Made by a program: the position numbers and the translations under genes. The notes below the pieces were generated by a model. The model saw only the letters and a program-made list of their open reading frames with translations. It was not told the DNA's origin and searched no databases. 64,000 nucleotides of DNA from Zhongshania aliphaticivorans (GTDB taxonomy: Bacteria > Pseudomonadota > Gammaproteobacteria > Pseudomonadales > Spongiibacteraceae): assembly GCF_902705855.1 (NCBI RefSeq), contig NZ_CACSIJ010000011.1, positions 101,094 through 165,093 on the forward strand, written 5' to 3'. Of the stretch, positions 1 to 64,000 are shown piece after piece; position 1 is the stretch's first letter; every line of letters begins with the position of its first letter.

Positions 1-665
1 CGCCAACTCAGCGTTTTCTGACTATTGAGAAAAAACCACTGGATGTGGACTTCTACGCGAAGTGGCGTGTCATCGATACCCAGAAATTCTACACCGCGAC
101 TAACGGTGAAGAAGTTCGAGCAGAAGGCTTGTTGGCGCAGCGTATCAACACTGGTTTGCGTAACAAATTTGGTGAGCGCACCTTCCACGAAGTCGTGTCG
201 GGCGAGCGTGATCTGTTGATGACGGATTTGACCCGTGATCTCAATGAGATCACCACTAGCGAATTCGGTATTCAGTTGGTTGATGTCCGCGTTAAGCGTA
301 TTGATTTGCCGTCACAGGTTAGTCAGTCCGTGTTTGATCGGATGAAGTCTGAGCGTGAGCGTGAAGCACGCGAACACCGTTCGACAGGTCGTGAATTGGC
401 AGAGAAAATTCGTGCTACCGCTGATCGTCAACGCACCGTTATTGGCGCAAATGCCTATCGTGATGCACAGGTACTACGTGGTGAGGGCGACGCTTTGGCG
501 GCCCGTACTTACGCGGCAGCTTATAGTGCTGATCCAGAGTTCTATGCCTTTGTTCGCAGCTTGGAGGCTTATCGAGCATCCTTTAACAATAAAGGTGATT
601 TGCTGGTTGTTGATAGCAAAAGTGAGTTTTTCCGTTACCTGAAACAGGGTGCGGCTAAGCGATAA
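1..665 (+). CDS. hflC: HflC, modulator of FtsH protease (3' part)
   Basis: HflC is a membrane-anchored SPFH/band-7 protein. With HflK it forms a large periplasm-facing assembly that modulates the FtsH protease. The gene enters from the left edge; the frame is open from base 3, and about 221 residues are visible of a family length near 290-335. The missing part is the N-terminal membrane anchor. Visible family features are the SPFH segment (LLAQRINTGLRNKFGERTF, and the ending of DVRVKRIDLP), a charged coiled coil (SVFDRMKSEREREAREHRSTG), and the C-terminal EFYAFVRSLEAYR block typical of HflC. The order hflC-DUF2065-hisZ-purA is the conserved gammaproteobacterial arrangement downstream of hfq-hflX-hflK. 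Confidence 0.95.
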   Translation, partial: PTQRFLTIEKKPLDVDFYAKWRVIDTQKFYTATNGEEVRAEGLLAQRINTGLRNKFGERTFHEVVSGERDLLMTDLTRDLNEITTSEFGIQLVDVRVKRIDLPSQVSQSVFDRMKSEREREAREHRSTGRELAEKIRATADRQRTVIGANAYRDAQVLRGEGDALAARTYAAAYSADPEFYAFVRSLEAYRASFNNKGDLLVVDSKSEFFRYLKQGAAKR

Positions 666-673
666 TTGTCCTT

Positions 674-699
674 ATACTCCTCGCTACTGCGGGGAGTAT
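674..699 (+). other. Hairpin just after hflC
   Basis: ATACTCC (674-680) pairs with GGAGTAT (693-699) across a 12-base loop, 9 bases after the hflC stop. It has no U-tract of its own, so it may be an mRNA-stabilising or processing hairpin placed before the terminator at 714-762. Confidence 0.35.
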
Positions 700-713
700 G
701 GTATCATTCACAG

Positions 714-762
714 ATCCGGGCTGATCCGAGACCGAAACGTCTTTGGGCAGCGCGGATTTTTT
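714..762 (+). terminator. Nested intrinsic terminator after hflC
   Basis: ATCCGGGCTG (714-723) pairs with CAGCGCGGAT (748-757) at 9 of 10 positions. A smaller stem, AGAC/GTCT (729-732 and 739-742), sits inside it. The outer stem runs directly into six T residues (757-762). This fits a rho-independent terminator ending the hfl operon just before the DUF2065 gene. The nested form also leaves room for attenuation. Confidence 0.55.
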
Positions 763-784
763 ATGTTTGTGGCAGGCAAAGCGC

Positions 785-970
785 ATGTGGCAGGAACTGT
801 CAGTGGCTCTCAGTCTGGTACTTATTATTGAAGGTGTGCTGCCGTTTCTGAGTCCAGAACGCTGGCGGTTGTTTGCATACCGAATGGCAGATATGGATAG
901 TCGAACTGTCCGCATTGCCGGTTTAATAAGTATGTTATCGGGCCTCATAATGTTGAGTTTGCTGCGATAA
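785..970 (+). CDS. DUF2065 (YjeT-like) small inner-membrane protein
   Basis: This 61-residue protein has two hydrophobic segments, at about residues 5-22 and 43-60. They are separated by the FLSPERWRLFAYRMADMDSRTVRIAGL block that typifies DUF2065/YjeT. The family is nearly always encoded between hflC and hisZ or purA. Its function is unknown; a role near the HflKC-FtsH complex is only suggested by linkage. The ATG at 785 was preferred because it gives the usual family length of about 60-65 residues. An upstream in-frame start at 743 would lie inside the terminator hairpin. Confidence 0.8.
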   Translation: MWQELSVALSLVLIIEGVLPFLSPERWRLFAYRMADMDSRTVRIAGLISMLSGLIMLSLLR

Positions 971-1005
971 AGTCTGATAGCTGATCAAGAGAGCAAAAAT
1001 CGCGT

Positions 1006-2175
1006 ATGACTTCGGTAGATCGTTGGTTACTTCCGGACGGTGTTGAAGAACTGTTGCCCGCTCAAGCGGCTCAGGTCGAAGCACTGCGTCGGCAACTTTT
1101 AGACCTCTATAAACGCTGGGGTTATGAGTTGGTGATTCCGCCTATGCTGGAATACACAGAATCTTTATTAGTGGGTTTGGGTAGCGATATTGATTTGCTG
1201 ACCTTTCGGGTAACTGATCAACTCACCGGCAGAATGATGGGCTTACGTGCAGATATTACGCCGCAAGCCGCACGCATAGACGCACATAGTTTAGGGCGCG
1301 AAGGCCCAGTTAGATTGTGCTATGCCGGCAGTGTGTTACATAGCAAACCGAAAAAGCCATTGGCATCGCGCTCCCCCATTCAATTGGGTGCGGAGTTATA
1401 CGGCGATAACAGCCCAGCCAGTGATTTAGAAATTATTTGTTTGATGCTAGAAACCCTCAGGGTTGCTGGGCTTGACGGTATTACCTTGGACACTGGTCAC
1501 GTGGGTATCTACCGTGCAGTGATTAAGGCCGCGGCGCTGAATGACGAACAAGAAGCCCGCTATTTCGATATTTTGCAGCGCAAGGCTAAGACCGAGTTGC
1601 GTGAATTTGTAGCGGCCCTTAATGCCACTGATAAGGTCGCCGAGCAGCTCTTGGCATTAAACGAATTACACGGCGGAAATGATGTTTTGGCCAAAGGCCG
1701 ACAAGTTTTTGCTGATATTCCAGACGCCATCGGGGCGATTGCTAGTTTAGAGCAGTTAACCGAAGCCTTGGCGCAGCGCATTCCAGATTTGCAGTTCTAT
1801 TTTGATCTTGCAGAACTGCGTGGTTATCACTACCACACCGGAGTTGTGTTTTCGGCTCTGGTGCGGGAGCACGGTCAGGCGCTCGCATCGGGTGGCCGTT
1901 ACGATGATATCGGCGAAGTGTTTGGTCGCGCTCGTCCTGCTACGGGATTCAGTATAGATTTAAAAGCCCTTCTGGGTTTGCTGCCGCCGGTTACTGAGGT
2001 TGCAGCGATATTCGCTCCTTATGATCCAAGCCCTGCGCAATGGCAGTTTGTACAGACTTTGCGCGAGTCTGGTGAAAAGGTGATTTGCGGTTTACCGGGG
2101 CAGGATGCCGATGCAGCTTGCAACCGGATAATTCGTAAAGAGGAAGAACAGTGGTCTGTGGTATCGCTGAATTAA
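1006..2175 (+). CDS. hisZ: HisZ, ATP phosphoribosyltransferase regulatory subunit
   Basis: This is a class-II aminoacyl-tRNA-synthetase paralogue without tRNA charging activity. It joins the short form of HisG to form the ATP phosphoribosyltransferase that starts histidine synthesis. The protein has 389 residues. It shows the HisS-like core: WLLPDGVEELLPAQA at the start, then GLRADITPQAARI, a LCYAG segment and GRYDDIGEVFGRARPATGFS. It lacks the HisRS anticodon-binding domain. hisG is not in the window. The gene is followed 53 bases later by purA, a common pairing. Confidence 0.95.
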   Translation: MTSVDRWLLPDGVEELLPAQAAQVEALRRQLLDLYKRWGYELVIPPMLEYTESLLVGLGSDIDLLTFRVTDQLTGRMMGLRADITPQAARIDAHSLGREGPVRLCYAGSVLHSKPKKPLASRSPIQLGAELYGDNSPASDLEIICLMLETLRVAGLDGITLDTGHVGIYRAVIKAAALNDEQEARYFDILQRKAKTELREFVAALNATDKVAEQLLALNELHGGNDVLAKGRQVFADIPDAIGAIASLEQLTEALAQRIPDLQFYFDLAELRGYHYHTGVVFSALVREHGQALASGGRYDDIGEVFGRARPATGFSIDLKALLGLLPPVTEVAAIFAPYDPSPAQWQFVQTLRESGEKVICGLPGQDADAACNRIIRKEEEQWSVVSLN

Positions 2176-2207
2176 TTAGGCTCGGTGGTTGCGAGTCAGT
2201 GTATTAA

Positions 2208-3521
<1,314 letters not shown>

Positions 3522-3540
3522 TTTCATTAAGCCCTTATAA

Positions 3541-3571
3541 AAAATGCCGCTGTTTTCAGCGGCATTTTTGT
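3541..3571 (+). terminator. Intrinsic terminator after purA
   Basis: AAAATGCCGCTG pairs with CAGCGGCATTTT across a short TTTT loop, and a T-tract follows. It ends the hisZ-purA transcript. Confidence 0.85.
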
Positions 3572-3694
3572 TTCTGTTCCCGCCGTACCAATCGCAATGC
3601 GAACTCTTGCATTGTAAGACGGAGCTAATTTATCTGTGAGATATTTCTAGTTTTCCGCTAAATGTGAAGAAGGATTCGTTTCAATTTTTCGCAG

Positions 3695-3734
3695 TTGTCA
3701 CACAACTGAAACATACTATTCACATATCTGTCAC
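3695..3734 (+). promoter_or_regulatory. Putative PhoB-binding Pho boxes (four 11-bp units)
   Basis: Four units repeat at an exact 11-bp step: TTGTCAC-ACAA (3695), CTGAAAC-ATAC (3706), TATTCAC-ATAT (3717) and CTGTCAC (3728). This matches the known Pho-box design, a CTGTCAT-like heptamer plus a 4-bp AT-rich spacer in tandem. The first and last units are near consensus and the middle two are weaker. A -10-like TACCAT (3745-3750) lies 10 bp after the last unit, the usual place in PhoB-activated promoters where the box replaces the -35. It should drive the lipoprotein at 3809 and probably the TonB receptor at 5614 under phosphate limitation. Confidence 0.65.
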
Positions 3735-3808
3735 TAAGTCTCCCTACCATACGCTACATAAATTCAATCCTGGTAAATCCTTAGAGTTGGTTTCGGAGAT
3801 AGTTAATT

Positions 3809-5500
3809 ATGAAAAAGCTTTTTGCACTGACAGCAATGTCATCTGCCTTATTACTGGCAGCTTGTGGTGGTGGCGATATTAATCTAAACCCAACAACTGT
3901 AGATAACAGCACCGGTGGTTCTAGTGGTGGTAATGGCGGCGGCACTAATAACCCTTGCGCGTCGTATGTTAAAAACGGCTCTACTGTCCAAGGTGCGTTT
4001 TCATCTGGAAACTGCTCATATAGCAGTTCCTTTGTTAGTGCAAACAACCCTATCACTGCTAGCCAAGTTACTTTTTCTGCCATTGCTGGTGTGCACGAGT
4101 TTGATGGAAGCTTGTTTATAGGTGCAGACGTTGACGGCCAAGCTGCAGCGTCAGGTACACCTGTTTTACAACAAGGCCAAGGTACCAAGCTGAATATCGA
4201 AGCTGGCGTGACGATGGTGTTTAAAAACGAAAATAGCTATGTGCGCATAACTCGTGGCTCACAGATATTTGCAAATGGTACGGCAACTGCGCCAATCATT
4301 TTTACAGCTGATGAAGATATTGACGGCTTTGCAACTGAAGACGATCGCGGCTTATGGGGTGGTTTGCAAATTAACGGTAACGGCATGACTAACAAGTGTC
4401 ATGACGGTACTGCAACTGGCTCAGGTACTGGTTCAGTTAGCGACTTTACAGCAACTGCAAATAATCCGCATAACTGTCACCAAGAAGCGGAAGGTCAGCC
4501 TGCAACTTACGGTGGCAATAACAACGCTGAAAGCTCAGGTGTCATGAAATATGTTGTTGTTAAACACGCTGGTTTCGAAGTTGTTGACGGTAATGAGCTG
4601 AATGCCTTTACCTTTAATGGCGTTGGTAGCGGCACGACCCTAAGTTATCTTCAAGCGTACACATCTAAAGATGATGGTTTTGAATTCTTTGGTGGCGCGG
4701 CAAATGCAGATCACTTAGTGGCTGTGAATGTAGGTGACGATTCAATCGATTACTCTGAAGGCTACAACGGCATGATCCAATATGCTGTGGTTGTTCACAC
4801 CTCAGGTTCTAACCGCTGTATCGAAGGCGATAACACCGGTGAAGGTCGTGGCGATGGTATTACGCCAACAACTAATCTGATCATTTCGAACATGACTTGT
4901 ATCACCTCGAATATTGATCAAAACGGCGGTATTAACGCGACCTCTAAAGGCGACTCGGAAGGCCCATTATTCCGCGAAGGTGCCTTCTTCCAAATGTACA
5001 ACTCAATCGTAACGTCTAACGCAGTAGATATGGCGAGTAATGAGTGTGTTGAGTTGGATGATACTGAAGGTCCACAAACTATCGACGCTGCACAAGCTAA
5101 AGTGAGTAAAGCGAGCAGTAACTTGATCGCGTGTAGCGAGCCATTGAAAGTGAGCGGTGACGCGACAAAAGGCTCGTTTGATCTAGCAAACTGGTTGAAC
5201 GGCGGTGGTGTGAATGCGGATACTCCTGCGAATGATAACGACAAGAACGTAGTGCTTACTGGTACAGATATTCCAGCACAAAGCCTGATCGTAGGTGGCG
5301 TTGGTACTCGCGGATATAAGACTGCAGCAACTATCACCAAGGCAGATGGAACGCCAGCGTTTAATCAAGCTGCCGATCTAACAGACGTATCTGCAGTGAA
5401 CTCATACTTCAAAAAGCCTAGCTACCTGGGCGGCGCCAGCGCAAGCGATGACTGGTTGGCTGGTTGGACTGTAGGTTTAAGCGCTCCACTTAATCCCTAA
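3809..5500 (+). CDS. Putative Pho-regulated outer-membrane lipoprotein, probably beta-helical
   Basis: This is a 563-residue lipoprotein of unknown function. Residues 1-19 form a lipoprotein signal ending LLAAC, with Gly at +2, which fits outer-membrane sorting. A Gly/Ser/Asn-rich linker follows to about residue 48. The rest is rich in short hydrophobic strands and Asn/Gly turns, such as GTKLNIEAGVTMVFKNE, GSQIFANGTATAPIIFTADED and RGLWGGLQINGNG. This pattern fits a right-handed beta-helix or adhesin-like fold. Several Cys are present (for example NPC, GNCSYS, NKCHDG, HNCHQ, NRCIEG, MTCIT) and may form disulphides. Putative Pho boxes lie upstream and a TonB receptor lies 113 bases downstream. 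A role as surface partner of that receptor, or as a phosphate-compound-binding or hydrolysing protein, is inference only. Confidence 0.75.
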   Translation: MKKLFALTAMSSALLLAACGGGDINLNPTTVDNSTGGSSGGNGGGTNNPCASYVKNGSTVQGAFSSGNCSYSSSFVSANNPITASQVTFSAIAGVHEFDGSLFIGADVDGQAAASGTPVLQQGQGTKLNIEAGVTMVFKNENSYVRITRGSQIFANGTATAPIIFTADEDIDGFATEDDRGLWGGLQINGNGMTNKCHDGTATGSGTGSVSDFTATANNPHNCHQEAEGQPATYGGNNNAESSGVMKYVVVKHAGFEVVDGNELNAFTFNGVGSGTTLSYLQAYTSKDDGFEFFGGAANADHLVAVNVGDDSIDYSEGYNGMIQYAVVVHTSGSNRCIEGDNTGEGRGDGITPTTNLIISNMTCITSNIDQNGGINATSKGDSEGPLFREGAFFQMYNSIVTSNAVDMASNECVELDDTEGPQTIDAAQAKVSKASSNLIACSEPLKVSGDATKGSFDLANWLNGGGVNADTPANDNDKNVVLTGTDIPAQSLIVGGVGTRGYKTAATITKADGTPAFNQAADLTDVSAVNSYFKKPSYLGGASASDDWLAGWTVGLSAPLNP

Positions 5501-5531
5501 GTTATACGGCAACACCCTGTAAAACAGGAAA

Positions 5532-5585
5532 GACGGGCTCCGGCCCGTCAGTAACAGCGCTAGAACGCTCTCCGTTCGTGAGAGC
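5532..5585 (+). terminator. Two tandem hairpins between the lipoprotein and TonB receptor genes
   Basis: GACGGGC (5532-5538) pairs with GCCCGTC (5543-5549) across a TCCG loop. GCTCTC (5567-5572) pairs with GAGAGC (5580-5585), followed by ATTTTCC. Together they could be a leaky terminator that lowers expression of the receptor relative to the lipoprotein, or a processing site in a shared mRNA. The T-tract is short, so full termination is doubtful. Confidence 0.45.
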
Positions 5586-5613
5586 ATTTTCCTGAGCACT
5601 TAGGATTATGATT

Positions 5614-8253
5614 ATGCTAACTAAACGATTTGCGCGAAAGCAGCTTCCAATAGCCGTAGCGCTGGCAAGCAGCGGGCTTATGAGCTCCGCAATAGCCCAG
5701 AACGGCGCGCCAGATGACAGCGACCAGTTCCGCCCCATCGCACTAGAAGAAGTGGTTGTGGTCGGTCGGCTACAAAGTGTAGCGGCCTCGTTAACTGACG
5801 AGCGTCTAGAATTACCTTATTCTGCAGACTTTCTTGGCTTTGAAGCCATCTCTCGCGCTGGCGATAGTACCATTGGCGCTGCGCTGCGCCGTGTTACCGG
5901 CGTGACGCTAGTAGACAATAAATTTATTTATATTCGAGGCCTTGGCGAGCGTTACAGCAACGTGACTGTTAACGGCGCGGCAGTGCCTTCACCAGATTTG
6001 GCGCGTAGTGTAATTCCTCTAGATTTGTTTCCCTCGAGTATTGTTGAATCACTAAAGGTGCAAAAATCGTGGGGCCCTGAATTGCCTGCTAACTTTGGTG
6101 GTGGTGCAATTGATATTCGTACACGCAGTGTTCCCAGTGGGCCAGTGGCTTCGGTAAGTATTGGCACTGGATTGAATACCGAAAGTGATAATGGCCTGAC
6201 CTACGCGAGTAGTGGTGGATCAATGCCCAAGGCATTGTCTGGTGCGATTGATCGCTACAAAGGGGATTTGTCACAAAGCAATATTCTTGACGTTGAAAAC
6301 GACGCCGGAAATGGCATTTCTCGCGACGAGGCTGAGCAAATTCAACGCAACTTAATTCGCTCGCTGAATCGCAATGTAGCGATTAAAAAAGCTAGTCTTG
6401 ATCCAGATCGTGATATTAAAGTCGATCTTGGAAATGCTTGGGATGTCAGTGATGACCTTGTTTTAGGTGCCTCTATAAGCGGCGCTTACGACGAAAAATA
6501 CCGCAATAAAAGCCAAGTTAAGCGTAGTATCGGTAGCCCGAATGACAGTTTTTCGAATGTGGACAGAACCGTTTACGAAGAACGCACAACCTTGGCGATT
6601 GTATTGGGTGCAGAATACGCAAACGACAATACCTTACAGCTTAGCCACTATCTGATTCAAAATGACGCGGACGAAGCTCGTATAACAACAGGGTTTAGCA
6701 ACAACAACCCCGCGTCGGAGAATCGTCCGGATGTGGACTATGTGACGCGTTTAGAAGAGCGTGAATTGGAATTAACTCAATTGTCTGGCAAGCATCGCTT
6801 GGGTGAGTTTTCCCCTATAGCAGCGTTAGAAATGCTGAGCTTTGATTGGTTTTACTCTGACGCGCAAGCGACCACAGACATTCCAAATGCAACAACATTC
6901 TCTGGCTCCATCGATAGAACGACATCACCAGAGACTCCCTTTATTTCACAATCATCTACCGCCGGCCAGTTTGCCTTTTTGTCGCTAGAAGATAATGTGG
7001 AAAGCTGGGGCGGACGAGCGGAATTGCCAATCGATATCGATGGCCGTGAGCTAACGGTTTCCGGTGGTTGGTGGAATTCTGAAAAATCACGGGAATATTA
7101 TGGTTACACCGCTAACGTGGGCACCAATGCAACGGTTGGTACACCACAAACAGTATTTACCGATGATCGAATCAACGACTTGAATAATGTTTTTGATATT
7201 TCGATGGGCTCTGGCTTTGGTAACGAAAGTTATGTAGCTGCGCAGAAAATTTCTGCGGTATACGGTGGTCTAGATTTTCGTATGACAGAAGAGTGGCGTT
7301 TGACGGTAGGTGCGCGCTGGGAAGAATATCAGCAAGCGGTATTGCCTGTTAACTTGCTCGACTATACCGGTGTCTTTAATCAGCAATTGATTAATCAGCT
7401 TCAGGATCCAAATCAAACATTTGCCTTCCAGAATGATGATATCTATTCGAGCTTTGCGCTTACCTATTCAGGTCTGGGTTTGATTGGGGCTGAAGAGTTT
7501 CAAGTTCGCTTTAGTGTCAGCGACACCGTTGTTCGCCCTGATTTACGTGAACTCGCAGACGTTGCCTATATCGATCCAGAGTTAAGTGTGCGCGTTTTCG
7601 GTAACCCAGCGTTGAAGTCCACGGATATCCGTAACTTTGATTTACGCGGTGAATTTTACTATGAAGGCGGCGACAATTTTACTGTGTCACTGTTCTATAA
7701 AGACTTAGATCTGCCTATCGAACAGGTTGAAGGCGCGGGTTCTGATGACGATACCGTTTTGCGTTATATAAACGGTGATTCCGGTGAAGTGTACGGTGTG
7801 GAGTTTGAGGGTTTAAAAACCTTGCCTGTGGGTTTCTTCTTGTCGGGTAACGTGACGTTAAGTGATTCGGAAATTTCGATCACCAGTAATAACGAAGTGA
7901 CTAATACCGACCGTCGTTTAACTGGGCATTCTAAGTACGTTGTAAATGCATCGCTTGGTTATGATTCGCCAGATGAGCGCCACAGTGCCTCACTGTTATA
8001 TAACATATCTAGTGAACGCATTTTCTTTGCCGGTACCTCGGGTAATGATGACGCATTTGAGCAGCCATTTGGTTCTTTAGACTTGATCTATAATTACTAC
8101 CCAACTGAAACGCTGTCATTAAAAGTGAAACTGTCGAATCTGCTAGATTCTAGCCGTGAATTTGAGCAGAAGAACAGTTCGGGCACGAATGTGAAAATAC
8201 TTGAGCAAGAAGTTGGCACAAGTGTTGGTCTAAGTTTGAGCTGGAAATACTGA
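5614..8253 (+). CDS. TonB-dependent outer-membrane receptor
   Basis: This is an 879-residue TonB-dependent receptor with a signal peptide ending SSAIAQ. A TonB box (LEEVVVVGR) follows. The plug domain contains STIGAALRRVTGVTL, IYIRGLGERYSNVTVNG and SSIVESLKVQKSWGPELPANFGGGAIDIRTR. A large beta-barrel ends in the aromatic LSLSWKY. The start at 5614 was chosen because AGGA at 5602-5605 is 8 bases away; the in-frame ATG at 5608 is only 2 bases from it. The substrate is not evident from sequence. The Pho boxes before the upstream lipoprotein suggest a phosphorus-containing ligand. A terminator follows at 8294. Confidence 0.9.
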   Translation: MLTKRFARKQLPIAVALASSGLMSSAIAQNGAPDDSDQFRPIALEEVVVVGRLQSVAASLTDERLELPYSADFLGFEAISRAGDSTIGAALRRVTGVTLVDNKFIYIRGLGERYSNVTVNGAAVPSPDLARSVIPLDLFPSSIVESLKVQKSWGPELPANFGGGAIDIRTRSVPSGPVASVSIGTGLNTESDNGLTYASSGGSMPKALSGAIDRYKGDLSQSNILDVENDAGNGISRDEAEQIQRNLIRSLNRNVAIKKASLDPDRDIKVDLGNAWDVSDDLVLGASISGAYDEKYRNKSQVKRSIGSPNDSFSNVDRTVYEERTTLAIVLGAEYANDNTLQLSHYLIQNDADEARITTGFSNNNPASENRPDVDYVTRLEERELELTQLSGKHRLGEFSPIAALEMLSFDWFYSDAQATTDIPNATTFSGSIDRTTSPETPFISQSSTAGQFAFLSLEDNVESWGGRAELPIDIDGRELTVSGGWWNSEKSREYYGYTANVGTNATVGTPQTVFTDDRINDLNNVFDISMGSGFGNESYVAAQKISAVYGGLDFRMTEEWRLTVGARWEEYQQAVLPVNLLDYTGVFNQQLINQLQDPNQTFAFQNDDIYSSFALTYSGLGLIGAEEFQVRFSVSDTVVRPDLRELADVAYIDPELSVRVFGNPALKSTDIRNFDLRGEFYYEGGDNFTVSLFYKDLDLPIEQVEGAGSDDDTVLRYINGDSGEVYGVEFEGLKTLPVGFFLSGNVTLSDSEISITSNNEVTNTDRRLTGHSKYVVNASLGYDSPDERHSASLLYNISSERIFFAGTSGNDDAFEQPFGSLDLIYNYYPTETLSLKVKLSNLLDSSREFEQKNSSGTNVKILEQEVGTSVGLSLSWKY

Positions 8254-8293
8254 TAAGTGACTCGGATGTTATAAGCAAAGGATTTGCTGAATT

Positions 8294-8316
8294 AGGCGCC
8301 GAAAGGCGCCTTTTTT
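8294..8316 (+). terminator. Intrinsic terminator after the TonB receptor
   Basis: AGGCGCC (8294-8300) pairs with GGCGCCT across a GAAA loop, followed by a run of T. It lies between the receptor and the convergent TPR lipoprotein gene and may serve both strands. Confidence 0.85.
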
Positions 8317-8330
8317 GTGATTAAAAATAA

Positions 8331-9464
8331 TTAATTGGTGCTGAGTTTTAATCTGCTGGCCTTATCGGAAAATTGTTGGGCGCGAACTAATTTTCCTTGA
8401 CGGAAATAGATTAAAGAGGCAAATCGATAAAAGCGGTATTCATCTTTTTGAAGGCGGATCGCCTGTTGAATAAATTTTAAGGCCTCGTCAAAATCACCTT
8501 TCTCATACTCCGCCTTGGCGCGGCTAAAATGCCAGAATGGGTTTTTCTTGCGGAAACTTCCGGCAATGTCTTCGAGTTTTCGGGCTTCGTCTTTGTTACC
8601 CTGTTCACGATAGAAGCGTCCTAGATTGCTAATGGCAACTTGGTCGTTGGGGTTGAGAGCTAGTGCATGCCGATAAGCAATTTCGGCGTCAGTCGCACGT
8701 TTTTGGCGACGCAATAGCGTGCCTAAATTTCCCCAAATATGCCCAGCGTCTGGGTCTAAGAATAGCGCGCGCCGAAAATATAAGTCTGCTTTTTCATTAT
8801 TTCCCTGATTAAGGTATTCCGCGCCGCGATTATTGTAATGCTGGGCTGCTGCTTGTTGCTCGGTGACCCTGTGCTGGGGGTAATGATACTCATAGTTGTC
8901 CACGCTTAGGTCAACGACTTCTTTACCGTCTTCACCAAAATCCACAACAGCATTGATGTGTTTATAAAACACCATGCTATTGTCGCTGACCATGTCCCAG
9001 CTTGGCGGAATAGTGACCTCATTGTAGTAAACCTTTAATTTTGCCTCTCGGGCTAAGGCTATAAATAAAGACGTGAGCGACAAACAGTTTCCGGTTCTTT
9101 GTTGAAAAGTTTCGGTGGCGTTTAGGGTGATGCCGGGGTCATATGTTAGTCCCAGTTGCGACGGTCTAACCATGCTGTCGAGCAGATAGCTCAAGCGGGC
9201 TCGCGGGGAAAGTGCGGCAGGTACGTTTTCTTCTACGAAATAGCGCATTTCAGCGTTCATCGCCAGAATATTGTCTTCTGGATATATGCTGACATCTACG
9301 CCTTCACTGCCTTGCTTTGGCAATAATAGGGCGGTGACCTGTTCGCTACTGGGTGCTTGAATATCCAATGTCGCTACGTCGCGAATCTCGGTATTGCTAC
9401 AAGCTATCAAGCTGCTAAAAATAGCGACGGCTAATACGTTTTTAGAGAATACAGGCATCTTCAC
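8331..9464 (-). CDS. Transglutaminase-like/TPR lipoprotein
   Basis: This is a 377-residue lipoprotein with a signal ending SLIAC (Cys22). The middle holds a transglutaminase-like (papain-fold) core: Cys in RTGNCLSLTSLFIALARE, His in VFYKHINAVVDF, and Asp in VVDLSVDNYEYHY. These could form a Cys-His-Asp triad. The C-terminal half has about four tetratricopeptide repeats, such as AEYLNQGNNEKADLYFRRALFLDPD and GTLLRRQKRATDAEIAYRHALALNPN. TPR domains bind proteins, so it may be a periplasmic scaffold or processing factor. The gene converges on the TonB receptor and shares its terminator zone. Membership of the Pho module is only suggested by position. Confidence 0.8.
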   Translation of the reverse strand: MKMPVFSKNVLAVAIFSSLIACSNTEIRDVATLDIQAPSSEQVTALLLPKQGSEGVDVSIYPEDNILAMNAEMRYFVEENVPAALSPRARLSYLLDSMVRPSQLGLTYDPGITLNATETFQQRTGNCLSLTSLFIALAREAKLKVYYNEVTIPPSWDMVSDNSMVFYKHINAVVDFGEDGKEVVDLSVDNYEYHYPQHRVTEQQAAAQHYNNRGAEYLNQGNNEKADLYFRRALFLDPDAGHIWGNLGTLLRRQKRATDAEIAYRHALALNPNDQVAISNLGRFYREQGNKDEARKLEDIAGSFRKKNPFWHFSRAKAEYEKGDFDEALKFIQQAIRLQKDEYRFYRFASLIYFRQGKLVRAQQFSDKASRLKLSTN

Positions 9465-9570
9465 TTCTGCTTATTATCAATCAATAACGCTACTGCTGAA
9501 TTGTGACAGACATGCGCACAGCAATATGTTTAGTTAATACTATAGACTGAATGTGGTGTGGATAGCCTGC

Positions 9571-9607
9571 ACCAATGGCAAAAAATTGATAATTTTTTGC
9601 CATTGGT
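9571..9607 (-). terminator. Perfect 17-bp inverted repeat, probable terminator of the acyl-CoA synthetase operon
   Basis: The arm ACCAATGGCAAAAAATT (9571-9587) is mirrored exactly at 9591-9607 around a GAT loop. It lies 46 bases beyond the stop of the acyl-CoA synthetase gene and upstream of the TPR lipoprotein start. The A/T blocks would supply a U-tract on either strand. The stem is unusually long and perfect for a simple terminator. Confidence 0.6.
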
Positions 9608-9652
9608 CAAATGGGGCTGGTGTCGCGCTTGGGAATGGTGTGATGATTGAGT

Positions 9653-11233
9653 TTAAATTTTGCGCTCTAGTGATTCCCAAAATGGCTTTCTTAGCTCGCG
9701 CTTTAGTATTTTTCCAGAGGCGTTGCGAGGTAACTCCTCGGTGAAGATAATTTTCTTCGGGCATTTATAGCTGGCGATCTGCGCTTTGGCGTAGTCTATC
9801 AATTCAATTTCAGTCGGGGTGCAGCCAGCATTAACGACGACTACGGCGGCCACTAATTCTCCCCATTTTTCGTCGGGAATGCCAATTACCGCTACGTCGC
9901 TAATATCGGCGTGATGGTATAGCGCGTTTTCAACTTCAATTGGGTATATATTCTCGCCGCCGCTAATAATCATGTCTTTGACGCGGTCAAAGATATAAAG
10001 ATAGTCGTCTTCGTCTTGATAGCCCGCGTCGCCGGTATGAATATAACCGTCAACCAGTGTTTTAGCGGTAGCGTCCGCATTTTTCCAATAGCTATGCATT
10101 GCCGCAGGGCTGCTGAGTAGTATCTCGCCTACCTCACCTTGTTTTACCAACTGTCCAGCACCATCGATAATTTTAATACGGGTTGACGGTATGGGGATTC
10201 CCGCAGCGCGTAAACGTGGGCTGCCTTCAATATGGTCCTGTGGTGGTAAATGTACAACGGCTCCGCATACCTCGGTCATGCCATATAGCTGGGTGAAGTC
10301 GCATTTGAGAATGTTGAGTGCATCAAGCAGTAAGGCCTCTGGCATTGGCGCCGCGCCATAAATAACGAGCTTTAATGATGACCAGTCGGTAGTGGCGGCT
10401 GCAGGTAGTAGTAATATAGTGCGTATCGCAGCGGGAACGAGAAAGGTCCTTGTCACTTTGTACGCAGGTACAAGGCGGAGAAATTCCATCGGCGAGAATT
10501 CTGGAACAATAACAGCGCTGCAACCTGTGCGAAGTGACATAAAGCAGAGTCCGATGCCACCAACATGAAAAAAGGGCATCGCCAATAAGCATACTTCATC
10601 TTGGCTTACTTCATTCCACGCCATTAGCGGATTGGCGTCGTAAATCCAGGGATCAAAGAATGCCTTGTGGGGTAGCACGACGCCTTTGGGGTGGCCGGTG
10701 GTGCCGCTGGTATATAACTGCAAAGCAGCATCGTCGGGGGAAACAGAAATGCTTGGCAGCGCGTCATTGTCGCTAGCCCAGTCATCTATTGCCGGCCATT
10801 GTTCATACGCATTATTGAGGCTGACAATGTGCTTTAGCTTTGGTGAGGCGGCGCTGACGATCTCCGCGGTGTCAAAAAACTCAGAGCCAACAAATAGCAA
10901 TTCCATATCGCTGTCATTGACAATATAGCTAAGCTCGGCGGGCGCGAGCCGCCAGTTTAGTCCCACGGTCACTGCGCCGACCTTGGCGCAGGCGAACAGC
11001 AGCTGTAGGTAGGTGTCAGAGTTTTTCGCCAGTATGCCGACCCGCGTGCCTTTGCGAATATTGGCATCAAGCAAGGCGTTGGCGAGTCGGTTACTGATTT
11101 TGTCGAGTTCACCGTAGCTGGTTTTACGGCCATTAAATATTGTTGCGTTCCTGTCTGGCTGAGCACCGGCGTGCTTAGCGATAAGTTCATTAAAACTGCG
11201 TACTGCGCTAGCGTGTGTCATGTCAGTGCTCAT
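9653..11233 (-). CDS. Acyl-CoA synthetase (AMP-binding, FadD-like)
   Basis: This 526-residue adenylate-forming enzyme most likely activates a fatty or other carboxylic acid to its CoA thioester through an acyl-AMP intermediate. Visible motifs are the P-loop LYTSGTTGHPKGVVLPH, the YGMTEVCG adenine/aromatic block, the YIHTGDAGYQDEDDYLYIFDRVKDMIISGGENIYPIEVE hinge region, and the catalytic-Lys tail PRNASGKILKREL. It is the last gene of a WS/DGAT-SDR-acyl-CoA synthetase operon with gaps of 37 and 29 bases. This fits supplying acyl-CoA for storage-lipid synthesis. Chain length cannot be told from the sequence. Confidence 0.92.
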   Translation of the reverse strand: MSTDMTHASAVRSFNELIAKHAGAQPDRNATIFNGRKTSYGELDKISNRLANALLDANIRKGTRVGILAKNSDTYLQLLFACAKVGAVTVGLNWRLAPAELSYIVNDSDMELLFVGSEFFDTAEIVSAASPKLKHIVSLNNAYEQWPAIDDWASDNDALPSISVSPDDAALQLYTSGTTGHPKGVVLPHKAFFDPWIYDANPLMAWNEVSQDEVCLLAMPFFHVGGIGLCFMSLRTGCSAVIVPEFSPMEFLRLVPAYKVTRTFLVPAAIRTILLLPAAATTDWSSLKLVIYGAAPMPEALLLDALNILKCDFTQLYGMTEVCGAVVHLPPQDHIEGSPRLRAAGIPIPSTRIKIIDGAGQLVKQGEVGEILLSSPAAMHSYWKNADATAKTLVDGYIHTGDAGYQDEDDYLYIFDRVKDMIISGGENIYPIEVENALYHHADISDVAVIGIPDEKWGELVAAVVVVNAGCTPTEIELIDYAKAQIASYKCPKKIIFTEELPRNASGKILKRELRKPFWESLERKI

Positions 11234-11262
11234 TGCGATCAGAGTGGTGGATTTAATGCTAA

Positions 11263-12033
11263 TTAGATGGGGGACTCAATTAAGCCGCCATCGACGGTCA
11301 GTGTCGTGCCATTCATATACGCACCGGCAGAATTGCTGGCTAAGAGTAGCAAGGGCACGCTTAGGTCTTCCATTTGCCCGAGGCGCTTGGAGGGGAAACC
11401 CTGTATATAACGTAGACCGCTTTCCGATGAAAAATAGCTGTCATTAATTTCGGTCACAAACCAGCCGGGACAGAGTGCGTTGACGCGAATATTTTTACGG
11501 CATAACTCCATCGCCATAGACTTGGTAAGCTGAACCACGCCAACTTTGGAGACGTTATAAGCCACTTTCATGACGCCGGTGTGCAGGCCGTAGATCGAGC
11601 CAATGTTGATAATACTGCCGGCGGTATTGTTGCTGCTCATTTGCAAAGCGGCCGCCCGCGCAACTCGCCATGCGCCGGTTAGATTGGTTTCCATTACCCA
11701 ATTCCAGTCTTCTTCTGTGGTATCTAAAAACTTCTTGGGGTCATCGGCGACACCGGCGTTATTTACGAGCACATCCACACCGCCATGTTCGCTTTGGATG
11801 GCTGCGAATGCTTTCTCTACGCTCTCTGCATTTGATACGTCCATGGGGATAGCAAAGGCCTTGCCGCCGGCCTCACGTATTGCTTCTACGGCGGTGGCCA
11901 ATTTGTCGGTGCGTCGTGCGGCGAGAATAACCGTCGCGCCCTCATTTGCTAATACCTTGGCAAAGTGCACGCCTAATCCGCTTGAGGCGCCGGTGATCAG
12001 GCTAACTTTTCCGCTTAAATTAAAGTAATTCAC
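11263..12033 (-). CDS. Short-chain dehydrogenase/reductase (SDR)
   Basis: This is a classical 256-residue SDR. It has the TGASSGLG cofactor loop, NNAGVADD, the catalytic Ser in NIGSIYGLHTG, and the catalytic YNVSK. The C-terminus is NGTTLTVDGGLIESPI. The start is taken as the GTG at 12033 (VNYFNLSGKVSLITGASSG). A longer reading frame reaching 12144 would overlap the WS/DGAT gene and add a non-SDR N-terminus. An AGGA sequence lies about 12 bases upstream. It is the middle gene of the lipid operon. The substrate is unknown; a 3-oxoacyl or alcohol substrate is plausible. Confidence 0.88.
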   Translation of the reverse strand: MNYFNLSGKVSLITGASSGLGVHFAKVLANEGATVILAARRTDKLATAVEAIREAGGKAFAIPMDVSNAESVEKAFAAIQSEHGGVDVLVNNAGVADDPKKFLDTTEEDWNWVMETNLTGAWRVARAAALQMSSNNTAGSIINIGSIYGLHTGVMKVAYNVSKVGVVQLTKSMAMELCRKNIRVNALCPGWFVTEINDSYFSSESGLRYIQGFPSKRLGQMEDLSVPLLLLASNSAGAYMNGTTLTVDGGLIESPI

Positions 12034-12070
12034 AGTGCTTATAATCCTTGTGTCTAAAGTATGGCCAAAA

Positions 12071-13597
12071 TTATTTTGGGCTATCTGCCGTCGCGCTGAC
12101 TTTGCTCGCAGCTTTATTAACGGGTGGTTTTTTCTTTGGTGCAACTTTTGATGTCGAGCTTGTTTTGTCAGCGACTGGCTTACGTAAGGCTTCGGCGGCG
12201 TTCAGCAAATCGCGGTAGGCATTATTAATGCATTGATGGTAGAAGTCAGGGTCGGGAATCATTTCGCGACAACAAATAAACGTTAGAAATACGCTTCCAA
12301 AATAGCTGTTTACTGTGTGAAATAAGCCCGCGCCGTCTAGTGGGGCACCAGCACCCAACCACGTCATGGCTTTGGCTCCACACATATACATGGGAAACTG
12401 CGGCCCCGGTACGTTTGTGACGATGGTGTGAAATACCGGCGTTTTACTAGTCAGCCCTGTGTTCGCGGCTACCCGCATACCGAGCGAAGCTAGACCAGAT
12501 GGGATTGAATTTACGATGGTTGATAGTAATTCAACGCCGACTGCATTGGCATAGGCTTTGGTGGTGGTTGCGTCACTGTGGATCAGCTTGAGTCGTTCAA
12601 TTGGATCTTCAATGTCGGTTCTTAAGTGCAGGCGCATTCCCGCCACTTCGTTACCACCGTCTGCGTTGCTATTTTCCTTGGTTCGGGTGCTAATGGGAAC
12701 ACCGGCTACCAGTGAGCTTTCTGGTAATTCATTCTTTTCTAGCAGGTAATTGCGCATCGCACCGCCAACAATACTCAATAATACGTCATTTAATGTGCAG
12801 TCTCCGACGGTATTTTTAATCTGCTTTAAATCTTGGAGTTCCATGCGCAGTCCACCGAATACTCGGTGTGGCGTTACCGTATTATTGAATCGTATACGGT
12901 CTTTTACGCCGTGATTTTCAAATGCTTTGCCGGCGTAGCCTTTGTTTTCTTCGCGGCGTGAATTGATGACTTGTTTTACTAAGCGAGTCACTTTTTGGGG
13001 CGACTTGAACATACCTAAATAGGCATTTTTAAGTAGGGTGTAAGAGCTGGGTTCCTCTTCGCCTTCCCAGTTGTCTGGGTCAGTAATGATCACTGAATTT
13101 GGGTCTAGGTCGTGAAGTGCTTCTATAATTTGGTTGCCGGTAGCGCCATCAATCGCGCTGTGGTGAATTTTAAGGTACATGGCAAAGCAGCCTGAAGGCA
13201 TGCCGTTTATATTGTCCAAACCTTCAATAATATACGCCTCCCAAGGCGGCCTGTTTAAATCCAATGGTCGACTGTGTAGGCGGGCAAGCAGTATGCAAAA
13301 CTGTCGCCAGTCGCCGGGCTGGGGAAGCGCAATGTGGCGAATATGGAACTCTAAATCGAAGTTCTTATCTTCAATCCAATACGGGCTGTCTAGGTTAAAG
13401 GGAACGCGAACAAGCTTTCTGCGGAATACTGGAGATTTGTGAATGCGCTCCTTAAACTTGGCGAGAATATCTTTAAACCTAACAATACCGTCGGGCGCAG
13501 TACTGGGGTCGTATATAAGTATGGGACTGATGTGCAGTGGTGTTGAAGTGGTTTCGTTGTAAACGAAAATAGAATCAAACTGGGATAATTGCTTCAT
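12071..13597 (-). CDS. Wax ester synthase/diacylglycerol acyltransferase, copy 1
   Basis: This 508-residue member of the bacterial WS/DGAT family esterifies acyl-CoA to fatty alcohols or diacylglycerol, making wax esters or triacylglycerols at the inner membrane. The active site HHSAIDG is at residues 145-151. The PLDLNRPPWE block precedes it, and NDVLLSIVGGAMRNYL and VTNVPGPQFPMYMCGAK follow, all typical of the family. The C-terminus (from about residue 475) is a Lys/Ala/Pro/Ser-rich low-complexity tail, absent from copy 2, which could aid membrane or droplet attachment (inference). It is the first gene of the lipid operon. Confidence 0.93.
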   Translation of the reverse strand: MKQLSQFDSIFVYNETTSTPLHISPILIYDPSTAPDGIVRFKDILAKFKERIHKSPVFRRKLVRVPFNLDSPYWIEDKNFDLEFHIRHIALPQPGDWRQFCILLARLHSRPLDLNRPPWEAYIIEGLDNINGMPSGCFAMYLKIHHSAIDGATGNQIIEALHDLDPNSVIITDPDNWEGEEEPSSYTLLKNAYLGMFKSPQKVTRLVKQVINSRREENKGYAGKAFENHGVKDRIRFNNTVTPHRVFGGLRMELQDLKQIKNTVGDCTLNDVLLSIVGGAMRNYLLEKNELPESSLVAGVPISTRTKENSNADGGNEVAGMRLHLRTDIEDPIERLKLIHSDATTTKAYANAVGVELLSTIVNSIPSGLASLGMRVAANTGLTSKTPVFHTIVTNVPGPQFPMYMCGAKAMTWLGAGAPLDGAGLFHTVNSYFGSVFLTFICCREMIPDPDFYHQCINNAYRDLLNAAEALRKPVADKTSSTSKVAPKKKPPVNKAASKVSATADSPK

Positions 13598-13911
13598 GCA
13601 CGAATTCCTCGTCGGTACTCAATGTGGTGGTTTACCTTGTCCATTTTGTGGTAGTTCAAATCTTATCGGTGAGCGCTAATATGGTTGCTGTCATTACGGG
13701 GTCTAAGTGTCATTGTTGGGGGAAATAAAAAGACCGTAAAACTGTAAACAGTTTGCGTGAGCTTCACGATAAAAATCAACACCATGAGTCGGCTTTTCAA
13801 TAGTCATTTCGGCATTCTAAGGAAGATTGTGGATATTTATTTAATTTGCTTAATTACTAATAAGCTGATGTTATCTGCAAGTATATTAAATTTTAATATT
13901 AAGGAGTTTCG
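13598..13911. promoter_or_regulatory. AT-rich divergent intergenic region
   Basis: This 314-base non-coding stretch lies between the divergent WS/DGAT and osmC-like genes and should hold both promoters. The clearest structure is an inverted repeat, AAACTGT (13739-13745) and ACAGTTT (13748-13754), separated by two bases; it could be an operator. The last 80 bases before the osmC-like start are strongly AT-rich and end in an AAGGAG ribosome-binding site. I see no convincing gene here. Confidence 0.4.
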
Positions 13912-14349
13912 ATGGACGTTTTACCTCATCACTATTCGGTTACGGTCGACGCAAATCCGGAAAATAATTTGCGGGTCTCTGCCGCTCATTTATCTGTATT
14001 GGAAGTTGCAGCCCCTAAGCAATTTGATGGCCCTGGTGATAAATGGTCACCAGAAGAATTATTGTTAGCCGCAGCCGCGAATTGCTTTGTGTTGTCATTT
14101 CGTACGGTAGCGTCTATCGCCAAATTAGAATGGCAGGCAATTCAATGCACGACAGAGGGGGTGCTGGATAAAGTCGAGCGCGCAATGCAATTTACCGAGC
14201 TCGTTACTAAAGTCGCGCTGACCATTGATTCTGAGACGTCACGTCAAAAGGCGGAGACCTTACTGGCTAAGGCTGAGAAAATTTGTATTGTGAGTAATTC
14301 CCTCACGGCGCAAAAGCGTCTAGAGATTGAGATTGTCACTAAGAGCTAA
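13912..14349 (+). CDS. OsmC/Ohr-family protein
   Basis: This 145-residue OsmC-like protein belongs to thiol peroxidases that reduce organic or fatty-acid hydroperoxides with two Cys. The first Cys lies in LLLAAAANCFVLSF, and the second in AEKICIVSNSL, at the spacing seen in the family. The early GDKWSPEELLLAAAA block is characteristic. AAGGAG sits 6 bases before the ATG. Placement beside lipid genes suits a role in detoxifying lipid peroxides, but this YhfA-like subgroup is less well characterised than Ohr. Confidence 0.85.
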   Translation: MDVLPHHYSVTVDANPENNLRVSAAHLSVLEVAAPKQFDGPGDKWSPEELLLAAAANCFVLSFRTVASIAKLEWQAIQCTTEGVLDKVERAMQFTELVTKVALTIDSETSRQKAETLLAKAEKICIVSNSLTAQKRLEIEIVTKS

Positions 14350-14377
14350 GTTTTATTTTTAGCGATTGCTAGCGATA

Positions 14378-14403
14378 CGCGGTGCCAGTAATAGGGCACC
14401 GCG
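14378..14403. terminator. Bidirectional hairpin between osmC-like and nitronate monooxygenase genes
   Basis: CGCGGTGCC (14378-14386) pairs with GGCACCGCG (14395-14403) across 8 bases. The two flanking genes converge on it. Its T-tract is weak on the plus strand. Confidence 0.5.
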
Positions 14404-14421
14404 CAGTCATTCAGCTAGAAA

Positions 14422-15408
14422 TTAATTTGGCGAGCTAAAGGATGTCGCCGCGTCCTGATATTCCTTAATCAGCGTAGACACTAGTTCTGCGGTGGTCGGA
14501 ATATTCTGTATGGCGCCGACGCCCTGACCAGCAGACCAAATTTGTTTCCATGCTCCGCCAGCTTTGTCGCCGTCTTTGTGGTCGGCATCGACTTCTAACT
14601 CTTCACCAAAATCGATGTCTGTTTTGGGCGCCAAGTTATTCGGGTCAAGTCCGGCGTTAACAATGCTGGGCTTGAGGAAGTTGGCGAACACGCCAGAAAT
14701 GTTTGGCGTATAAACAATGTCACTAGAGCCAGAATCAACAATCATTTGCTTATATTCTGGCTGCACAAGGCTTTCTTGGGTGTTGATAAAGCGCGTGCCC
14801 ATATAGGCAAGGTCGGCTCCCATCATTCGGGCGGCGGCGATATCGCTGCCCTTAGAAATTGCGCCTGCCAATAAAAGCGTTTTATCAAAGAATTGCCGTA
14901 TCTCTGCAACTAGCGCGAAGGGGTTAGTGTTACCGGCATGACCGCCCGCGCCGGCACAAACGGCGATCAAGCCGTCGACACCCGCGTCTGCTGCTTTGCG
15001 AGCGTGACGAGCATTAATGACATCGTGGAATACTAATCCGCCATAGCCGTGTATCGCATCGATGACTGATTTAACCGCGCCTAGCGAGGTAATAATCATT
15101 GGTACTTTATGCTTTACGCATAAAGCGAGGTCGGCTTCTAGGCGAGGATTGGTTTTGTGCACGATTAAGTTTACGGCAAACGGCGCGGCCCTTTTGCCGG
15201 TGTCTTTTTCATATTCTGCCAGTGACGCATTGATAGTGTTGAGCCACTCTTCAAATCCTTCACTGCTGCGTTGATTTAATGCGGGGAAAGAGCCAACCAT
15301 ACCGGATTTACAAGTCTCAATAACAAGCTCGGGGCCAGATGCCAAGAACATAGGGGCGGCAACGGCGGGCAATTGCAGGCGATTTTTCAAAAGTTCGGGG
15401 AGGGACAT
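14422..15408 (-). CDS. Nitronate monooxygenase-family FMN protein
   Basis: This 328-residue TIM-barrel flavoprotein of the 2-nitropropane dioxygenase family oxidises alkyl nitronates using FMN and O2. Visible blocks are LPAVAAPMFLASGPELVIETCKSGMVGSFPALN at the N-terminus, CAGAGGHAGNTNPFALV for phosphate/FMN binding, and LLAGAISKGSDIAAARMMGADLAYMGTRFI. Many family members have unknown natural substrates, and some are enoyl-ACP-reductase-like (FabK), so the activity is only a family call. It faces a divergent GlxA-type regulator, which may control it. Confidence 0.88.
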   Translation of the reverse strand: MSLPELLKNRLQLPAVAAPMFLASGPELVIETCKSGMVGSFPALNQRSSEGFEEWLNTINASLAEYEKDTGKRAAPFAVNLIVHKTNPRLEADLALCVKHKVPMIITSLGAVKSVIDAIHGYGGLVFHDVINARHARKAADAGVDGLIAVCAGAGGHAGNTNPFALVAEIRQFFDKTLLLAGAISKGSDIAAARMMGADLAYMGTRFINTQESLVQPEYKQMIVDSGSSDIVYTPNISGVFANFLKPSIVNAGLDPNNLAPKTDIDFGEELEVDADHKDGDKAGGAWKQIWSAGQGVGAIQNIPTTAELVSTLIKEYQDAATSFSSPN

Positions 15409-15475
15409 AGTCGCAATACTCTTCTTGGAAGGCTTTTTGGAACACTTACTCTATAGGCTTGGTTGGCTTTGGGGT

Positions 15476-15514
15476 AGTGTCTGTATTGACATTAAACATG
15501 CTGATAGAGACACT
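15476..15514. promoter_or_regulatory. Inverted repeat in the divergent promoter region
   Basis: AGTGTCT (15476-15482) and AGACACT (15508-15514) form perfect 7-bp arms around 25 bases. These include a -35-like TTGACA (15486-15491). The site lies between the nitronate monooxygenase gene and the AraC/GlxA regulator. It is a candidate operator for autoregulation. Confidence 0.35.
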
Positions 15515-15553
15515 TGGTGTTTGGGGATTTCGGAGGGCAGAGTGGGGTGAAAA

Positions 15554-16537
15554 ATGCCGAAGGTCTATGTTGTTGCTTATGAAGATTGCTATGCGGGAAG
15601 CTTGGCCAATCCGCAGGATCTGTATTTAGTCGCCAATTCCCATTGGCGTGAGCAGTATAAACGGCAGGAAGGTGTCTTTGAATGGAAGGTTCTATCCGAG
15701 GATGGTGGGCCGGTTAAGACGGCATCGGGCTTGCGAATTGCGGTCGATGGCGAGCTGACGGATTTGGGCGAAGGAAGTATCGTGGTGTTACCGGCCATGA
15801 ATTACCCTGGTGGCAAGGCATTCAGTCAAAAATTACAGGCGATGGGCACTATCATCGCGTGGCTTGGGCGCCAGTATGCCAACGGCAGTATCATTTGTGC
15901 ACATTGTACGAGTAGCTTTGTGTTGGCAGAAACTGGCTTGTTAAGTGGCTTGGGTGCGACCACGAGCTGGTGGCTGGCCGAGCAGTTTAGGCAGCGCTAC
16001 CCTGATATTGATTTACGTGCCGGCGAATTGGTTGTTGATGAAACACGTCTAATAACAGGCGGTGCCAATGGCGCTGAAATGCTCTCGGCATTGATAATGG
16101 TAGAGCGCTATATGGGCAAGGCGGTGGCATCCTTGTGCGCAAAAACCTTATTGGTCGATACCAATCTAACGCAGCAAACCCCGTATTTAATATTGCCGAG
16201 ACAGCAGGAGCATAGTGATGTGCTGGTACTGTCGGCACAGGATCATCTTGAGAAAAATCTGACGGAACCGTTTTCCTTGAATAAGCTCGCTGCGCAATTT
16301 CACGTTAGCTCAAGAACATTGATGCGGCGTTTTAAGGAAGCGGTAGGCGATACGCCGAATAGCTATTTGCAAAACCTGCGGATTGAAGCCGCGAAGAAAT
16401 TACTGGAAAGTACTGGTATGTCTTCCGAGCAAATAATGCAGCGTATCGGCTATGCCGACATCAGCTCTTTTAATCGCCTATTTCAGCGCAAAACCGGATT
16501 AACGCCAAGGTCATATCGGCAGAAGTTTGGCTATTAG
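15554..16537 (+). CDS. GlxA-family transcriptional regulator (DJ-1/PfpI domain plus AraC HTH)
   Basis: This 327-residue regulator has an N-terminal DJ-1/PfpI-like sensor domain at about residues 1-190. It contains the nucleophile-elbow-like SIICAHCTSSFVLAETGLL. The C-terminal AraC/XylS DNA-binding domain is at about 225-325: FSLNKLAAQFHVSSRTLMRRFKEAVG, then MQRIGYADISSFNRLFQRKTGLTPRSYRQKF. The ligand is unknown. It is divergent from the nitronate monooxygenase gene and is the obvious candidate regulator for it. Confidence 0.9.
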   Translation: MPKVYVVAYEDCYAGSLANPQDLYLVANSHWREQYKRQEGVFEWKVLSEDGGPVKTASGLRIAVDGELTDLGEGSIVVLPAMNYPGGKAFSQKLQAMGTIIAWLGRQYANGSIICAHCTSSFVLAETGLLSGLGATTSWWLAEQFRQRYPDIDLRAGELVVDETRLITGGANGAEMLSALIMVERYMGKAVASLCAKTLLVDTNLTQQTPYLILPRQQEHSDVLVLSAQDHLEKNLTEPFSLNKLAAQFHVSSRTLMRRFKEAVGDTPNSYLQNLRIEAAKKLLESTGMSSEQIMQRIGYADISSFNRLFQRKTGLTPRSYRQKFGY

Positions 16538-16546
16538 GCGAGAAGT

Positions 16547-17560
16547 TTAATATTTACGTTTGTAGTGGATCGGCGTATTTCCAGTCCATTTTTTAAAGGC
16601 GCGAATAAACGCACTGGCCTCAGAAAATCCGGTTAAAGCGGCCGCGTCCTCCACGCTTTTCCCCCGCGAGCTCAAATAGAAAATTGCGCTGTCGCGGCGA
16701 ACACGGTCTTTTATATCTTGGTATTGAAAACCTTCATCGCGCAGATAGCTCCGCAGAGTATGGGGGTGAATATTAAAGCCCTTAGCAAAATCACTAAAGG
16801 AGGGGTTGTCGCTGAGTTGTGCTTCTAGACGGGTACTTACTTTGTAGTGCCAACTTTTTTGAGCATAGACTTGCGTGATCATGGCTTGATTGACGTGGCT
16901 TAAAAAGGCGCTAACTGCTTGGGCGGACTTTGCCACTGGTAGATCGAGCATCGCGGATGAAAATCGTAGCTGAGACAGTGGCTGCTGAAAATAAATATCT
17001 TTGCAAAAGTACATGTCCCAATACACCTGGCGATGTGGCGTTTCTGCAAAGCAGAAGTCAACCGCGTGAAGTGGTATTTGCCGGCCGATAAGCCAGTTTG
17101 CGGTGCGATGAATATAGAATAAAAAAGATTCATATAAATAGGGATCAAACTGCCTATCGCCGCGTTCATTGTTGCTGCGGTTCAGTGATAGGTAGGCGTT
17201 GCCATTGCTGTCAGTGCTCAGTTTGGTTTCTAAGCCCCAAGGCACTAAGCGATAGAAACGGGCGAGCTTTTTTAAACTTTCGCCCAAATTACTTGAGTTG
17301 GCCGCTAGCTCCACCATCGTACTCCAGCAGCCTAATTTTTGCGGCAGGCTGCCGTAACCCATTAACTCATCGTCCATTTCTTGCATAGTGTCGCGGAGTA
17401 GATTCGCGTAGTTCTCGGCGGGTACTCGCGCCGTGGTGGACTGCAAAATCATCGGCGAAATATGATTTTTCGCCAGCAATGCCAGTTGTTTGTCAGGCTG
17501 GTGACTCAGGTTTTTTAGGCAGGCCTGAATGAAATAAATGGAGATGGTCGGCGAACGCAC
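16547..17560 (-). CDS. AraC-family transcriptional regulator
   Basis: This 337-residue regulator has an N-terminal arabinose-binding-like (OruR/PA2447-type) domain. The C-terminal AraC HTH is at about residues 235-337 (FSDFAKGFNIHPHTLRSYLRDEGFQYQ, then VEDAAALTGFSEASAFIRAFKKWTGNTPIHYKRKY). The frame starts with GTG at 17560, and the ribosome-binding site is weak. It is divergent from the SDR-thiolase-acyl-CoA dehydrogenase genes, which it likely regulates. The plus-strand GlxA-type gene converges on it, with only 9 bases between. Confidence 0.88.
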   Translation of the reverse strand: MRSPTISIYFIQACLKNLSHQPDKQLALLAKNHISPMILQSTTARVPAENYANLLRDTMQEMDDELMGYGSLPQKLGCWSTMVELAANSSNLGESLKKLARFYRLVPWGLETKLSTDSNGNAYLSLNRSNNERGDRQFDPYLYESFLFYIHRTANWLIGRQIPLHAVDFCFAETPHRQVYWDMYFCKDIYFQQPLSQLRFSSAMLDLPVAKSAQAVSAFLSHVNQAMITQVYAQKSWHYKVSTRLEAQLSDNPSFSDFAKGFNIHPHTLRSYLRDEGFQYQDIKDRVRRDSAIFYLSSRGKSVEDAAALTGFSEASAFIRAFKKWTGNTPIHYKRKY

Positions 17561-17603
17561 GGCAATAGGCTCAGCTTAATGTGATTCGGCATTATAACAA
17601 TAT

Positions 17604-17677
17604 GTCTATTTTTGTCTTCTTTTACGTCATTGTTTTAAGCAGTACAGAAGCGGAATATTGCGCACAAGTCTATTTTT
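17604..17677. promoter_or_regulatory. Repeated GTCTATTTTT motif in the AraC/SDR divergent region
   Basis: The decamer GTCTATTTTT occurs at 17604-17613 and again at 17668-17677, 64 bp apart (about six helical turns). Both lie between the AraC regulator and the SDR it faces. These could be regulator half-sites or chance AT-rich repeats. Confidence 0.3.
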
Positions 17678-17719
17678 TTGCCGCTGCGTGCGGTTCCTTC
17701 CCTCATTTGGAGAAAGTTA

Positions 17720-18490
17720 ATGGATATCAAAGGTAAAGTCGCTGTTGTTAGCGGTGGTGCATCTGGTATGGGATTAGAGATCGTTAAACGCTTGGTAAAC
17801 CTAGGTGCTAAGGCCGCGATATTTGATATGAATGCAGCGGCGGGTGAGGCGGTTGTTGTCGAGCTTGGTGAGTCAGTCATGTTTGCCGACGTAAACGTGA
17901 CCAGCGAAGAATCTGTGCAAGCAGGTGTGAACGCTACTATGGCGGCCTTCGGCGCAATCCATATTTGCGTTAACTGTGCGGGCATTGCCACCGGTAGTAA
18001 AACACTGGGCAAAGACGGCCCTTTCCCGCTGGATTTATGGCAAAAAACCTTGGCGGTTAATTTAACCGGTACTTTTAACGTGCTGCGTTTGTGCGCCGAG
18101 CAAATGGCCAAGAACACACCAGACAACGAAGACGGTGTGCGCGGTGCCATTGTTAACACCGCATCTGTTGCCGCATTTGAAGGTCAGGTTGGACAAGCGG
18201 CTTACAGTGCCAGCAAGGGCGGTATTGTGGGCATGACTTTACCTATCGCGCGGGATCTATCCACCGTGGGCATTCGGGTAAACACTATTGCGCCAGGCCT
18301 GATCAATACACCGATGTTTGAATCGTTGCCGGCACCTGTTTATCAAGCGCTTAGCAGCACGCCGCTGTTTCCAAAACGTCTTGGTCGTGCACCTGAAATC
18401 GCCCACATGGTTACCAGCATTATTGAGAACGATTACATCAACGGTGAGTGTATCCGTATGGATGCTGGCCTGCGTATGCAGCCAAAATAG
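17720..18490 (+). CDS. SDR, probable 3-hydroxyacyl-CoA dehydrogenase
   Basis: This 256-residue SDR has VVSGGASGMGLEIV (cofactor loop), CVNCAGIATGSKTLGKDGPFPLDLWQ, catalytic Ser in VNTASVAAFEGQVGQ, and YSASKGG. The sequence style closely follows the HSD17B10/FabG-like 3-hydroxy-2-methylbutyryl-CoA dehydrogenases used in beta-oxidation. The ATG at 17720 follows GGAGAAAG; longer forms add residues not seen in the family. The gene is 88 bases before a thiolase and upstream of an acyl-CoA dehydrogenase, which supports a fatty-acid or branched-chain acyl-CoA degradation role. Confidence 0.9.
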   Translation: MDIKGKVAVVSGGASGMGLEIVKRLVNLGAKAAIFDMNAAAGEAVVVELGESVMFADVNVTSEESVQAGVNATMAAFGAIHICVNCAGIATGSKTLGKDGPFPLDLWQKTLAVNLTGTFNVLRLCAEQMAKNTPDNEDGVRGAIVNTASVAAFEGQVGQAAYSASKGGIVGMTLPIARDLSTVGIRVNTIAPGLINTPMFESLPAPVYQALSSTPLFPKRLGRAPEIAHMVTSIIENDYINGECIRMDAGLRMQPK

Positions 18491-18578
18491 TTACAGGTTT
18501 TCTGCTGGTAGCGCGTTAAGTACGACCGGAACCGGTTTTCAATACGTGTTTAGTTTATGAATGATTGAGGAATTAACT

Positions 18579-19811
18579 ATGAGTGAAGCATGGATTATCG
18601 ACGCCTGCCGTACGCCGCGTGGCATAGGTAAATTAGGTAAGGGCGCATTGGCAGAAATTCATCCACAGCAGTTGGGTGCCTGCGTATTAAAAGCGCTGGT
18701 TGAGCGCAATAAAATTAATACTGCGGAAGTGGACGACGTAGTGTGGGGCACTAGCTGCCAGCGCGGTCGTCACGCCGGTGATATGGGCCGGATGTCGGCC
18801 TTAGATGCTGGTTTTGATATTCGCTCTAGCGGCGTAACGCTAGACCGTTTTTGTGGTTCTGGTATTACCAGTGTGAATATTGCTGCGGCCTCGATTATGT
18901 CTGGTATGGAGGATATGGTTATTGCCGGTGGTGCCGAGATGATGTCTAGCTACGGCCACGATAACGGCTTGCCAGAGATTATGGACAGCGGCAATTTACG
19001 TTTGCGTGAAAGCCATCCACAAAGCCATCAAGGTGTGTGTGCAGATACCATTGCAACCTTGGAAGGCATCGATCGCGAAGCCTTGGATAAGTTGGCAGCC
19101 TTGAGCCAGCAGCGCGCGGCCCACGCGATCGAGAATGGTTATTTCAAGAAAAGTGTCGTGCCGGTTTATCACGAAGACGGCACTTTGGCCTTGGACAAAG
19201 AAGAGTTTCCACGTCCAGGCACAACATTTGAAACCTTGTCGCAACTTAAGCCTTCATTCCCCGCGCTGGCCGATAAAGAGTTGGACGAGAGCGGCCTAAC
19301 CTATCGCAAATTAATGCAGCAAAAATACCCCGATATTGAAATAAATCACGTTCACCACGCAGGTAACTCATCAGGTGTGGTTGATGGTGCGGCGGCGATC
19401 TTGCTGGCTTCACCAGAGTACGCGACAAAGCAGGGCTGGAAGCCTCGCGCAAAAGTCTTGGCCATGGCGAACATGGGCGACTGCCCAACTCTAATGCTGA
19501 ATGCGCCGGTGGCTGCTGCTGAAAAAGTGCTTAAAAAAGCGGGTTTAACCGTTGATGATATCGACCTGTTTGAAGTTAACGAAGCTTTTGCCGTGGTACT
19601 TGAGCGCTTTATCCGCAAGCTAAATATTGACCGTGACAAGATAAATGTTAACGGCGGTTCAATGGCCCTAGGTCATCCTATTGGCGCGACCGGTTCTATC
19701 CTAATCGGTACCGTTTTGGATGAATTAGAGCGTCGAAATTTAAAGCGCGGTTTAATTACCATGTGTACTGCGGGCGGTATGGCGCCAGCAATTATCATTG
19801 AGCGTATGTAA
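18579..19811 (+). CDS. Acetyl-CoA C-acyltransferase (thiolase)
   Basis: This 410-residue thiolase cleaves 3-oxoacyl-CoA with CoA. The acylated Cys is in LDRFCGSGITSVN. The catalytic His is in GGSMALGHPIGATGS, the second Cys is in LITMCTAGGMAPAIIIE, and FEVNEAFAVV is also present. The start at 18579 (MSEAWIIDACRTPRG) follows a GAGG sequence by 8 bases and fits the family N-terminus better than the ATG at 18561. With the preceding SDR and following acyl-CoA dehydrogenase it provides most beta-oxidation steps; no enoyl-CoA hydratase is visible here. Confidence 0.93.
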   Translation: MSEAWIIDACRTPRGIGKLGKGALAEIHPQQLGACVLKALVERNKINTAEVDDVVWGTSCQRGRHAGDMGRMSALDAGFDIRSSGVTLDRFCGSGITSVNIAAASIMSGMEDMVIAGGAEMMSSYGHDNGLPEIMDSGNLRLRESHPQSHQGVCADTIATLEGIDREALDKLAALSQQRAAHAIENGYFKKSVVPVYHEDGTLALDKEEFPRPGTTFETLSQLKPSFPALADKELDESGLTYRKLMQQKYPDIEINHVHHAGNSSGVVDGAAAILLASPEYATKQGWKPRAKVLAMANMGDCPTLMLNAPVAAAEKVLKKAGLTVDDIDLFEVNEAFAVVLERFIRKLNIDRDKINVNGGSMALGHPIGATGSILIGTVLDELERRNLKRGLITMCTAGGMAPAIIIERM

Positions 19812-19894
19812 TTCAATGGTTGAAAAAAGGAGGCGCTGAGCGTCTCCTGCTTTTATTATTTTTCTTTAAATTTTATATGGCAGGGCTAGGTGTA

Positions 19895-21040
19895 ATGAAT
19901 TTAAATCTCACAGAAGAGCAGCAGTTCATTCAGCAAACGGCAGCGGATTTTGCGGCCAAAGAGCTAGTGCCAAACGCTGCTAAATTGGATGAAGGAAAAG
20001 GCAAAGAGGAATTTTTAGCTAACCTTAAAAAGCTAGCCGACCTCGGCTTTATGGGCTTGAACGTGGCCGCTGATTACGGTGGCACAGAAGCGGGTACAGT
20101 TGCGTTTAGCCTTGCTATTACTGGATTAGCGAGAGGCTGTGCGTCAACAGCCGTCACCGTGTCGGTGACCAATATGGTGGCGGAAGTGATTCAATCAGTG
20201 GCTAGCGAAGATCAGAAGGCGGCGTATCTACCTAAAATATGTTCAGGTGAATATTTGGCAGCTGGCTTTTGCTTAACAGAATCGGGAGCAGGCTCAGATC
20301 CATCTGGCATGAAAACTACGGCAGTGCGTGACGGCGATAGCTGGGTATTAAATGGCTCTAAAGCCTATATTACTAGTGCTGAATATGCCGGTGTGTTTGT
20401 GGTTTGGGCGGTGACAGATAAAGAGGCGCCGCGTGGCAAAGGTATTTCATGCTTCTTGGTTGAGCGTGAAACTGCTGGTCTGACCGTTGGTCCCGCTGAA
20501 GAAAAAATGGGTCAGAAAGGCTCGGCGACCAATCCCGTCTATTTTGATGATTGTCGCGTGCCGGCTTCAGCCTTGATGGGGACATTGCATCGCGGCTACC
20601 AAGTTGCGCTAGGCGAGTTGGCAGGTGGTCGTATTGGCGTCGGTTCGCTGGCCTTAGGAATCGGCGAAGCAGCTTTAGATTACGCCCGCGATTATGCAAA
20701 GGAACGTCAGCAATTCGGCCAGGCTATTTCTAATTTCCAAGGTTTGCAATGGATGCTCGCAGACGCTTACACCGAAATGGAAGCGGCACGTTTGCTCTTG
20801 ATGCAAGCGGCGTTTACCAAAGAGAGCGGCGGCGATTTTGGTAAGCAGGCGTCCATGGCGAAATTGTTCGCTACTGAAGCAGCAAATCGCGCTTGTTACG
20901 CTGGCTTGCAGATATTAGGTGGCAATGGCTATAACCGAGAATACCCGTTGGAGCGATTGGCGCGTGATGTGCGTATCACCAGTATTTACGAAGGTACCAG
21001 TGAAATTCAACGTATGATTATTGCGCGAAATATATTGTAA
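19895..21040 (+). CDS. Acyl-CoA dehydrogenase
   Basis: This 381-residue FAD enzyme catalyses the first oxidation of acyl-CoA to enoyl-CoA, passing electrons to ETF. The family signatures FCLTESGAGSDPSGMKTTA and the C-terminal LQILGGNGYNREYPLERLARDVRITSIYEGTSEIQRMIIARNIL are intact; the Glu in YEGTSEI is at the short/medium-chain catalytic site. The ATG at 19895 gives the normal start (NLNLTEEQQFIQQTAADFA); 19877 is also possible. A longer form from 19820 would add an unlikely Leu/Phe-rich stretch. It is third in the beta-oxidation set. Confidence 0.93.
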   Translation: MNLNLTEEQQFIQQTAADFAAKELVPNAAKLDEGKGKEEFLANLKKLADLGFMGLNVAADYGGTEAGTVAFSLAITGLARGCASTAVTVSVTNMVAEVIQSVASEDQKAAYLPKICSGEYLAAGFCLTESGAGSDPSGMKTTAVRDGDSWVLNGSKAYITSAEYAGVFVVWAVTDKEAPRGKGISCFLVERETAGLTVGPAEEKMGQKGSATNPVYFDDCRVPASALMGTLHRGYQVALGELAGGRIGVGSLALGIGEAALDYARDYAKERQQFGQAISNFQGLQWMLADAYTEMEAARLLLMQAAFTKESGGDFGKQASMAKLFATEAANRACYAGLQILGGNGYNREYPLERLARDVRITSIYEGTSEIQRMIIARNIL

Positions 21041-21050
21041 GTTTTGATTT

Positions 21051-21079
21051 TGAGCGGCCGGATATTATCTGGTCGCTCA
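21051..21079. terminator. Hairpin between the convergent acyl-CoA dehydrogenase and rlmA genes
   Basis: TGAGCGGCC (21051-21059) pairs with GGTCGCTCA (21071-21079), with one G-T pair. T-rich sequence follows. It is probably bidirectional. Confidence 0.6.
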
Positions 21080-21110
21080 GTTCCTCTTTCTGTTTTTTCA
21101 CGTAAATATT

Positions 21111-21968
21111 TTAATTTCCGAGATGACTGATTACCCGTATTAGTACATCACCGGTAACCGCAATATCTTGTAATTTGGCGACTCGATCGCGGCCCTCGCG
21201 GCTTGCGCGATAGAGGTGTGGAGTCATCACTAATAGCTGTTCAAACTGCGCTGCGGTGAGTGGCTCAGTGGTGAATTGCACAGCTTGGCTATGGCTGAGT
21301 TGCCAGTTTGCATCAAGGGCAGCACTGACGTCGGTAGGTGGATTGCGACGCACCGTTTCGTAAATGGCACTGCGTAATTCGATCAGATGCTCAGGGCCGG
21401 GGTCGGCCATTACAATGTGACCACCGGGCTTTAAAACCCGCTTAAATTCGCTGTAAACCGGAAAGCCAAAGGTGCATAACAAGATATCCTGACTCTGATC
21501 CGGTAGCGGTATTTGGCGGTTGCTGGCAACCAAACCATTCAGTTGGGGGTTGCGGATTTTACAGCTGCGTACTGCCCACTTTGAGATATCTAAGCCCGTT
21601 GCCGTCAGCGCAATATCCTGTGCTAATAAACTCTCACAAACTGAATTAAGGTAATACCCTTCACCGCAACCCGCATCTAAGATCGCTAACTGGTGATTCC
21701 CTTGCGCGAGCGTTTCTATAGTCGATGCCAAGGCTTGCGCCAGCGGCTGGTAAGCGCCGCTGTTTAAAAAATCACGCCGCGCGGCAATCATTTCTTTGCT
21801 ATCGCCGGGATCGAGGGACTTTTTATTCTGCACCGGAAGTAGGTTTACATGCCCCTGCTTTGCTATATCAAAACAGTGATTGTTTTGGCAGCGCCAGGTA
21901 TTGCCGTCTTGTTGCAACTCGCTCTGGTCGATGGGGCAGAGCAGGTGGGTGAGGGGCAGTAATGGCAT
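21111..21968 (-). CDS. rlmA: 23S rRNA (guanine-N1)-methyltransferase RlmA
   Basis: RlmA (RrmA) methylates G745 of 23S rRNA using S-adenosylmethionine. The 285-residue protein begins with the family zinc-finger region (residues 9-34), then GHVNLLPVQNKKSLDPGDSKEMIAARRDFLNSGAYQPL, which is nearly diagnostic. The SAM-binding LAILDAGCGEGYYL follows. One oddity is that the usual CPxC start of the zinc finger reads CPID here: Cys11 is kept, and Asp14 sits where the second Cys normally is. Cys27 and His31 are conserved. It is the last gene of a long minus-strand run. Confidence 0.93.
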   Translation of the reverse strand: MPLLPLTHLLCPIDQSELQQDGNTWRCQNNHCFDIAKQGHVNLLPVQNKKSLDPGDSKEMIAARRDFLNSGAYQPLAQALASTIETLAQGNHQLAILDAGCGEGYYLNSVCESLLAQDIALTATGLDISKWAVRSCKIRNPQLNGLVASNRQIPLPDQSQDILLCTFGFPVYSEFKRVLKPGGHIVMADPGPEHLIELRSAIYETVRRNPPTDVSAALDANWQLSHSQAVQFTTEPLTAAQFEQLLVMTPHLYRASREGRDRVAKLQDIAVTGDVLIRVISHLGN

Positions 21969-22036
21969 GATGTATCCGTTCTGGGCTTCAAATTGAGGCC
22001 GTCAGTATGCCGTAAATTGCAGTCTAAGGCTCGGCT

Positions 22037-23506
22037 CTAGTCGCTCGCCACCGCCCGACTTTGGCACCAGTGGCGCAGCGCATCGATATTCTCACTCATG
22101 GTAATTGCCAGCGGCACGGTATTCGAAATCTCGTGGAGTATATGAGCGGTTGTTAATTGTTCATTGCGGGCACTGGCGGAATAGCGGGCCGCGACGATGG
22201 CTTGTTCTATCTCTGCCCCTGTGAATCCTTCAGTGGCGGCACTGAGTTCGGCGCAGCGAAAGTCTTGAAGTTCAAAGTTACGCTTTTTAAGATGAATTGC
22301 AAAAATGTCTTGGCGGACTTTTTCTGAGGGTAAATCCACAAAGAAGATTTCGTCGAGCCGTCCTTTGCGAATGAGTTCTGGTGGTAGGCGCTGAATGTCG
22401 TTGGCGGTGGCGACAACAAATACCGCGTGTTTTCGTTCCGCCATCCACGTTAATAAGGTGGCGAGTATTCGGCGCGAGGTGCCGCCGTCGTGGGCGTCGC
22501 TACCAATGCCTTTTTCAATTTCATCAATCCAGAGCACACAGGGCGACATGGTTTCGGCAAGCGCTAAAGCTTCGCGCACATTGCGCTCAGATTCGCCGAA
22601 AAATTTATTGTAGAGCGCGCCCATGTCCATTCTTAGCAGTGGCAAACCCCATAAACCCGCTACGGCTTTGGCGGCCAAACTTTTACCGCCGCCTTGTACG
22701 CCAACCAGCATAATACCCTTGGGTGAGTCGTCGCCGTGTTGGTTAAAGGCCCGTTCACGTTTAGCTAGCCAGTCTTTTAATTTTGAAAGACCGCCGACTT
22801 GGGCGAAATTGGCAGTGTCATATTCAAAGCTTAAGACGCCCTCCATATCGAGTAATTCAAATTTGGCTTTGTTTACGGCGGCGATGTCGGAATGGGTAAT
22901 GGCGCCGTCTTGAAAAATAGCTCCCCGCGCTAGTTTGCGGGCGTCGTCTAAGGACAGGCCACGTAAATTGCTGATGAGCTTGTCTAGCGCGTCTCGGTCG
23001 GTTTTAACTTTGCGACCTTTGGTATTGGTGAATTCTTGGGCCTCTTTGTAGACTGCCGCTCGAAGCTTGTGATCTTCCGGTACAGAAAGACTAAAGCGGG
23101 CGCTGTGGCGCTTGAATTCGCTGGGAATATCTATGGCGTGACTGATTAAAATGAGGCACTGCCCTGTTTCTTCAGCGTCTAGAGCGATGTCTTTTATTAG
23201 TCTGACGATACGAGGTTCGTCATTTAAAAACGGATGAAAATCGCAGAGTGCATAAATGCCGGCGAGCTTAGTACTGCGAATATGTTTCAGTGCCGCTTCT
23301 GGCTCTGTGGTAAGTGTTTGGCTGCTTGCTTGGTCGTAGTCACAGCGGCGCAGGCCGTCGGTGATCGACCATGCAAATACCGGCATACCGAGTTGAATCC
23401 CGAGTTTTGACAGTAACGTTAACGCGCGTTTTTCTTCCCATGTTTCGATGATAACCACGGGAATACGAGATTCAATAATCAGGCGTAGGTCGTGGCTATC
23501 ATTCAT
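22037..23506 (-). CDS. AAA family ATPase, Ycf46-like
   Basis: This 489-residue protein has an N-terminal domain of about 240 residues resembling chloroplast/cyanobacterial Ycf46 (LIIESRIPVVIIETWEEKRAL). A single AAA module follows: Walker A GVQGGGKS, Walker B CVLWIDEIEKG, the sensor/arginine-finger segment VFVVATANDIQRLPPELIRKGRLDEIFFVDLP, and a small lid domain (GFTGAEIEQAIVAARY). The N-terminal half also reads like a degenerate ATPase domain (ILISHAIDIPSEFKRHSARFSLSVPE). The cellular role is unknown in bacteria. It is 28 bases downstream of the second WS/DGAT gene, so the two are probably co-transcribed. Confidence 0.88.
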   Translation of the reverse strand: MNDSHDLRLIIESRIPVVIIETWEEKRALTLLSKLGIQLGMPVFAWSITDGLRRCDYDQASSQTLTTEPEAALKHIRSTKLAGIYALCDFHPFLNDEPRIVRLIKDIALDAEETGQCLILISHAIDIPSEFKRHSARFSLSVPEDHKLRAAVYKEAQEFTNTKGRKVKTDRDALDKLISNLRGLSLDDARKLARGAIFQDGAITHSDIAAVNKAKFELLDMEGVLSFEYDTANFAQVGGLSKLKDWLAKRERAFNQHGDDSPKGIMLVGVQGGGKSLAAKAVAGLWGLPLLRMDMGALYNKFFGESERNVREALALAETMSPCVLWIDEIEKGIGSDAHDGGTSRRILATLLTWMAERKHAVFVVATANDIQRLPPELIRKGRLDEIFFVDLPSEKVRQDIFAIHLKKRNFELQDFRCAELSAATEGFTGAEIEQAIVAARYSASARNEQLTTAHILHEISNTVPLAITMSENIDALRHWCQSRAVASD

Positions 23507-23534
23507 GGGTGAGGTGTTTCCTGTTTAATTTTAT

Positions 23535-24989
23535 TTACGTCGCTGCTTTGTTTTGATGCTCTTGTGAGTGGTCACCAAGACAAGCCGTTTTAAGTTCTTC
23601 GAAGGAGTCTTGCAAACAGGCGGAGTAAAATTCCGGATCGGGCAACATTTTGCGGCAGGCGCTAAAGGATACCGAAATAGTACCAACCTTATCTAATACT
23701 GAGCTGTAAACAATATGGAAGAGGCCGACATTTGGCAACAGTGGCCCAAAATTCATACCGTCTACCATTTTGGCACCGCAGAAATACAGTTGCTGTGTGG
23801 GGCCGGGTACATTGGTGACTACCGTATTAAATATCACGGCGGCCTCGGTTAGGCCGGTTGCCGAGGCAGCGCGCATGGCAAGGGATAACATGCCGCCGGG
23901 TAGCACATTAGTCACATCTACCGCCATACGTGGGCCGAGTGCGTCGGCGTAGGCTTTGCTACTCATAGATGCGTTGTGGATCGCGCTTAGTCTGGCTTTT
24001 GGTTCTGTAATGTCGGAGTGCAGGGATACCGTCATAAAACCGACCATATTCCCGCCAGCGCTGCGTTCTTCATTGCTGCGTACATCAATAGGGCAGCCGC
24101 TGACCAAGGTTTTTTCTGGGAGCGCGTTTTTGGCAGACAGGTATTTGCGCAGTGCGCCAGATATAATGCACAGCATGGCGTCGTTGATAGTGGCGCCAGA
24201 TACGGTATTTTTAATGGCGCGAATATCTTCAAAGGCGAAGGGCACGGCATCGCAAACCCGGTGAGAAGAGATCTTGCCTTGGAAGAGGGTTTTTTGCTTG
24301 TCTTCGAGGGTGGTGAAATCTTGTTCTTTCTTGCCACGTTGGATGCGGCGCCAACTTGGTATCGCACTACCTAGTAAATTAATAAATTGACTTGGCTTTT
24401 TAAGGTTGTTCACCAAGGCTTTATTCAACATATGCCAGTCGTTATATTTTTGAACGATTTTTCTTGGCGCTATTCCGACGTCGACGGTGTCTGGGCTGAG
24501 ATCGTGGAGCAGTGGCACAAAGCGCGCGCCGGTGGCGCCATCCATTGCCGCGTGATGCACCTTGGTCATTACCGCAAAACAGCCTTTAGGAAGATTGCGA
24601 ACACTGTCTAGGCCTTCGATGATATACATTTCCCACAGTGGTTTGCTTAGGTCTAGGGGGCGGGCATGAATCCGTGATGCAAGAATGCAGAGCTGGCGCC
24701 AATCGCCGGGTTTCGGCAGTGCCATGTGATGTACGTGGGCCTCGATATCGGCATCTTCCACGTCTTCCCAATAGGGTTGATCTAGGTTTAATGGCACTTT
24801 GCGAAGACGGCGGTTAAAGATGGGGGACAGGTGTGAGCGGCTATCGATTAGCTGCAAAATTTGCTTAAAACGCACTAAGCCGTCTGGGGCGGTTGATTGG
24901 TCGTAAATACTCATGATACCGATATGCTGAGGTAAACCCTCAATCTCGGTGTGAATGAACATGGCGTCCTGACCTGAAAGCTGCTGCAT
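23535..24989 (-). CDS. Wax ester synthase/diacylglycerol acyltransferase, copy 2
   Basis: This 484-residue paralogue of the enzyme at 12071 has HHAAMDG at exactly the same residues, 145-151. The flanking blocks PLDLSKPLWEMYIIEGLDSV, NDAMLCIISGALRKYL and VTNVPGPTQQLYFCGAKM are shared. It lacks the Lys/Pro-rich C-terminal tail of copy 1. Two copies 10 kb apart, each with its own operon partners, suggest different acyl or alcohol preferences rather than recent duplication, since the sequences are clearly diverged. Confidence 0.93.
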   Translation of the reverse strand: MQQLSGQDAMFIHTEIEGLPQHIGIMSIYDQSTAPDGLVRFKQILQLIDSRSHLSPIFNRRLRKVPLNLDQPYWEDVEDADIEAHVHHMALPKPGDWRQLCILASRIHARPLDLSKPLWEMYIIEGLDSVRNLPKGCFAVMTKVHHAAMDGATGARFVPLLHDLSPDTVDVGIAPRKIVQKYNDWHMLNKALVNNLKKPSQFINLLGSAIPSWRRIQRGKKEQDFTTLEDKQKTLFQGKISSHRVCDAVPFAFEDIRAIKNTVSGATINDAMLCIISGALRKYLSAKNALPEKTLVSGCPIDVRSNEERSAGGNMVGFMTVSLHSDITEPKARLSAIHNASMSSKAYADALGPRMAVDVTNVLPGGMLSLAMRAASATGLTEAAVIFNTVVTNVPGPTQQLYFCGAKMVDGMNFGPLLPNVGLFHIVYSSVLDKVGTISVSFSACRKMLPDPEFYSACLQDSFEELKTACLGDHSQEHQNKAAT

Positions 24990-25078
24990 AAATATTCCCT
25001 ATTGTGTATTACCGCCTAAGATTATAAGAGTCCTTAGGGGCTGGCAATCACAGGAAAGGGTGAGGCGATCTGCAGATG

Positions 25079-26875
25079 CTAGGTAGTGGCGCTCAAAGCC
25101 CGTTCACGTTGTTGTAAAGACCAAAGATGGGCGTATTGGCCGCCTTGCTCGAGCAGTGTCATGTGGGTGCCTTGTTCGACTATTTCACCCTGTTCAAGTA
25201 CTAAAATGTGGTCTGCGTCGACGATGGTCGATAGGCGGTGGGCGATAACCAACATGGTGTGCTCACGGGCGATATCGCGAATGGCTTCAAGAATGAGGCG
25301 CTCAGAGGCGCTGTCGAGGGATGAGGTTGCCTCGTCAAATATCATTATGGGCGATTGCTTGAGCAAGGCTCTGGCGATGGCCACACGTTGTTTCTCGCCA
25401 CCAGATAATTTTAGTCCACGTTCGCCGACCATGGTGTCTACGCCCTTGGGCAGATGGGCAATAAAGTCACTGAGGTGAGCCATGCGAATGGCTTCGAGTA
25501 CGTCTTCATCGCTGGCGTCAATTCTGCCGTAGCGAATGTTCTCAAGAATGGACTGATTAAACAGCACGGTGTCTTGCGGCACGATGCCCAATGCGCGTCG
25601 CAGTGAGGATTGATCGACGGTTTTAATATCTTGGCCGTCGATAAGAATACGGCCTTCGCTGGCATCGTAAAATCTGAACAGCAATTTAAGCAGGGTAGAT
25701 TTTCCCGCGCCGCTACTGCCGACGATGGCGACCTTCTGATTTGACCCCACTTTAAAGCTAATGTTATTTATAATTGGGCGTTCACTTTGGTAGCGAAAAC
25801 TGAGATTTTCGACTTCAATACGGCCTTCGCTAAGTTGTAAATGCGGTGCGTTCTCGGCATTTGTAATCGTCGCTTTTTGGCGGAGCAGAGCAAACATCGC
25901 CTCGATGTTAGCCATTGAACCTTTCATTTCTCGGTACACAAAGCCGAGAAAATTTAGCGGTACAAAAATTTGCATCATAAAGGCGTTGATCAACACAAAG
26001 TCGCCGAGGGTCATGTTTTTGTTGACCACTTCGCTGGCGGCCAACACCATGGCGGCGGTCATAGCTGATGCTATGATTAAAGCTTGACCGGCATTGAGGG
26101 CGAAAAGGCTCAGGCGGTTTTGGCGACGCGCTTTCTCCCAGTTTTCTAATTCATTGTCGTAGTGATTGGCTTCGTATTGCTCGTTGCCAAAGTACTTCAC
26201 GGTTTCAAAATTTAATAAGCTGTCTACTGCCCGGGTGCTACTGCGAGATTCCGCCTCGTTGGCACGGCGTATATAGCCGGTGCGCCATTCGGTGGCAAAG
26301 ATAGAAAAGGCGACGTAGCAAACCACCGCGGCAAATACGATTACCGCAAACCACATGCTGTAGCGCCAGCCTAATAACGCTATGACTAGACCGATTTCGA
26401 TAAACGTCGGCACGATGTTAAATACCATAAACCGCAGTAAAAAATTTATGCCGTTGGTGCCGCGCTCGATGTCTCTGGATAGGCCGCCGGTGCGACGGTT
26501 AAGGTGGAACTCTAAATCTAGGGCGTGAAGGTGTTTAAACACAGTGAGGCCAACTTCGCGCATGGCGCGCTCGGTTACGCGGCCAAAAATAGTGTCGCGC
26601 AATTCTCCGAAGAGCACATTGGCAAAGCGCAGCACGCCGTAGGCGACTAAGAGTGCAATCGGTAAAATTAAGATGGCGGGCTGATCGTTTTTGTCGAGGG
26701 TGTCGACAATGTTTTTTAGAATGAAGGGTAAGCCAACGCTCGCTACCTTAGCGGCAATTAGGCACACCAAGGCCAGTCCAATACGTGAGCGAAATGCCAT
26801 TAAATACGGGATTAACTCGCGCAATGTGCTCCAGCTAACATCTTGGTTTTTGGAATAGGATGTACCGTGGCGCAT
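25079..26875 (-). CDS. ABC exporter of the Atm1/HMT family
   Basis: This 598-residue half-transporter has six N-terminal transmembrane helices (about residues 25-310) and a C-terminal ATPase. Walker A is GSSGAGKST, the signature is LSGGEKQRVAIARALL, and Walker B is IMIFDEATSSLD. The LEFHLNRRTGGLSRDIERGTNGINFLL segment is characteristic of Atm1/ABCB7-type transporters, which export glutathione-bound or sulphur-containing compounds and heavy-metal conjugates. The gene lies 89 bases upstream of WS/DGAT copy 2, but a lipid link is only positional. Confidence 0.92.
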   Translation of the reverse strand: MRHGTSYSKNQDVSWSTLRELIPYLMAFRSRIGLALVCLIAAKVASVGLPFILKNIVDTLDKNDQPAILILPIALLVAYGVLRFANVLFGELRDTIFGRVTERAMREVGLTVFKHLHALDLEFHLNRRTGGLSRDIERGTNGINFLLRFMVFNIVPTFIEIGLVIALLGWRYSMWFAVIVFAAVVCYVAFSIFATEWRTGYIRRANEAESRSSTRAVDSLLNFETVKYFGNEQYEANHYDNELENWEKARRQNRLSLFALNAGQALIIASAMTAAMVLAASEVVNKNMTLGDFVLINAFMMQIFVPLNFLGFVYREMKGSMANIEAMFALLRQKATITNAENAPHLQLSEGRIEVENLSFRYQSERPIINNISFKVGSNQKVAIVGSSGAGKSTLLKLLFRFYDASEGRILIDGQDIKTVDQSSLRRALGIVPQDTVLFNQSILENIRYGRIDASDEDVLEAIRMAHLSDFIAHLPKGVDTMVGERGLKLSGGEKQRVAIARALLKQSPIMIFDEATSSLDSASERLILEAIRDIAREHTMLVIAHRLSTIVDADHILVLEQGEIVEQGTHMTLLEQGGQYAHLWSLQQRERALSATT

Positions 26876-26939
26876 AGTGGGTTTCGCTTGAGTAGAATTA
26901 AAAATAATGGGTGTGCTGGCGAGTACTGGTCAACACTAA

Positions 26940-27272
26940 CTAGTGAAGTATATCGTCCGGAAAGCGGTGTGGTTCTAGCTGGAAATTCTCGACGCGATTG
27001 CCGAGGGTAATCACGCAGCCTTTGTATCGCTCGTGTCCGGTGGCGGTGAATTCGAATATATAACGACGCCAGAGTTTTAGCTCGCCTTGACGGTTGCGTT
27101 TAAACCAAACAGCCCGCAAGGCGACGTTGCCATCGAGCAAAGATAATTGTTGTTGTTGAAGGTGTTGGCGGGTGGCGCGCAGTGCTATTTCACGGGTGCC
27201 TTGGGCTCGCCAAAAATACCCGAGGATGGCGCAAAATCCAAACAGCGCGGTGACATCGAAGAGATCAAGCAT
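26940..27272 (-). CDS. DUF3301 family protein
   Basis: This 110-residue protein has an N-terminal hydrophobic segment (residues 3-20) followed by WRAQGTREIALRATRQHLQQQQLSLLDGNVAL. The LWRRYIFEFTATGHERYKGCVITLGNRVENFQLEPHRF end is typical of DUF3301. The function is unknown. It is probably anchored in the inner membrane with a cytoplasmic C-terminus. Confidence 0.82.
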   Translation of the reverse strand: MLDLFDVTALFGFCAILGYFWRAQGTREIALRATRQHLQQQQLSLLDGNVALRAVWFKRNRQGELKLWRRYIFEFTATGHERYKGCVITLGNRVENFQLEPHRFPDDILH

Positions 27273-27311
27273 GCCAGAGGTTTCCGTTGCGATAGATAGG
27301 CATTGTAGGGT

Positions 27312-27623
27312 CTAAAATATCCACGCAATGAGTAACCACAGGACGAGGAAGAAACCGAAAAAACCGCCGAGCATAAATTGCAGTTCACCGAGTAAACCGT
27401 CGCCGGCGGCAACAGCAAAAATCACCAAGGTGATGACGGTAATAAAAAATGCGATGACGGCAGCGTCTTTTAAACCTAACCCGGCACTGAAGTACTGCTC
27501 TACAAATGCCGACGCCAAGGGTAAAAATAAAATAAAGGCAAGGGCGAGCATAGCAATTAATGCGGCGGAGACGAGCGCAATTTTAATGGCTTGGCTGTCG
27601 TTTTTGTCGGGCGGTGTGCTCAT
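27312..27623 (-). CDS. Small hydrophobic membrane protein
   Basis: This 103-residue protein has three predicted membrane segments (about residues 16-36, 48-72 and 83-102) and a short charged N-terminus. I do not recognise a family. It lies 13 bases downstream of the PH-domain gene, so it is probably translated from the same mRNA. Confidence 0.65.
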   Translation of the reverse strand: MSTPPDKNDSQAIKIALVSAALIAMLALAFILFLPLASAFVEQYFSAGLGLKDAAVIAFFITVITLVIFAVAAGDGLLGELQFMLGGFFGFFLVLWLLIAWIF

Positions 27624-27636
27624 GCTGTTGCGGCGC

Positions 27637-28017
27637 TCAGGCTGGGCTGGACTGGCGAGCTTTCACCAATTCTCGAAACACTTCCGGTTTTGGCATGCCG
27701 TGGGCCTGAATCTCTGGATTGTCACCTGCGGTGAAGATAGACACGGTGCCAACACCAAATAAACGATTGAAAAATGACTGCTTAATTTTAACGGTGCGAA
27801 TGCCTGACACGTTAAGTTCGGTGCGCTCTTTACTTAGCAGGCCTTGCTCAAGAATGATCTCGTTGTCGTTAATCTCTAGTAGAGTTGATTTACACTTTAA
27901 ATACCAGACCAGCAGGATCAAAATGCCGATAGCTGCGGGAATCAGAATGACGGCAAGTATAAAGCCCAGTGGGTTATTGCGAAACATGGCGGGGTGTTCG
28001 GCGTATTGGCTGGTCAC
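27637..28017 (-). CDS. Bacterial PH-domain membrane protein (DUF304-like)
   Basis: This 126-residue protein has one or two close hydrophobic segments (residues 17-42), then a bacterial PH-like domain. Key segments are STLLEINDNEIILEQGLLSKERTELNVSGIRTVKIKQSFFNRLFGVGTVSIFTAGDN, the classic bPH2/YdbT pattern. The domain usually mediates assembly at the membrane. The exact role is unknown. Confidence 0.82.
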   Translation of the reverse strand: MTSQYAEHPAMFRNNPLGFILAVILIPAAIGILILLVWYLKCKSTLLEINDNEIILEQGLLSKERTELNVSGIRTVKIKQSFFNRLFGVGTVSIFTAGDNPEIQAHGMPKPEVFRELVKARQSSPA

Positions 28018-28085
28018 CTTAGCACTCTCTCTATTAAGTAAATTGATCGTCGTATTCTACACGGATTGTGTGGTGGTGCACTCGA

Positions 28086-28568
28086 CTACGCAGCAGGATC
28101 TATCACGGCCGCACCATAGCGTTCATCGAATTCGACAGGCATACGCCTAGGCTTACCGTTACTCATGCGAATACTCACCAATTGCCAGTGTCCGCGCAGC
28201 AGTGTTTTGCCGTCGGATTTGCGCAGCAGTTGAAAACAGCGCTCCATGGTGAGTTTGTGGTCATTGGCAGTTAGCCACGTTCCCATCACGCACTCTTCGC
28301 CAGCGTAGGCGGAGAGGATGTAGTCGTAATTAGCGCGTCGAATAATCATGGCGGCGTCTAAGGCTTGGTATTCTGTAAACCCCAAGCCTAGGCTTAATGA
28401 GTGTTCCCAGCCAGCTTGCTGGCACCAGCTTACATACACCGCGTTGTTAACATGGCCGATAAAGTCGATGTGTTCCGCTTGAACACTAAATTCCTGCGTG
28501 AACGGGGCTGGGTAGTCCCATGTCAGCGGTTTGTCCTGCATAAATCTTAATCCGACAAAATTATGCAT
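28086..28568 (-). CDS. Acyl-CoA thioesterase (hotdog fold, YbgC/FadM-like)
   Basis: This is a protein of about 160 residues with the 4HBT hotdog motif HIDFIGHVNNAVYVSWCQQAGWEH, in which the Asp is catalytic. TMERCFQLLRKSDGKTLLRGHWQLVSI matches the C-terminal strands. It would hydrolyse acyl-CoA to free acid. The start was set at the ATG at 28568, with AGG five bases upstream. The ATG at 28541 (MQDKPLTW) is also reasonable. It is the first gene of the minus-strand run that leads into the ABC exporter and WS/DGAT copy 2. Confidence 0.85.
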   Translation of the reverse strand: MHNFVGLRFMQDKPLTWDYPAPFTQEFSVQAEHIDFIGHVNNAVYVSWCQQAGWEHSLSLGLGFTEYQALDAAMIIRRANYDYILSAYAGEECVMGTWLTANDHKLTMERCFQLLRKSDGKTLLRGHWQLVSIRMSNGKPRRMPVEFDERYGAAVIDPAA

Positions 28569-28842
28569 TATCACCTAATGCTGTATAAACAGCGACACGC
28601 TAGCATTGTTGGTTGTGAGATTGCTGTGTGCTTGTATGAGTGTGATGAAGTTCTCGTTTTGGCCCTTTCTACTTAGTTCTCCTCGGTTTTCCCTTACTTA
28701 AACTATTGCTCATTTTTGTTCTACTGTCCCCAGCACGCATTGCAGCATAAATTCTTGGTGAGTTGGTTTTTACCGCGTCGCCAGACGTGCCAATTGGGTA
28801 GATGTTTAAGCGAATTTAGCGCTAATTAACGGAGTACTTAGT

Positions 28843-30219
28843 ATGAATAAATTATTATCTAACAAGGGGCTGCTAGCATTGACGTTTAGCGCCAGCCTCG
28901 CACTGACCGGCTGTGGTGGTGGCGGCGGTGGAGGTGGCGGCTCATCTAGCAGCGGAAATGGCGGCGGCGATGGAGGTGGCAGTAACGAGCCATTAACTAC
29001 AAGCTATTCTGAGGTTGAAGGGCCTTTAGATGCGGTACAGCAGCCGCTGTCTGAGCAGGTTTTAGCGCCTATTGTGGCTGGCGCTGCAGGTACACCATTG
29101 GAGGGGCCAGTTAGCTGTGTCACTTCTTTTGTTGTTACCGATGTGTTGGATGTTTTAGATTCGGTATTGGCAAATGTCGATCCAGCTACACTGAGCAACC
29201 CTGCGGCACTATTTGGTGGTGCGGCGGCGAACTTCCAAGCAACGGTGACAGAGCTAGCCGCTGATTTGCCGATTGCCTTGGCGTCCTTGGCGGGTGAAGA
29301 GTGTACAGGTGGTGGCAGTGGTGGAGATTCTTCTGATCCTTTAGCTGCGTTAGCGGGTACGCCTCTTGAGCCATTGGCACAAGCCTTGGCGCCGGTTTTG
29401 GCGATGGCTAATGGTGGTGGCAGTGGTGAAGCGCCATCACCATCAGTATTGCTGGCTCAACTAAGTACTGCGTTTAGTGAAGGTTTGGCGGCAATTGTTG
29501 CTCAAGATCCAACAGGTCAAATTGGCGGCGCACCGGTATTGGGCGGTTTGCTGACAACACTTGAGCAGGCATTAGGCGACTTGTCTTTGACGGCTATTGC
29601 CCTTGAGGATATGGATGTTGATGCAACGTCTGCGGCTTTAAGCGTCACAGTTGAAAATCTCTTGAACGGCTTATTGATCGATGTGGTACCTATTGGCTTC
29701 ATTGAAGAGCAATCTGGTCAAGGTCCAATTGTTAGTAGCCAGATTCAATCTGCAGTTGCTTCATTGACTGGCCTATTGGGTGGTGGTTTTGGCGGCTTGC
29801 CAGCGGGTGGTTTTGGTAGCCCTGCCGACGCGCTGTTTGGCCCCTTGAGCGATACTTTCCTCGCTAGTTTGCAAAGTGCTTTAGCTGGTGGATTGGCTGG
29901 TGGTGGCGCAGGTTCTAATGTTGGCGGCTTTGGCGCGCTGTTAGAGGTACTTGCACCCTTACAAGCTCTGCTGTCAGGTGGCGGTGATGCTGGTGGTGAC
30001 GATGGCCTAACGGGAACACCCTTAGATATTCTGTTGTCACCTTTAATGGCGGCAATAGATGGTGGTGCGGGTGCGTGTCCATTGGCTGGTACTCCGCTTG
30101 ATGCACTGTGCAGTGTTTCAAACGCCTTTACCGGTGCGTTAGCGCAAGATGGTGATGCGGATTTACTCGGAGTGCTACAAGGTTTACTCGGCACCCTACT
30201 TGGTGGCCTTCAGCCCTAA
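28843..30219 (+). CDS. Gly-rich lipoprotein with GTPL repeats
   Basis: This is a 458-residue lipoprotein with a signal ending LTGC (Cys24) and Gly at +2, so it is probably outer-membrane. A Gly/Ser linker follows to about residue 47. The body is rich in Ala/Leu/Gly amphipathic segments. It carries a repeated AGTPLE/D motif (AGTPLEGPVSC, AGTPLEPLAQAL, TGTPLDILLSPL, AGTPLDALCSV). Phrases such as LGGLLTTLEQALGDL and LLGGGFGGLPAGGFG recur. The low charge and abundance of Gly/Ala/Leu suggest a structural or lipid-associated surface protein. I recognise no characterised family; a link to storage lipid is conjecture. Confidence 0.75.
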   Translation: MNKLLSNKGLLALTFSASLALTGCGGGGGGGGGSSSSGNGGGDGGGSNEPLTTSYSEVEGPLDAVQQPLSEQVLAPIVAGAAGTPLEGPVSCVTSFVVTDVLDVLDSVLANVDPATLSNPAALFGGAAANFQATVTELAADLPIALASLAGEECTGGGSGGDSSDPLAALAGTPLEPLAQALAPVLAMANGGGSGEAPSPSVLLAQLSTAFSEGLAAIVAQDPTGQIGGAPVLGGLLTTLEQALGDLSLTAIALEDMDVDATSAALSVTVENLLNGLLIDVVPIGFIEEQSGQGPIVSSQIQSAVASLTGLLGGGFGGLPAGGFGSPADALFGPLSDTFLASLQSALAGGLAGGGAGSNVGGFGALLEVLAPLQALLSGGGDAGGDDGLTGTPLDILLSPLMAAIDGGAGACPLAGTPLDALCSVSNAFTGALAQDGDADLLGVLQGLLGTLLGGLQP

Positions 30220-30245
30220 TCGCAATACACAAAGCGTTCTAATTT

Positions 30246-30270
30246 AAGCGGCCTCATGGCCGCTTTTTTA
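30246..30270 (+). terminator. Intrinsic terminator after the GTPL lipoprotein
   Basis: AAGCGGCC (30246-30253) pairs with GGCCGCTT (30258-30265) across TCAT, then a run of T follows. Confidence 0.85.
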
Positions 30271-30403
30271 CATTCTAAGTTTATATTTTTGTCGACTCTG
30301 TAGAAAATTTGAGCAATAAATGTACTGCACATTTGCATCCTTTGCGCAGTAATACCATAATCGGGCCGGCCATATTGACTTGGACGTCCCTTAGGTCTTC
30401 GGA

Positions 30404-30439
30404 AATATCATCGATTTAACGTTTTTTTTGGATGATATT
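30404..30439. promoter_or_regulatory. Inverted repeat upstream of the M23-bactofilin genes
   Basis: AATATCATC (30404-30412) and GATGATATT (30431-30439) are perfect 9-bp arms, 18 bases apart. The spacer contains a run of eight T. It could be an operator for the following operon. Confidence 0.35.
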
Positions 30440-30505
30440 CGATTTTAATTTGCCCTTAAGGGCTGGTCAGCAAGGGGTGCTGAACTGGCACACTAGAGAA
30501 TTAGA

Positions 30506-31453
30506 ATGCGTGATCACTACAGAATAACAATTACTAGCTACAGTGGTGCCAAGCACTACACCGTTACTCAACTTATGCGTCGGTATATGGCTGGCGTAGG
30601 CATATTCTTAGGTACCTGCTTTTTAGGCGGCTTTTTAGCTATTTTGTTTTTGAGCAGTCGCTTGGGCACCTTAAACGCCGAAGTGGTGAGTTTGCAGCAG
30701 TATCAAACCACGATTAAAGCGGAAAATGACGCACTTTTGGCGCAGCAGCAGAGCTTGCAGGATACCATTGATGAGAAAATGGTGGCGCTTTCGGTAATGA
30801 GTGATGAGCTAGGTTCGATTGAAACCATGATTGGTTTAACGCCAGATCCAGATGCGGGTTTGTATCAGCGCTTAGACACGGCGAGTCAGACTGCGTCGGA
30901 AAAACATCTAATGCTTAGCACCATCCCCAGCGGGTATCCGTTATCTGATGCTCATGTGACGAGTCGTTATGGTATGCGAAATCACCCGGTGCTGGGCAAA
31001 ATGGCTCTGCACGGCGGCGCGGATTTACGAGCGGCTATCGGCACGCCGGTTCATGCAACTGCAGATGGAGTTGTTGAATTAGCGGGTACCAGCAGTGGCT
31101 ATGGCCAAATGATTAAGCTTAGCCATAATTTTGGCTTTGTAACGGTATTTGGCCATTTGAGTAAACTCTCGGTGACGAGTGGCGACTATGTGCGTCAGGG
31201 CGATTTAATTGGCTACACCGGTAATACTGGCTTATCGAGTGCACCACACTTGCATTATGAAGTACGACATTTACATCGACGCTTAGCTCCAGGCCCGTTT
31301 ATGGAATGGTCTTGGGAGAACTACGATGTTCTTTTTTCTCGCGAGGAGCAAATAAAATGGGATTCCCTGGCAAAAACACTAAGAAAACAGACGGCGGTTC
31401 CAGAACGACGGTGGTCGCAGCTGGCACCACGCTTACCGGCGACGTCGAGCTAA
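30506..31453 (+). CDS. M23 (LytM-type) peptidoglycan endopeptidase
   Basis: This 315-residue envelope protein has a single N-terminal membrane segment (about residues 30-53) and a coiled coil (about 54-110). The periplasmic M23 domain has zinc ligands visible in LHGGADLRA (His and Asp) and PHLHYEV (His); the RYGMRNHPVLGK and GYGQMIKLSHNFGFVTVFGHL blocks support this. Such enzymes cut peptide cross-links to reshape the wall. Its last 97 bases overlap the bactofilin start in another frame, implying translational coupling. M23-bactofilin pairs steer local wall synthesis in other bacteria. Confidence 0.92.
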   Translation: MRDHYRITITSYSGAKHYTVTQLMRRYMAGVGIFLGTCFLGGFLAILFLSSRLGTLNAEVVSLQQYQTTIKAENDALLAQQQSLQDTIDEKMVALSVMSDELGSIETMIGLTPDPDAGLYQRLDTASQTASEKHLMLSTIPSGYPLSDAHVTSRYGMRNHPVLGKMALHGGADLRAAIGTPVHATADGVVELAGTSSGYGQMIKLSHNFGFVTVFGHLSKLSVTSGDYVRQGDLIGYTGNTGLSSAPHLHYEVRHLHRRLAPGPFMEWSWENYDVLFSREEQIKWDSLAKTLRKQTAVPERRWSQLAPRLPATSS

Positions 31454-31797
31454 ATGACGATTTTCATCTAGATGGCGTGATGAAAGGTAATTTAACCTCT
31501 AAGAACGATTTGATAGTCAGTACCACCGGTCGCTTTACCGGTGATGTAAAAGCCAAACGGGTATTGGTGAGCGGTGTTTTGGACGGCAAGATAGACGCTG
31601 ATCGGCTTGAAATTGTGGCTTCTGGTCAGGTGAGTGGCGAGATTAAAGTGCGTGAGTTGGTGATTGAGTCTGGTGGTCAGTTTGTTGGTGCAAGCCAAGT
31701 AAAAAAGCATGATACGCCGCGTTTAACCTTTGTGAATGATGCTGCAGTAAAAGAAAGCGGCACGGTCAAGTCATCAGCAGAGAGTCAATCGTCTTAA
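31357..31797 (+). CDS. Bactofilin
   Basis: This 146-residue bactofilin is a polymer-forming cytoskeletal protein with a beta-helical DUF583 core. That core runs from TTVVAAGTTLTGDVELNDDFHLDGVMKGNLTS to SGQVSGEIKVRELVIESGGQFVG, showing the six-residue strand repeats and the GxxxGx turns. Flexible tails flank it. The start at 31357 follows CGAGGAG by 8 bases; an upstream start at 31306 would add a segment unlike bactofilins. The frame differs from that of the M23 gene it overlaps. Confidence 0.92.
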   Translation: MGFPGKNTKKTDGGSRTTVVAAGTTLTGDVELNDDFHLDGVMKGNLTSKNDLIVSTTGRFTGDVKAKRVLVSGVLDGKIDADRLEIVASGQVSGEIKVRELVIESGGQFVGASQVKKHDTPRLTFVNDAAVKESGTVKSSAESQSS

Positions 31798-31812
31798 TTC
31801 GGTCTTAATTGT

Positions 31813-31833
31813 TGGCACTGTTCTTCAGTGCCA
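31813..31833 (+). terminator. Hairpin after the bactofilin gene
   Basis: TGGCACTG (31813-31820) pairs with CAGTGCCA (31826-31833) across TTCTT. The T-tract is poor, so termination may be weak. Confidence 0.45.
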
Positions 31834-31928
31834 TATCGTTCTAAATAATCTAAAATTTTCCCTTTCTTCTGCATTTGAGTCGTTTCTACGCACTATTGGC
31901 CGTAAAATACGCTGTTTTTAGAACAGGT

Positions 31929-32510
31929 ATGTCTATGAACACCGAGCAGGCCGTAATGCAGCGCAGCGACTCACGCTGTGAATTATGCACATCTCCTGAA
32001 CATCTCGCCGTATTTGCCGTGGCACCCTATGATGACAGTGAGGCCGAACAATGTGTCATGACATGTGCAGTGTGCCGCGAGCAGCTTACCCTGAGCGGCG
32101 AATTAGACACCAAACGCTGGCACAGTTTGAATGACACGGTTTGGAGCCCAGTTCCCGCAGTGCAAGTTTTGTCGTATCGCTTACTGAAACGCCTTGTCGC
32201 TGAGCCATGGGCGCAGGATCTCTTAGATACCGTGTATTTGAGTGAGGAGGTTCAAGAGTGGGCTGATGCCATTGATGCGCCGGAACGCGACGATGGCGAG
32301 CCTACTTTAGACAGTAATGGCAGCCAGCTATTTGCCGGTGACACGGTAGTGTTGATCAAGGATCTTGATGTTAAAGGCACAAGTTTTGTCGCCAAGCGCG
32401 GTACCGCAGTGCGGGGTATTGCTTTAACGAATAACCCTGAGCATATTGAAGGCCGAGTTAATGGCACGCGGATTGTGATTATTAGCGCCTTTGTTAAAAA
32501 ATCCAATTAG
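31929..32510 (+). CDS. PhnA-family (YjdM-like) zinc-ribbon protein
   Basis: This is a protein of about 193 residues. The N-terminal half has a zinc-ribbon-like set of Cys pairs (RCELC and CAVCRE). The C-terminal PhnA domain reads DSNGSQLFAGDTVVLIKDLDVKGTSFVAKRGTAVRGIALTNNPEHIEGRVNGTRIVIISAFVKK. The family is named for phosphonate utilisation, but it is not itself phosphonoacetate hydrolase, and its role is unclear. The start is uncertain between ATG 31929 and 31935; AGG at 31925 favours the second. Confidence 0.87.
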   Translation: MSMNTEQAVMQRSDSRCELCTSPEHLAVFAVAPYDDSEAEQCVMTCAVCREQLTLSGELDTKRWHSLNDTVWSPVPAVQVLSYRLLKRLVAEPWAQDLLDTVYLSEEVQEWADAIDAPERDDGEPTLDSNGSQLFAGDTVVLIKDLDVKGTSFVAKRGTAVRGIALTNNPEHIEGRVNGTRIVIISAFVKKSN

Positions 32511-32655
32511 CAAATGTGCTATGTATGTTTCGCTGTACTTAAGCCAAACAAGTAGCACAGAGGTCGCCTATTTTTACGTTGCGCTTTACAATGAACCTAG
32601 CTTTACCGTGTGACGAGATCACGCTGGTTTTTTCTAGCACAATACGAAGGACATA

Positions 32656-33513
32656 ATGAAAACCCCTAAACGCATACAACCGCTAATTGATGATGGCATT
32701 GTAGATGAAGTACTTCGGCCGTTAATGAGTGGTAAAGAAGCCTCGGTGTATGTGGTGCGCTGCGGCGAAGAAATTCGCTGCGCGAAGGTGTACAAAGAAG
32801 CCGCACAACGCAGTTTTAAGCAGGCCGTGCTGTATCAAGAAGGCCGCAAAGTACGCAATAGTCGTCGTGCTCGGGCGATGGAAAAAGGCTCAAAATTCGG
32901 CCGCAAACAGCAAGAAGATGCTTGGCATAACGCCGAGGTAGATGCGCTTTATCGCTTGGCTAAAGCGGGTGTGCGAGTACCACAACCCTTCGGCTGCTTT
33001 GATGGCGTATTACTTATGGAGCTGGTCACCGATGAAGAGGGCGGCGTGGCGCCGCGTTTGAACGATGTATCGATGTCTGCCGAACAGGCCTGCGAAGATC
33101 ATGCGGTGGTGATGCATTACGTTAAGCTGATGTTGGTTGCTGGCTTGGTTCATGGCGACCTTTCTGAGTTTAACGTACTTGTCGATGAATATGGCCCAGT
33201 AATTATTGATTTACCGCAAGCGGTGGATGCGGCGGGTAACAATAACGCGCAAAGTATGCTGCGGCGTGATATTAATAATATGACAGAATATTACGGTCAG
33301 TTTGACCCGGCCCTGCTAAGGACTCGCTATGCCGATGAGATGTGGGCCCTGTACGAAGACGGTGAGCTGGATGAAGACACAGAGCTAACCGGTGAGTTTG
33401 AAGACAGCGGCGAAGCTGCAGATGTAGACTCAGTGCTGCTGGAGATTAAGGCGGTGATGGAAGAGGAAGCCGAACGTCGCGAACGAATTCGCGAGGCTAA
33501 TGAAGAAGATTAG
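32656..33513 (+). CDS. RIO1-family serine protein kinase
   Basis: This 285-residue RIO-type kinase lacks the usual activation and substrate loops of eukaryotic kinases. Visible motifs are MSGKEASVYVVRC (nucleotide loop), CAKVYKEAAQRSFKQ (catalytic Lys), GLVHGDLSEFNVLV (catalytic loop Asp and Asn) and VIIDLPQAVDAAGN (metal-binding Asp). The C-terminus is highly acidic. Eukaryotic relatives act in ribosome maturation; bacterial roles are poorly defined. It is convergent with the FadL-like gene. Confidence 0.92.
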   Translation: MKTPKRIQPLIDDGIVDEVLRPLMSGKEASVYVVRCGEEIRCAKVYKEAAQRSFKQAVLYQEGRKVRNSRRARAMEKGSKFGRKQQEDAWHNAEVDALYRLAKAGVRVPQPFGCFDGVLLMELVTDEEGGVAPRLNDVSMSAEQACEDHAVVMHYVKLMLVAGLVHGDLSEFNVLVDEYGPVIIDLPQAVDAAGNNNAQSMLRRDINNMTEYYGQFDPALLRTRYADEMWALYEDGELDEDTELTGEFEDSGEAADVDSVLLEIKAVMEEEAERRERIREANEED

Positions 33514-33551
33514 GGCAGATGCACTTCGGCTGTTGTTAGATCTTTTAGAAA

Positions 33552-34955
33552 TTAATTCGGTAGGAAATTAACCGGTGTTATTTGGTGGTTTCGTCCTTTA
33601 ATAGGAGGGATGCTGGAGATGTTGTTGCCGGGGTTGCGCACCGTCGGTGTCCATGCGTAGGTGCAGCCAAATGTTAGCTCGTATTGTGATTGCCAGCGAT
33701 AGCTGGCGTTAGCAACTAAGTGGTTTCGAGTTAGCGTCGGAAAGGTTCCGCTGAAATTTTGATCCTTTACTAATTGCTGCACGGCGTGGGATGCACCGCT
33801 GCGGAACGTCCAATTGTCGTTGGGCGACCACTCTGCTCCAAGGGTTAGCGACGTAATGTTGTTAAAGCCAAGCGGTAATAGTGCATTTAGCTCCTGTCCA
33901 TCAAAAAGACCACCTTGAGCGCGGTAGGAAAAACGGGCGTCGCCAAGCATGTTTTTCCAGAAAGTTCTGCGTAGGTCAGCAATAACGCTTATGTTTGGTT
34001 TTGCTTGATGTGACACACCAATAATAAATGCCGCGGGTAACTGCATATCGTTAAACCGACCTTGACCATCGACAGGAATATGGTTGTTTAAAATATCCAC
34101 CGCTGTCAGCCTGCCTTTGCCTCTCAGATCGGTTAGCCGTGTTTCAAACTCGTAGGCAAGGGCTAGGCTGGTGTTTGCTTGTACCTGCCACGACACGCCA
34201 AGTCTGCCACCGATACCCCAGCCGGATAGGCCGCCGGAGATGGGGTGATCATTAATGAAGTTTAGATGTACACCTGCAAGCGTAGGCAGGGCGCCAACAA
34301 CTGTAACTAGTCCGCCAGATGCGCGGTTTTGTTGTACTAGCATCCTTACTTGTTTGGCGTCGTATAGCGTTGCGATGTTAATGCCTAAATTTACAATATC
34401 TAGCGCGGCCCCCAATCGTAGCGTTGGTGTTGGCTGCCAAGCCAGTGCGATCGGAATTCGCAAAGCCGTTAAACGGGCAGATGCTTCTAGTCCCGTGTCG
34501 ACATTGCCGGTCGTCGTTGTGGAAAGAAATGAGTCGCGACCATATTCAATGCCAAAGCCTGCAGCTGCAAAAAGACCAACACCAAATGCCCATTTATCAG
34601 CTCGATAGCTATAGGCAATTTCTGGTAAGTCGTAGGGGCCGCGATTATTTCCTAAATTTGCGGTGCGAACAATTTCGTGGCTTTGTTCATTGCGTACATC
34701 AATGGCGGCACGTATCTCAGAGACCTGCATCATTAATTCGTGGCCGGGCTTGTTGGAGAGCAGTTCTGCGGGGTTGAGGATGATTGCCGCGGCGCCGGTG
34801 GCGTGTGCTACGCCGCCGCCCGCAAATCCTCGCGAGACAGGGCCAAAGCCCTCTATTCTGCCTAATTCAACAGCAAGGCTAGTGCAACTTAGGCTTGATG
34901 AAATAATAAAGGTTAACAGTCTTTTATAGTTAGCATGGCGAGCTAATCTTGTCAT
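33552..34955 (-). CDS. FadL/OmpP1-family outer-membrane channel
   Basis: This 467-residue protein has an N-terminal signal and the OmpP1/FadL hatch signature GFGPVSRGFAGGGVAHATGAAAIILNPAEL, followed by a beta-barrel. The family takes up long-chain fatty acids, alkanes or aromatics across the outer membrane. Unusually, the C-terminus reads ITPVNFLPN and does not end with the aromatic-terminated final strand typical of outer-membrane barrels. It may be truncated or atypical. It sits between RIO kinase and a TonB receptor, in a likely hydrophobic-substrate uptake cluster. Confidence 0.88.
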   Translation of the reverse strand: MTRLARHANYKRLLTFIISSSLSCTSLAVELGRIEGFGPVSRGFAGGGVAHATGAAAIILNPAELLSNKPGHELMMQVSEIRAAIDVRNEQSHEIVRTANLGNNRGPYDLPEIAYSYRADKWAFGVGLFAAAGFGIEYGRDSFLSTTTTGNVDTGLEASARLTALRIPIALAWQPTPTLRLGAALDIVNLGINIATLYDAKQVRMLVQQNRASGGLVTVVGALPTLAGVHLNFINDHPISGGLSGWGIGGRLGVSWQVQANTSLALAYEFETRLTDLRGKGRLTAVDILNNHIPVDGQGRFNDMQLPAAFIIGVSHQAKPNISVIADLRRTFWKNMLGDARFSYRAQGGLFDGQELNALLPLGFNNITSLTLGAEWSPNDNWTFRSGASHAVQQLVKDQNFSGTFPTLTRNHLVANASYRWQSQYELTFGCTYAWTPTVRNPGNNISSIPPIKGRNHQITPVNFLPN

Positions 34956-35333
34956 TGTAAAATCCGGAGCGGCTGAGTAAGCCTTTAATGCAGATGGTGG
35001 AGTTGGTGCAGTGTGGTCTTAGATAATTCGAGGCCGTGTCTAAGCGTGGCAGTGTTTAATTAAATTTGTAAGCAGCACTAACTGTTAGTTTGCGAACAAA
35101 ATATATATGAATAAGGTTTGTGTCAAGGTGAGGTTTAACCTCGTGGGTGTACTCTGTGTGATATTTTTGTAAATTGAGTGCGGTTTGTTCTTGAATTTTT
35201 CTGGGAGTGTGGCGATATATTAACTGAGCGCCAAAGGCGTGATGCTCATTCAATGTTGCTTGCTTACTTGCGTGTAGTGGCAGTGCTGGTGAGTAGATAG
35301 CTGTGCATTTGCGCAGCTATCTACCAATCTCTG
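34956..35333. pseudogene. Intergenic region with possible outer-membrane-barrel remnant
   Basis: This 378-base gap carries a minus-strand open stretch at 35056-35316 with no normal ATG start (only a TTG at 35253). Its product ends RKLTVSAAYKFN, which resembles the last strand of a barrel, preceded by alternating hydrophobic/polar segments (GAQLIYRHTPRKIQEQ). It could be the decayed end of a FadL- or receptor-like gene, or just a chance frame. I saw no other feature. Confidence 0.25.
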
Positions 35334-37769
35334 TCAAAAGCGGTAGGTGACTTCAGCGCCGTAGCTGCGCGGTGGGCCAGCTAGGTAATTGTCGTGACCA
35401 AAGCCTGCTTGCAGGTTAATTGCGTAACTATCGTATTCTTCGTCCATCAGGTTTTTCACCCAAAGTGATATCGAATAGCTGTCATCGCTAGCGTGCCAGC
35501 TGGTTCGAGCGTTGAATAGCCAATAGGCATCTTGACGAATTTTGCCGTAGCCGTATTGATCATTGTAGGCGCTATACCATTGGTCATCCTGAAAGTTACC
35601 GTTAAGATTAGTCGTTAGGTAACCTGCTTCGGTTACCCAAATATCGTAATCCAGCGAGATGCTGTAATTAAACTTGGGGGCAGAGATAAGCTCGTTGCCG
35701 CTTAAGTCAACGCGGTTGTCAGCGTCAGCAATGGTTTCGGTATTTGCTAAGGTGAGTTCAGAAAACTCGGTTTGTAAATAACCAAAGCCGATTTGCAGGG
35801 TGAGCTTTTCGGTCAGGCGCGCCCACAGTTCAGCTTCTGCACCGGCAATTTTGGAGCTACCTGCGTTTTCTAGGAAATTAGAGAAACCAACCACGTTGAT
35901 AAATTGCTGATCGGTGTAGTCATAGGAAAATAACGCGGCGTTTAAGCGCATGCTGTTTTCAAGTAAGTCTGCTTTAAAACCTACTTCAAAGGCGTCGATA
36001 TACTCTGGTGATGCGTAGGCGGTTTCTATTGGGCGGGCTAAATAATATGCGCCGCCGTTGAAACTACCGCTGCGATAGCCGTGACTGGCGCTAACGTAGA
36101 CCATCACGTCGTCATTGATTCGGTAGTCCAGTCCAAGTTTACCTGTCCACTCTGCTTCGTTGGCTTCCAGCTTGGGGGCTGAATCAAGGGTATAGGCACC
36201 GTGGGTGTAACCAAGGCTTAACAGATTTAGTAGTAGCGTTGGGTCGCCCAGAATGTCGATCAGTTGAGATCCAGATAGCGGCAACGAGATATACGCATCA
36301 TCAACGCCAGTATTGTTGCCGGGAACGTAAGTGCCTCTTGGGCTGCCGTCGTAACCAACGCGGGATATATTGAAATAGCTTTGTTTATTGCCGTCTTTGG
36401 TATAGCGCAGCCCTAAATCCATACCAAAACGGTCGGTAAAATCAAAGCGCATTTGCGAGTAAGCGGCTAGGCTGGTTTTTTTAGTCTCCATGCGCTGGTC
36501 AAGCATGCCGTAGTCGAGTAAGAAGGGATATTGCTGGGCGGTATCGGGTTTCGCGACGCCGACACGGACATCTGGGGGGGTGCCGAAGATGTCGTAAATA
36601 TTGTTCATGTATTGATCTTCATAGCCGTAGTAAACACCGGCAATGATATTAAACATGCCGTCGAATTCTGACGAGAAACGTAGGTCTTGGCTGTAGCCTA
36701 TGGTATCAGACGACCAGGTGATGGTTAGCAGGTCGTTTGGCGAGCCATCGGTGTCGGCTTTTTGATAATAGTCTGCGTCGTAGTAAGACGTTACCGAGGT
36801 GATAGAGAAGCCGTCGCCAGCGAAGGTGACGGTTAAGCCAGCGATATCGGTATTGGTAATGAGTGCGCCAACTTCGTTGGCCTCGGTTTCATGGAAGTCT
36901 AAATTACGGCTTTGGCTGGAGTATCCGTTGTAGTCAGAATTGGGTGCACCGAGTAGGCTGGTACGGCCTTCGTTTCGGGCTGGGGTACTTAGGGCATCGT
37001 TACCTGATACGGTGTATTTAAAAACGGCATCCCAGGTGTCGTTCGGCGCAAAATGGAAGGCCAGACGGCCGCCCTGAAAGTCCGTTTGTGCGCCGTTTTC
37101 GCTGCGGCCAACGATGTCGGCATAGCCTTCGTCGCGCTTAAAACTCAATGCGCCGCGCGCAGCTAAAATACCTGGTATTAGCTCTGTTTCAGCACCGGCT
37201 TCTGCGCTGGTTGCGTTGTAGCTGCCAGCGCCAAGTTTAATGTAATTACTCGGTTCATCACCAAATTGGGGTGTGCGAGTAATGATGTTGATCGCGCCGC
37301 CGGTGGTGTTTTTTCCGTACAGCGTACCCTGCGGGCCGCGCAGCACTTCTAAGCGCTCAATATCAAAAAAGTTGGCGCCGTGACTGTATACCGGAGCTAG
37401 ATAGGTTTCGTCGACATAGACGCCTATGGGGCTGGCTTGGTTCGAACTGTAGTCAGACATGCTGACGCCGCGAATAGCAAAGATCGGTTGAATGTCACCG
37501 TAGGGGCCGCTGACCTGCATATTGGGTACTTGAGCAGAAATATCGCTGGCGTTTTCGAATCCGTATTTGTCGAGTTGTGTACCTGTTAAGCCGGTAACTG
37601 CCACTGGAATATCTTGGGTGCTCTGGCTGCGTTTTTGGGCAGTAACTAAAACCTCCTCCAGCATGGGTGCAGCAAAAGCACTGTTAAAGGAGCTGGCAAT
37701 GGCGAGGTAAATACCTGTACTCAATAAGTGTCGGCGACTCTTGTGTGTAGCTGAGCGACGTTGCTGCAT
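35334..37769 (-). CDS. TonB-dependent outer-membrane receptor
   Basis: This 811-residue receptor has an Arg-rich signal peptide ending NSAFA and a TonB box LEEVLVTAQKR. The plug has SDISAQVPNMQVSG, FAIRGVSM, YVDETYLAP, RLEVLRGPQGTLYGKNTTGGAINIITRTP. The barrel ends in VTYRF. The plug style is that of the large family of receptors linked to sterol, terpene or complex-organic uptake in marine proteobacteria, but the ligand is not determined. It lies between a FadL channel gene and an AraC regulator. A repeated operator-like site lies 88-124 bases upstream of its start. Confidence 0.93.
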   Translation of the reverse strand: MQQRRSATHKSRRHLLSTGIYLAIASSFNSAFAAPMLEEVLVTAQKRSQSTQDIPVAVTGLTGTQLDKYGFENASDISAQVPNMQVSGPYGDIQPIFAIRGVSMSDYSSNQASPIGVYVDETYLAPVYSHGANFFDIERLEVLRGPQGTLYGKNTTGGAINIITRTPQFGDEPSNYIKLGAGSYNATSAEAGAETELIPGILAARGALSFKRDEGYADIVGRSENGAQTDFQGGRLAFHFAPNDTWDAVFKYTVSGNDALSTPARNEGRTSLLGAPNSDYNGYSSQSRNLDFHETEANEVGALITNTDIAGLTVTFAGDGFSITSVTSYYDADYYQKADTDGSPNDLLTITWSSDTIGYSQDLRFSSEFDGMFNIIAGVYYGYEDQYMNNIYDIFGTPPDVRVGVAKPDTAQQYPFLLDYGMLDQRMETKKTSLAAYSQMRFDFTDRFGMDLGLRYTKDGNKQSYFNISRVGYDGSPRGTYVPGNNTGVDDAYISLPLSGSQLIDILGDPTLLLNLLSLGYTHGAYTLDSAPKLEANEAEWTGKLGLDYRINDDVMVYVSASHGYRSGSFNGGAYYLARPIETAYASPEYIDAFEVGFKADLLENSMRLNAALFSYDYTDQQFINVVGFSNFLENAGSSKIAGAEAELWARLTEKLTLQIGFGYLQTEFSELTLANTETIADADNRVDLSGNELISAPKFNYSISLDYDIWVTEAGYLTTNLNGNFQDDQWYSAYNDQYGYGKIRQDAYWLFNARTSWHASDDSYSISLWVKNLMDEEYDSYAINLQAGFGHDNYLAGPPRSYGAEVTYRF

Positions 37770-37856
37770 GTGTAGTTCCTTTCAAGCTATGACGGATTGG
37801 GTCTTGTTATTTAGAAATTCACGAGCGTGGAGAATGCCGAAAGGCGGGTTTTTGGA

Positions 37857-37893
37857 ATTGTCATTTGGCGACTAATTATTGTCATTTGATGAC
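37857..37893 (-). promoter_or_regulatory. Tandem 16-bp repeat, 21-bp spacing, upstream of the TonB receptor
   Basis: ATTGTCATTTGGCGAC (37857-37872) and ATTGTCATTTGATGAC (37878-37893) match at 14 of 16 positions and repeat with a 21-bp period, two helical turns. This is the typical geometry of paired AraC-family half-sites. The second copy also contains the palindrome TGTCAT-TTG-ATGACA. It lies in the gap between the AraC-type gene and the receptor, both on the minus strand. Confidence 0.6.
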
Positions 37894-37964
37894 ATATGGC
37901 TTGGTTATTATTCACGCGTCGTAGATTTGTGATCCAGTACTGGGCTGATATTTACAAGCCTAGC

Positions 37965-38990
37965 CTAACTTTTTTGTTTTGCTATGCTTAGTAGCGATTT
38001 ACGGTAGGTATTTGGCGTCACTCCAAACCAGCGTTTTGCGGCGCGGTTAAAAGAGCTTTGTTCTTGGTAGCCCAGCAAGCCTGCAATTTGGGCCATTGGC
38101 ATACCTTGTTCGGCGAGGAAATTCTGCGCATCTTGACGACGGATTTCGTCTACGATCTTTTCAAATATATGGCCCTCGTCTTTGAGGCGCCGCTGCAGGG
38201 TGCGTTGGTGCATGAACAGTTCGTTGGCTACGGTTTTAATGGTGCAGCACTGGGTGGGTAGTAGCCGGCTAATAATGAATTTGGTTTGTTCTATAAACGT
38301 TAATGGCGAGCCACCGCTTTTTTTAATGACATAGTTGGCAATCACGTCGCGTTGAAATGAGTCGGCTGTGCGAATAGGAAAATCAAATTGCTCCGGGGTG
38401 AGTACCAGCGCATTGCATTCTTGATTGAAGAGTACGGGGCAAGCAAAGTGGCGTCGGTAAACTTTGATGTCTAAGGTTCTGCTGTGACGGAATAATACGG
38501 CTTCGGGCTTTTTGCGGTTTTCGGTTAGCATGGCGTGCACGTTTGCCATAAGGCCAATCGACATTTCAGTAGTTTGGTGACGATAGGGGTAATCGGCTAC
38601 GTTGATGTCGAGCATAATGCGCGGGAATTTGGGCGCGGAAGTGTCATCGAGTGCCAAGGTAATAGCTGGGCTGTGATGGGATATATAGCGCGCAATAAAG
38701 AAGAGGGCGTCGCCAACGGTACTCGATGTGCGGGCCATAATTGCGATTGGCCCAAGGGTTTCCATATTTTGTTTTTTAGATAAACGCAGGCCGAAGTCGG
38801 GGCACTGCAAGGTGTCCGCTGTGGTTTCTAGTAACTGCATTAGGCTGTGGAAAAAAATTAAATAGTCGAGATCGTCCAGCCGGTCTGGGTCGATATTGAA
38901 GCGTCGTAACAGCGGCTTAGGGTTTTCGCCTAGCGCCTGAACGAGTTCGATGTAGCCACTAAGAGCAGAGGCGCGGACTAGGGGGCGCAT
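37965..38990 (-). CDS. AraC-family transcriptional regulator
   Basis: This 341-residue regulator has an N-terminal OruR/PA2447-type ligand domain (SGYIELVQALGENPKPLLRRFNIDPDRL). The C-terminal AraC HTH contains CCTIKTVANELFMHQRTLQRRLKDEGHIF and MAQIAGLLGYQEQSSFNRAAKRWFGVTPNTYRKS. The ATG at 38990 was preferred over a TTG at 39029, as GGA lies 9 bases upstream and the family N-terminus starts near there. It is immediately upstream of the receptor gene and probably activates it through the repeat at 37857-37893. Confidence 0.9.
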   Translation of the reverse strand: MRPLVRASALSGYIELVQALGENPKPLLRRFNIDPDRLDDLDYLIFFHSLMQLLETTADTLQCPDFGLRLSKKQNMETLGPIAIMARTSSTVGDALFFIARYISHHSPAITLALDDTSAPKFPRIMLDINVADYPYRHQTTEMSIGLMANVHAMLTENRKKPEAVLFRHSRTLDIKVYRRHFACPVLFNQECNALVLTPEQFDFPIRTADSFQRDVIANYVIKKSGGSPLTFIEQTKFIISRLLPTQCCTIKTVANELFMHQRTLQRRLKDEGHIFEKIVDEIRRQDAQNFLAEQGMPMAQIAGLLGYQEQSSFNRAAKRWFGVTPNTYRKSLLSIAKQKS

Positions 38991-39119
38991 AGGTTTACAT
39001 CCATCAAAAAGCCAGTATGCTGTCGTCAAATGCTAATTTTTAGCATAGCGGTATCGTGGTTTAATCGCCAGTGCTTGTTTGTGGTAACGAGTAACTACAT
39101 AAAAATAAGAGAATTTTGT

Positions 39120-40208
39120 ATGGCAAATTGGTTTCGTGTGATCGCTATTGTTGCGTTGATTGTGTTTGTTGGAGTATTGGCGCTATATGCTCGTTCACCT
39201 ATTCAAGCTGTGGTCTTTGAACCTTCTGGTAGTGAGGCCAATGCCGCGTTTGCAAGGAATGAAAAATTAGCGGCGGTAACGACTTATTTGCAGCATGTAG
39301 GTAGTGGCCCAGAAGATATTGTGAAAGGCCCAGACGGTAATTTTTATACCGGCTACCAAGATGGCCGCATTGTGCGATTTACCGTTCGCGACGGGCAGGT
39401 GCTTGAGGGTAGTTTTCGCGAGTTTGTGAACACCGGTGGTCGGCCTTTGGGTATGCAATTTGACGTTGCTGGAAATTTAATTGTTGCAGATGCATTCAAG
39501 GGTTTGCTGTCGGTGTCGCCAGCAGGTGAAATAAATACCTTGCTTGATTACGCAGATGATCCGTCGCTGCGTTTTATTGACGATGTGGATGTAGCAGCGG
39601 ATGGCACTATTTGGTTTAGCGATGCCTCCAGCCGTTTTGGTTTGCATGACTATATTTACGATTTAATCGAGGCGTCGGCAACGGGGCGCTTGTTGAGCTA
39701 TATGCCATCTAATGGGCAGACCAAAGTGCATCTTAGTGGGCTTTATTTTGCCAATGGCGTGACTCTTGGCCCAGATGATACTTGGGTGCTGGTCAATGAA
39801 ACTGGTGCGTCGCGGGTAAGCCGTTTGTGGCTCAAGGGGCCCAAAGCGGGTGTTCAAGATGTTTTTATAGATGGCTTGTCTGGTATGCCGGACAATATTA
39901 GCTTTAACGGGACAGATACATTTTGGTTGGCAATACCTGCGCTGCGAAGCAAAGAAATTGATGCCTTGGCGGCGCACCCATTTTTACGGAAGCTGCTTGG
40001 TGGTCTGCCGGCAGATTTACTGGTGCCGGCTAGCAAGCTTGGTTTTGCGCTGGGCTTGGGTTTAGATGGAACGGTTAAATTTAATTTGCAGTCCGAGAGT
40101 GGCGTTTACCACACAATAACTAGCGTAAATGAGTATGACGGCCATTTATGGCTGGGAAGTTTGGCGATGTCGTCAATAGCGGTTTTGCCTCTGCCGACGA
40201 GTCATTGA
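39120..40208 (+). CDS. SMP-30/strictosidine synthase-like beta-propeller protein
   Basis: This 362-residue protein has one N-terminal membrane anchor (residues 4-24). The six-bladed beta-propeller reads GPEDIVKGPDGNFYTGYQDGRIVRF, GRPLGMQFDVAGNLIVADAFKGLLSVS and FANGVTLGPDDTWVLVNETGASRVSRLWLKG, matching the strictosidine-synthase/APMAP/gluconolactonase superfamily. These enzymes are mostly lactonases or esterases. The active form would face the periplasm. The start at 39120 follows AGAGA by 7 bases and gives a clean signal-anchor. It is divergent from the AraC regulator, so it may belong to the same regulon. Confidence 0.88.
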   Translation: MANWFRVIAIVALIVFVGVLALYARSPIQAVVFEPSGSEANAAFARNEKLAAVTTYLQHVGSGPEDIVKGPDGNFYTGYQDGRIVRFTVRDGQVLEGSFREFVNTGGRPLGMQFDVAGNLIVADAFKGLLSVSPAGEINTLLDYADDPSLRFIDDVDVAADGTIWFSDASSRFGLHDYIYDLIEASATGRLLSYMPSNGQTKVHLSGLYFANGVTLGPDDTWVLVNETGASRVSRLWLKGPKAGVQDVFIDGLSGMPDNISFNGTDTFWLAIPALRSKEIDALAAHPFLRKLLGGLPADLLVPASKLGFALGLGLDGTVKFNLQSESGVYHTITSVNEYDGHLWLGSLAMSSIAVLPLPTSH

Positions 40209-40212
40209 TAGA

Positions 40213-40243
40213 GATGGGTGTCAGCGTTGTGCTGACACCCATC
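40213..40243. terminator. Bidirectional hairpin between SMP-30-like and fghA genes
   Basis: GATGGGTGTCAGC (40213-40225) pairs perfectly with GCTGACACCCATC (40231-40243) across GTTGT. It separates two convergent genes only 38 bases apart. Confidence 0.7.
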
Positions 40244-40246
40244 GCC

Positions 40247-41086
40247 CTATTTCTGTAAATGCGTAGCGTGAAAACGCAGGTGTTCTTCAATAAAACTGGC
40301 GATAAAGTAATAGCTGTGATCATAGCCGTCGTGACTATGTAGCTCCAGGGGATAGCCGCTGGTATTAGCTGCACTCGTTAGAGTCTCGGGTTTCAATTGT
40401 TCCTCCAAAAATTGGTCGGCATTGCCTTGTTCAATTCTGGCGGGCACAAATTGGCGGGCGCCGCGAATTAATTCACTGGCGTCGTATTGCAGCCACTGGG
40501 TTTTGTCGTCCCCCAAATACTGCGTGAAGGCCTTTTGTCCCCAAGGGCAATTTACCGGATTGCTGATGGGACTGAAGGCCGACACCGATTGGTAGCGTAG
40601 CGGATTTTTCAGGGCGATGGTCAGAGCGCCGTGACCGCCCATTGAATGGCCGGAAATTGCACGGAGTCCGGATACTGGAAAGCTCGCTTCTATAAGCTCA
40701 GGTAGCTCCTTCACAATATAATCATACATTTGGTAATGACGATTCCACGGTGCTTGGGTGGCGTTCACATAAAAACCAGCACCTTTGCCGAGGTCGTAGG
40801 CCTCATCGTCGGCAACGTCATCACCGCGTGGGCTGGTGTCGGGTGCGATAATGGCGATACCCAGTTCTGCAGCGACGCGCTGTGCACCGCTTTTCTGCAT
40901 AAAATTTTCGTCGGTGCAGGTAAGGCCTGACAGCCAGTAAAGTGCGGGCACGGTTTCGCCTGCAGATGCCTGCGGCGGCAAATAGATGGCAAAACGCATC
41001 TCGCAGTTCAGCACTGCCGAGCGGTGGGTGTATTGCTTATTCCAGCCGTCAAAGCTCTTGTTGCTGCTAATATTTTCAATACTCAT
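40247..41086 (-). CDS. fghA: S-formylglutathione hydrolase
   Basis: FghA hydrolyses S-formylglutathione to formate and glutathione, the second step of glutathione-dependent formaldehyde detoxification. The 279-residue esterase has ALYWLSGLTCTDENFMQKSGAQRVAAELGIAIIAPDTSPRG, the nucleophile Ser in SGHSMGGHGALT, the acidic residue in EQGNADQFLEEQLKPE, and the His in LHSHDGYDHSYYFI. It follows the class III alcohol dehydrogenase gene by 49 bases, its standard operon partner. Confidence 0.97.
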   Translation of the reverse strand: MSIENISSNKSFDGWNKQYTHRSAVLNCEMRFAIYLPPQASAGETVPALYWLSGLTCTDENFMQKSGAQRVAAELGIAIIAPDTSPRGDDVADDEAYDLGKGAGFYVNATQAPWNRHYQMYDYIVKELPELIEASFPVSGLRAISGHSMGGHGALTIALKNPLRYQSVSAFSPISNPVNCPWGQKAFTQYLGDDKTQWLQYDASELIRGARQFVPARIEQGNADQFLEEQLKPETLTSAANTSGYPLELHSHDGYDHSYYFIASFIEEHLRFHATHLQK

Positions 41087-41094
41087 AAGCGCCT

Positions 41095-41116
41095 ACATTG
41101 CCCCGCAGGGCAATGT
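41095..41116 (-). other. Intercistronic hairpin between adhC and fghA
   Basis: ACATTGCCC (41095-41103) and GGGCAATGT (41108-41116) form a perfect 9-bp stem with a CGCA loop. It has no T-tract, so it looks like an mRNA-stabilising or processing element rather than a terminator. Confidence 0.5.
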
Positions 41117-41135
41117 CCTCGTGTTGATCAGTGGT

Positions 41136-42378
<1,243 letters not shown>

Positions 42379-42390
42379 GGTGGTGTAATA

Positions 42391-43296
42391 GTGAGCGATT
42401 GGCGAGGGGTAAGTGAATTTGTGGCGGTGGTCGAGGCTGAGAGCTTTACCGGCGCGGCAAAGCGCTTGGGTTTGTCAGTAGCGCAGGTGAGTCGTCAAGT
42501 TAGTGAGCTGGAAGACCGCCTTGGTGCGAAGTTGTTTTATAGGACAACACGCAAAGTGACGGTGACTGAGGTGGCCGCGGTGTATTACCAGCACTGTCGA
42601 AGTGTACTTGACGGCTTGGCAGATGCCGAGCGTGCTATTTCTGACCTACAGAGTTCACCACGGGGAAAAATTAAATTAACCGCGCCAATTACCTACGGCG
42701 AAGAAAGCGTGATGCCGTTGGTAAATGATTTCGTGAAGTTATACCCGCAGCTCGAAATTGACTGTCAGCTAAGTAATCACACGGTAGATATATTGGCAGA
42801 ATCCTATGACCTAGCCATACGGGTTGGCAGCTTAAAGGATTCCAGCATGATAGCCAAAAAGCTGTCTTCGCGGCGGCGCTATGTGTGTGCATCATCAGAG
42901 TATTTGAATCGCTACGGCATGCCGCATACCTTGGCAGAATTAGATCGCCATAATTGTTTGACCGGCGCGTCGGAGTATTGGCGATTTCACGAAAAGAGCA
43001 AATTGCGCACGGTGCGTGTCACTGGGAATATTCATTGTAATAGTGGTTACGCCTTGGTGGATGCGGCGGTGAAAGGCTTGGGCATCATTCAACTGCCGGA
43101 TTATTACGTGATGTCTTATCTTGAGAGCGGGGATTTAATTACCTTGCTCGATAGTTACCAAGAACCGGAGGAAGGGATATGGGCGCTGTATCCGCAAAAT
43201 CGGCATTTGTCGCCAAAGCTGAAATTGCTGCTTAAATACCTTGCTGACAATCTGCCCGATAGCCTGCGGAATGCGGGTGCTGTCGTAAGTTCTTAG
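42391..43296 (+). CDS. LysR-family transcriptional regulator
   Basis: This 301-residue LysR-type regulator has an N-terminal winged HTH (FVAVVEAESFTGAAKRLGLSVAQVSRQVSELEDRLGAKLFYRTTRKVTVTE). A periplasmic-binding-like effector domain follows, of the CrgA/DsdC-like type (GKIKLTAPITYGEESVMPLVNDFVKLYPQLEIDCQLSNHTVDILAESYDLAIRVG). It starts with GTG and is divergent from the adhC-fghA operon, the expected arrangement for a formaldehyde-responsive regulator. Confidence 0.92.
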   Translation: MSDWRGVSEFVAVVEAESFTGAAKRLGLSVAQVSRQVSELEDRLGAKLFYRTTRKVTVTEVAAVYYQHCRSVLDGLADAERAISDLQSSPRGKIKLTAPITYGEESVMPLVNDFVKLYPQLEIDCQLSNHTVDILAESYDLAIRVGSLKDSSMIAKKLSSRRRYVCASSEYLNRYGMPHTLAELDRHNCLTGASEYWRFHEKSKLRTVRVTGNIHCNSGYALVDAAVKGLGIIQLPDYYVMSYLESGDLITLLDSYQEPEEGIWALYPQNRHLSPKLKLLLKYLADNLPDSLRNAGAVVSS

Positions 43297-43371
43297 GCCG
43301 CTTCTGGCTTTTTGTTTTGCTGAGTGAATTGGTAATACTTAGCAGCTAAGAGATCCTATTACTTACGCAAG

Positions 43372-43413
43372 TGTGACAAATTGTCACAATTCTTTTTGAA
43401 TTCCTCCAAAATT
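43372..43413 (+). promoter_or_regulatory. Palindrome and phased AATT tracts before the small exported protein
   Basis: TGTGACAA (43372-43379) and TTGTCACA (43381-43388) form a perfect dyad around a central A. AATT then recurs at 43388, 43399 and 43410, an 11-bp phase that can bend DNA. A second TTGTCA lies at 43412. The whole looks like a regulator-controlled promoter about 120-160 bases upstream of the small gene. TTGTCA resembles Pho-box heptamers, but the register is not right for one. Confidence 0.45.
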
Positions 43414-43533
43414 GTCATATTTCATTAATACGAATGTAACAATTTAACACGATAATTAATCCGTTAAGGCCCTCGTGCAGTGTGTGAAGGTTGCCGCATT
43501 TAAGATTAGCTGCCTAAGGGCGACGGAGTAGAT

Positions 43534-43737
43534 ATGAGTGTAAATAGTTTTGTACGTGTACTGATGCTGGCAGCAGTTGCTGTTGTTGCGCCAATGAGCG
43601 CCATGGCTGATGAGCCCGCCCAGCTGATTGAAGAAGTAACGGTTGTCGGTGCTGTTCGCAGCGGCGCTGTTGAGGTTGCGGATATTGATTTGGCTGCGGA
43701 CGACGCGCTGCAAGACATGCCAGTTGCTTACGAGTAA
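43534..43737 (+). CDS. 67-residue exported acidic protein with a TonB-box-like motif
   Basis: This small protein is probably real: GGAG lies 5 bases before the ATG. Residues 1-25 are a classical signal peptide (LMLAAVAVVAPMSAMA), and a hairpin follows the gene. The mature part (about 42 residues, 11 acidic, one Arg) begins DEPAQLIEEVTVVGAVRSG. Residues 33-40 (EEVTVVGA) match the TonB-box region at the start of TonB receptors, such as LEEVVVVGR in the receptor at 5614. No plug or barrel follows. It could be a truncated receptor relic, a soluble competitor for TonB, or unrelated. The function is unknown. Confidence 0.6.
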   Translation: MSVNSFVRVLMLAAVAVVAPMSAMADEPAQLIEEVTVVGAVRSGAVEVADIDLAADDALQDMPVAYE

Positions 43738-43798
43738 GCCTGTCTTAGTTATACTGTTTTTGTGTAGTCGTTTTATCTCCACTATTGGTCTTTATTTT

Positions 43799-43829
43799 CA
43801 GGAGTCGTTGAGTTGATCAGCGACTCCTG
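43799..43829 (+). terminator. Hairpin after the small exported protein gene
   Basis: CAGGAGTCG (43799-43807) pairs with CGACTCCTG (43821-43829) across 13 bases. The T-tract afterwards is weak. It overlaps the 3' end of the convergent transglutaminase-like gene. Confidence 0.5.
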
Positions 43830-45328
43830 ATTTGTATTGCCGATGTTATTTTTATTTTTTGCAGTTGTTCATTAATCCGCAAAATATCAGCTTGGTCGCC
43901 ATTGCTTAGGCCAAGGGCGATGTGGCCGGCACTAAATTCCCCTAATCCGCTGTCGTAACTTTCCCAGCGCTCTCCCGTCCAAGCTTGAACCCAAGCGTGG
44001 GGTACAAACACATATTTTCGCCCCAGAAATCGCTCGTTAGTATAGGCGAGACCAAATACAACTCGCGTTGGAATTTGCGCCGCGCGGGCCAGCGTGGCAA
44101 GTAATAGTGCGTGTTCGGTGCAATCGCCTTGCTTACTGTTGTAGGCCTCAAGGGCGGTGGCATAGCCAGAGTAACTCGGTTCCTCACTCATATGTCTAGC
44201 GACGTAGCGGGTAAGACGTTGCATTTGGCCGCTCGCGCTGCTGCTGTTGGGTAATATATCTGCGACCACGTTTTTAAATATGGGGGTTTGTGCTGGCAGC
44301 CAATAGTTGCCCTCTAGGGTGTCGCGCAGTGTTGAGTTGTCGGGTGGCGTTTCGGTGCCACAGTCTTTGCACACAATAATTTCAGCTCCGTCTAGTGTTC
44401 TATTACTGCGCTGCTCATAGGTATTGGGTAAATCTAGCTGGAAGTCGCCACTTAGCTGGTAACGAATTTTTCCGTGTAACGCGGTATCGGAGATTTTATA
44501 AGGCGATTGAATGAGCTGCCGGTAAACGTGGGTATTCGGCACAAAGCTGGCGGTTGCGCAGGCCTTGTCACAGCTAGTGATAAGAAGTTCTTCACCATTG
44601 GAGTGGCTGCGCTCTTCTAGTACGTGGAATTGGGTGTCGGTGAATATATCGGTGTGCTTACTATTGGAATTGAGGCCGGTGGTTTTCTGTATACGCCATG
44701 CGTAATCGGGGTGTTCGCTACTGGTGTAGGGGCTGATTCGCAGCTGCGTTTTGTCAAACTGCCGGGTGCTGAAATTCCAGCTGTAATATTCAAATTCCTG
44801 TCGGGTGTCAGCTAGTTTTATTAGCGTGAGCCTAAGGCCTTCGGCTAATAAAAATGGCTGGGGGATGGGGTAGCGTTCGATGGTTGAAGAATTGTCGCGT
44901 TTTAAAATCAGCGTTTTACCTTTTATGGTGGCGCTCATTTTGTGATTGGCGGTGTCTGAGCTCACTGTTTTGAAAAGCGCTATCGGTTTGCCCGCCAAAG
45001 ATTCGTGATAGTTGAGAGTCGTCGCTATTTCACGGTCGGGAACGCCGGGTTGACTGAGGGTGAGGGTTAAGGTTTCGGTGGTTTTAAGCAGTTTTGTTTC
45101 CTGTTCCCTCGTAATGTGGCGATACCCCATTTTGTGATCGCCAAGGCTTACGGTTTGCCACTTTTCGCTGCTAAAGCGTTGATTTTCAGCTGTCGTGTTT
45201 ACACGATTGTTTGTGCAGGCACTTAGCGTAGCGACAATAAGGGTCAGCGCAATAAGCAGATATTTTTGCGAGGCTAAGCTTAATGTCCCGCGTCTAAAAG
45301 AATTACTTAGGCAGTACGAGCGTCTCAT
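43817..45328 (-). CDS. Transglutaminase-like domain lipoprotein
   Basis: This 503-residue protein has a lipoprotein signal ending LSAC (Cys38). A long beta-rich region of about 300 residues follows. The C-terminal transglutaminase-like domain has its Cys in YNSKQGDCTEHALLLATLARAAQIPTRVVFGLAY, and the His and Asp in FVPHAWVQAWTGERWESYDSGLGEF, so the catalytic triad is intact. The start at 45328 overlaps the hydrolase stop as ATGA, supporting coupled translation. The substrate is unknown; such domains act as proteases or amidases. Confidence 0.87.
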   Translation of the reverse strand: MRRSYCLSNSFRRGTLSLASQKYLLIALTLIVATLSACTNNRVNTTAENQRFSSEKWQTVSLGDHKMGYRHITREQETKLLKTTETLTLTLSQPGVPDREIATTLNYHESLAGKPIALFKTVSSDTANHKMSATIKGKTLILKRDNSSTIERYPIPQPFLLAEGLRLTLIKLADTRQEFEYYSWNFSTRQFDKTQLRISPYTSSEHPDYAWRIQKTTGLNSNSKHTDIFTDTQFHVLEERSHSNGEELLITSCDKACATASFVPNTHVYRQLIQSPYKISDTALHGKIRYQLSGDFQLDLPNTYEQRSNRTLDGAEIIVCKDCGTETPPDNSTLRDTLEGNYWLPAQTPIFKNVVADILPNSSSASGQMQRLTRYVARHMSEEPSYSGYATALEAYNSKQGDCTEHALLLATLARAAQIPTRVVFGLAYTNERFLGRKYVFVPHAWVQAWTGERWESYDSGLGEFSAGHIALGLSNGDQADILRINEQLQKIKITSAIQIRSR

Positions 45329-46218
45329 GTAGGCGTGCCGAGGAGTTGATTGTCTCGCAGCCACTGGTAGCTTTTTGCCACCACTTGCTGGCAGTCTTCC
45401 TGCAGGGCCATATGGCCAGCACCGCTAATCACATCATGACTGACCATTGGCGATACACGGGCGATATTACGGGCAAAATCAGCGTGCTTGTGTAGATACG
45501 AATGCTCCGCGCGCAGAACCAGTGTGGGCACAGTAATATGGCGCAGCGCTCGCCAGGGTGTATAGGTGTGCTGAAAGTTGTGAGCTTCCCATTCGCGGCT
45601 GTAGCGCAGGGTAAAACTGCCATCGCTTTGCTCAACTAGGCCAGCTCGGGCGTAATCCTCAAAGGCCGCATCTGAAAACCGTCGGTATGCAGATTTTTTG
45701 CGATGGTAGCTAATAAATGCTGCGTGGCTTTCCCATTGGGGTTTTCTTCGTTTAGTGCTTTTGACTAAGTTCATTTGTCCCATCAATGTCGACGGCGCAA
45801 TTGCCGCGACCATGGGTAGAATTCGACCTGGGATGGTGGCAGGGTCAAACATGAGCAATGCTTTGAATAGATCTGGCCGCTTTGCGGCGGCAATGGCGCT
45901 AACTGTGCCGCCAATAGAGTGCCCCATCGCTATGACGGGGCCTGAATGTTGTGTTTTTCTGCGATGATCAAGAAATGCGATGAGATCGTCAGCGTGCTGG
46001 CGCCATGTGAATCCTCGCGGCGTCGGCTGCGAGTCCCATGCCCCCCGATTTTCAAGTGCAGCAATAGTAAAATTGTCTTGGAAGTGTTCTAGAAAAAAAT
46101 GGTAGCTGCCAACGGGGAAGCCATTTGCTGCCGCAAAATGCAGAGTGTCATTTGCACTTCCGCCTTCAAGCCAGCTCGCTGGGCCGCGGCCAAAATCTAA
46201 TTGATGAGTGGTAAACAT
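45325..46218 (-). CDS. Alpha/beta hydrolase
   Basis: This 297-residue alpha/beta-hydrolase fold protein has the nucleophile elbow VIAMGHSIGGTVSAIAA, an acidic residue near PTLVLRAEHSYLHKHADFA, and the catalytic His in VISGAGHMALQED. It has no signal peptide, so it is probably cytoplasmic. It could be a lipase, esterase or thioesterase. It is translationally coupled (ATGA) to the downstream transglutaminase-like lipoprotein gene. Confidence 0.87.
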   Translation of the reverse strand: MFTTHQLDFGRGPASWLEGGSANDTLHFAAANGFPVGSYHFFLEHFQDNFTIAALENRGAWDSQPTPRGFTWRQHADDLIAFLDHRRKTQHSGPVIAMGHSIGGTVSAIAAAKRPDLFKALLMFDPATIPGRILPMVAAIAPSTLMGQMNLVKSTKRRKPQWESHAAFISYHRKKSAYRRFSDAAFEDYARAGLVEQSDGSFTLRYSREWEAHNFQHTYTPWRALRHITVPTLVLRAEHSYLHKHADFARNIARVSPMVSHDVISGAGHMALQEDCQQVVAKSYQWLRDNQLLGTPT

Positions 46219-46388
46219 GGAGTAGTTTCATTAGTTCTGTTAGTGATTAGCAAGCATACCATGCCAAAAAGCGTGGCGTGTATGGCTCGTGCTAATGCGG
46301 AAAATAGAAAATTGCCTATGCGCTATCAGGGTATTCTCTTATACAGAGAGTGATTCTTCAGCCGTTAAGTGGGTTACGTATTAGGGCA

Positions 46389-46422
46389 ATAGTCGACGAC
46401 ACACATTCCGTCAGCCGACTAT
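46389..46422. promoter_or_regulatory. Spaced inverted repeat upstream of pomA
   Basis: ATAGTCG (46389-46395) and CGACTAT (46416-46422) are perfect 7-bp arms separated by 20 bases, 37-70 bases before the pomA start. Possible operator or leader hairpin. Confidence 0.3.
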
Positions 46423-46458
46423 AAGCCGGTGTAGGTAACAAAGGTATTGGAGAAGACT

Positions 46459-47229
46459 TTGGATATCGCAACGCTATTAGGCATGTTAGGGGCGCTGGGC
46501 GTCATAGTTGTGGCTATTTTGATCGGCGGCAGCGCAAGTGGGTTTATCGATACTCCGAGCTTATTAATTGTGGTCGGCGGCGGCCTACTCGCCAATTTGG
46601 TTAAGTTTCCACTTGATCAAACCATGGGGGCTTTTAAGGTCGCCTCCCGCGCATTTGTTCATAAACCAACCAGCTCAGAAGCCCTAATTGCGCAGTGCAT
46701 GGAAATGGCTGGCGTGGCCCGTAAAGAAGGCTTGTTAGGCCTTGAATCGCTAGAGATTAGCAACGAATTTTTAAACAAGGGCGTGCAAATGGCCATTGAC
46801 GGCCACGACCCAGAATTTGTACGTAGAGTCTTGAATAAAGAAATTAACATGGCTATTGAGCGCCACGAAATGGGCGAGGCGGTGTTTAAAGGCTTTGGTG
46901 AGTCGGCACCTGCAATGGGAATGATCGGCACACTGGTGGGTTTAGTGCAGATGATGTCGAATATGTCTGACCCTAAAGCGATTGGTCCGGCTATGGCGGT
47001 GGCGCTGTTAACGACCTTGTACGGCGCGGTACTGGCGAATGTTGTTGCTTTACCAATAGCAGAAAAGCTCGCCTTTAGAACCTCTGAAGAGCGCCGTAAT
47101 CGTCATCTTATTCTTGAGGCAGTTGACGGAATTCAAGAGGGGGTCAATCCACGTGTATTAGAATCCTTGCTGTCGACATATTTGCCTGATAATAAGCGCG
47201 AGCCAGAGAAAAAGGCTGAGGAGGCGTAG
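46459..47229 (+). CDS. pomA: Flagellar stator protein PomA (Na+-type MotA homologue)
   Basis: PomA and PomB form the stator that turns ion flow into flagellar rotation. The 256-residue protein has four membrane segments, with the conserved PAMGMIGTLVGLVQMMSNMSDPKAIGPAMAVALLTTLYGAVLANVVALPIAEKL block and a charged cytoplasmic loop. The start is taken as TTG at 46459, preceded by GGAG with a 6-base spacer. It gives MDIATLLGMLGALG, closely matching Vibrio PomA starts. No other flagellar genes are nearby. Confidence 0.93.
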   Translation: MDIATLLGMLGALGVIVVAILIGGSASGFIDTPSLLIVVGGGLLANLVKFPLDQTMGAFKVASRAFVHKPTSSEALIAQCMEMAGVARKEGLLGLESLEISNEFLNKGVQMAIDGHDPEFVRRVLNKEINMAIERHEMGEAVFKGFGESAPAMGMIGTLVGLVQMMSNMSDPKAIGPAMAVALLTTLYGAVLANVVALPIAEKLAFRTSEERRNRHLILEAVDGIQEGVNPRVLESLLSTYLPDNKREPEKKAEEA

Positions 47230-48069
47230 ATGGATGACGTTCCGGTAAAAAAAGCTGATGCAGGGGCGCCCGCGTGGGTGCTTACCTTTGCAGATTTGAT
47301 GTCGCTACTTCTCGCCTTCTTTGTACTTCTTTTCTCATTTTCAGAAATGGATAAGCAGAAATTCAAGGAACTGTCGGGCTCAATGAAAGACGCTTTTGGG
47401 GTGCAGCGGGACATTCCCGCCTTTAAGCCACCGATTGGCACTAGCATGATTGCCCGAGATTTTACCCCCGGCACCGTACGACCTACGGTGGAACGAGAGG
47501 TGCGTCAGCAAGCGTTACAGGAGATGACCAAGTTTGTATCAGAGGAAGCCGATGATGACATGCTGGATGATTTAGAAAAGGTAAAAGAGCATTTGGCTCT
47601 AGAAATTAGCGAAGGCTTGGTAGAAGTAGAAAACGATGGCAATAAAGTGATTATTATCCGGATTCGGGAACGGGGATCGTTTCCCTCCGGTAAGGCAGAA
47701 CTCTCTCCGGGGTTTGATACCGTAATTGAAAAATTTGGCATGGTTTTAAACGATATCGCCGGTCAGATTGTGGTGGCGGGGCATACCGATAACCTCCCTA
47801 TTCATACCGACAGATTCTACTCAAACTGGGATTTGTCATCGGCACGGGCGGCTACGGTGATCGGCAGTATCGTCCAGAGCAGCGGTCAGCTACCAAGCCG
47901 CTTTAGAGTCGCTGGTTACGCAGATACTCGTCCGATTGAAGACAACAGTACAGAGGAGGGGCGGGCTAGAAACCGTCGCGTCGAGATATTCATGTTGCGT
48001 GGCTCCACTAAAGACCCCTTAGAAGGGCAAGTTATGGGAGAGTATGGTGCGTCGATGACGGCGCAATAA
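47230..48069 (+). CDS. pomB: Flagellar stator protein PomB (MotB-type)
   Basis: This 279-residue protein begins immediately after the pomA stop. It has one membrane segment (about residues 15-38) with the ion-binding Asp22 in LTFADLMSLLLAFFVLLFSFSEMD, the Na+-type PomB signature. A linker/plug region follows, then a C-terminal OmpA-like peptidoglycan-binding domain (VVAGHTDNLPIHTDRFYSNWDLSSARAATV, RFRVAGYADTRPIEDNSTEEGRARNRRVEIFM). It anchors the stator to the wall. Confidence 0.95.
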   Translation: MDDVPVKKADAGAPAWVLTFADLMSLLLAFFVLLFSFSEMDKQKFKELSGSMKDAFGVQRDIPAFKPPIGTSMIARDFTPGTVRPTVEREVRQQALQEMTKFVSEEADDDMLDDLEKVKEHLALEISEGLVEVENDGNKVIIIRIRERGSFPSGKAELSPGFDTVIEKFGMVLNDIAGQIVVAGHTDNLPIHTDRFYSNWDLSSARAATVIGSIVQSSGQLPSRFRVAGYADTRPIEDNSTEEGRARNRRVEIFMLRGSTKDPLEGQVMGEYGASMTAQ

Positions 48070-48149
48070 GATATAGTCGTATTTGCTGCGCTTAAGGTGG
48101 CATTCAGTTAACTCCTGATACTTTACAGCTACACAAAGGAGAAGCGACT

Positions 48150-48698
48150 ATGACAAATATCAAAGCACTACATATTGGACCGCCAGCGTTGATCCGTAAT
48201 TTCGCACTTACGGCGCTGCTGATTGTGGCTGTTGCGGTATCGCCAAAGCAGGCCCACGCCGACGGGGTAGAAACCGCCGCTGCAATTATGATTGGCGCGG
48301 CAGTTTTATATGCCGCACATGATTCCTATAAAGACGATCGCCGTTATAGCAAAAATCATGTGCATGACAGGCATTGCGGCCATCAGGTGAGCTACCGTGA
48401 CACGGGCCATCACAATTACAGTAATAGTTATAACAATGGTTATCGGAATCAAAAAGTGTATACCGATGTTCATGCTGGCCACAGCAGTCATAAATATTAC
48501 AAAGGTAAGGACTATAAAAAAGGCAAAGACTATCGCCATGACAAGCACGATAACCGGTCTGACCGCTTTGCACGCGACAACCACGGTCGTGACCATCAGG
48601 GTAGTAACAAGCAATATGGCCGAGGTAATTTAAATGATCGTCAAAAGCATAATCAGGCTTACTGGAATACGCGAGTGAATGTAAATCAGCGTCACTAA
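48150..48698 (+). CDS. His-rich periplasmic protein
   Basis: This 182-residue protein has a signal peptide ending QAHA (about residue 37), a short hydrophobic stretch, and a mature part very rich in His, Lys, Tyr, Asn and Asp. Clusters such as HVHDRHCGHQ, HAGHSSHKYYKGKDYKKGKDYRHDKHD and DNHGRDHQ are visible. The composition suggests metal or polyanion binding. I recognise no defined family. It follows pomB by 80 bases and has its own terminator. Confidence 0.75.
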   Translation: MTNIKALHIGPPALIRNFALTALLIVAVAVSPKQAHADGVETAAAIMIGAAVLYAAHDSYKDDRRYSKNHVHDRHCGHQVSYRDTGHHNYSNSYNNGYRNQKVYTDVHAGHSSHKYYKGKDYKKGKDYRHDKHDNRSDRFARDNHGRDHQGSNKQYGRGNLNDRQKHNQAYWNTRVNVNQRH

Positions 48699-48720
48699 TG
48701 CCTAGGTGACATAGCATTAC

Positions 48721-48748
48721 AATACCGGACTCGCTCCGGTATTTTTTT
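48721..48748 (+). terminator. Intrinsic terminator after the His-rich protein gene
   Basis: AATACCGGA (48721-48729) pairs with TCCGGTATT (48735-48743) across CTCGC, then a T-run follows. Confidence 0.88.
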
Positions 48749-48880
48749 GTGGCGAATTTATGAACCTTGAAGAGTGCTTTCCTAGGTATAATTAGTTCTT
48801 GAGAGGTACCGCGTAGTGTCGAGAATAATGAAGCTACGTTTGCCGTCTCTGGTTTTTATGCACTATAAACAGGATATTAA

Positions 48881-49219
48881 ATGACAAGCGACCAGCTAAT
48901 AGAAAAGCTTAAGCAAGCGCCGCAACCTTTTACAGATGTTATCGCGCTTATTGATGCGGAATACACTTTTGTTCCCACTACATTTAAAAATGGTGATCAG
49001 CAAAATCAAGCAGGTACGAACAATGGTTCCTGCAAGATTTTTGCCTTTGGACGTTTGCATCAATTAACAGCGCAGGCAACCTTAAATGCCTTCGGTGATT
49101 TTTATACTCAAGATGTTTTGGGGAACCCTGATGGTAGCGATCACGCAAATATTCGCAATTTTATGCGCAGTGGTTGGGCGGGGGTGAGTTTTGAGGGCGA
49201 AGCTTTAACGCCAAAGTGA
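48881..49219 (+). CDS. HopJ-family protein
   Basis: This 112-residue protein of the family called HopJ type III effector reads LIDAEYTFVPTTFKNGDQQNQAGTNNGSCKIFAFGRLHQLTAQATLNAFGDFYTQDVLGNPDGSDHANIRNFMRSGWAGVSFEG. The family is widespread in bacteria without type III secretion, and no secretion genes lie nearby. The name is therefore historical and the real function unknown. Confidence 0.88.
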   Translation: MTSDQLIEKLKQAPQPFTDVIALIDAEYTFVPTTFKNGDQQNQAGTNNGSCKIFAFGRLHQLTAQATLNAFGDFYTQDVLGNPDGSDHANIRNFMRSGWAGVSFEGEALTPK

Positions 49220-49263
49220 GTGGCGAGGCGCCCCTGATGGGACGCCGAATTGTTGGCGAGTGA

Positions 49264-49743
49264 TTACGCGCCGATGCCGCCCATCATAGACTGCTGATAA
49301 TTCTGAATACCTACTTTGTCGATCAAGCTGAGCTGGGTTTCCAGCCAATCGACATGTTCTTCTTCAGATTCCAGAATGCTTTCCATCAGTTCACGGCTAA
49401 TATAGTCGCCGACTGACTCGCAGTACTTAATACCGTCTTTAAGATCCGGAATTGCCCTTAGCTCAAGGCTTAGGTCGCATTCCAGCATTTCCTTGGTGTT
49501 CTCACCAATGAGTAATTTGCCGAGGTCTTGAAGATTAGGCAGGCCTTCTAAAAACAGAATACGCTCGATGAGTTGATCGGCGTGCTTCATCTCGTCGATA
49601 GACTCATGGTATTCGTAGTCGGCTAACTCCTTCAGTCCCCAATCTTTAAACATGCGGGAGTGGAGGAAATATTGATTAATCGCCACGAGTTCATTGCCGA
49701 GGGCTTTATTGAGGTAGGCAATAACCTTGTTGTCACCTTTCAT
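49264..49743 (-). CDS. bfr: Bacterioferritin
   Basis: This 159-residue haem-containing ferritin stores iron as a mineral inside a 24-subunit shell. It shows the heme ligand Met52 in [22 protein letters not shown], the ferroxidase residues in [14 protein letters not shown], and [14 protein letters not shown]. The normal bacterioferritin length is kept. It sits downstream of bfd, whose product releases iron from the shell. Confidence 0.97.
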
Positions 49744-49873
49744 GCTTGCTGTCCTTTGTGCGATTAGCTGATTGTGAGGCGTAAAGTGTGCGCCCAGACT
49801 AAGCGGAAAGTCAAGCTAAGTGATTGATTTTAAAGAGGTAAGAGAAGGGTAAAACTAATCGTTATCAGTTGCG

Positions 49874-50071
49874 TTACGCTGCTGCATAACAGAGGTTTTC
49901 GTCGTAGCTGTTTAAATAGCTATCGTAAATATCGCGGGCGAGTGAGCCGCATTTGCCACATTGGCTGGCTAATTCAAGTTGACGACGAACCTCGCGGAAG
50001 CTGCCAGCACCGGCATCTACAGCGTCGCGGATATGCTTGTCGGTAATACCTTTACAGAGACAAACGTACAT
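49874..50071 (-). CDS. bfd: Bacterioferritin-associated ferredoxin
   Basis: Bfd is a small [2Fe-2S] protein that reduces stored iron in bacterioferritin so it can be released. The 65-residue protein has the four cluster Cys: Cys4 and Cys6 (MYVCLCKGIT), Cys38 and Cys41 (SQCGKCGSL). It is transcribed away from the peroxiredoxin gene and carries a Fur-like box upstream. Confidence 0.95.
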   Translation of the reverse strand: MYVCLCKGITDKHIRDAVDAGAGSFREVRRQLELASQCGKCGSLARDIYDSYLNSYDENLCYAAA

Positions 50072-50110
50072 ACTTTTTGAATCTCAGTGGGCTCGAAATT
50101 GAATGTCAAC

Positions 50111-50128
50111 GATAATGCAAATGAGAAT
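50111..50128. promoter_or_regulatory. Fur-like box upstream of bfd
   Basis: Three hexamers, GATAAT (50111-50116), GCAAAT (50117-50122) and GAGAAT (50123-50128), match the tandem GATAAT Fur recognition pattern. It lies 40-57 bases upstream of the bfd start, which fits iron-dependent repression. The peroxiredoxin gene on the other strand starts about 190 bases away and might be affected too. Confidence 0.6.
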
Positions 50129-50314
50129 GCTTGTCAATTATGTATTTTCGTATATTACAGTCAGGTTTCAATAGCGCATAGCTATGATGGCGATAAGAAA
50201 ATTCAATGGGATTGGGCGGGGGTGGCGTGTATGATTGCCGGTCTGAATCATGTTTTTACGGCATGTTTTGTCGTTTAATAAACTTATATTAACTATTAAT
50301 CAGAGGTGTATTAC

Positions 50315-50917
50315 ATGGGCGTTCTCGTAGGCAAGCCAGCTCCAGATTTCACATGCGCAGCAGTACTTGGTACTGGCGAAATTGTTGATAGCTTTACTTT
50401 AAGCGAAGTAGCTAAAGGCAAATACGCTTTACTGTTCTTTTACCCACTGGACTTCACATTCGTTTGCCCGTCAGAACTGATTGCACTAGATCACCGCATG
50501 GATAAATTCCGTGAGCTTGGTGTGGAAGTGATCAGTGTCTCAATCGATTCTCAGTTCACTCACAATGCATGGCGCAACACCGCTATTAAAGACGGCGGTA
50601 TTGGTCCAGTAACTTATACTATGGCTGCTGATGTTCGTCATGACATTTGCCGTGCCTACGACGTAGAAGCTGAAGGCGGTGTTGCTTTCCGTGGTGCGTT
50701 CTTAATCGACAAAGAAGGCATGGTTCGTTCGCAATTAGTTAACGATCTGCCACTTGGCCGTAACGTTGATGAGCTAGTGCGTTTGGTTGAAGCACTGCAA
50801 TTCCACGAAGAGCACGGCGAAGTATGCCCAGCTGGTTGGAATAAAGGCGACAAAGGCATGAATGCATCACCAGACGGCGTTGCTGCCTACTTGGCTGAGA
50901 ATTCAGATAAGCTGTGA
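50315..50917 (+). CDS. 2-Cys peroxiredoxin (AhpC/TSA, Prx1 class)
   Basis: This 200-residue peroxidase reduces H2O2 and organic peroxides. The peroxidatic Cys51 is in DFTFVCPSE and the resolving Cys171 in HGEVCPAGW, so it is a typical 2-Cys enzyme. The start at 50315 (MGVLVGKPAPDF) follows GAGG by 7 bases; an upstream start at 50306 is less likely. No ahpF is adjacent, so thioredoxin may be the reductant. It is convergent with sodB. Confidence 0.95.
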   Translation: MGVLVGKPAPDFTCAAVLGTGEIVDSFTLSEVAKGKYALLFFYPLDFTFVCPSELIALDHRMDKFRELGVEVISVSIDSQFTHNAWRNTAIKDGGIGPVTYTMAADVRHDICRAYDVEAEGGVAFRGAFLIDKEGMVRSQLVNDLPLGRNVDELVRLVEALQFHEEHGEVCPAGWNKGDKGMNASPDGVAAYLAENSDKL

Positions 50918-50924
50918 TGAGATA

Positions 50925-51027
50925 GTCGGGCGTCGGAAGTCGGACGCCAGATGCTAAAACGAAAAAGCCCGATGCGTGAAACGCATCGGGCTTTTTTTAT
51001 CCGACGCCCGACCTCAGACGTCCGACC
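50925..51027. repeat. GTCGG-rich arms bracketing the peroxiredoxin/sodB terminator
   Basis: GTCGGGCGTCGG (50925-50936) is mirrored perfectly by CCGACGCCCGAC (51001-51012), enclosing the terminator. Each arm also carries a second GTCGGACG unit (AGTCGGACG from 50938 on the plus strand; CGTCCGAC near 51019-51026 on the other). The repeated GTCGG-type unit in both arms looks like a REP-type or palindromic intergenic element rather than a simple terminator. Confidence 0.5.
50962..50996. terminator. Strong bidirectional terminator between the peroxiredoxin gene and sodB
   Basis: AAAAAGCCCGATGCGT (50962-50977) pairs perfectly with ACGCATCGGGCTTTTT (50981-50996) around a GAA loop, giving U-tracts on both strands. 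Confidence 0.9.
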
Positions 51028-51038
51028 AAATTTTGCAA

Positions 51039-51620
51039 TTAAGCAAAATTAGCCGCAGCAAATTCCCAGTTCACCAAATTCCAGAAGCCTTCCAAATACT
51101 TTGGACGAGCATTGCGGTAGTCGATGTAATAAGCGTGTTCCCATACGTCGGCGGTAAACAGTGGTGTTTGACCTTCGCGAGCGATTGGGGTATCAGCGTC
51201 ATCGGTGTTAACGATTTCTAAGCTGCCGTTAGTGTTTTTAACCAGCCACGTCCAGCCTGAGCCAAAGTTGCCAACGGCTTTGCCATTGAATGCGGTTTTG
51301 AATTCGTCAAAAGAACCAAATGCTTTATCAATTGCAGCAGCTAGTTCACCAGTTGGGGCGCCGCCGCCATTTGGGCTAAGGCTGTTCCAGTAGAACGTGT
51401 GGTTCCAAACCTGAGCGGCTTGGTTGAATAAAACACCTTTAGACGTTTTGATGATGTCTTCTAGTGACTTACCTTCAAACTCGCTACCAGGTACCAATTC
51501 ATTTAATTTGGTTAAGTAGGCGTTGTGGTGCTTGCCGTGGTGGAAGTCGAGGGTTTCGGCAGAAATGTGTGGTTCCAGCGCGTCTTTTGCGTAGGGTAGT
51601 GCAGGTAATTCAAAAGCCAT
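51039..51620 (-). CDS. sodB: Superoxide dismutase [Fe]
   Basis: This 193-residue iron superoxide dismutase shows metal ligands and signatures: His in LDFHHGKHHNAYLTKLN, His in AAQVWNHTFYWNSL, and Asp and His in DVWEHAYYIDYRNARPKYLEGFWNLVNWEF. The Gln of AAQVWNHTFYW is the usual marker for the iron type over manganese. Confidence 0.96.
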   Translation of the reverse strand: MAFELPALPYAKDALEPHISAETLDFHHGKHHNAYLTKLNELVPGSEFEGKSLEDIIKTSKGVLFNQAAQVWNHTFYWNSLSPNGGGAPTGELAAAIDKAFGSFDEFKTAFNGKAVGNFGSGWTWLVKNTNGSLEIVNTDDADTPIAREGQTPLFTADVWEHAYYIDYRNARPKYLEGFWNLVNWEFAAANFA

Positions 51621-51731
51621 GTGATTCTCTCCTGAGTATGGTTTTGGGTTGTAACGCAGTTAAATGTTGTACCTGATTTACATGATGTTTCGCTGACACT
51701 TCACTGTTGGTCGTGAATTAATGCAGCAAAA

Positions 51732-52364
51732 TCAGGGCCAACGCCAGCCTCCTAATTGTTGCCAGCGATTGACGATCTGGCAGAACAGCTCGGCAGTTTT
51801 AAAGGCATCGTAAGCAGCGCTGTGAGCTTCGCTATTGTCGAAGTCGATATCGGCTAACTGGCAAGCTCTAGCCAGTACGGTATGGCCGTAGGCAAGCCCT
51901 GAGAGGCTAGCGGTATCCATAACCGAAAAGGGGTGGAAGGGATTGCGTTTGATATTACTGCGCTCGATGGCGGCTAAAACAAAGCCGAGATCAAAGTGCG
52001 CATTGTGTCCCACCAGCACCGCTCGGGTGCACCCACTGGCTTTAACTTGCTGACGAATTCGTTTCATCAGCTCGCCCATTACAGTCACTTCTTTCTGTGC
52101 CTGCCTTAATGGGTTATGGGGGTCGATACCCGTGAATTCAAGGGCGGCGGGTTCTAAATTTGCGCCTTCGAAGGGTTCAACGTTGTAGCTCACGGTGTCG
52201 TCGGGCTCGAGCTGGCCAGAATCATCCATACGTAAAAACGTCGCTGCTATTTCTAGCACCGCGTCTGTTTGACTGTTAAAGCCACCGGTTTCGACGTCGA
52301 TAACAACCGGGAGAAAGCCTCGAAAGCGTTGCGCAATCATCGATTTTTCATCGTTGAAGTCCAT
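51732..52364 (-). CDS. rnt: Ribonuclease T
   Basis: RNase T is a DEDD 3'-to-5' exonuclease that trims tRNA and other stable RNA ends. The 210-residue protein has VVIDVETGGFNSQTDAVLEIAA (Exo I), GHNAHFDLGFV (Exo II) and HSAAYDAFKTAELF (Exo III). It is 7 bases downstream of pyrC, a recurrent pairing. Confidence 0.97.
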   Translation of the reverse strand: MDFNDEKSMIAQRFRGFLPVVIDVETGGFNSQTDAVLEIAATFLRMDDSGQLEPDDTVSYNVEPFEGANLEPAALEFTGIDPHNPLRQAQKEVTVMGELMKRIRQQVKASGCTRAVLVGHNAHFDLGFVLAAIERSNIKRNPFHPFSVMDTASLSGLAYGHTVLARACQLADIDFDNSEAHSAAYDAFKTAELFCQIVNRWQQLGGWRWP

Positions 52365-52371
52365 AGTTGTC

Positions 52372-53406
52372 TCAGGCTATCTGCCAGTGCAGTTGTTCAC
52401 CGCCCCGCAGTGGGTAAATAGTGTCGCCGCCAAGGGGAAGTTGCTCTGGGGCGATCCAGCTGTTCTTCTGCAAAATAATGGTGTCGTTATTGCGTGGCAA
52501 ACCGTAGAAATCGGGGCCATAAAAGCTAGCAAAGGCTTCTAGTTTGTCGAGTTTTCCCGCAGCTTCAAATGCTTCTACATATAATTCAATTGCTGCGTAG
52601 GCAGTGTAACAGCCTGCGCAGCCACAGCTGGCTTCTTTTCGGTGGCGTGCGTGAGGGGCCGAGTCTGTCCCCAAGAAAAATTTGGGGCTGCCTGACGTTG
52701 CTGCGGCGATCAGTGCCTGCTGATGGGTGTTGCGTTTAAGAATGGGGAGGCAGTAATAGTGCGGGCGAATGCCACCGGCCAACATGTGATTGCGGTTATA
52801 CAGCAGATGATGGGCGGTGATGGTTGCCGCGACGTTATCTGCTGACTCACTTACAAACTGTGCTGCGTCAGCCGTTGTAATATGTTCGAGTACCAACTTT
52901 AGCGCTGGAAAATGCGTGCAGATTTGACGCAAATAGCGGTCGATGAATTGTGCTTCGCGATCAAAAATATCGATTTCAGCGTCGGTGACTTCACCGTGAA
53001 CAAGCAGCGGCAAGCCGTGCTTTTCCATGCTTTCTAGCACTGGATAGAGCTTTTCGATGCTGGTGACGCCAGAATCCGAATTGGTAGTAGCACCGGCAGG
53101 ATAAAGCTTTGCAGCATAGACCACGTCTGACGCAGCGGCGGCGGCAATGTCTTCTGGCTGGGTGTTGTCGGTTAGATAAAGCACCATTAACGGCTGCAGT
53201 TTGTGGCCAGTGGTGGGTAATGCTTGCTCAATGCGCTGACGATATGCCGTTGCTTCGGCAAGATTGCGCACTGGTGGCGTTAAATTTGGCATGACGATCA
53301 CGCGGCCGAAATAGCGGCTTGCGTCTGCGACGGTATGGCTTAATACCTCGCCGTCTCGCAAATGAATATGCCAGTCGTCGGGTCGGGTAATTTCTAAGGT
53401 TTGCAT
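52372..53406 (-). CDS. pyrC: Dihydroorotase
   Basis: PyrC cyclises carbamoyl-aspartate to dihydroorotate in pyrimidine synthesis. The 344-residue class II enzyme has [11 protein letters not shown] (zinc His pair), YAAKLYPAG (carbamylated Lys), LLVHGEV and LEHITTADA (zinc His), and [13 protein letters not shown] (catalytic Asp). Confidence 0.97.
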
Positions 53407-53554
53407 GCTGAGCCTTACTGCTAGCGTCCGCCGAGCTACCTATAAGGGCCGGCTTTGGAGGTGTGGTATCTGGCGGAGAATGCTACAGGAATTTGAAGGG
53501 GGTATAAACACCTGCCGCCGTGTTGTGACGGGTGTTTATACCGGTCTAGCTGGT

Positions 53555-53857
53555 TTACTCGTCTGCTGGTTTTGATTTGCTGGCGCTGAATGTCAGCTCA
53601 TCGCTGTTGGCAGCGATCACGCTGCGCCCAATGCCCGGAACCTTCATTAGTTCTTCGGCTGAGTTGATTGAGGCGTTTTCTTCGCGGTAGCGAATAATGG
53701 CTTCAGCGCGTTTAGGGCCAACACCTTTGAGTGTTTGTAGCTCCTCTGCGGTGGCGGTATTAACGTCTAGCGCATAGCTGGGGCTAAGAAAACCGAGGCT
53801 TAGAACGAGGGCGAGTAAAATACGAGTGGCCGACAAGCGGCGTAGAATAGTTTTCAT
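53555..53857 (-). CDS. ComEA-like helix-hairpin-helix exported protein
   Basis: This 100-residue protein has a signal peptide (about 29 residues) and one ComEA-type helix-hairpin-helix pair: LDVNTATAEELQTLKGVGPKRAEAIIRYREENASINSAEELMKVPGIGRSVI. ComEA relatives bind DNA in the periplasm during natural transformation. Short solitary ones like this are common, and their role is less clear. Confidence 0.9.
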   Translation of the reverse strand: MKTILRRLSATRILLALVLSLGFLSPSYALDVNTATAEELQTLKGVGPKRAEAIIRYREENASINSAEELMKVPGIGRSVIAANSDELTFSASKSKPADE

Positions 53858-53971
53858 CGTAAAATCCTTTTCAAGATGAATTATGTGAAGTTTGTTAAAG
53901 CAGACACTTTATCTGTGCCTGCTTCTAGAATAGAACACACCGGCTATTATGCAAAGCCGGTGTGGAGGGGA

Positions 53972-55030
53972 TTAACGAACTTTTATTTCAGTCCATAATT
54001 TATTGATTAGGCGGCGTTGTTTGGCATTGCGCGCGCCGACGGTCTCGAGGGTTTTTTGTGCTTCGTCGTCAGGGAAGATAGCGGAGATTTTCAGAATCTC
54101 TGGCTCGATAAATGGTGTGGCGGCCGCATTTGGATTTCCGGTGCCAACAACATTAGTTAACTCTGCGGCGTTTTCGGGTGCCATCATAAAGTTAATAAAT
54201 TGCAGCGCCAGTTCAGGATTGCGGGCTTTTTTCGGGATGACCATATTATCCAAGGCCAATACTGCACCTTGTTTTGGTAGTACGAAGTTCACGCTAAAGT
54301 CACGCCCAGCATCTGCTGCGTCTACACGCGCTTGGAACATGTCGCTGGAGTAGCCGTGGGCAACCCAGATATTGCCAACGGTTAGTTCTTTAATATAGCT
54401 AGAAGAGTTAAACGCTGCCCAGTAAGGTTTGGCTTTTAAGATCAGCGCCTGAGCTTCTTTTAGGTGTTTTTCGTCGTTGTCGTTGATCGAGTAACCGAGG
54501 TATTTAAGCGCAGCGCCGAATAGCTCTTCTGAATCGTCCATTACCGTCACCTTGCCTTTGATTTTTTCCAGCACGGCGGGGTCAAAAATAATAGACCAGT
54601 TGCTCGGATCGATGCCTAGCTCAGCGATTTTTTCTTCGTTGTAACCGATAAGCGTAGTAGTGAAGGCATAGGGTAGTGAGTAGACGTTGCCAGGGTCGTA
54701 AGCTTTGTCGAGAAAGCCCTTGGCAGTGTTGCCTAAATTGCTTAGCTTGCTTTTATTGAGTGGCAGCAGAAAGCCCTGCTTAACCAATGCTTCGACGGCG
54801 TTTTGGGTGGGAATAACAACGTCGTAATCACCGGCGCCGGCGAGCAGTTTTGCCATCATTTCTTCGGTGGCAGAGAAGTAATCCTGCACAACTTTACAGC
54901 CACACTGCTCTTCAAAGCGGGTGACTGTGTCTTCGGCGATATAGTCGTTCCAGTTAAATAAATGTAACGCTTTCTCGGCCATAGCAAATTGCGAAAGGCA
55001 CAGCACAAAACAGCACAGTATCTTTTTCAC
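53972..55030 (-). CDS. potD: Polyamine ABC transporter substrate-binding protein
   Basis: This 352-residue periplasmic protein has a signal peptide ending FAMA, then LHLFNWNDYIAEDTVTRFEEQCGCKVVQDYFSATEEMMAKLLAG, the standard PotD/PotF opening. LPYAFTTTLIGYNEEKIAELGIDPSNWSIIFDP and FIGFM-type C-terminal blocks follow. It binds spermidine or putrescine; which one cannot be told. It is the last gene of potABCD. Confidence 0.92.
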   Translation of the reverse strand: MKKILCCFVLCLSQFAMAEKALHLFNWNDYIAEDTVTRFEEQCGCKVVQDYFSATEEMMAKLLAGAGDYDVVIPTQNAVEALVKQGFLLPLNKSKLSNLGNTAKGFLDKAYDPGNVYSLPYAFTTTLIGYNEEKIAELGIDPSNWSIIFDPAVLEKIKGKVTVMDDSEELFGAALKYLGYSINDNDEKHLKEAQALILKAKPYWAAFNSSSYIKELTVGNIWVAHGYSSDMFQARVDAADAGRDFSVNFVLPKQGAVLALDNMVIPKKARNPELALQFINFMMAPENAAELTNVVGTGNPNAAATPFIEPEILKISAIFPDDEAQKTLETVGARNAKQRRLINKLWTEIKVR

Positions 55031-55070
55031 GGTAGCGTCCTTTTAAAAGGGTTGGGTAAGGGGTAGTGGC

Positions 55071-55853
55071 TTAGTTTCTCAACACCGTTGGTGAGATTCG
55101 GGAAAGCGCGGTGATTAGTACCAGCGTGACCAGCATGAGCAAGGTCGACACCGCGTTGACTTCTGGGGTGACAGCAATTTTGACCATGGAATAAATCTCC
55201 AGAGGCAACGTTGAGCTGCCAACGCCTGCAGTAAAAAACGTAATTACAAAATCGTCAATAGAAAGTGTAAAGGCCATCATGCCGCCGGCAATAATGCCGG
55301 GTTTCAGAAGTGGCAGGGTGATGAGTCGAAATGCCTGAAACGGAGTGGCGCCAAGGTCGCGCGCCGCCTCTACTAGGCTTTGATCCATGCCTGAAAGTCG
55401 CGATTGCACCGCTAATGCGACAAAGCCAATACAGAAGCTAACGTGGGCGAGAATGATGGAGGTCATGCCCAGCGTGACGTTAAAAAGGATAAACATCAGC
55501 AGCAGGCTGACCCCGATTAAAATATCGGGCATGGCGATGGGGCCGAGCACTAAGGCCGACAGCCATTTTTGCCGAAATCGGTAAATGGCGAGGCCAGCTA
55601 AGGTGCCGAGTATGGTGGCTAGCAGGGCGCTAATAACGGCGATAATGAGCGAGTTTGCCGCCGCGTGTAAGATGTCGCCGTTTTGGAATAATTTGTCATA
55701 CCACTTCCATGTAAAGCCGACCCACTCGGCATTGAGCTTTGAGTCGTTAAATGAAAACAGCACTACGACGGCCAAGGGAATGTATAAAAACAGATACACC
55801 ATGCCGCCGGCCGCAATGAGAAATTTGCTGGGGTAGGCGTTACTTCTTGCCAT
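55071..55853 (-). CDS. potC: Polyamine ABC transporter permease
   Basis: This 260-residue permease has about six membrane helices and the conserved EAA loop (SLVEAARDLGATPFQAFRLITLPLLKPGI) that contacts the ATPase. It overlaps the potB end by 14 bases, so the two are translationally coupled. It corresponds to PotC/PotI. Confidence 0.93.
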   Translation of the reverse strand: MARSNAYPSKFLIAAGGMVYLFLYIPLAVVVLFSFNDSKLNAEWVGFTWKWYDKLFQNGDILHAAANSLIIAVISALLATILGTLAGLAIYRFRQKWLSALVLGPIAMPDILIGVSLLLMFILFNVTLGMTSIILAHVSFCIGFVALAVQSRLSGMDQSLVEAARDLGATPFQAFRLITLPLLKPGIIAGGMMAFTLSIDDFVITFFTAGVGSSTLPLEIYSMVKIAVTPEVNAVSTLLMLVTLVLITALSRISPTVLRN

Positions 55854-56766
55854 TGTTTTCTCCAGCGGGGCTACCTAGTTTGGCGGCTAGTAGTACAAGC
55901 ACTAGCGTAATAGCGGTAAGAACCAGTGACAATACACTGCCAAATGGCCAGTCGCGGGATTCGACAAACTGCTGCTTAATGACATTGCCGATCATGATGC
56001 CATTGGTGCCGCCGAGTAGGTCTGGGATGGCAAAAATCCCCAGCGACGGAATGAAAACTAATACCGCGCCAGCATATATGCCGGGCAGAGACAGCGGCCA
56101 GGTAATCAGCCAGAAACATTGAAAACGATTGGCGCCAAGGTCTTGCGCAGCATCTAGCAAGCGGTGGTCGTGTTTTTCTAAATTAGCGTACAGGGGCAGG
56201 ATCATAAAGGGCAGGTGGACATACACTAAGCAGATAATGACCGCGGTGCCGCTGAACATTAGCGTAATGGGCTCTAGGCCAAGGCTGCTGGTGACCACAT
56301 TGAGGGCGGCGGTCAGTGCGCCTTGGGGGCTAAAAATAATCATCCACGCGTAAATGCGCACCAGAAAATTACTCCAAAATGGGAGTATGACTAGCAATAG
56401 CAGTAAATCGCGATGGCGCTTCTTGCTTCGCGCAATCATCAGGGCGAGTGGGTAGGCCATGATGACGCAGATCAGAGTGGTGGCTAAGGCATAGGCCAAT
56501 GATTTTAGGAGTAACCCTAAATAGATGTCTGATTCAAATAGGCGCTGCCAATTTTCTAAGGTTAGGTCTAGGGTGAATTGGCCGTCTTCAATGTAATACC
56601 AAGGCGCTAGGCCGCCGTATTCACCTGAGAAGCGAAACGAGGCGAACAGCATCATTAGGCTGGGCACCGCAAAAAGTAGCAGCAGGTATAAGCCTGGCGG
56701 CAGTGATAGCAAAATACGGCTTAGACGTTCAGCGCGGTTTGGCATTTTTGAGTTCAGCGTCGTCAC
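55840..56766 (-). CDS. potB: Polyamine ABC transporter permease
   Basis: This 308-residue permease has six predicted helices and the EAA-type loop RLLDAAQDLGANRFQCFWLITWPLSLPGIYAG. It corresponds to PotB/PotH. It starts just 3 bases after the potA stop. Confidence 0.93.
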   Translation of the reverse strand: MTTLNSKMPNRAERLSRILLSLPPGLYLLLLFAVPSLMMLFASFRFSGEYGGLAPWYYIEDGQFTLDLTLENWQRLFESDIYLGLLLKSLAYALATTLICVIMAYPLALMIARSKKRHRDLLLLLVILPFWSNFLVRIYAWMIIFSPQGALTAALNVVTSSLGLEPITLMFSGTAVIICLVYVHLPFMILPLYANLEKHDHRLLDAAQDLGANRFQCFWLITWPLSLPGIYAGAVLVFIPSLGIFAIPDLLGGTNGIMIGNVIKQQFVESRDWPFGSVLSLVLTAITLVLVLLAAKLGSPAGENNGKK

Positions 56767-56769
56767 TGA

Positions 56770-57882
56770 TCAAGCTACCAAATGGCCGGCATCGGTGTGC
56801 CAAGCAATTTTTACGGCGTCGCCGGTGTCGAATAGTCGAGTGCGACCGGGGGCGTCATTGGCGAGCATGGCCTCTATTAATACACCATTGGCGAGTTCGA
56901 TGATGTAAACCGTTACGTCGCCCAAATACAGCATGTCGTGCACTTTACCGCTGAATAGCACCTCGTCGTCGGTGATATCTAATTGTGCCGCGAGGCGAAT
57001 TTTTTCTGGTCGCAGGGTGAGGGCGCAAGTGTCACCGACAGCAAAGTCGATTTCTGGGTTTGCGCAAACGTCTAGCTCCCCTAAACCTGCAATGGCGATG
57101 CGCAGCTGTTTTTCAGCAACACTTACCACAGTGGCATCGAGGAGATTGCACTGGCCGATAAAGTCCGCGACAAAGCGATTGTCTGGGCAGCTGTAAAGTA
57201 CCGACGGCTCATCGATCTGGCTAATTGTGCCCTTATTCATGACCGCAATACGGTGCGAAAGCGCCAGCGCTTCGCCCTGATCGTGGGTGACGTAGACAAA
57301 GGTGATGCCAATTTCTTTTTGAAGATTAATAAGCTCGATCTGCATTTGTTCGCGCAATTTTGCATCTAGTGCAGACAGGGGTTCATCGAGTAATAGGAGC
57401 CGCGGGCGGTTTACCAAAGCGCGGGCGATGGCAATTCGCTGCTTTTGGCCGCCGGAAAGCTCGTCGGGATAGTGCTTAGCCTTGTCCGGTAGGCGCACAT
57501 CTTCAAGAATTTCGCGCACCATTAAGTCGATAACCGGTTTGGCGATTTTGGTCATGCGCAGTGGAAAGGCGATATTCTCCGCAACGGTCATGTGGGGAAA
57601 CAGCGCGTAACTTTGAAATACGGTGTGAATTGGGCGCTGTTCAGGGTTTAGCGCTGTTAGAGGCTTGCCGTCGAGTAATATTTCACCCTCGTCGACCTGA
57701 TCAAAGCCCGCGATAAGGCGCAGTAGCGTCGTTTTTCCACAACCGGAAGGGCCGAGTAGGGTAAAAAACTCGCCTGCTTGAATATTCAGACTCACCTTGT
57801 CTAAGGCCACAAAGTCGCCAAAACGGCGCGAAACGTCAATGATTTCTAACACTGCTTGGGGGGCTTCCGTGGCGGTTTGCAA
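56770..57882 (-). CDS. potA: Polyamine ABC transporter ATP-binding protein
   Basis: This 370-residue ATPase has Walker A GPSGCGKTT, signature ELSGGQKQRIAIARAL, and Walker B LLLLDEPLSALD. A C-terminal TOBE regulatory domain starts near residue 260. It powers the potBC permease. The order A-B-C-D matches the E. coli potABCD operon, though the naming could equally be potGHIF. Confidence 0.93.
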   Translation of the reverse strand: MQTATEAPQAVLEIIDVSRRFGDFVALDKVSLNIQAGEFFTLLGPSGCGKTTLLRLIAGFDQVDEGEILLDGKPLTALNPEQRPIHTVFQSYALFPHMTVAENIAFPLRMTKIAKPVIDLMVREILEDVRLPDKAKHYPDELSGGQKQRIAIARALVNRPRLLLLDEPLSALDAKLREQMQIELINLQKEIGITFVYVTHDQGEALALSHRIAVMNKGTISQIDEPSVLYSCPDNRFVADFIGQCNLLDATVVSVAEKQLRIAIAGLGELDVCANPEIDFAVGDTCALTLRPEKIRLAAQLDITDDEVLFSGKVHDMLYLGDVTVYIIELANGVLIEAMLANDAPGRTRLFDTGDAVKIAWHTDAGHLVA

Positions 57883-58067
57883 TGGGCGCTATTTTTTTCC
57901 GCTGAAGGCCTCCGCGTCAATAGCTTTTGTGCGCGCATTTTGCATTGTTTTGAGCGATTAATACCGCGCTTTAAAGCGGCATGGCGCGGCGGCGTAAAGA
58001 TCGGTAAAATGGCGGTCTTTTTCATCCCGCAGGCATGGCGTTTTGCGGGGCTTCAGCGGAGTGTGTA

Positions 58068-59291
58068 ATGTCGGATATCAACAAGGTTGTGTTGGCCTAT
58101 TCAGGTGGCCTCGATACCTCGGTTATTGTCAGGTGGCTGCAAGATACCTATAAGTGTGAGGTGGTGACGTTTACCGCCGATATAGGTCAGGGCGAAGAAG
58201 TAGAGCCTGCGCGCGCTAAGGCCAAGGCGCTGGGTGTGCAAGAAATTTACATCGACGACCTCCGTGAAGAATATGTCCGCGATTTTGTGTACCCCATGTT
58301 TCGCGCTAATGCGATTTACGAAGGTGAATACCTGCTGGGCACCTCTATCGCGCGTCCGCTGATTGCTAAGCGCTTAATCGAGATTGCCAACGAGACCGGC
58401 GCCGATGCCATTTCTCATGGGGCGACCGGCAAAGGTAATGATCAGGTGCGCTTTGAGTTGGGTGCATACTCACTCAAGCCAGGTATTAAGGTTATTGCAC
58501 CTTGGCGTGAATGGGACCTAACTTCACGTGAAACTTTGATGGCATATTGTGCAGAGCGCAATATTCCGGTGGATTACGCCGGTAAAAAGAAAAAATCGCC
58601 CTACTCTATGGATGCTAACTTGCTGCACATCTCTTACGAGGGCGGCAATTTGGAAGACCCGTACTGGGAGCCAGAAGAAGATATGTGGCGTTGGAGTGTT
58701 AGCCCTGAAGCGGCACCAGATACCCCAACGTATATTGAAATTGGCTATCAAAATGGCGACCCGGTGACCTTAAACGGTGAAGCCCTGAGTCCGGCAACCA
58801 TGCTGGCAACCTTGAATAAGCTTGGCGGCGACAACGGCATTGGCCGTTTAGATCTGGTAGAAAACCGCTATGTGGGGATGAAGTCGCGGGGTTGTTATGA
58901 AACGCCTGGTGGCACCATCATGTTGCGCGCTCATCGCGCCATAGAGTCGATTACACTAGATCGCGAAGCGGCGCATTTAAAAGATGAATTGATGCCGCGT
59001 TACGCTAAATTGATTTATAACGGTTACTGGTTCAGCCCTGAGCGTCGTATGTTGCAAGCCGCTATTGATGAATCGCAGGAGTTTGTGAACGGCGTAGTTC
59101 GCCTGAAACTCTACAAAGGCAATGTGGTCGTAGTGGGTCGTAAATCAGATAATTCTTTATTTGACGAGGCAATTGCTACCTTCGAAGACGATGCTGGCGC
59201 GTACAACCAAAAGGACGCTGAGGGCTTTATTAAGCTCAATGCGCTGCGTTTGCGCATTGCCGCGAATAAGGGACGTTCACAGCTGTCTTAA
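58068..59291 (+). CDS. argG: Argininosuccinate synthase
   Basis: ArgG condenses citrulline and aspartate using ATP. The 407-residue protein has the pyrophosphate loop [14 protein letters not shown], the [18 protein letters not shown] citrulline/aspartate block, and the [12 protein letters not shown]-terminal segment. The start at 58068 follows CGGAG by 6 bases; a longer frame from 58035 adds unrelated residues. Confidence 0.98.
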
Positions 59292-59301
59292 TTGTCAGCA
59301 C

Positions 59302-59327
59302 AAAAAGGGGCGATACAGCCCCTTTTT
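59302..59327 (+). terminator. Intrinsic terminator after argG
   Basis: AAAAAGGGGC pairs with GCCCCTTTTT across a GATACA loop, followed by more T. Confidence 0.88.
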
Positions 59328-59430
59328 GTTTTTAAAGATAAAAAAACAATAACGACCATATTTTGGTCACTATGCTAAAGCTCCGGTGCACCGTTGGCGC
59401 TGACTGTATTTGCAAAATGGGACGCAATTA

Positions 59431-62382
59431 ATGACTTTTTTTGAACCGCAAAACTATCTACGCAGCCTTAAGATTATGTCCTTTGCAGTTGGTGTCGCGA
59501 CGATAGCGGCCTGCAGTGGTGACGGCAATAATACTTCCAGCTTTAAAGGCACAGAACCTAACTCTCGACAGTTTAATATCACTGAAAGCTTGGCAACGGT
59601 TTCATTTGCCGGTGGTTCAACCTTGAACCTTACCGAGAGTTTGGGCAGCGGTGCTTTTCGTCCGATACAAGAATCAAATGACGTGTTTTACACAGTTAGT
59701 GATCGCGGCCCGACCATTGACTGTGCAGATAGCCAGGCGGCTATTGGCGTTGCCAATTTTTGCGGCGCAAGCACTGGCTCTATTTTTGCGCTTCCCAGCT
59801 ATGTGCCCAAAATTGTTAAGTGGCAGCTTAGTGGGATTGGTACAGAATTAAAACTCGAGCAAGTCGAAGTGATAAGCCTAACGGGCAGCAATGGCCTTGA
59901 ATTAAATGGTTTGCCCAATAACTTTACAAATGCGCTGAATGAAAAAGCCTTTGATAGCAATGGTAGTGAGTTGCAGCCGACGGCGAATGGGATTGACCCA
60001 GAAGCCATTGTTAAGCTCGACAATGGTAAGTACTGGATTGCCGAAGAGAATGGCCCAAGCCTGCTTCTTGTTGATACCGATGGTCGGATTTTACAGCGCC
60101 AGGTTCCTGCTGGTGCTGCCTTTGATCTTGGTGGTGCGAATTACACCGTTAAAGATGACATTTTACCGGCTATTTTTTCGCGCCGTAAAATTGGTCGTGG
60201 CATCGAAGCCTTGGCCTTGAGTCCAGACAATGAGTATTTGTATTTTATTATGCAAAGCCCGCTGGCGAATCCGAGTAACGACGCTGCGAATAATTCACGT
60301 ATTGTGCGTATCGGTAAAATTCAGTTGAACTCTGACGGTACGCCTAGCGCAATGGTCGGGGAGTATTTGTATAAGCTCGACGCTGCGTCGAACTACGCAA
60401 TCAAATCGACAAATAGTGGCGACTTAGATAGCAACGGAGATTTTGTTCCACAAGGCGACGTTACCATTAATGAAGCGGTTGCCCTTGCAGAAGATTATTT
60501 GGTGGTGGTAGAGCAGGCGAGAACAGTTAGTAAATATTTCAGAATTAATCTTGCCAATGCCACCGATATACTCGGAAGTGCTTGGGATTTTGTTGGCACG
60601 GTACCCAGCTTGGAAGAGCAGGAGAATCTAGTTGATACGAAGTTTGTAACTAAGCAATTAGGTTTTGATTCGTTGACCACACCATTGCCTACAACCATCA
60701 ATGCACTGGTGAAAAACATTGAAGGTATGGCGCTGCTGGATTCAAATTTTGCGGTACTGCTTAATGACAATCAATATGGCATTTACGGTGAGGCGAGTAT
60801 TGCCGCGGTTGCGCCAATTGGTTCGTACATTGTGCAATCCTCGGCACCCATTGAACCGTCATTAGATTATGCTGATTCGGCATCGTATAAGCGTAGCGAT
60901 GCGATATTCGGCTCCAATGCGGCTACTGCCGTAACAACAGATAGTGCTACAGGTCAAATGTTTGTAGTGAATAAACAGGCTAACTCGGTAGACGTATGGG
61001 ATATTTCCACTCCGCTAACGCCACCTTCAAGCAGTAGCCAGTTAAACCTTGCCGCAGCGGCAAGTAATGCCGGCGTTTCTATCGGTGCGCCTAAATGGGT
61101 AACGATTGGCAGTAGCTATGTCGCGGTGGCAATTGATAATGTGAACCCGCAGGCGAACGGTATTGTTGCCTTGTACTCCTTGGCTGATCTGAGTTTAGAA
61201 GCTACATATAGTGTTGGGGCGGCACCTAAAATGCTGGCGTTTGACGGTTTGTCTACCCGTATCGCCGTTGCTAACGAAGGCGTGCCGAGTAACGATTACA
61301 GCTCTGATCCAGTGGGTTCGGTTAGCATTATCGATATTTCAAGTGGTGTAGACAGCCCAACTATTACGACGATTGGTTTTCAGGATTTTAATGTAGGCGC
61401 TAGTCGAGCGGCTGAATTGCCGGCGGCGGTGCGAATCTTCGGTGCGAATAGCCCTACGGTAGCGCAAGATTTGGAGCCTGAGCATCTTGCTGTGTCTTTG
61501 AATAACGCTAAGTTATTTGTGACCCTGCAAGAGAATAATGCCGTTGCTGTTATTGATTTAGGTAGCTTGAGCATTGATCGTATTATCGCGCTGGGTAGTA
61601 AAGATTTTGGTGCTGTCGGCAATGAGCTCGATGTGAATGATAACGGCACCGTAGAAATTCGCACATGGGATGGTGTTTACGGCCTGTATCAACCGGATGG
61701 CATTGCGGCCTACAGATTTGGCAATAAAAATTATTTTGTCACGGCCAATGAAGGTAAAGTGCGGACAAATTCGGCCTTTAGCGACGCGGTTCGAGCTAGG
61801 GATTTAGACGGCTTTGGTCAGCCTGAAATTGATGTTGGTAATCCCAATTATTTTGCGGCTCGAGACAATAATCAGCTGGGGCGTTTGTTCGCAAGCAATG
61901 ATGCTGGTGATACGGATGGCGACGGCGATATTGATGAGATCTCGGCATTTGGTGCTCGATCATTTTCTATTTGGAGTGAAGAGGGCGTGTTGATGTATGA
62001 CTCCGGATCGGATCTTGCCAAAGTAAGCCAGGCAGTGGTGGGTGCCGGTTTTAATGATCGTGATCAAGCAAGTGATGATAGCGGCGCAGAACCTAAAGGT
62101 GTTGCTCTGTTGTCTAGCGGGAATCGCATTTACGCTTTTATTAGCTTGGAGCGCACTGGTGGTATCGCAATCTACGATATTACCTCCCCGCTGGGTGTGC
62201 AGTTTGTGCAGTACGTGAATAATCGCGATTTTGCTAACAGTAACCAAGGGCAGGGCTCTGGGGATATTGGTGCTGATGGCATTGCCGCGTTTTTCTTAAA
62301 TAGCAGCGCGTATCTGGCTGTTGCAAATGCACAGACGGGTAATGTGAGAGTGATTAAAGTTGATTCTGGTGTGAGTCAGTAA
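59431..62382 (+). CDS. Phytase-like esterase/choice-of-anchor I lipoprotein
   Basis: This 983-residue lipoprotein (lipobox ATIAAC, Cys28) has two modules. The first (about residues 60-480) resembles the esterase-like activity of phytase domain: FYTVSDRGPTIDC, WIAEENGPSLLLVDTDGRILQR, GRGIEALALSPDNEYLYFIMQSPL. The second (about 510-983) is a choice-of-anchor I propeller: VAVANEGVPSNDYSSDPVGSVSIIDIS-type text, EPEHLAVSLNNAKLFVTLQENNAVAVIDL, YFVTANEGKVR. Similar proteins are secreted phosphatase or phytase-like enzymes. I found no Pho box upstream. The start at 59431 gives a good signal; 59476 is possible. Confidence 0.87.
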   Translation: MTFFEPQNYLRSLKIMSFAVGVATIAACSGDGNNTSSFKGTEPNSRQFNITESLATVSFAGGSTLNLTESLGSGAFRPIQESNDVFYTVSDRGPTIDCADSQAAIGVANFCGASTGSIFALPSYVPKIVKWQLSGIGTELKLEQVEVISLTGSNGLELNGLPNNFTNALNEKAFDSNGSELQPTANGIDPEAIVKLDNGKYWIAEENGPSLLLVDTDGRILQRQVPAGAAFDLGGANYTVKDDILPAIFSRRKIGRGIEALALSPDNEYLYFIMQSPLANPSNDAANNSRIVRIGKIQLNSDGTPSAMVGEYLYKLDAASNYAIKSTNSGDLDSNGDFVPQGDVTINEAVALAEDYLVVVEQARTVSKYFRINLANATDILGSAWDFVGTVPSLEEQENLVDTKFVTKQLGFDSLTTPLPTTINALVKNIEGMALLDSNFAVLLNDNQYGIYGEASIAAVAPIGSYIVQSSAPIEPSLDYADSASYKRSDAIFGSNAATAVTTDSATGQMFVVNKQANSVDVWDISTPLTPPSSSSQLNLAAAASNAGVSIGAPKWVTIGSSYVAVAIDNVNPQANGIVALYSLADLSLEATYSVGAAPKMLAFDGLSTRIAVANEGVPSNDYSSDPVGSVSIIDISSGVDSPTITTIGFQDFNVGASRAAELPAAVRIFGANSPTVAQDLEPEHLAVSLNNAKLFVTLQENNAVAVIDLGSLSIDRIIALGSKDFGAVGNELDVNDNGTVEIRTWDGVYGLYQPDGIAAYRFGNKNYFVTANEGKVRTNSAFSDAVRARDLDGFGQPEIDVGNPNYFAARDNNQLGRLFASNDAGDTDGDGDIDEISAFGARSFSIWSEEGVLMYDSGSDLAKVSQAVVGAGFNDRDQASDDSGAEPKGVALLSSGNRIYAFISLERTGGIAIYDITSPLGVQFVQYVNNRDFANSNQGQGSGDIGADGIAAFFLNSSAYLAVANAQTGNVRVIKVDSGVSQ

Positions 62383-62399
62383 TTAATAATTTGCTTACA

Positions 62400-62432
62400 A
62401 AAAGCCGCGCCTATTAAAGCGCGGTTTTTTTT
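62400..62432. terminator. Terminator between the phytase-like gene and regA
   Basis: CCGCGC (62405-62410) pairs with GCGCGG (62419-62424) with flanking A and T runs. It lies between convergent genes. Confidence 0.8.
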
Positions 62433-62458
62433 CGCCATTTAATAGGCGTTTGGGCGGC

Positions 62459-63001
62459 TTAGGATTTAACTGGCCGCTTTTGTAATTTTCTTTGCAGTGT
62501 CCGGCGGTGCATACCAAGTTGGCGAGCAGTTTCAGAAATATTGCCGTCGTTTTCTGCTAGTACCCGCTGTATGTGTTCCCACTCGATTCTGTCTAAAGAC
62601 GGTGGGCTGAGTGTGTCGGTGGGTACGTCATGCTGGCTTGACTGATCATCAAACGCAGAGAGGATTTCTCTGGTACCAGCAGGCTTTTGCAAATAGTTTT
62701 CTGCCCCCATTTTGATTGCGTCAACAGTGGTGGCGATGCTGGAGTAGCCGGTAAGTACGATCATTCGCAAATGGGGAAAGCGTTTTCGCAGCAGGGGAAT
62801 CAGGCTTAGCCCCGAGCGGGTTTCTAACTTTAAATCGATAACGGCTTTGTCTGGGGTAAAGTTTTCACATTGTTGCAGCGCATCCGCCACGCTATGGGCG
62901 ACCTCGACTGTGTAGCCTCGGCGTTTCAGTGATCGACTCAACGCTGTACTAAAGGTGATGTCGTCATCAACTAATAAAAATTTTTCTGAACTTTGGCTCA
63001 T
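62459..63001 (-). CDS. RegA/PrrA-family response regulator
   Basis: This 180-residue response regulator has a receiver domain (LLVDDD acidic pocket, phospho-acceptor Asp56 in AVIDLKLETRSGLSL, conserved Thr in IVLTGYSSIATTV and Lys in YLQKPAG). The C-terminal Fis-type HTH reads ISETARQLGMHRRTLQRKLQKRP. This is the RegA/PrrA/ActR/RoxR layout, a redox-responsive global regulator of respiration. It is coupled by ATGA to the RegB-type kinase gene. Confidence 0.92.
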   Translation of the reverse strand: MSQSSEKFLLVDDDITFSTALSRSLKRRGYTVEVAHSVADALQQCENFTPDKAVIDLKLETRSGLSLIPLLRKRFPHLRMIVLTGYSSIATTVDAIKMGAENYLQKPAGTREILSAFDDQSSQHDVPTDTLSPPSLDRIEWEHIQRVLAENDGNISETARQLGMHRRTLQRKLQKRPVKS

Positions 63002-64000
63002 GCTGGCCTCTGTATTTTATCCAGCGGTAATATTAATTCCACTTGGCTGCCGCCGCCTTCCCGCTGCTGCCAGCTCAATGTACCGCCATAGCGATTGGCG
63101 GTGGCATGGCTGAGGAATAAGCCCAAACCGCGGCCTTTGCCCTTGGTGCTGATAAATGCTTTGGTCAATATGCTGGCCTGCTCGGGGCTAAGTCCTGGGC
63201 CGCGATCTTTTATGGCGAATATGAGTTCGCTACTGCTATGGCTTAATGCCAAGCCAATATGGTCTGGACTGACATCGGCCGCATTGTTTAGTAAGTTTAA
63301 AATTGCCTGACTAACCGTGCCATCAAGCCGTAATGCTAGCGCTGTGGTATCGGCACTAATTTCAGTTTGCAGTTCACACGCGGGGCGTAATACCTGCCAT
63401 CGCTCGGCTAATTCTGCTAAATAATCGCCAGCATTAATCGAGATCACTTCGCCCTCGCTTAGGTCGCGGGCGGTGCTGACTAATTTATTTAAAATGTCTT
63501 TGCAGTGGTCGAGTTGTTGTTCTAGTAAACGGATGTCCTCGGCGTCTTCAGCGGTTTTTTGCTCGGCCAAATCCTCCAGTATTACCTTCATTGTTGAAAG
63601 TGGTGTGCCGAATTCGTGGGCGGTGCCGGCGGCAAGGGTGGCGACCGCTAACATTTGCTCATCTTGGAGTCGGTGTTCGCGGCTGCGCGCTAATTCATTT
63701 TCACGCTGACGTAAGCGCTGAGCCATTTTAAACACAAAGTAACTTATCAGCAGTGCGCTGACGAGAAAGCTAGCCCACATACCAAGGATATGAGTGTTGG
63801 GCGACATGCCGTGTTGGTGGTGTAGCGGTGCTACTGCCTCTAAAGGAATAAAGAAAAATAATAATAAGCTATAGGCCGCGCAGGCGAGGGCGCTAAGCGT
63901 CCACGCATACGCCCAAGCTAGGGTCGCGGCAGAAATACAAAGGGGCACGAGTAAATACGAAATAAAGGGATTGTTCGCGCCGCCAGAGAAATACAGTACG
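62998..64000 (-). CDS. RegB/PrrB-family redox sensor histidine kinase (5' end outside window)
   Basis: Visible are the later transmembrane helices, the H-box TAAGTAHEFGTPLSTMKVILEDL, and the ATPase domain (NLLNNAADVSPD, KDRGPGLS, KGRGLGLFLSHATANRYGGTLSW). A Cys occurs in QQLDHCKDILNK, where RegB proteins carry a redox-active Cys. The frame is open to the window edge. The upstream part reads FSGGANNPFIS, the GGxxNPF quinone-sensing motif of RegB. The gene therefore continues past base 64000 and the internal GTG at 63948 is not the real start. Confidence 0.92.
   Translation of the reverse strand, partial: VLYFSGGANNPFISYLLVPLCISAATLAWAYAWTLSALACAAYSLLLFFFIPLEAVAPLHHQHGMSPNTHILGMWASFLVSALLISYFVFKMAQRLRQRENELARSREHRLQDEQMLAVATLAAGTAHEFGTPLSTMKVILEDLAEQKTAEDAEDIRLLEQQLDHCKDILNKLVSTARDLSEGEVISINAGDYLAELAERWQVLRPACELQTEISADTTALALRLDGTVSQAILNLLNNAADVSPDHIGLALSHSSSELIFAIKDRGPGLSPEQASILTKAFISTKGKGRGLGLFLSHATANRYGGTLSWQQREGGGSQVELILPLDKIQRPA

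What the first reader, a model, noticed from the sequence alone, without database searches (positions are those of the whole stretch)
3695..9464. Phosphate-starvation outer-membrane module: Pho boxes, orphan lipoprotein, TonB receptor and TPR/transglutaminase lipoprotein
Seen: four 11-bp units with TTGTCAC/CTGTCAC heptamers and a -10-like TACCAT at the right distance; a secreted Cys-containing lipoprotein of unrecognised family; a TonB receptor 113 bases on; a convergent Cys-His-Asp/TPR lipoprotein. Known: PhoB boxes have this geometry, and lipoprotein-TonB receptor pairs often capture ligands at the cell surface. Inference: the set imports or processes a phosphorus-containing compound when phosphate is scarce. 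I know of no described system with this exact composition.
Basis: partly seen in the sequence, partly recalled or inferred. Interest (0 to 1): 0.72.

Follow-up and report, generated by a model that had tools for sequence, protein, structure and literature searches.

The report
Phosphate-starvation surface lipoprotein and its importer
In this marine bacterium, four repeats that match phosphate-control boxes stand before a gene for a predicted lipoprotein and a gene for an outer-membrane import receptor; the two are predicted to be switched on when phosphate runs short and likely work together to capture and import a phosphorus-containing compound, and because the pair recurs across many proteobacteria, the unsolved job of the likely related Caulobacter starvation lipoprotein ElpS would become testable.

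Summary
Before the lipoprotein gene (LP, 3809-5500) lie four Pho half-sites at exact 11-bp spacing (3695-3734), followed 10 nt later by a -10-like TACCAT. It is the best four-unit site in 463 kb of this genome, above the pst site. Of 18 near loci (window included) 17 keep it, and it recurs upstream of 56 of 78 distant LP homologues against 16 of 620 other genes. A TonB-dependent receptor (TBDR) follows LP in 79 of 80 distant loci. In some lineages a TonB2-type energiser lies close by, Pho-boxed in six of six Pseudidiomarina loci, or phoBR lies next door. LP is predicted to be a right-handed beta-helix (pLDDT 89) and is homologous to Caulobacter lipoproteins, probably of the ElpS type. ElpS with its neighbouring receptor Cc0171 was described in 2010 and related Flavobacterium lipoproteins in 2020, so this is a new member of a known but functionally unsolved kind. 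The convergent TPR lipoprotein is nearly confined to the genus and has no Pho box; it is not part of the module. Most likely LP captures a phosphorus compound and TBDR imports it; substrate unknown, import inferred.

The parts
3695..3734 (+). Four tandem 11-bp Pho units (TTGTCAC, CTGAAAC, TATTCAC, CTGTCAC)
   Evidence: top score of 463 kb; score 24 or more in 17 of 18 near loci, window included, and 56 of 78 distant homologues
3745..3750 (+). -10-like hexamer TACCAT, exactly 10 nt after the last Pho unit
   Evidence: TANNNT at exactly 10 nt in 18 of 18 near loci; at 8-12 nt in 34 of 56 distant boxes (33 at exactly 10) against 8% of shuffled tails
3809..5500 (+). LP: 563-aa predicted lipoprotein whose relatives carry PF28492; predicted right-handed parallel beta-helix
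5501..5607 (+). LP-TBDR intergenic stretch with strong hairpins, the last followed by ATTTT; possible attenuator setting LP above TBDR (inferred)
   Evidence: fold of 5498-5600: z -3.65, 0 of 200 shuffles; last hairpin 96.7% of cells paired in 10 genomes, window included, but covariation weak, 38 of 500 shuffles as high
5608..8253 (+). TBDR: 881-aa TonB-dependent receptor with plug and barrel, no signalling domain found
   Evidence: PF07715 and PF00593 above cut-off and no other family up to E 1; TIGR01782 match below cut-off
8331..9464 (-). Convergent TPR lipoprotein: neighbour, judged NOT part of the module

Best explanation
Four tandem repeats matching Pho boxes, with a -10-like hexamer behind them, stand before the genes of a predicted lipoprotein and a TonB-dependent receptor, and they likely let PhoB switch the genes on when phosphate is scarce, so that the lipoprotein, predicted to be a beta-helix on the cell surface, would capture a phosphorus-containing compound and hand it to the receptor, which would import it into the periplasm. 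Shown: the box architecture and its conservation, the gene pairing, and the family relationship to Caulobacter lipoproteins. Predicted: the fold. Inferred: PhoB binding and induction, surface exposure, complex formation, import, and release of phosphate by periplasmic phosphatases for the Pst system that this genome encodes. TBDR has no Pho box of its own, so it is either co-transcribed through the hairpin-containing gap (the hairpins possibly keeping LP in excess) or constitutive, as reported for Cc0171.
For: Site strength and genome background. 17 of 18 near loci score 24 or more and 18 of 18 have TANNNT at exactly 10 nt. 56 of 78 distant LP upstreams against 16 of 620 other genes, 2 of 78 reversed LP upstreams and 0 of 72 TBDR upstreams; 14 of those 16 are DUF3450, porin or gspD neighbours and one a PhoB-like regulator. 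TBDR next to LP in 18 of 18 and 79 of 80, and within about 3.2 kb in 20 of 20. Own phoB, phoR, pstS and phoU above NCBIfam cut-offs. phoB-phoR divergent beside LP in Gilvimarinus polysaccharolyticus (L087). A phoB-phoR-pstS-x-LP-TBDR-DUF3450-TtpC-ExbB-ExbD-TonB-TtpD run in L220 (BLAST assignments). DUF3450-TtpC-ExbB genes near the pair in 15 of 80 loci, with their own Pho box in 6 of 6 Pseudidiomarina and, at score 24 or more, 2 of 9 Pseudoalteromonas loci. ElpS is made at low phosphate and sits on the surface (PMC2996285).
Against: No ligand or phosphatase is shown. Deleting elpS did not change supernatant phosphatase activity, no significant change of intracellular phosphate was detected on the shift to poor medium and cc0171 was reported constitutive (both data not shown by the authors). 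22 of 78 distant loci score below 24. Only 3 of 20 loci reach 24. No site above 21.9 lies in the 15-kb stretch with the own genome's DUF3450-TonB operon. The TonB_C genes beside the pair in 15 other loci have no Pho box (0 of 12 and 0 of 3). The beta-helix fold is shared with many carbohydrate-active enzymes.
Confidence: 0.58

Rival explanations
1. LP is an enzyme or an activator of extracellular phosphatases, as proposed for ElpS, and the TBDR takes up the product or is only loosely coupled.
For: Overproduced ElpS raises secreted alkaline phosphatase activity (PMC2996285). The LP model resembles polysaccharide lyases, epimerases and polygalacturonases in fold. Acidic positions E263, D288, D289, E292, D310, D311, D314 and E339 are invariant in 69 of 69 aligned family members, 9 of 9 Caulobacterales-type homologues picked (eight named, one unnamed) and the membrane-anchored homologue of this genome, as in an active or metal site.
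Against: Refolded and immunoprecipitated ElpS showed no phosphatase activity and deletion no loss. A shared fold shows no function. The near-obligatory TBDR neighbour (79 of 80) suggests coupling. Conservation around position 260 is partly built in, because the locus scan used that stretch.
Confidence: 0.22
2. The pair imports not phosphorus but a cofactor needed under phosphate starvation, such as a metal for phosphatases or a quinone cofactor, or it scavenges phosphate-free glycans.
For: E. coli PqqU, a TBDR, imports PQQ, which serves a phosphate-limitation-induced dehydrogenase (PMC11658791, passage). Conserved acidic ladder. Lyase-like fold.
Against: ElpS was not upregulated by iron depletion nor affected by added iron. 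Neighbours include phoBR, pstS and Pho-boxed porins in some lineages.
Confidence: 0.15
3. The Pho boxes are a chance match or serve another regulator.
For: Only two of the four units are exact heptamers.
Confidence: 0.02

Closest known systems
ElpS (Cc0170) - Cc0171 - type II secretion locus of Caulobacter crescentus (PMC2996285)
   Same: Surface lipoprotein followed directly by a TonB-dependent receptor; phosphate-starvation control; named Caulobacter homologues share the family (PF28492) and one is 32% identical to LP; the LP-TBDR-gsp order occurs in five of the 20 loci, and gspC-gspD follow the pair in eight Pseudohongiella-type loci.
   Different: In the window no type II secretion genes follow. 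Here Pho boxes are shown and conserved. cc0171 was reported constitutive. The sequence of ElpS itself was not compared.
FI/FII/FIII lipoproteins and phosphate-utilisation clusters of Flavobacterium johnsoniae (PMC8115612)
   Same: Low-phosphate lipoproteins modelled on a polygalacturonase, reported 31-36% identical (over 50-54% coverage) to the Caulobacter lipoprotein; FI in a cluster with a TBDT, FII in a cluster with phoBR.
   Different: Bacteroidota; the FI cluster has a protease and a phosphodiesterase; not compared by sequence here.
SusCD / PusCD
   Same: Lipoprotein plus TonB-dependent transporter working as a capture-and-import pair.
   Different: LP has no SusD domain and its gene precedes the receptor gene.
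TonB2 system of Vibrio (TtpC, ExbB, ExbD, TonB plus TtpB and TtpD)
   Same: A like gene set (DUF3450, TtpC-like, ExbB, ExbD, TonB, TPR) lies beside the pair in Pseudoalteromonas and L220; its first three genes lie one gene away in Pseudidiomarina.
   Different: Described for iron (PMC6957404, title and abstract start in the listing); that DUF3450 and the TPR protein are TtpB and TtpD is recalled. Pho-boxed in Pseudidiomarina. Absent next to the window's pair.

Membership tests
PhoB-dependent promoter | tandem 11-bp direct repeats resembling CTGTCAT | tested here: met
PhoB-dependent promoter | -10 hexamer about 10 nt downstream of the last unit | tested here: met
PhoB-dependent promoter | genome encodes PhoB, PhoR, Pst | tested here: met
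   PhoB, PhoR, PstS, PhoU above cut-off; PstC 192.7 vs 196.45 bits, just below
PhoB-dependent promoter | PhoB binding and induction at low phosphate | not testable with these tools
   needs experiment
ElpS-type lipoprotein | sequence family shared with Caulobacter homologues | tested here: met
   32% identity, E 7e-54 to a Caulobacter endophyticus protein; same Pfam accession
ElpS-type lipoprotein | homology to ElpS (Cc0170) itself | not tested
   the Cc0170 sequence was not obtained; named Caulobacter homologues used instead
ElpS-type lipoprotein | lipobox signal peptide | tested here: met
   LAAC, Cys19, read from the translation
ElpS-type lipoprotein | adjacent TonB-dependent receptor | tested here: met
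ElpS-type lipoprotein | type II secretion genes follow the receptor | tested here: not met
   window has a convergent TPR gene; T2SS genes follow in 8 of 80 loci by cluster and in 5 of 20 loci, so it is not a constant feature
ElpS-type lipoprotein | surface exposure, release by a secreted protease | not testable with these tools
   needs experiment
SusCD/PusCD | SusD-family lipoprotein | tested here: not met
   no Pfam family with E up to 1
Beta-helix carbohydrate-active enzymes (PL6, GH28, epimerases) | sequence-level family match | tested here: not met
   no Pfam match up to E 1; PDB profile search no match up to E 0.1
Beta-helix carbohydrate-active enzymes (PL6, GH28, epimerases) | right-handed parallel beta-helix fold | tested here: met

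The most novel reading that the evidence does not exclude
ElpS-type beta-helix lipoproteins and their receptors form a proteobacterial counterpart of SusCD dedicated to phosphorus: a phosphate-starvation-induced, TonB-driven importer of intact phosphorus-rich molecules, with its own Pho-controlled TonB-ExbB-ExbD-TtpC motor in some marine lineages.
Probability: 0.4. Interest if true: 0.76.

Novelty: new member of a known kind. Interest (0 to 1): 0.5.

Why it matters
ElpS and the Flavobacterium FI lipoprotein are strongly phosphate-starvation-induced surface or secreted proteins (FI was the most abundant exoprotein at low phosphate, PMC8115612), yet their job is unknown. The broad pairing of this lipoprotein with a TonB receptor, Pho boxes in front of it across many Gammaproteobacteria, and a Pho-boxed TonB-type motor close by in one lineage turn 'activator of a phosphatase' into a testable import hypothesis. 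If true, these Gram-negative bacteria would actively import phosphorus compounds across the outer membrane instead of relying on porins alone, which bears on phosphorus cycling in the sea.

Tried and rejected
TPR lipoprotein as a third component: rejected. A second LP copy in the genome (C16): its ORF reads as a protein with a cytoplasmic-looking head, a hydrophobic stretch and a beta-helix-family domain (read by eye), and no receptor match lies in the 14-kb stretch (tblastn), so it is not a paralogous pair. A dedicated Pho-boxed TonB system in this genome: none found; the DUF3450-TonB operon at C18 lies in a 15-kb stretch whose best site is 21.9. A solved relative: none by sequence for LP (only two chance-level hits up to E 1) or TBDR. 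PhoB next to LP elsewhere: response regulators in L075, L098 and L124 are below the PhoB cut-off; of the four typed only L087 passes. Intergenic hairpins: strong, but covariation weak. The first structure model (19 sequences, pLDDT 69) was superseded by the second (69 sequences). PHROGs: no match. Foldseek gave no match below E 0.001; families not listed there are not excluded.

Limits of the counts: the Pho score weights were set by hand from the recalled E. coli consensus, after I had seen the window and the genus alignment but before the distant loci were scored. tabulates thresholds 23 to 26 (LP 63, 56, 38 and 22 of 78; other genes 20, 16, 13 and 9 of 620); I quote 24, picked after one search had shown the distant scores. 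The 80 loci are the best 80 of 124 confirmed in one scan, contain several species per genus and are not independent. Two of the 80 had too little upstream DNA and were dropped from the 78. The 620 control genes come from the same loci. Start codons of LP homologues were picked by a lipobox rule. The phylum search found the family in 30 of 299 genomes at E 1e-10, own genome included; I fetched 20 loci from it. Of the gene clusters only representatives were typed.
Full report
WHAT IS THERE. The window lies in a Zhongshania-like genome: the contig holding the 98%-identical orthologue in G017 has the same length, 351037, as the Zhongshania marina ZX-21 record. Four heptamers, TTGTCAC, CTGAAAC, TATTCAC and CTGTCAC, start at 3695, 3706, 3717 and 3728, and TACCAT begins exactly 10 nt after the last one. 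They precede a 563-aa predicted lipoprotein (LP) and, 107 nt after its stop, an 881-aa TonB-dependent receptor (TBDR) with plug and barrel domains above Pfam cut-offs. The convergent ORF 8331-9464 is a TPR protein with a lipobox-like signal whose transglutaminase match is below cut-off.

IS IT MORE THAN CHANCE. I scored four-unit sites with a hand-set matrix based on the recalled E. coli consensus. Over 463 kb of this genome (both strands, 926,362 positions) the site at 3695 is first with 27.1; second and third are overlapping sites before pstC, 24.8 and 24.2; the reversed control peaks at 23.2. The genome encodes phoB, phoR, pstS and phoU above NCBIfam cut-offs, with pstC just below. In 18 near loci (the window, 16 others of the genus and one of the same family), 17 score 24 or more and all 18 carry TANNNT at exactly 10 nt. 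One genus genome, G003 (84% complete), gave only the match to the other beta-helix protein, not to LP.

DISTANT RELATIVES. One scan of named genomes kept the best 80 of 124 LP loci, most of them labelled gammaproteobacterial, down to 32% identity. The receptor follows on the same strand in 79 of 80; in the last, L148, the contig ends in LP. In the 78 loci with 300 bp upstream, 56 have a site of 24 or more, against 16 of 620 other genes in the same loci, 2 of 78 reversed LP upstreams, and 0 of 72 upstreams of the receptor. Of the 16, 8 precede DUF3450, 4 a porin-cluster gene, 2 gspD and 1 a PhoB-like regulator; one is unexplained. Of the 56 boxes, 34 have TANNNT 8-12 nt behind, 33 of them at exactly 10 nt, against 8% of shuffled tails. 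The 22 misses include Pseudohongiella and similar genomes (L095 to L101, L104), Litorivivens and another Spongiibacteraceae genome, one of two Woeseiaceae loci, and a mix of metagenome-assembled genomes.

NEIGHBOURS. Fifteen of 80 loci carry DUF3450, TtpC-like and ExbB-like genes: nine Pseudoalteromonas directly upstream, where the run also holds ExbD, TonB and a TPR protein, and six Pseudidiomarina downstream, one mechanosensitive-channel gene away, where the held DNA ends after ExbB (Pfam on L139 and L116 representatives). In Pseudidiomarina this operon has its own Pho box in 6 of 6, scores 26.4-28.3; in Pseudoalteromonas 2 of 9 reach 24. Twelve loci have a TonB_C protein downstream and three have one upstream (one representative of each typed, the second match below Pfam's cut-off), none with a Pho box. 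In Gilvimarinus polysaccharolyticus phoB-phoR lie divergently beside LP, both above NCBIfam cut-offs. Eight Pseudohongiella-type loci have type II secretion genes downstream, with Pho boxes before gspD in 2 of 8; a porin cluster has Pho boxes in 4 of 6 copies.

WHAT IS KNOWN. Le Blastier et al. 2010 (PMC2996285; I saw the abstract, passages, sections 5, 8, 11, 12 and the first of three parts of Results) describe ElpS, Cc0170, a surface lipoprotein of Caulobacter made under phosphate starvation; the next gene, cc0171, is a TonB-dependent receptor, and type II secretion genes follow. They note that the two co-occur in genomes and suggest a role in phosphate mobilisation or uptake. Overproduced ElpS raised phosphatase activity in supernatants, deletion did not lower it, and refolded or immunoprecipitated ElpS was inactive. 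The ISME Journal paper of 2020 on plant-associated Bacteroidetes (PMC8115612; abstract passage, other passages, section 16) reports Flavobacterium lipoproteins FI-FIII, related to the Caulobacter lipoprotein, FI being the most abundant exoprotein at low phosphate in a cluster with a TBDT, FII in a cluster with phoBR. PMC11208175 (passages) lists TonB receptors in the Caulobacter PhoB regulon. The Cc0170 sequence itself was not obtained. In 299 Pseudomonadota genomes the family profile matched 30, own included; in 20 fetched loci a receptor lies within about 3.2 kb on the same strand in 20 of 20, 18 downstream of LP and two upstream, and LP-TBDR-gspD/E order occurs in L202, L203, L205, L211 and L215.

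INTERPRETATION. The Pho boxes are close to certain as a sequence feature; PhoB binding is inferred. The pairing and the neighbouring TonB-type genes argue for TonB-driven import coupled to LP; that the cargo carries phosphorus follows from the regulation and is inferred.

NOVELTY. The module is a gammaproteobacterial member of what is most likely the ElpS/Cc0171 kind. I found no paper on its Pho-box conservation in Gammaproteobacteria or on a Pho-boxed TonB2-type operon beside it (ten searches; open-licence library only, so absence there is weak evidence).

Noticed in passing
window 5501-5607: Strong hairpins between LP and TBDR (z -3.65), the last followed by ATTTT; the last one pairs in ten close genomes, window included, but covariation is weak.
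   Followed up: partly
L069:6559-8196 (own genome C16): A homologous beta-helix-family domain sits on a protein with a cytoplasmic-looking head and a hydrophobic stretch; no receptor match in the 14-kb stretch. It keeps the acidic ladder.
   Followed up: partly
L215, L216, L220: LP is duplicated into a two-domain protein of about 930 residues.
   Followed up: no
L116, L123, L133, L134, L138, L142: DUF3450-TtpC-ExbB operons of Pseudidiomarina carry strong Pho boxes of their own (26.4-28.3).
   Followed up: partly
L092 and L093, before gspD: Very strong Pho boxes (28.9, 29.3) upstream of a type II secretin gene in Pseudohongiella-type genomes, absent in the six other copies.
   Followed up: no
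LP homologues, residue after the lipobox Cys: Of 66 homologues with a recognisable lipobox 34 have Gly, 15 Asp, 9 Glu, 6 Ser and 2 Thr at +2; Asp there is an inner-membrane retention signal in E. coli (recalled), so sorting may differ between lineages.
   Followed up: no
L075 and L076, about 1 kb upstream of LP: A response regulator nearest to PhoB but below its cut-off (L075 typed) lies upstream of LP in both Woeseiaceae loci; the L076 copy has a site of 24.1 before it.
   Followed up: no
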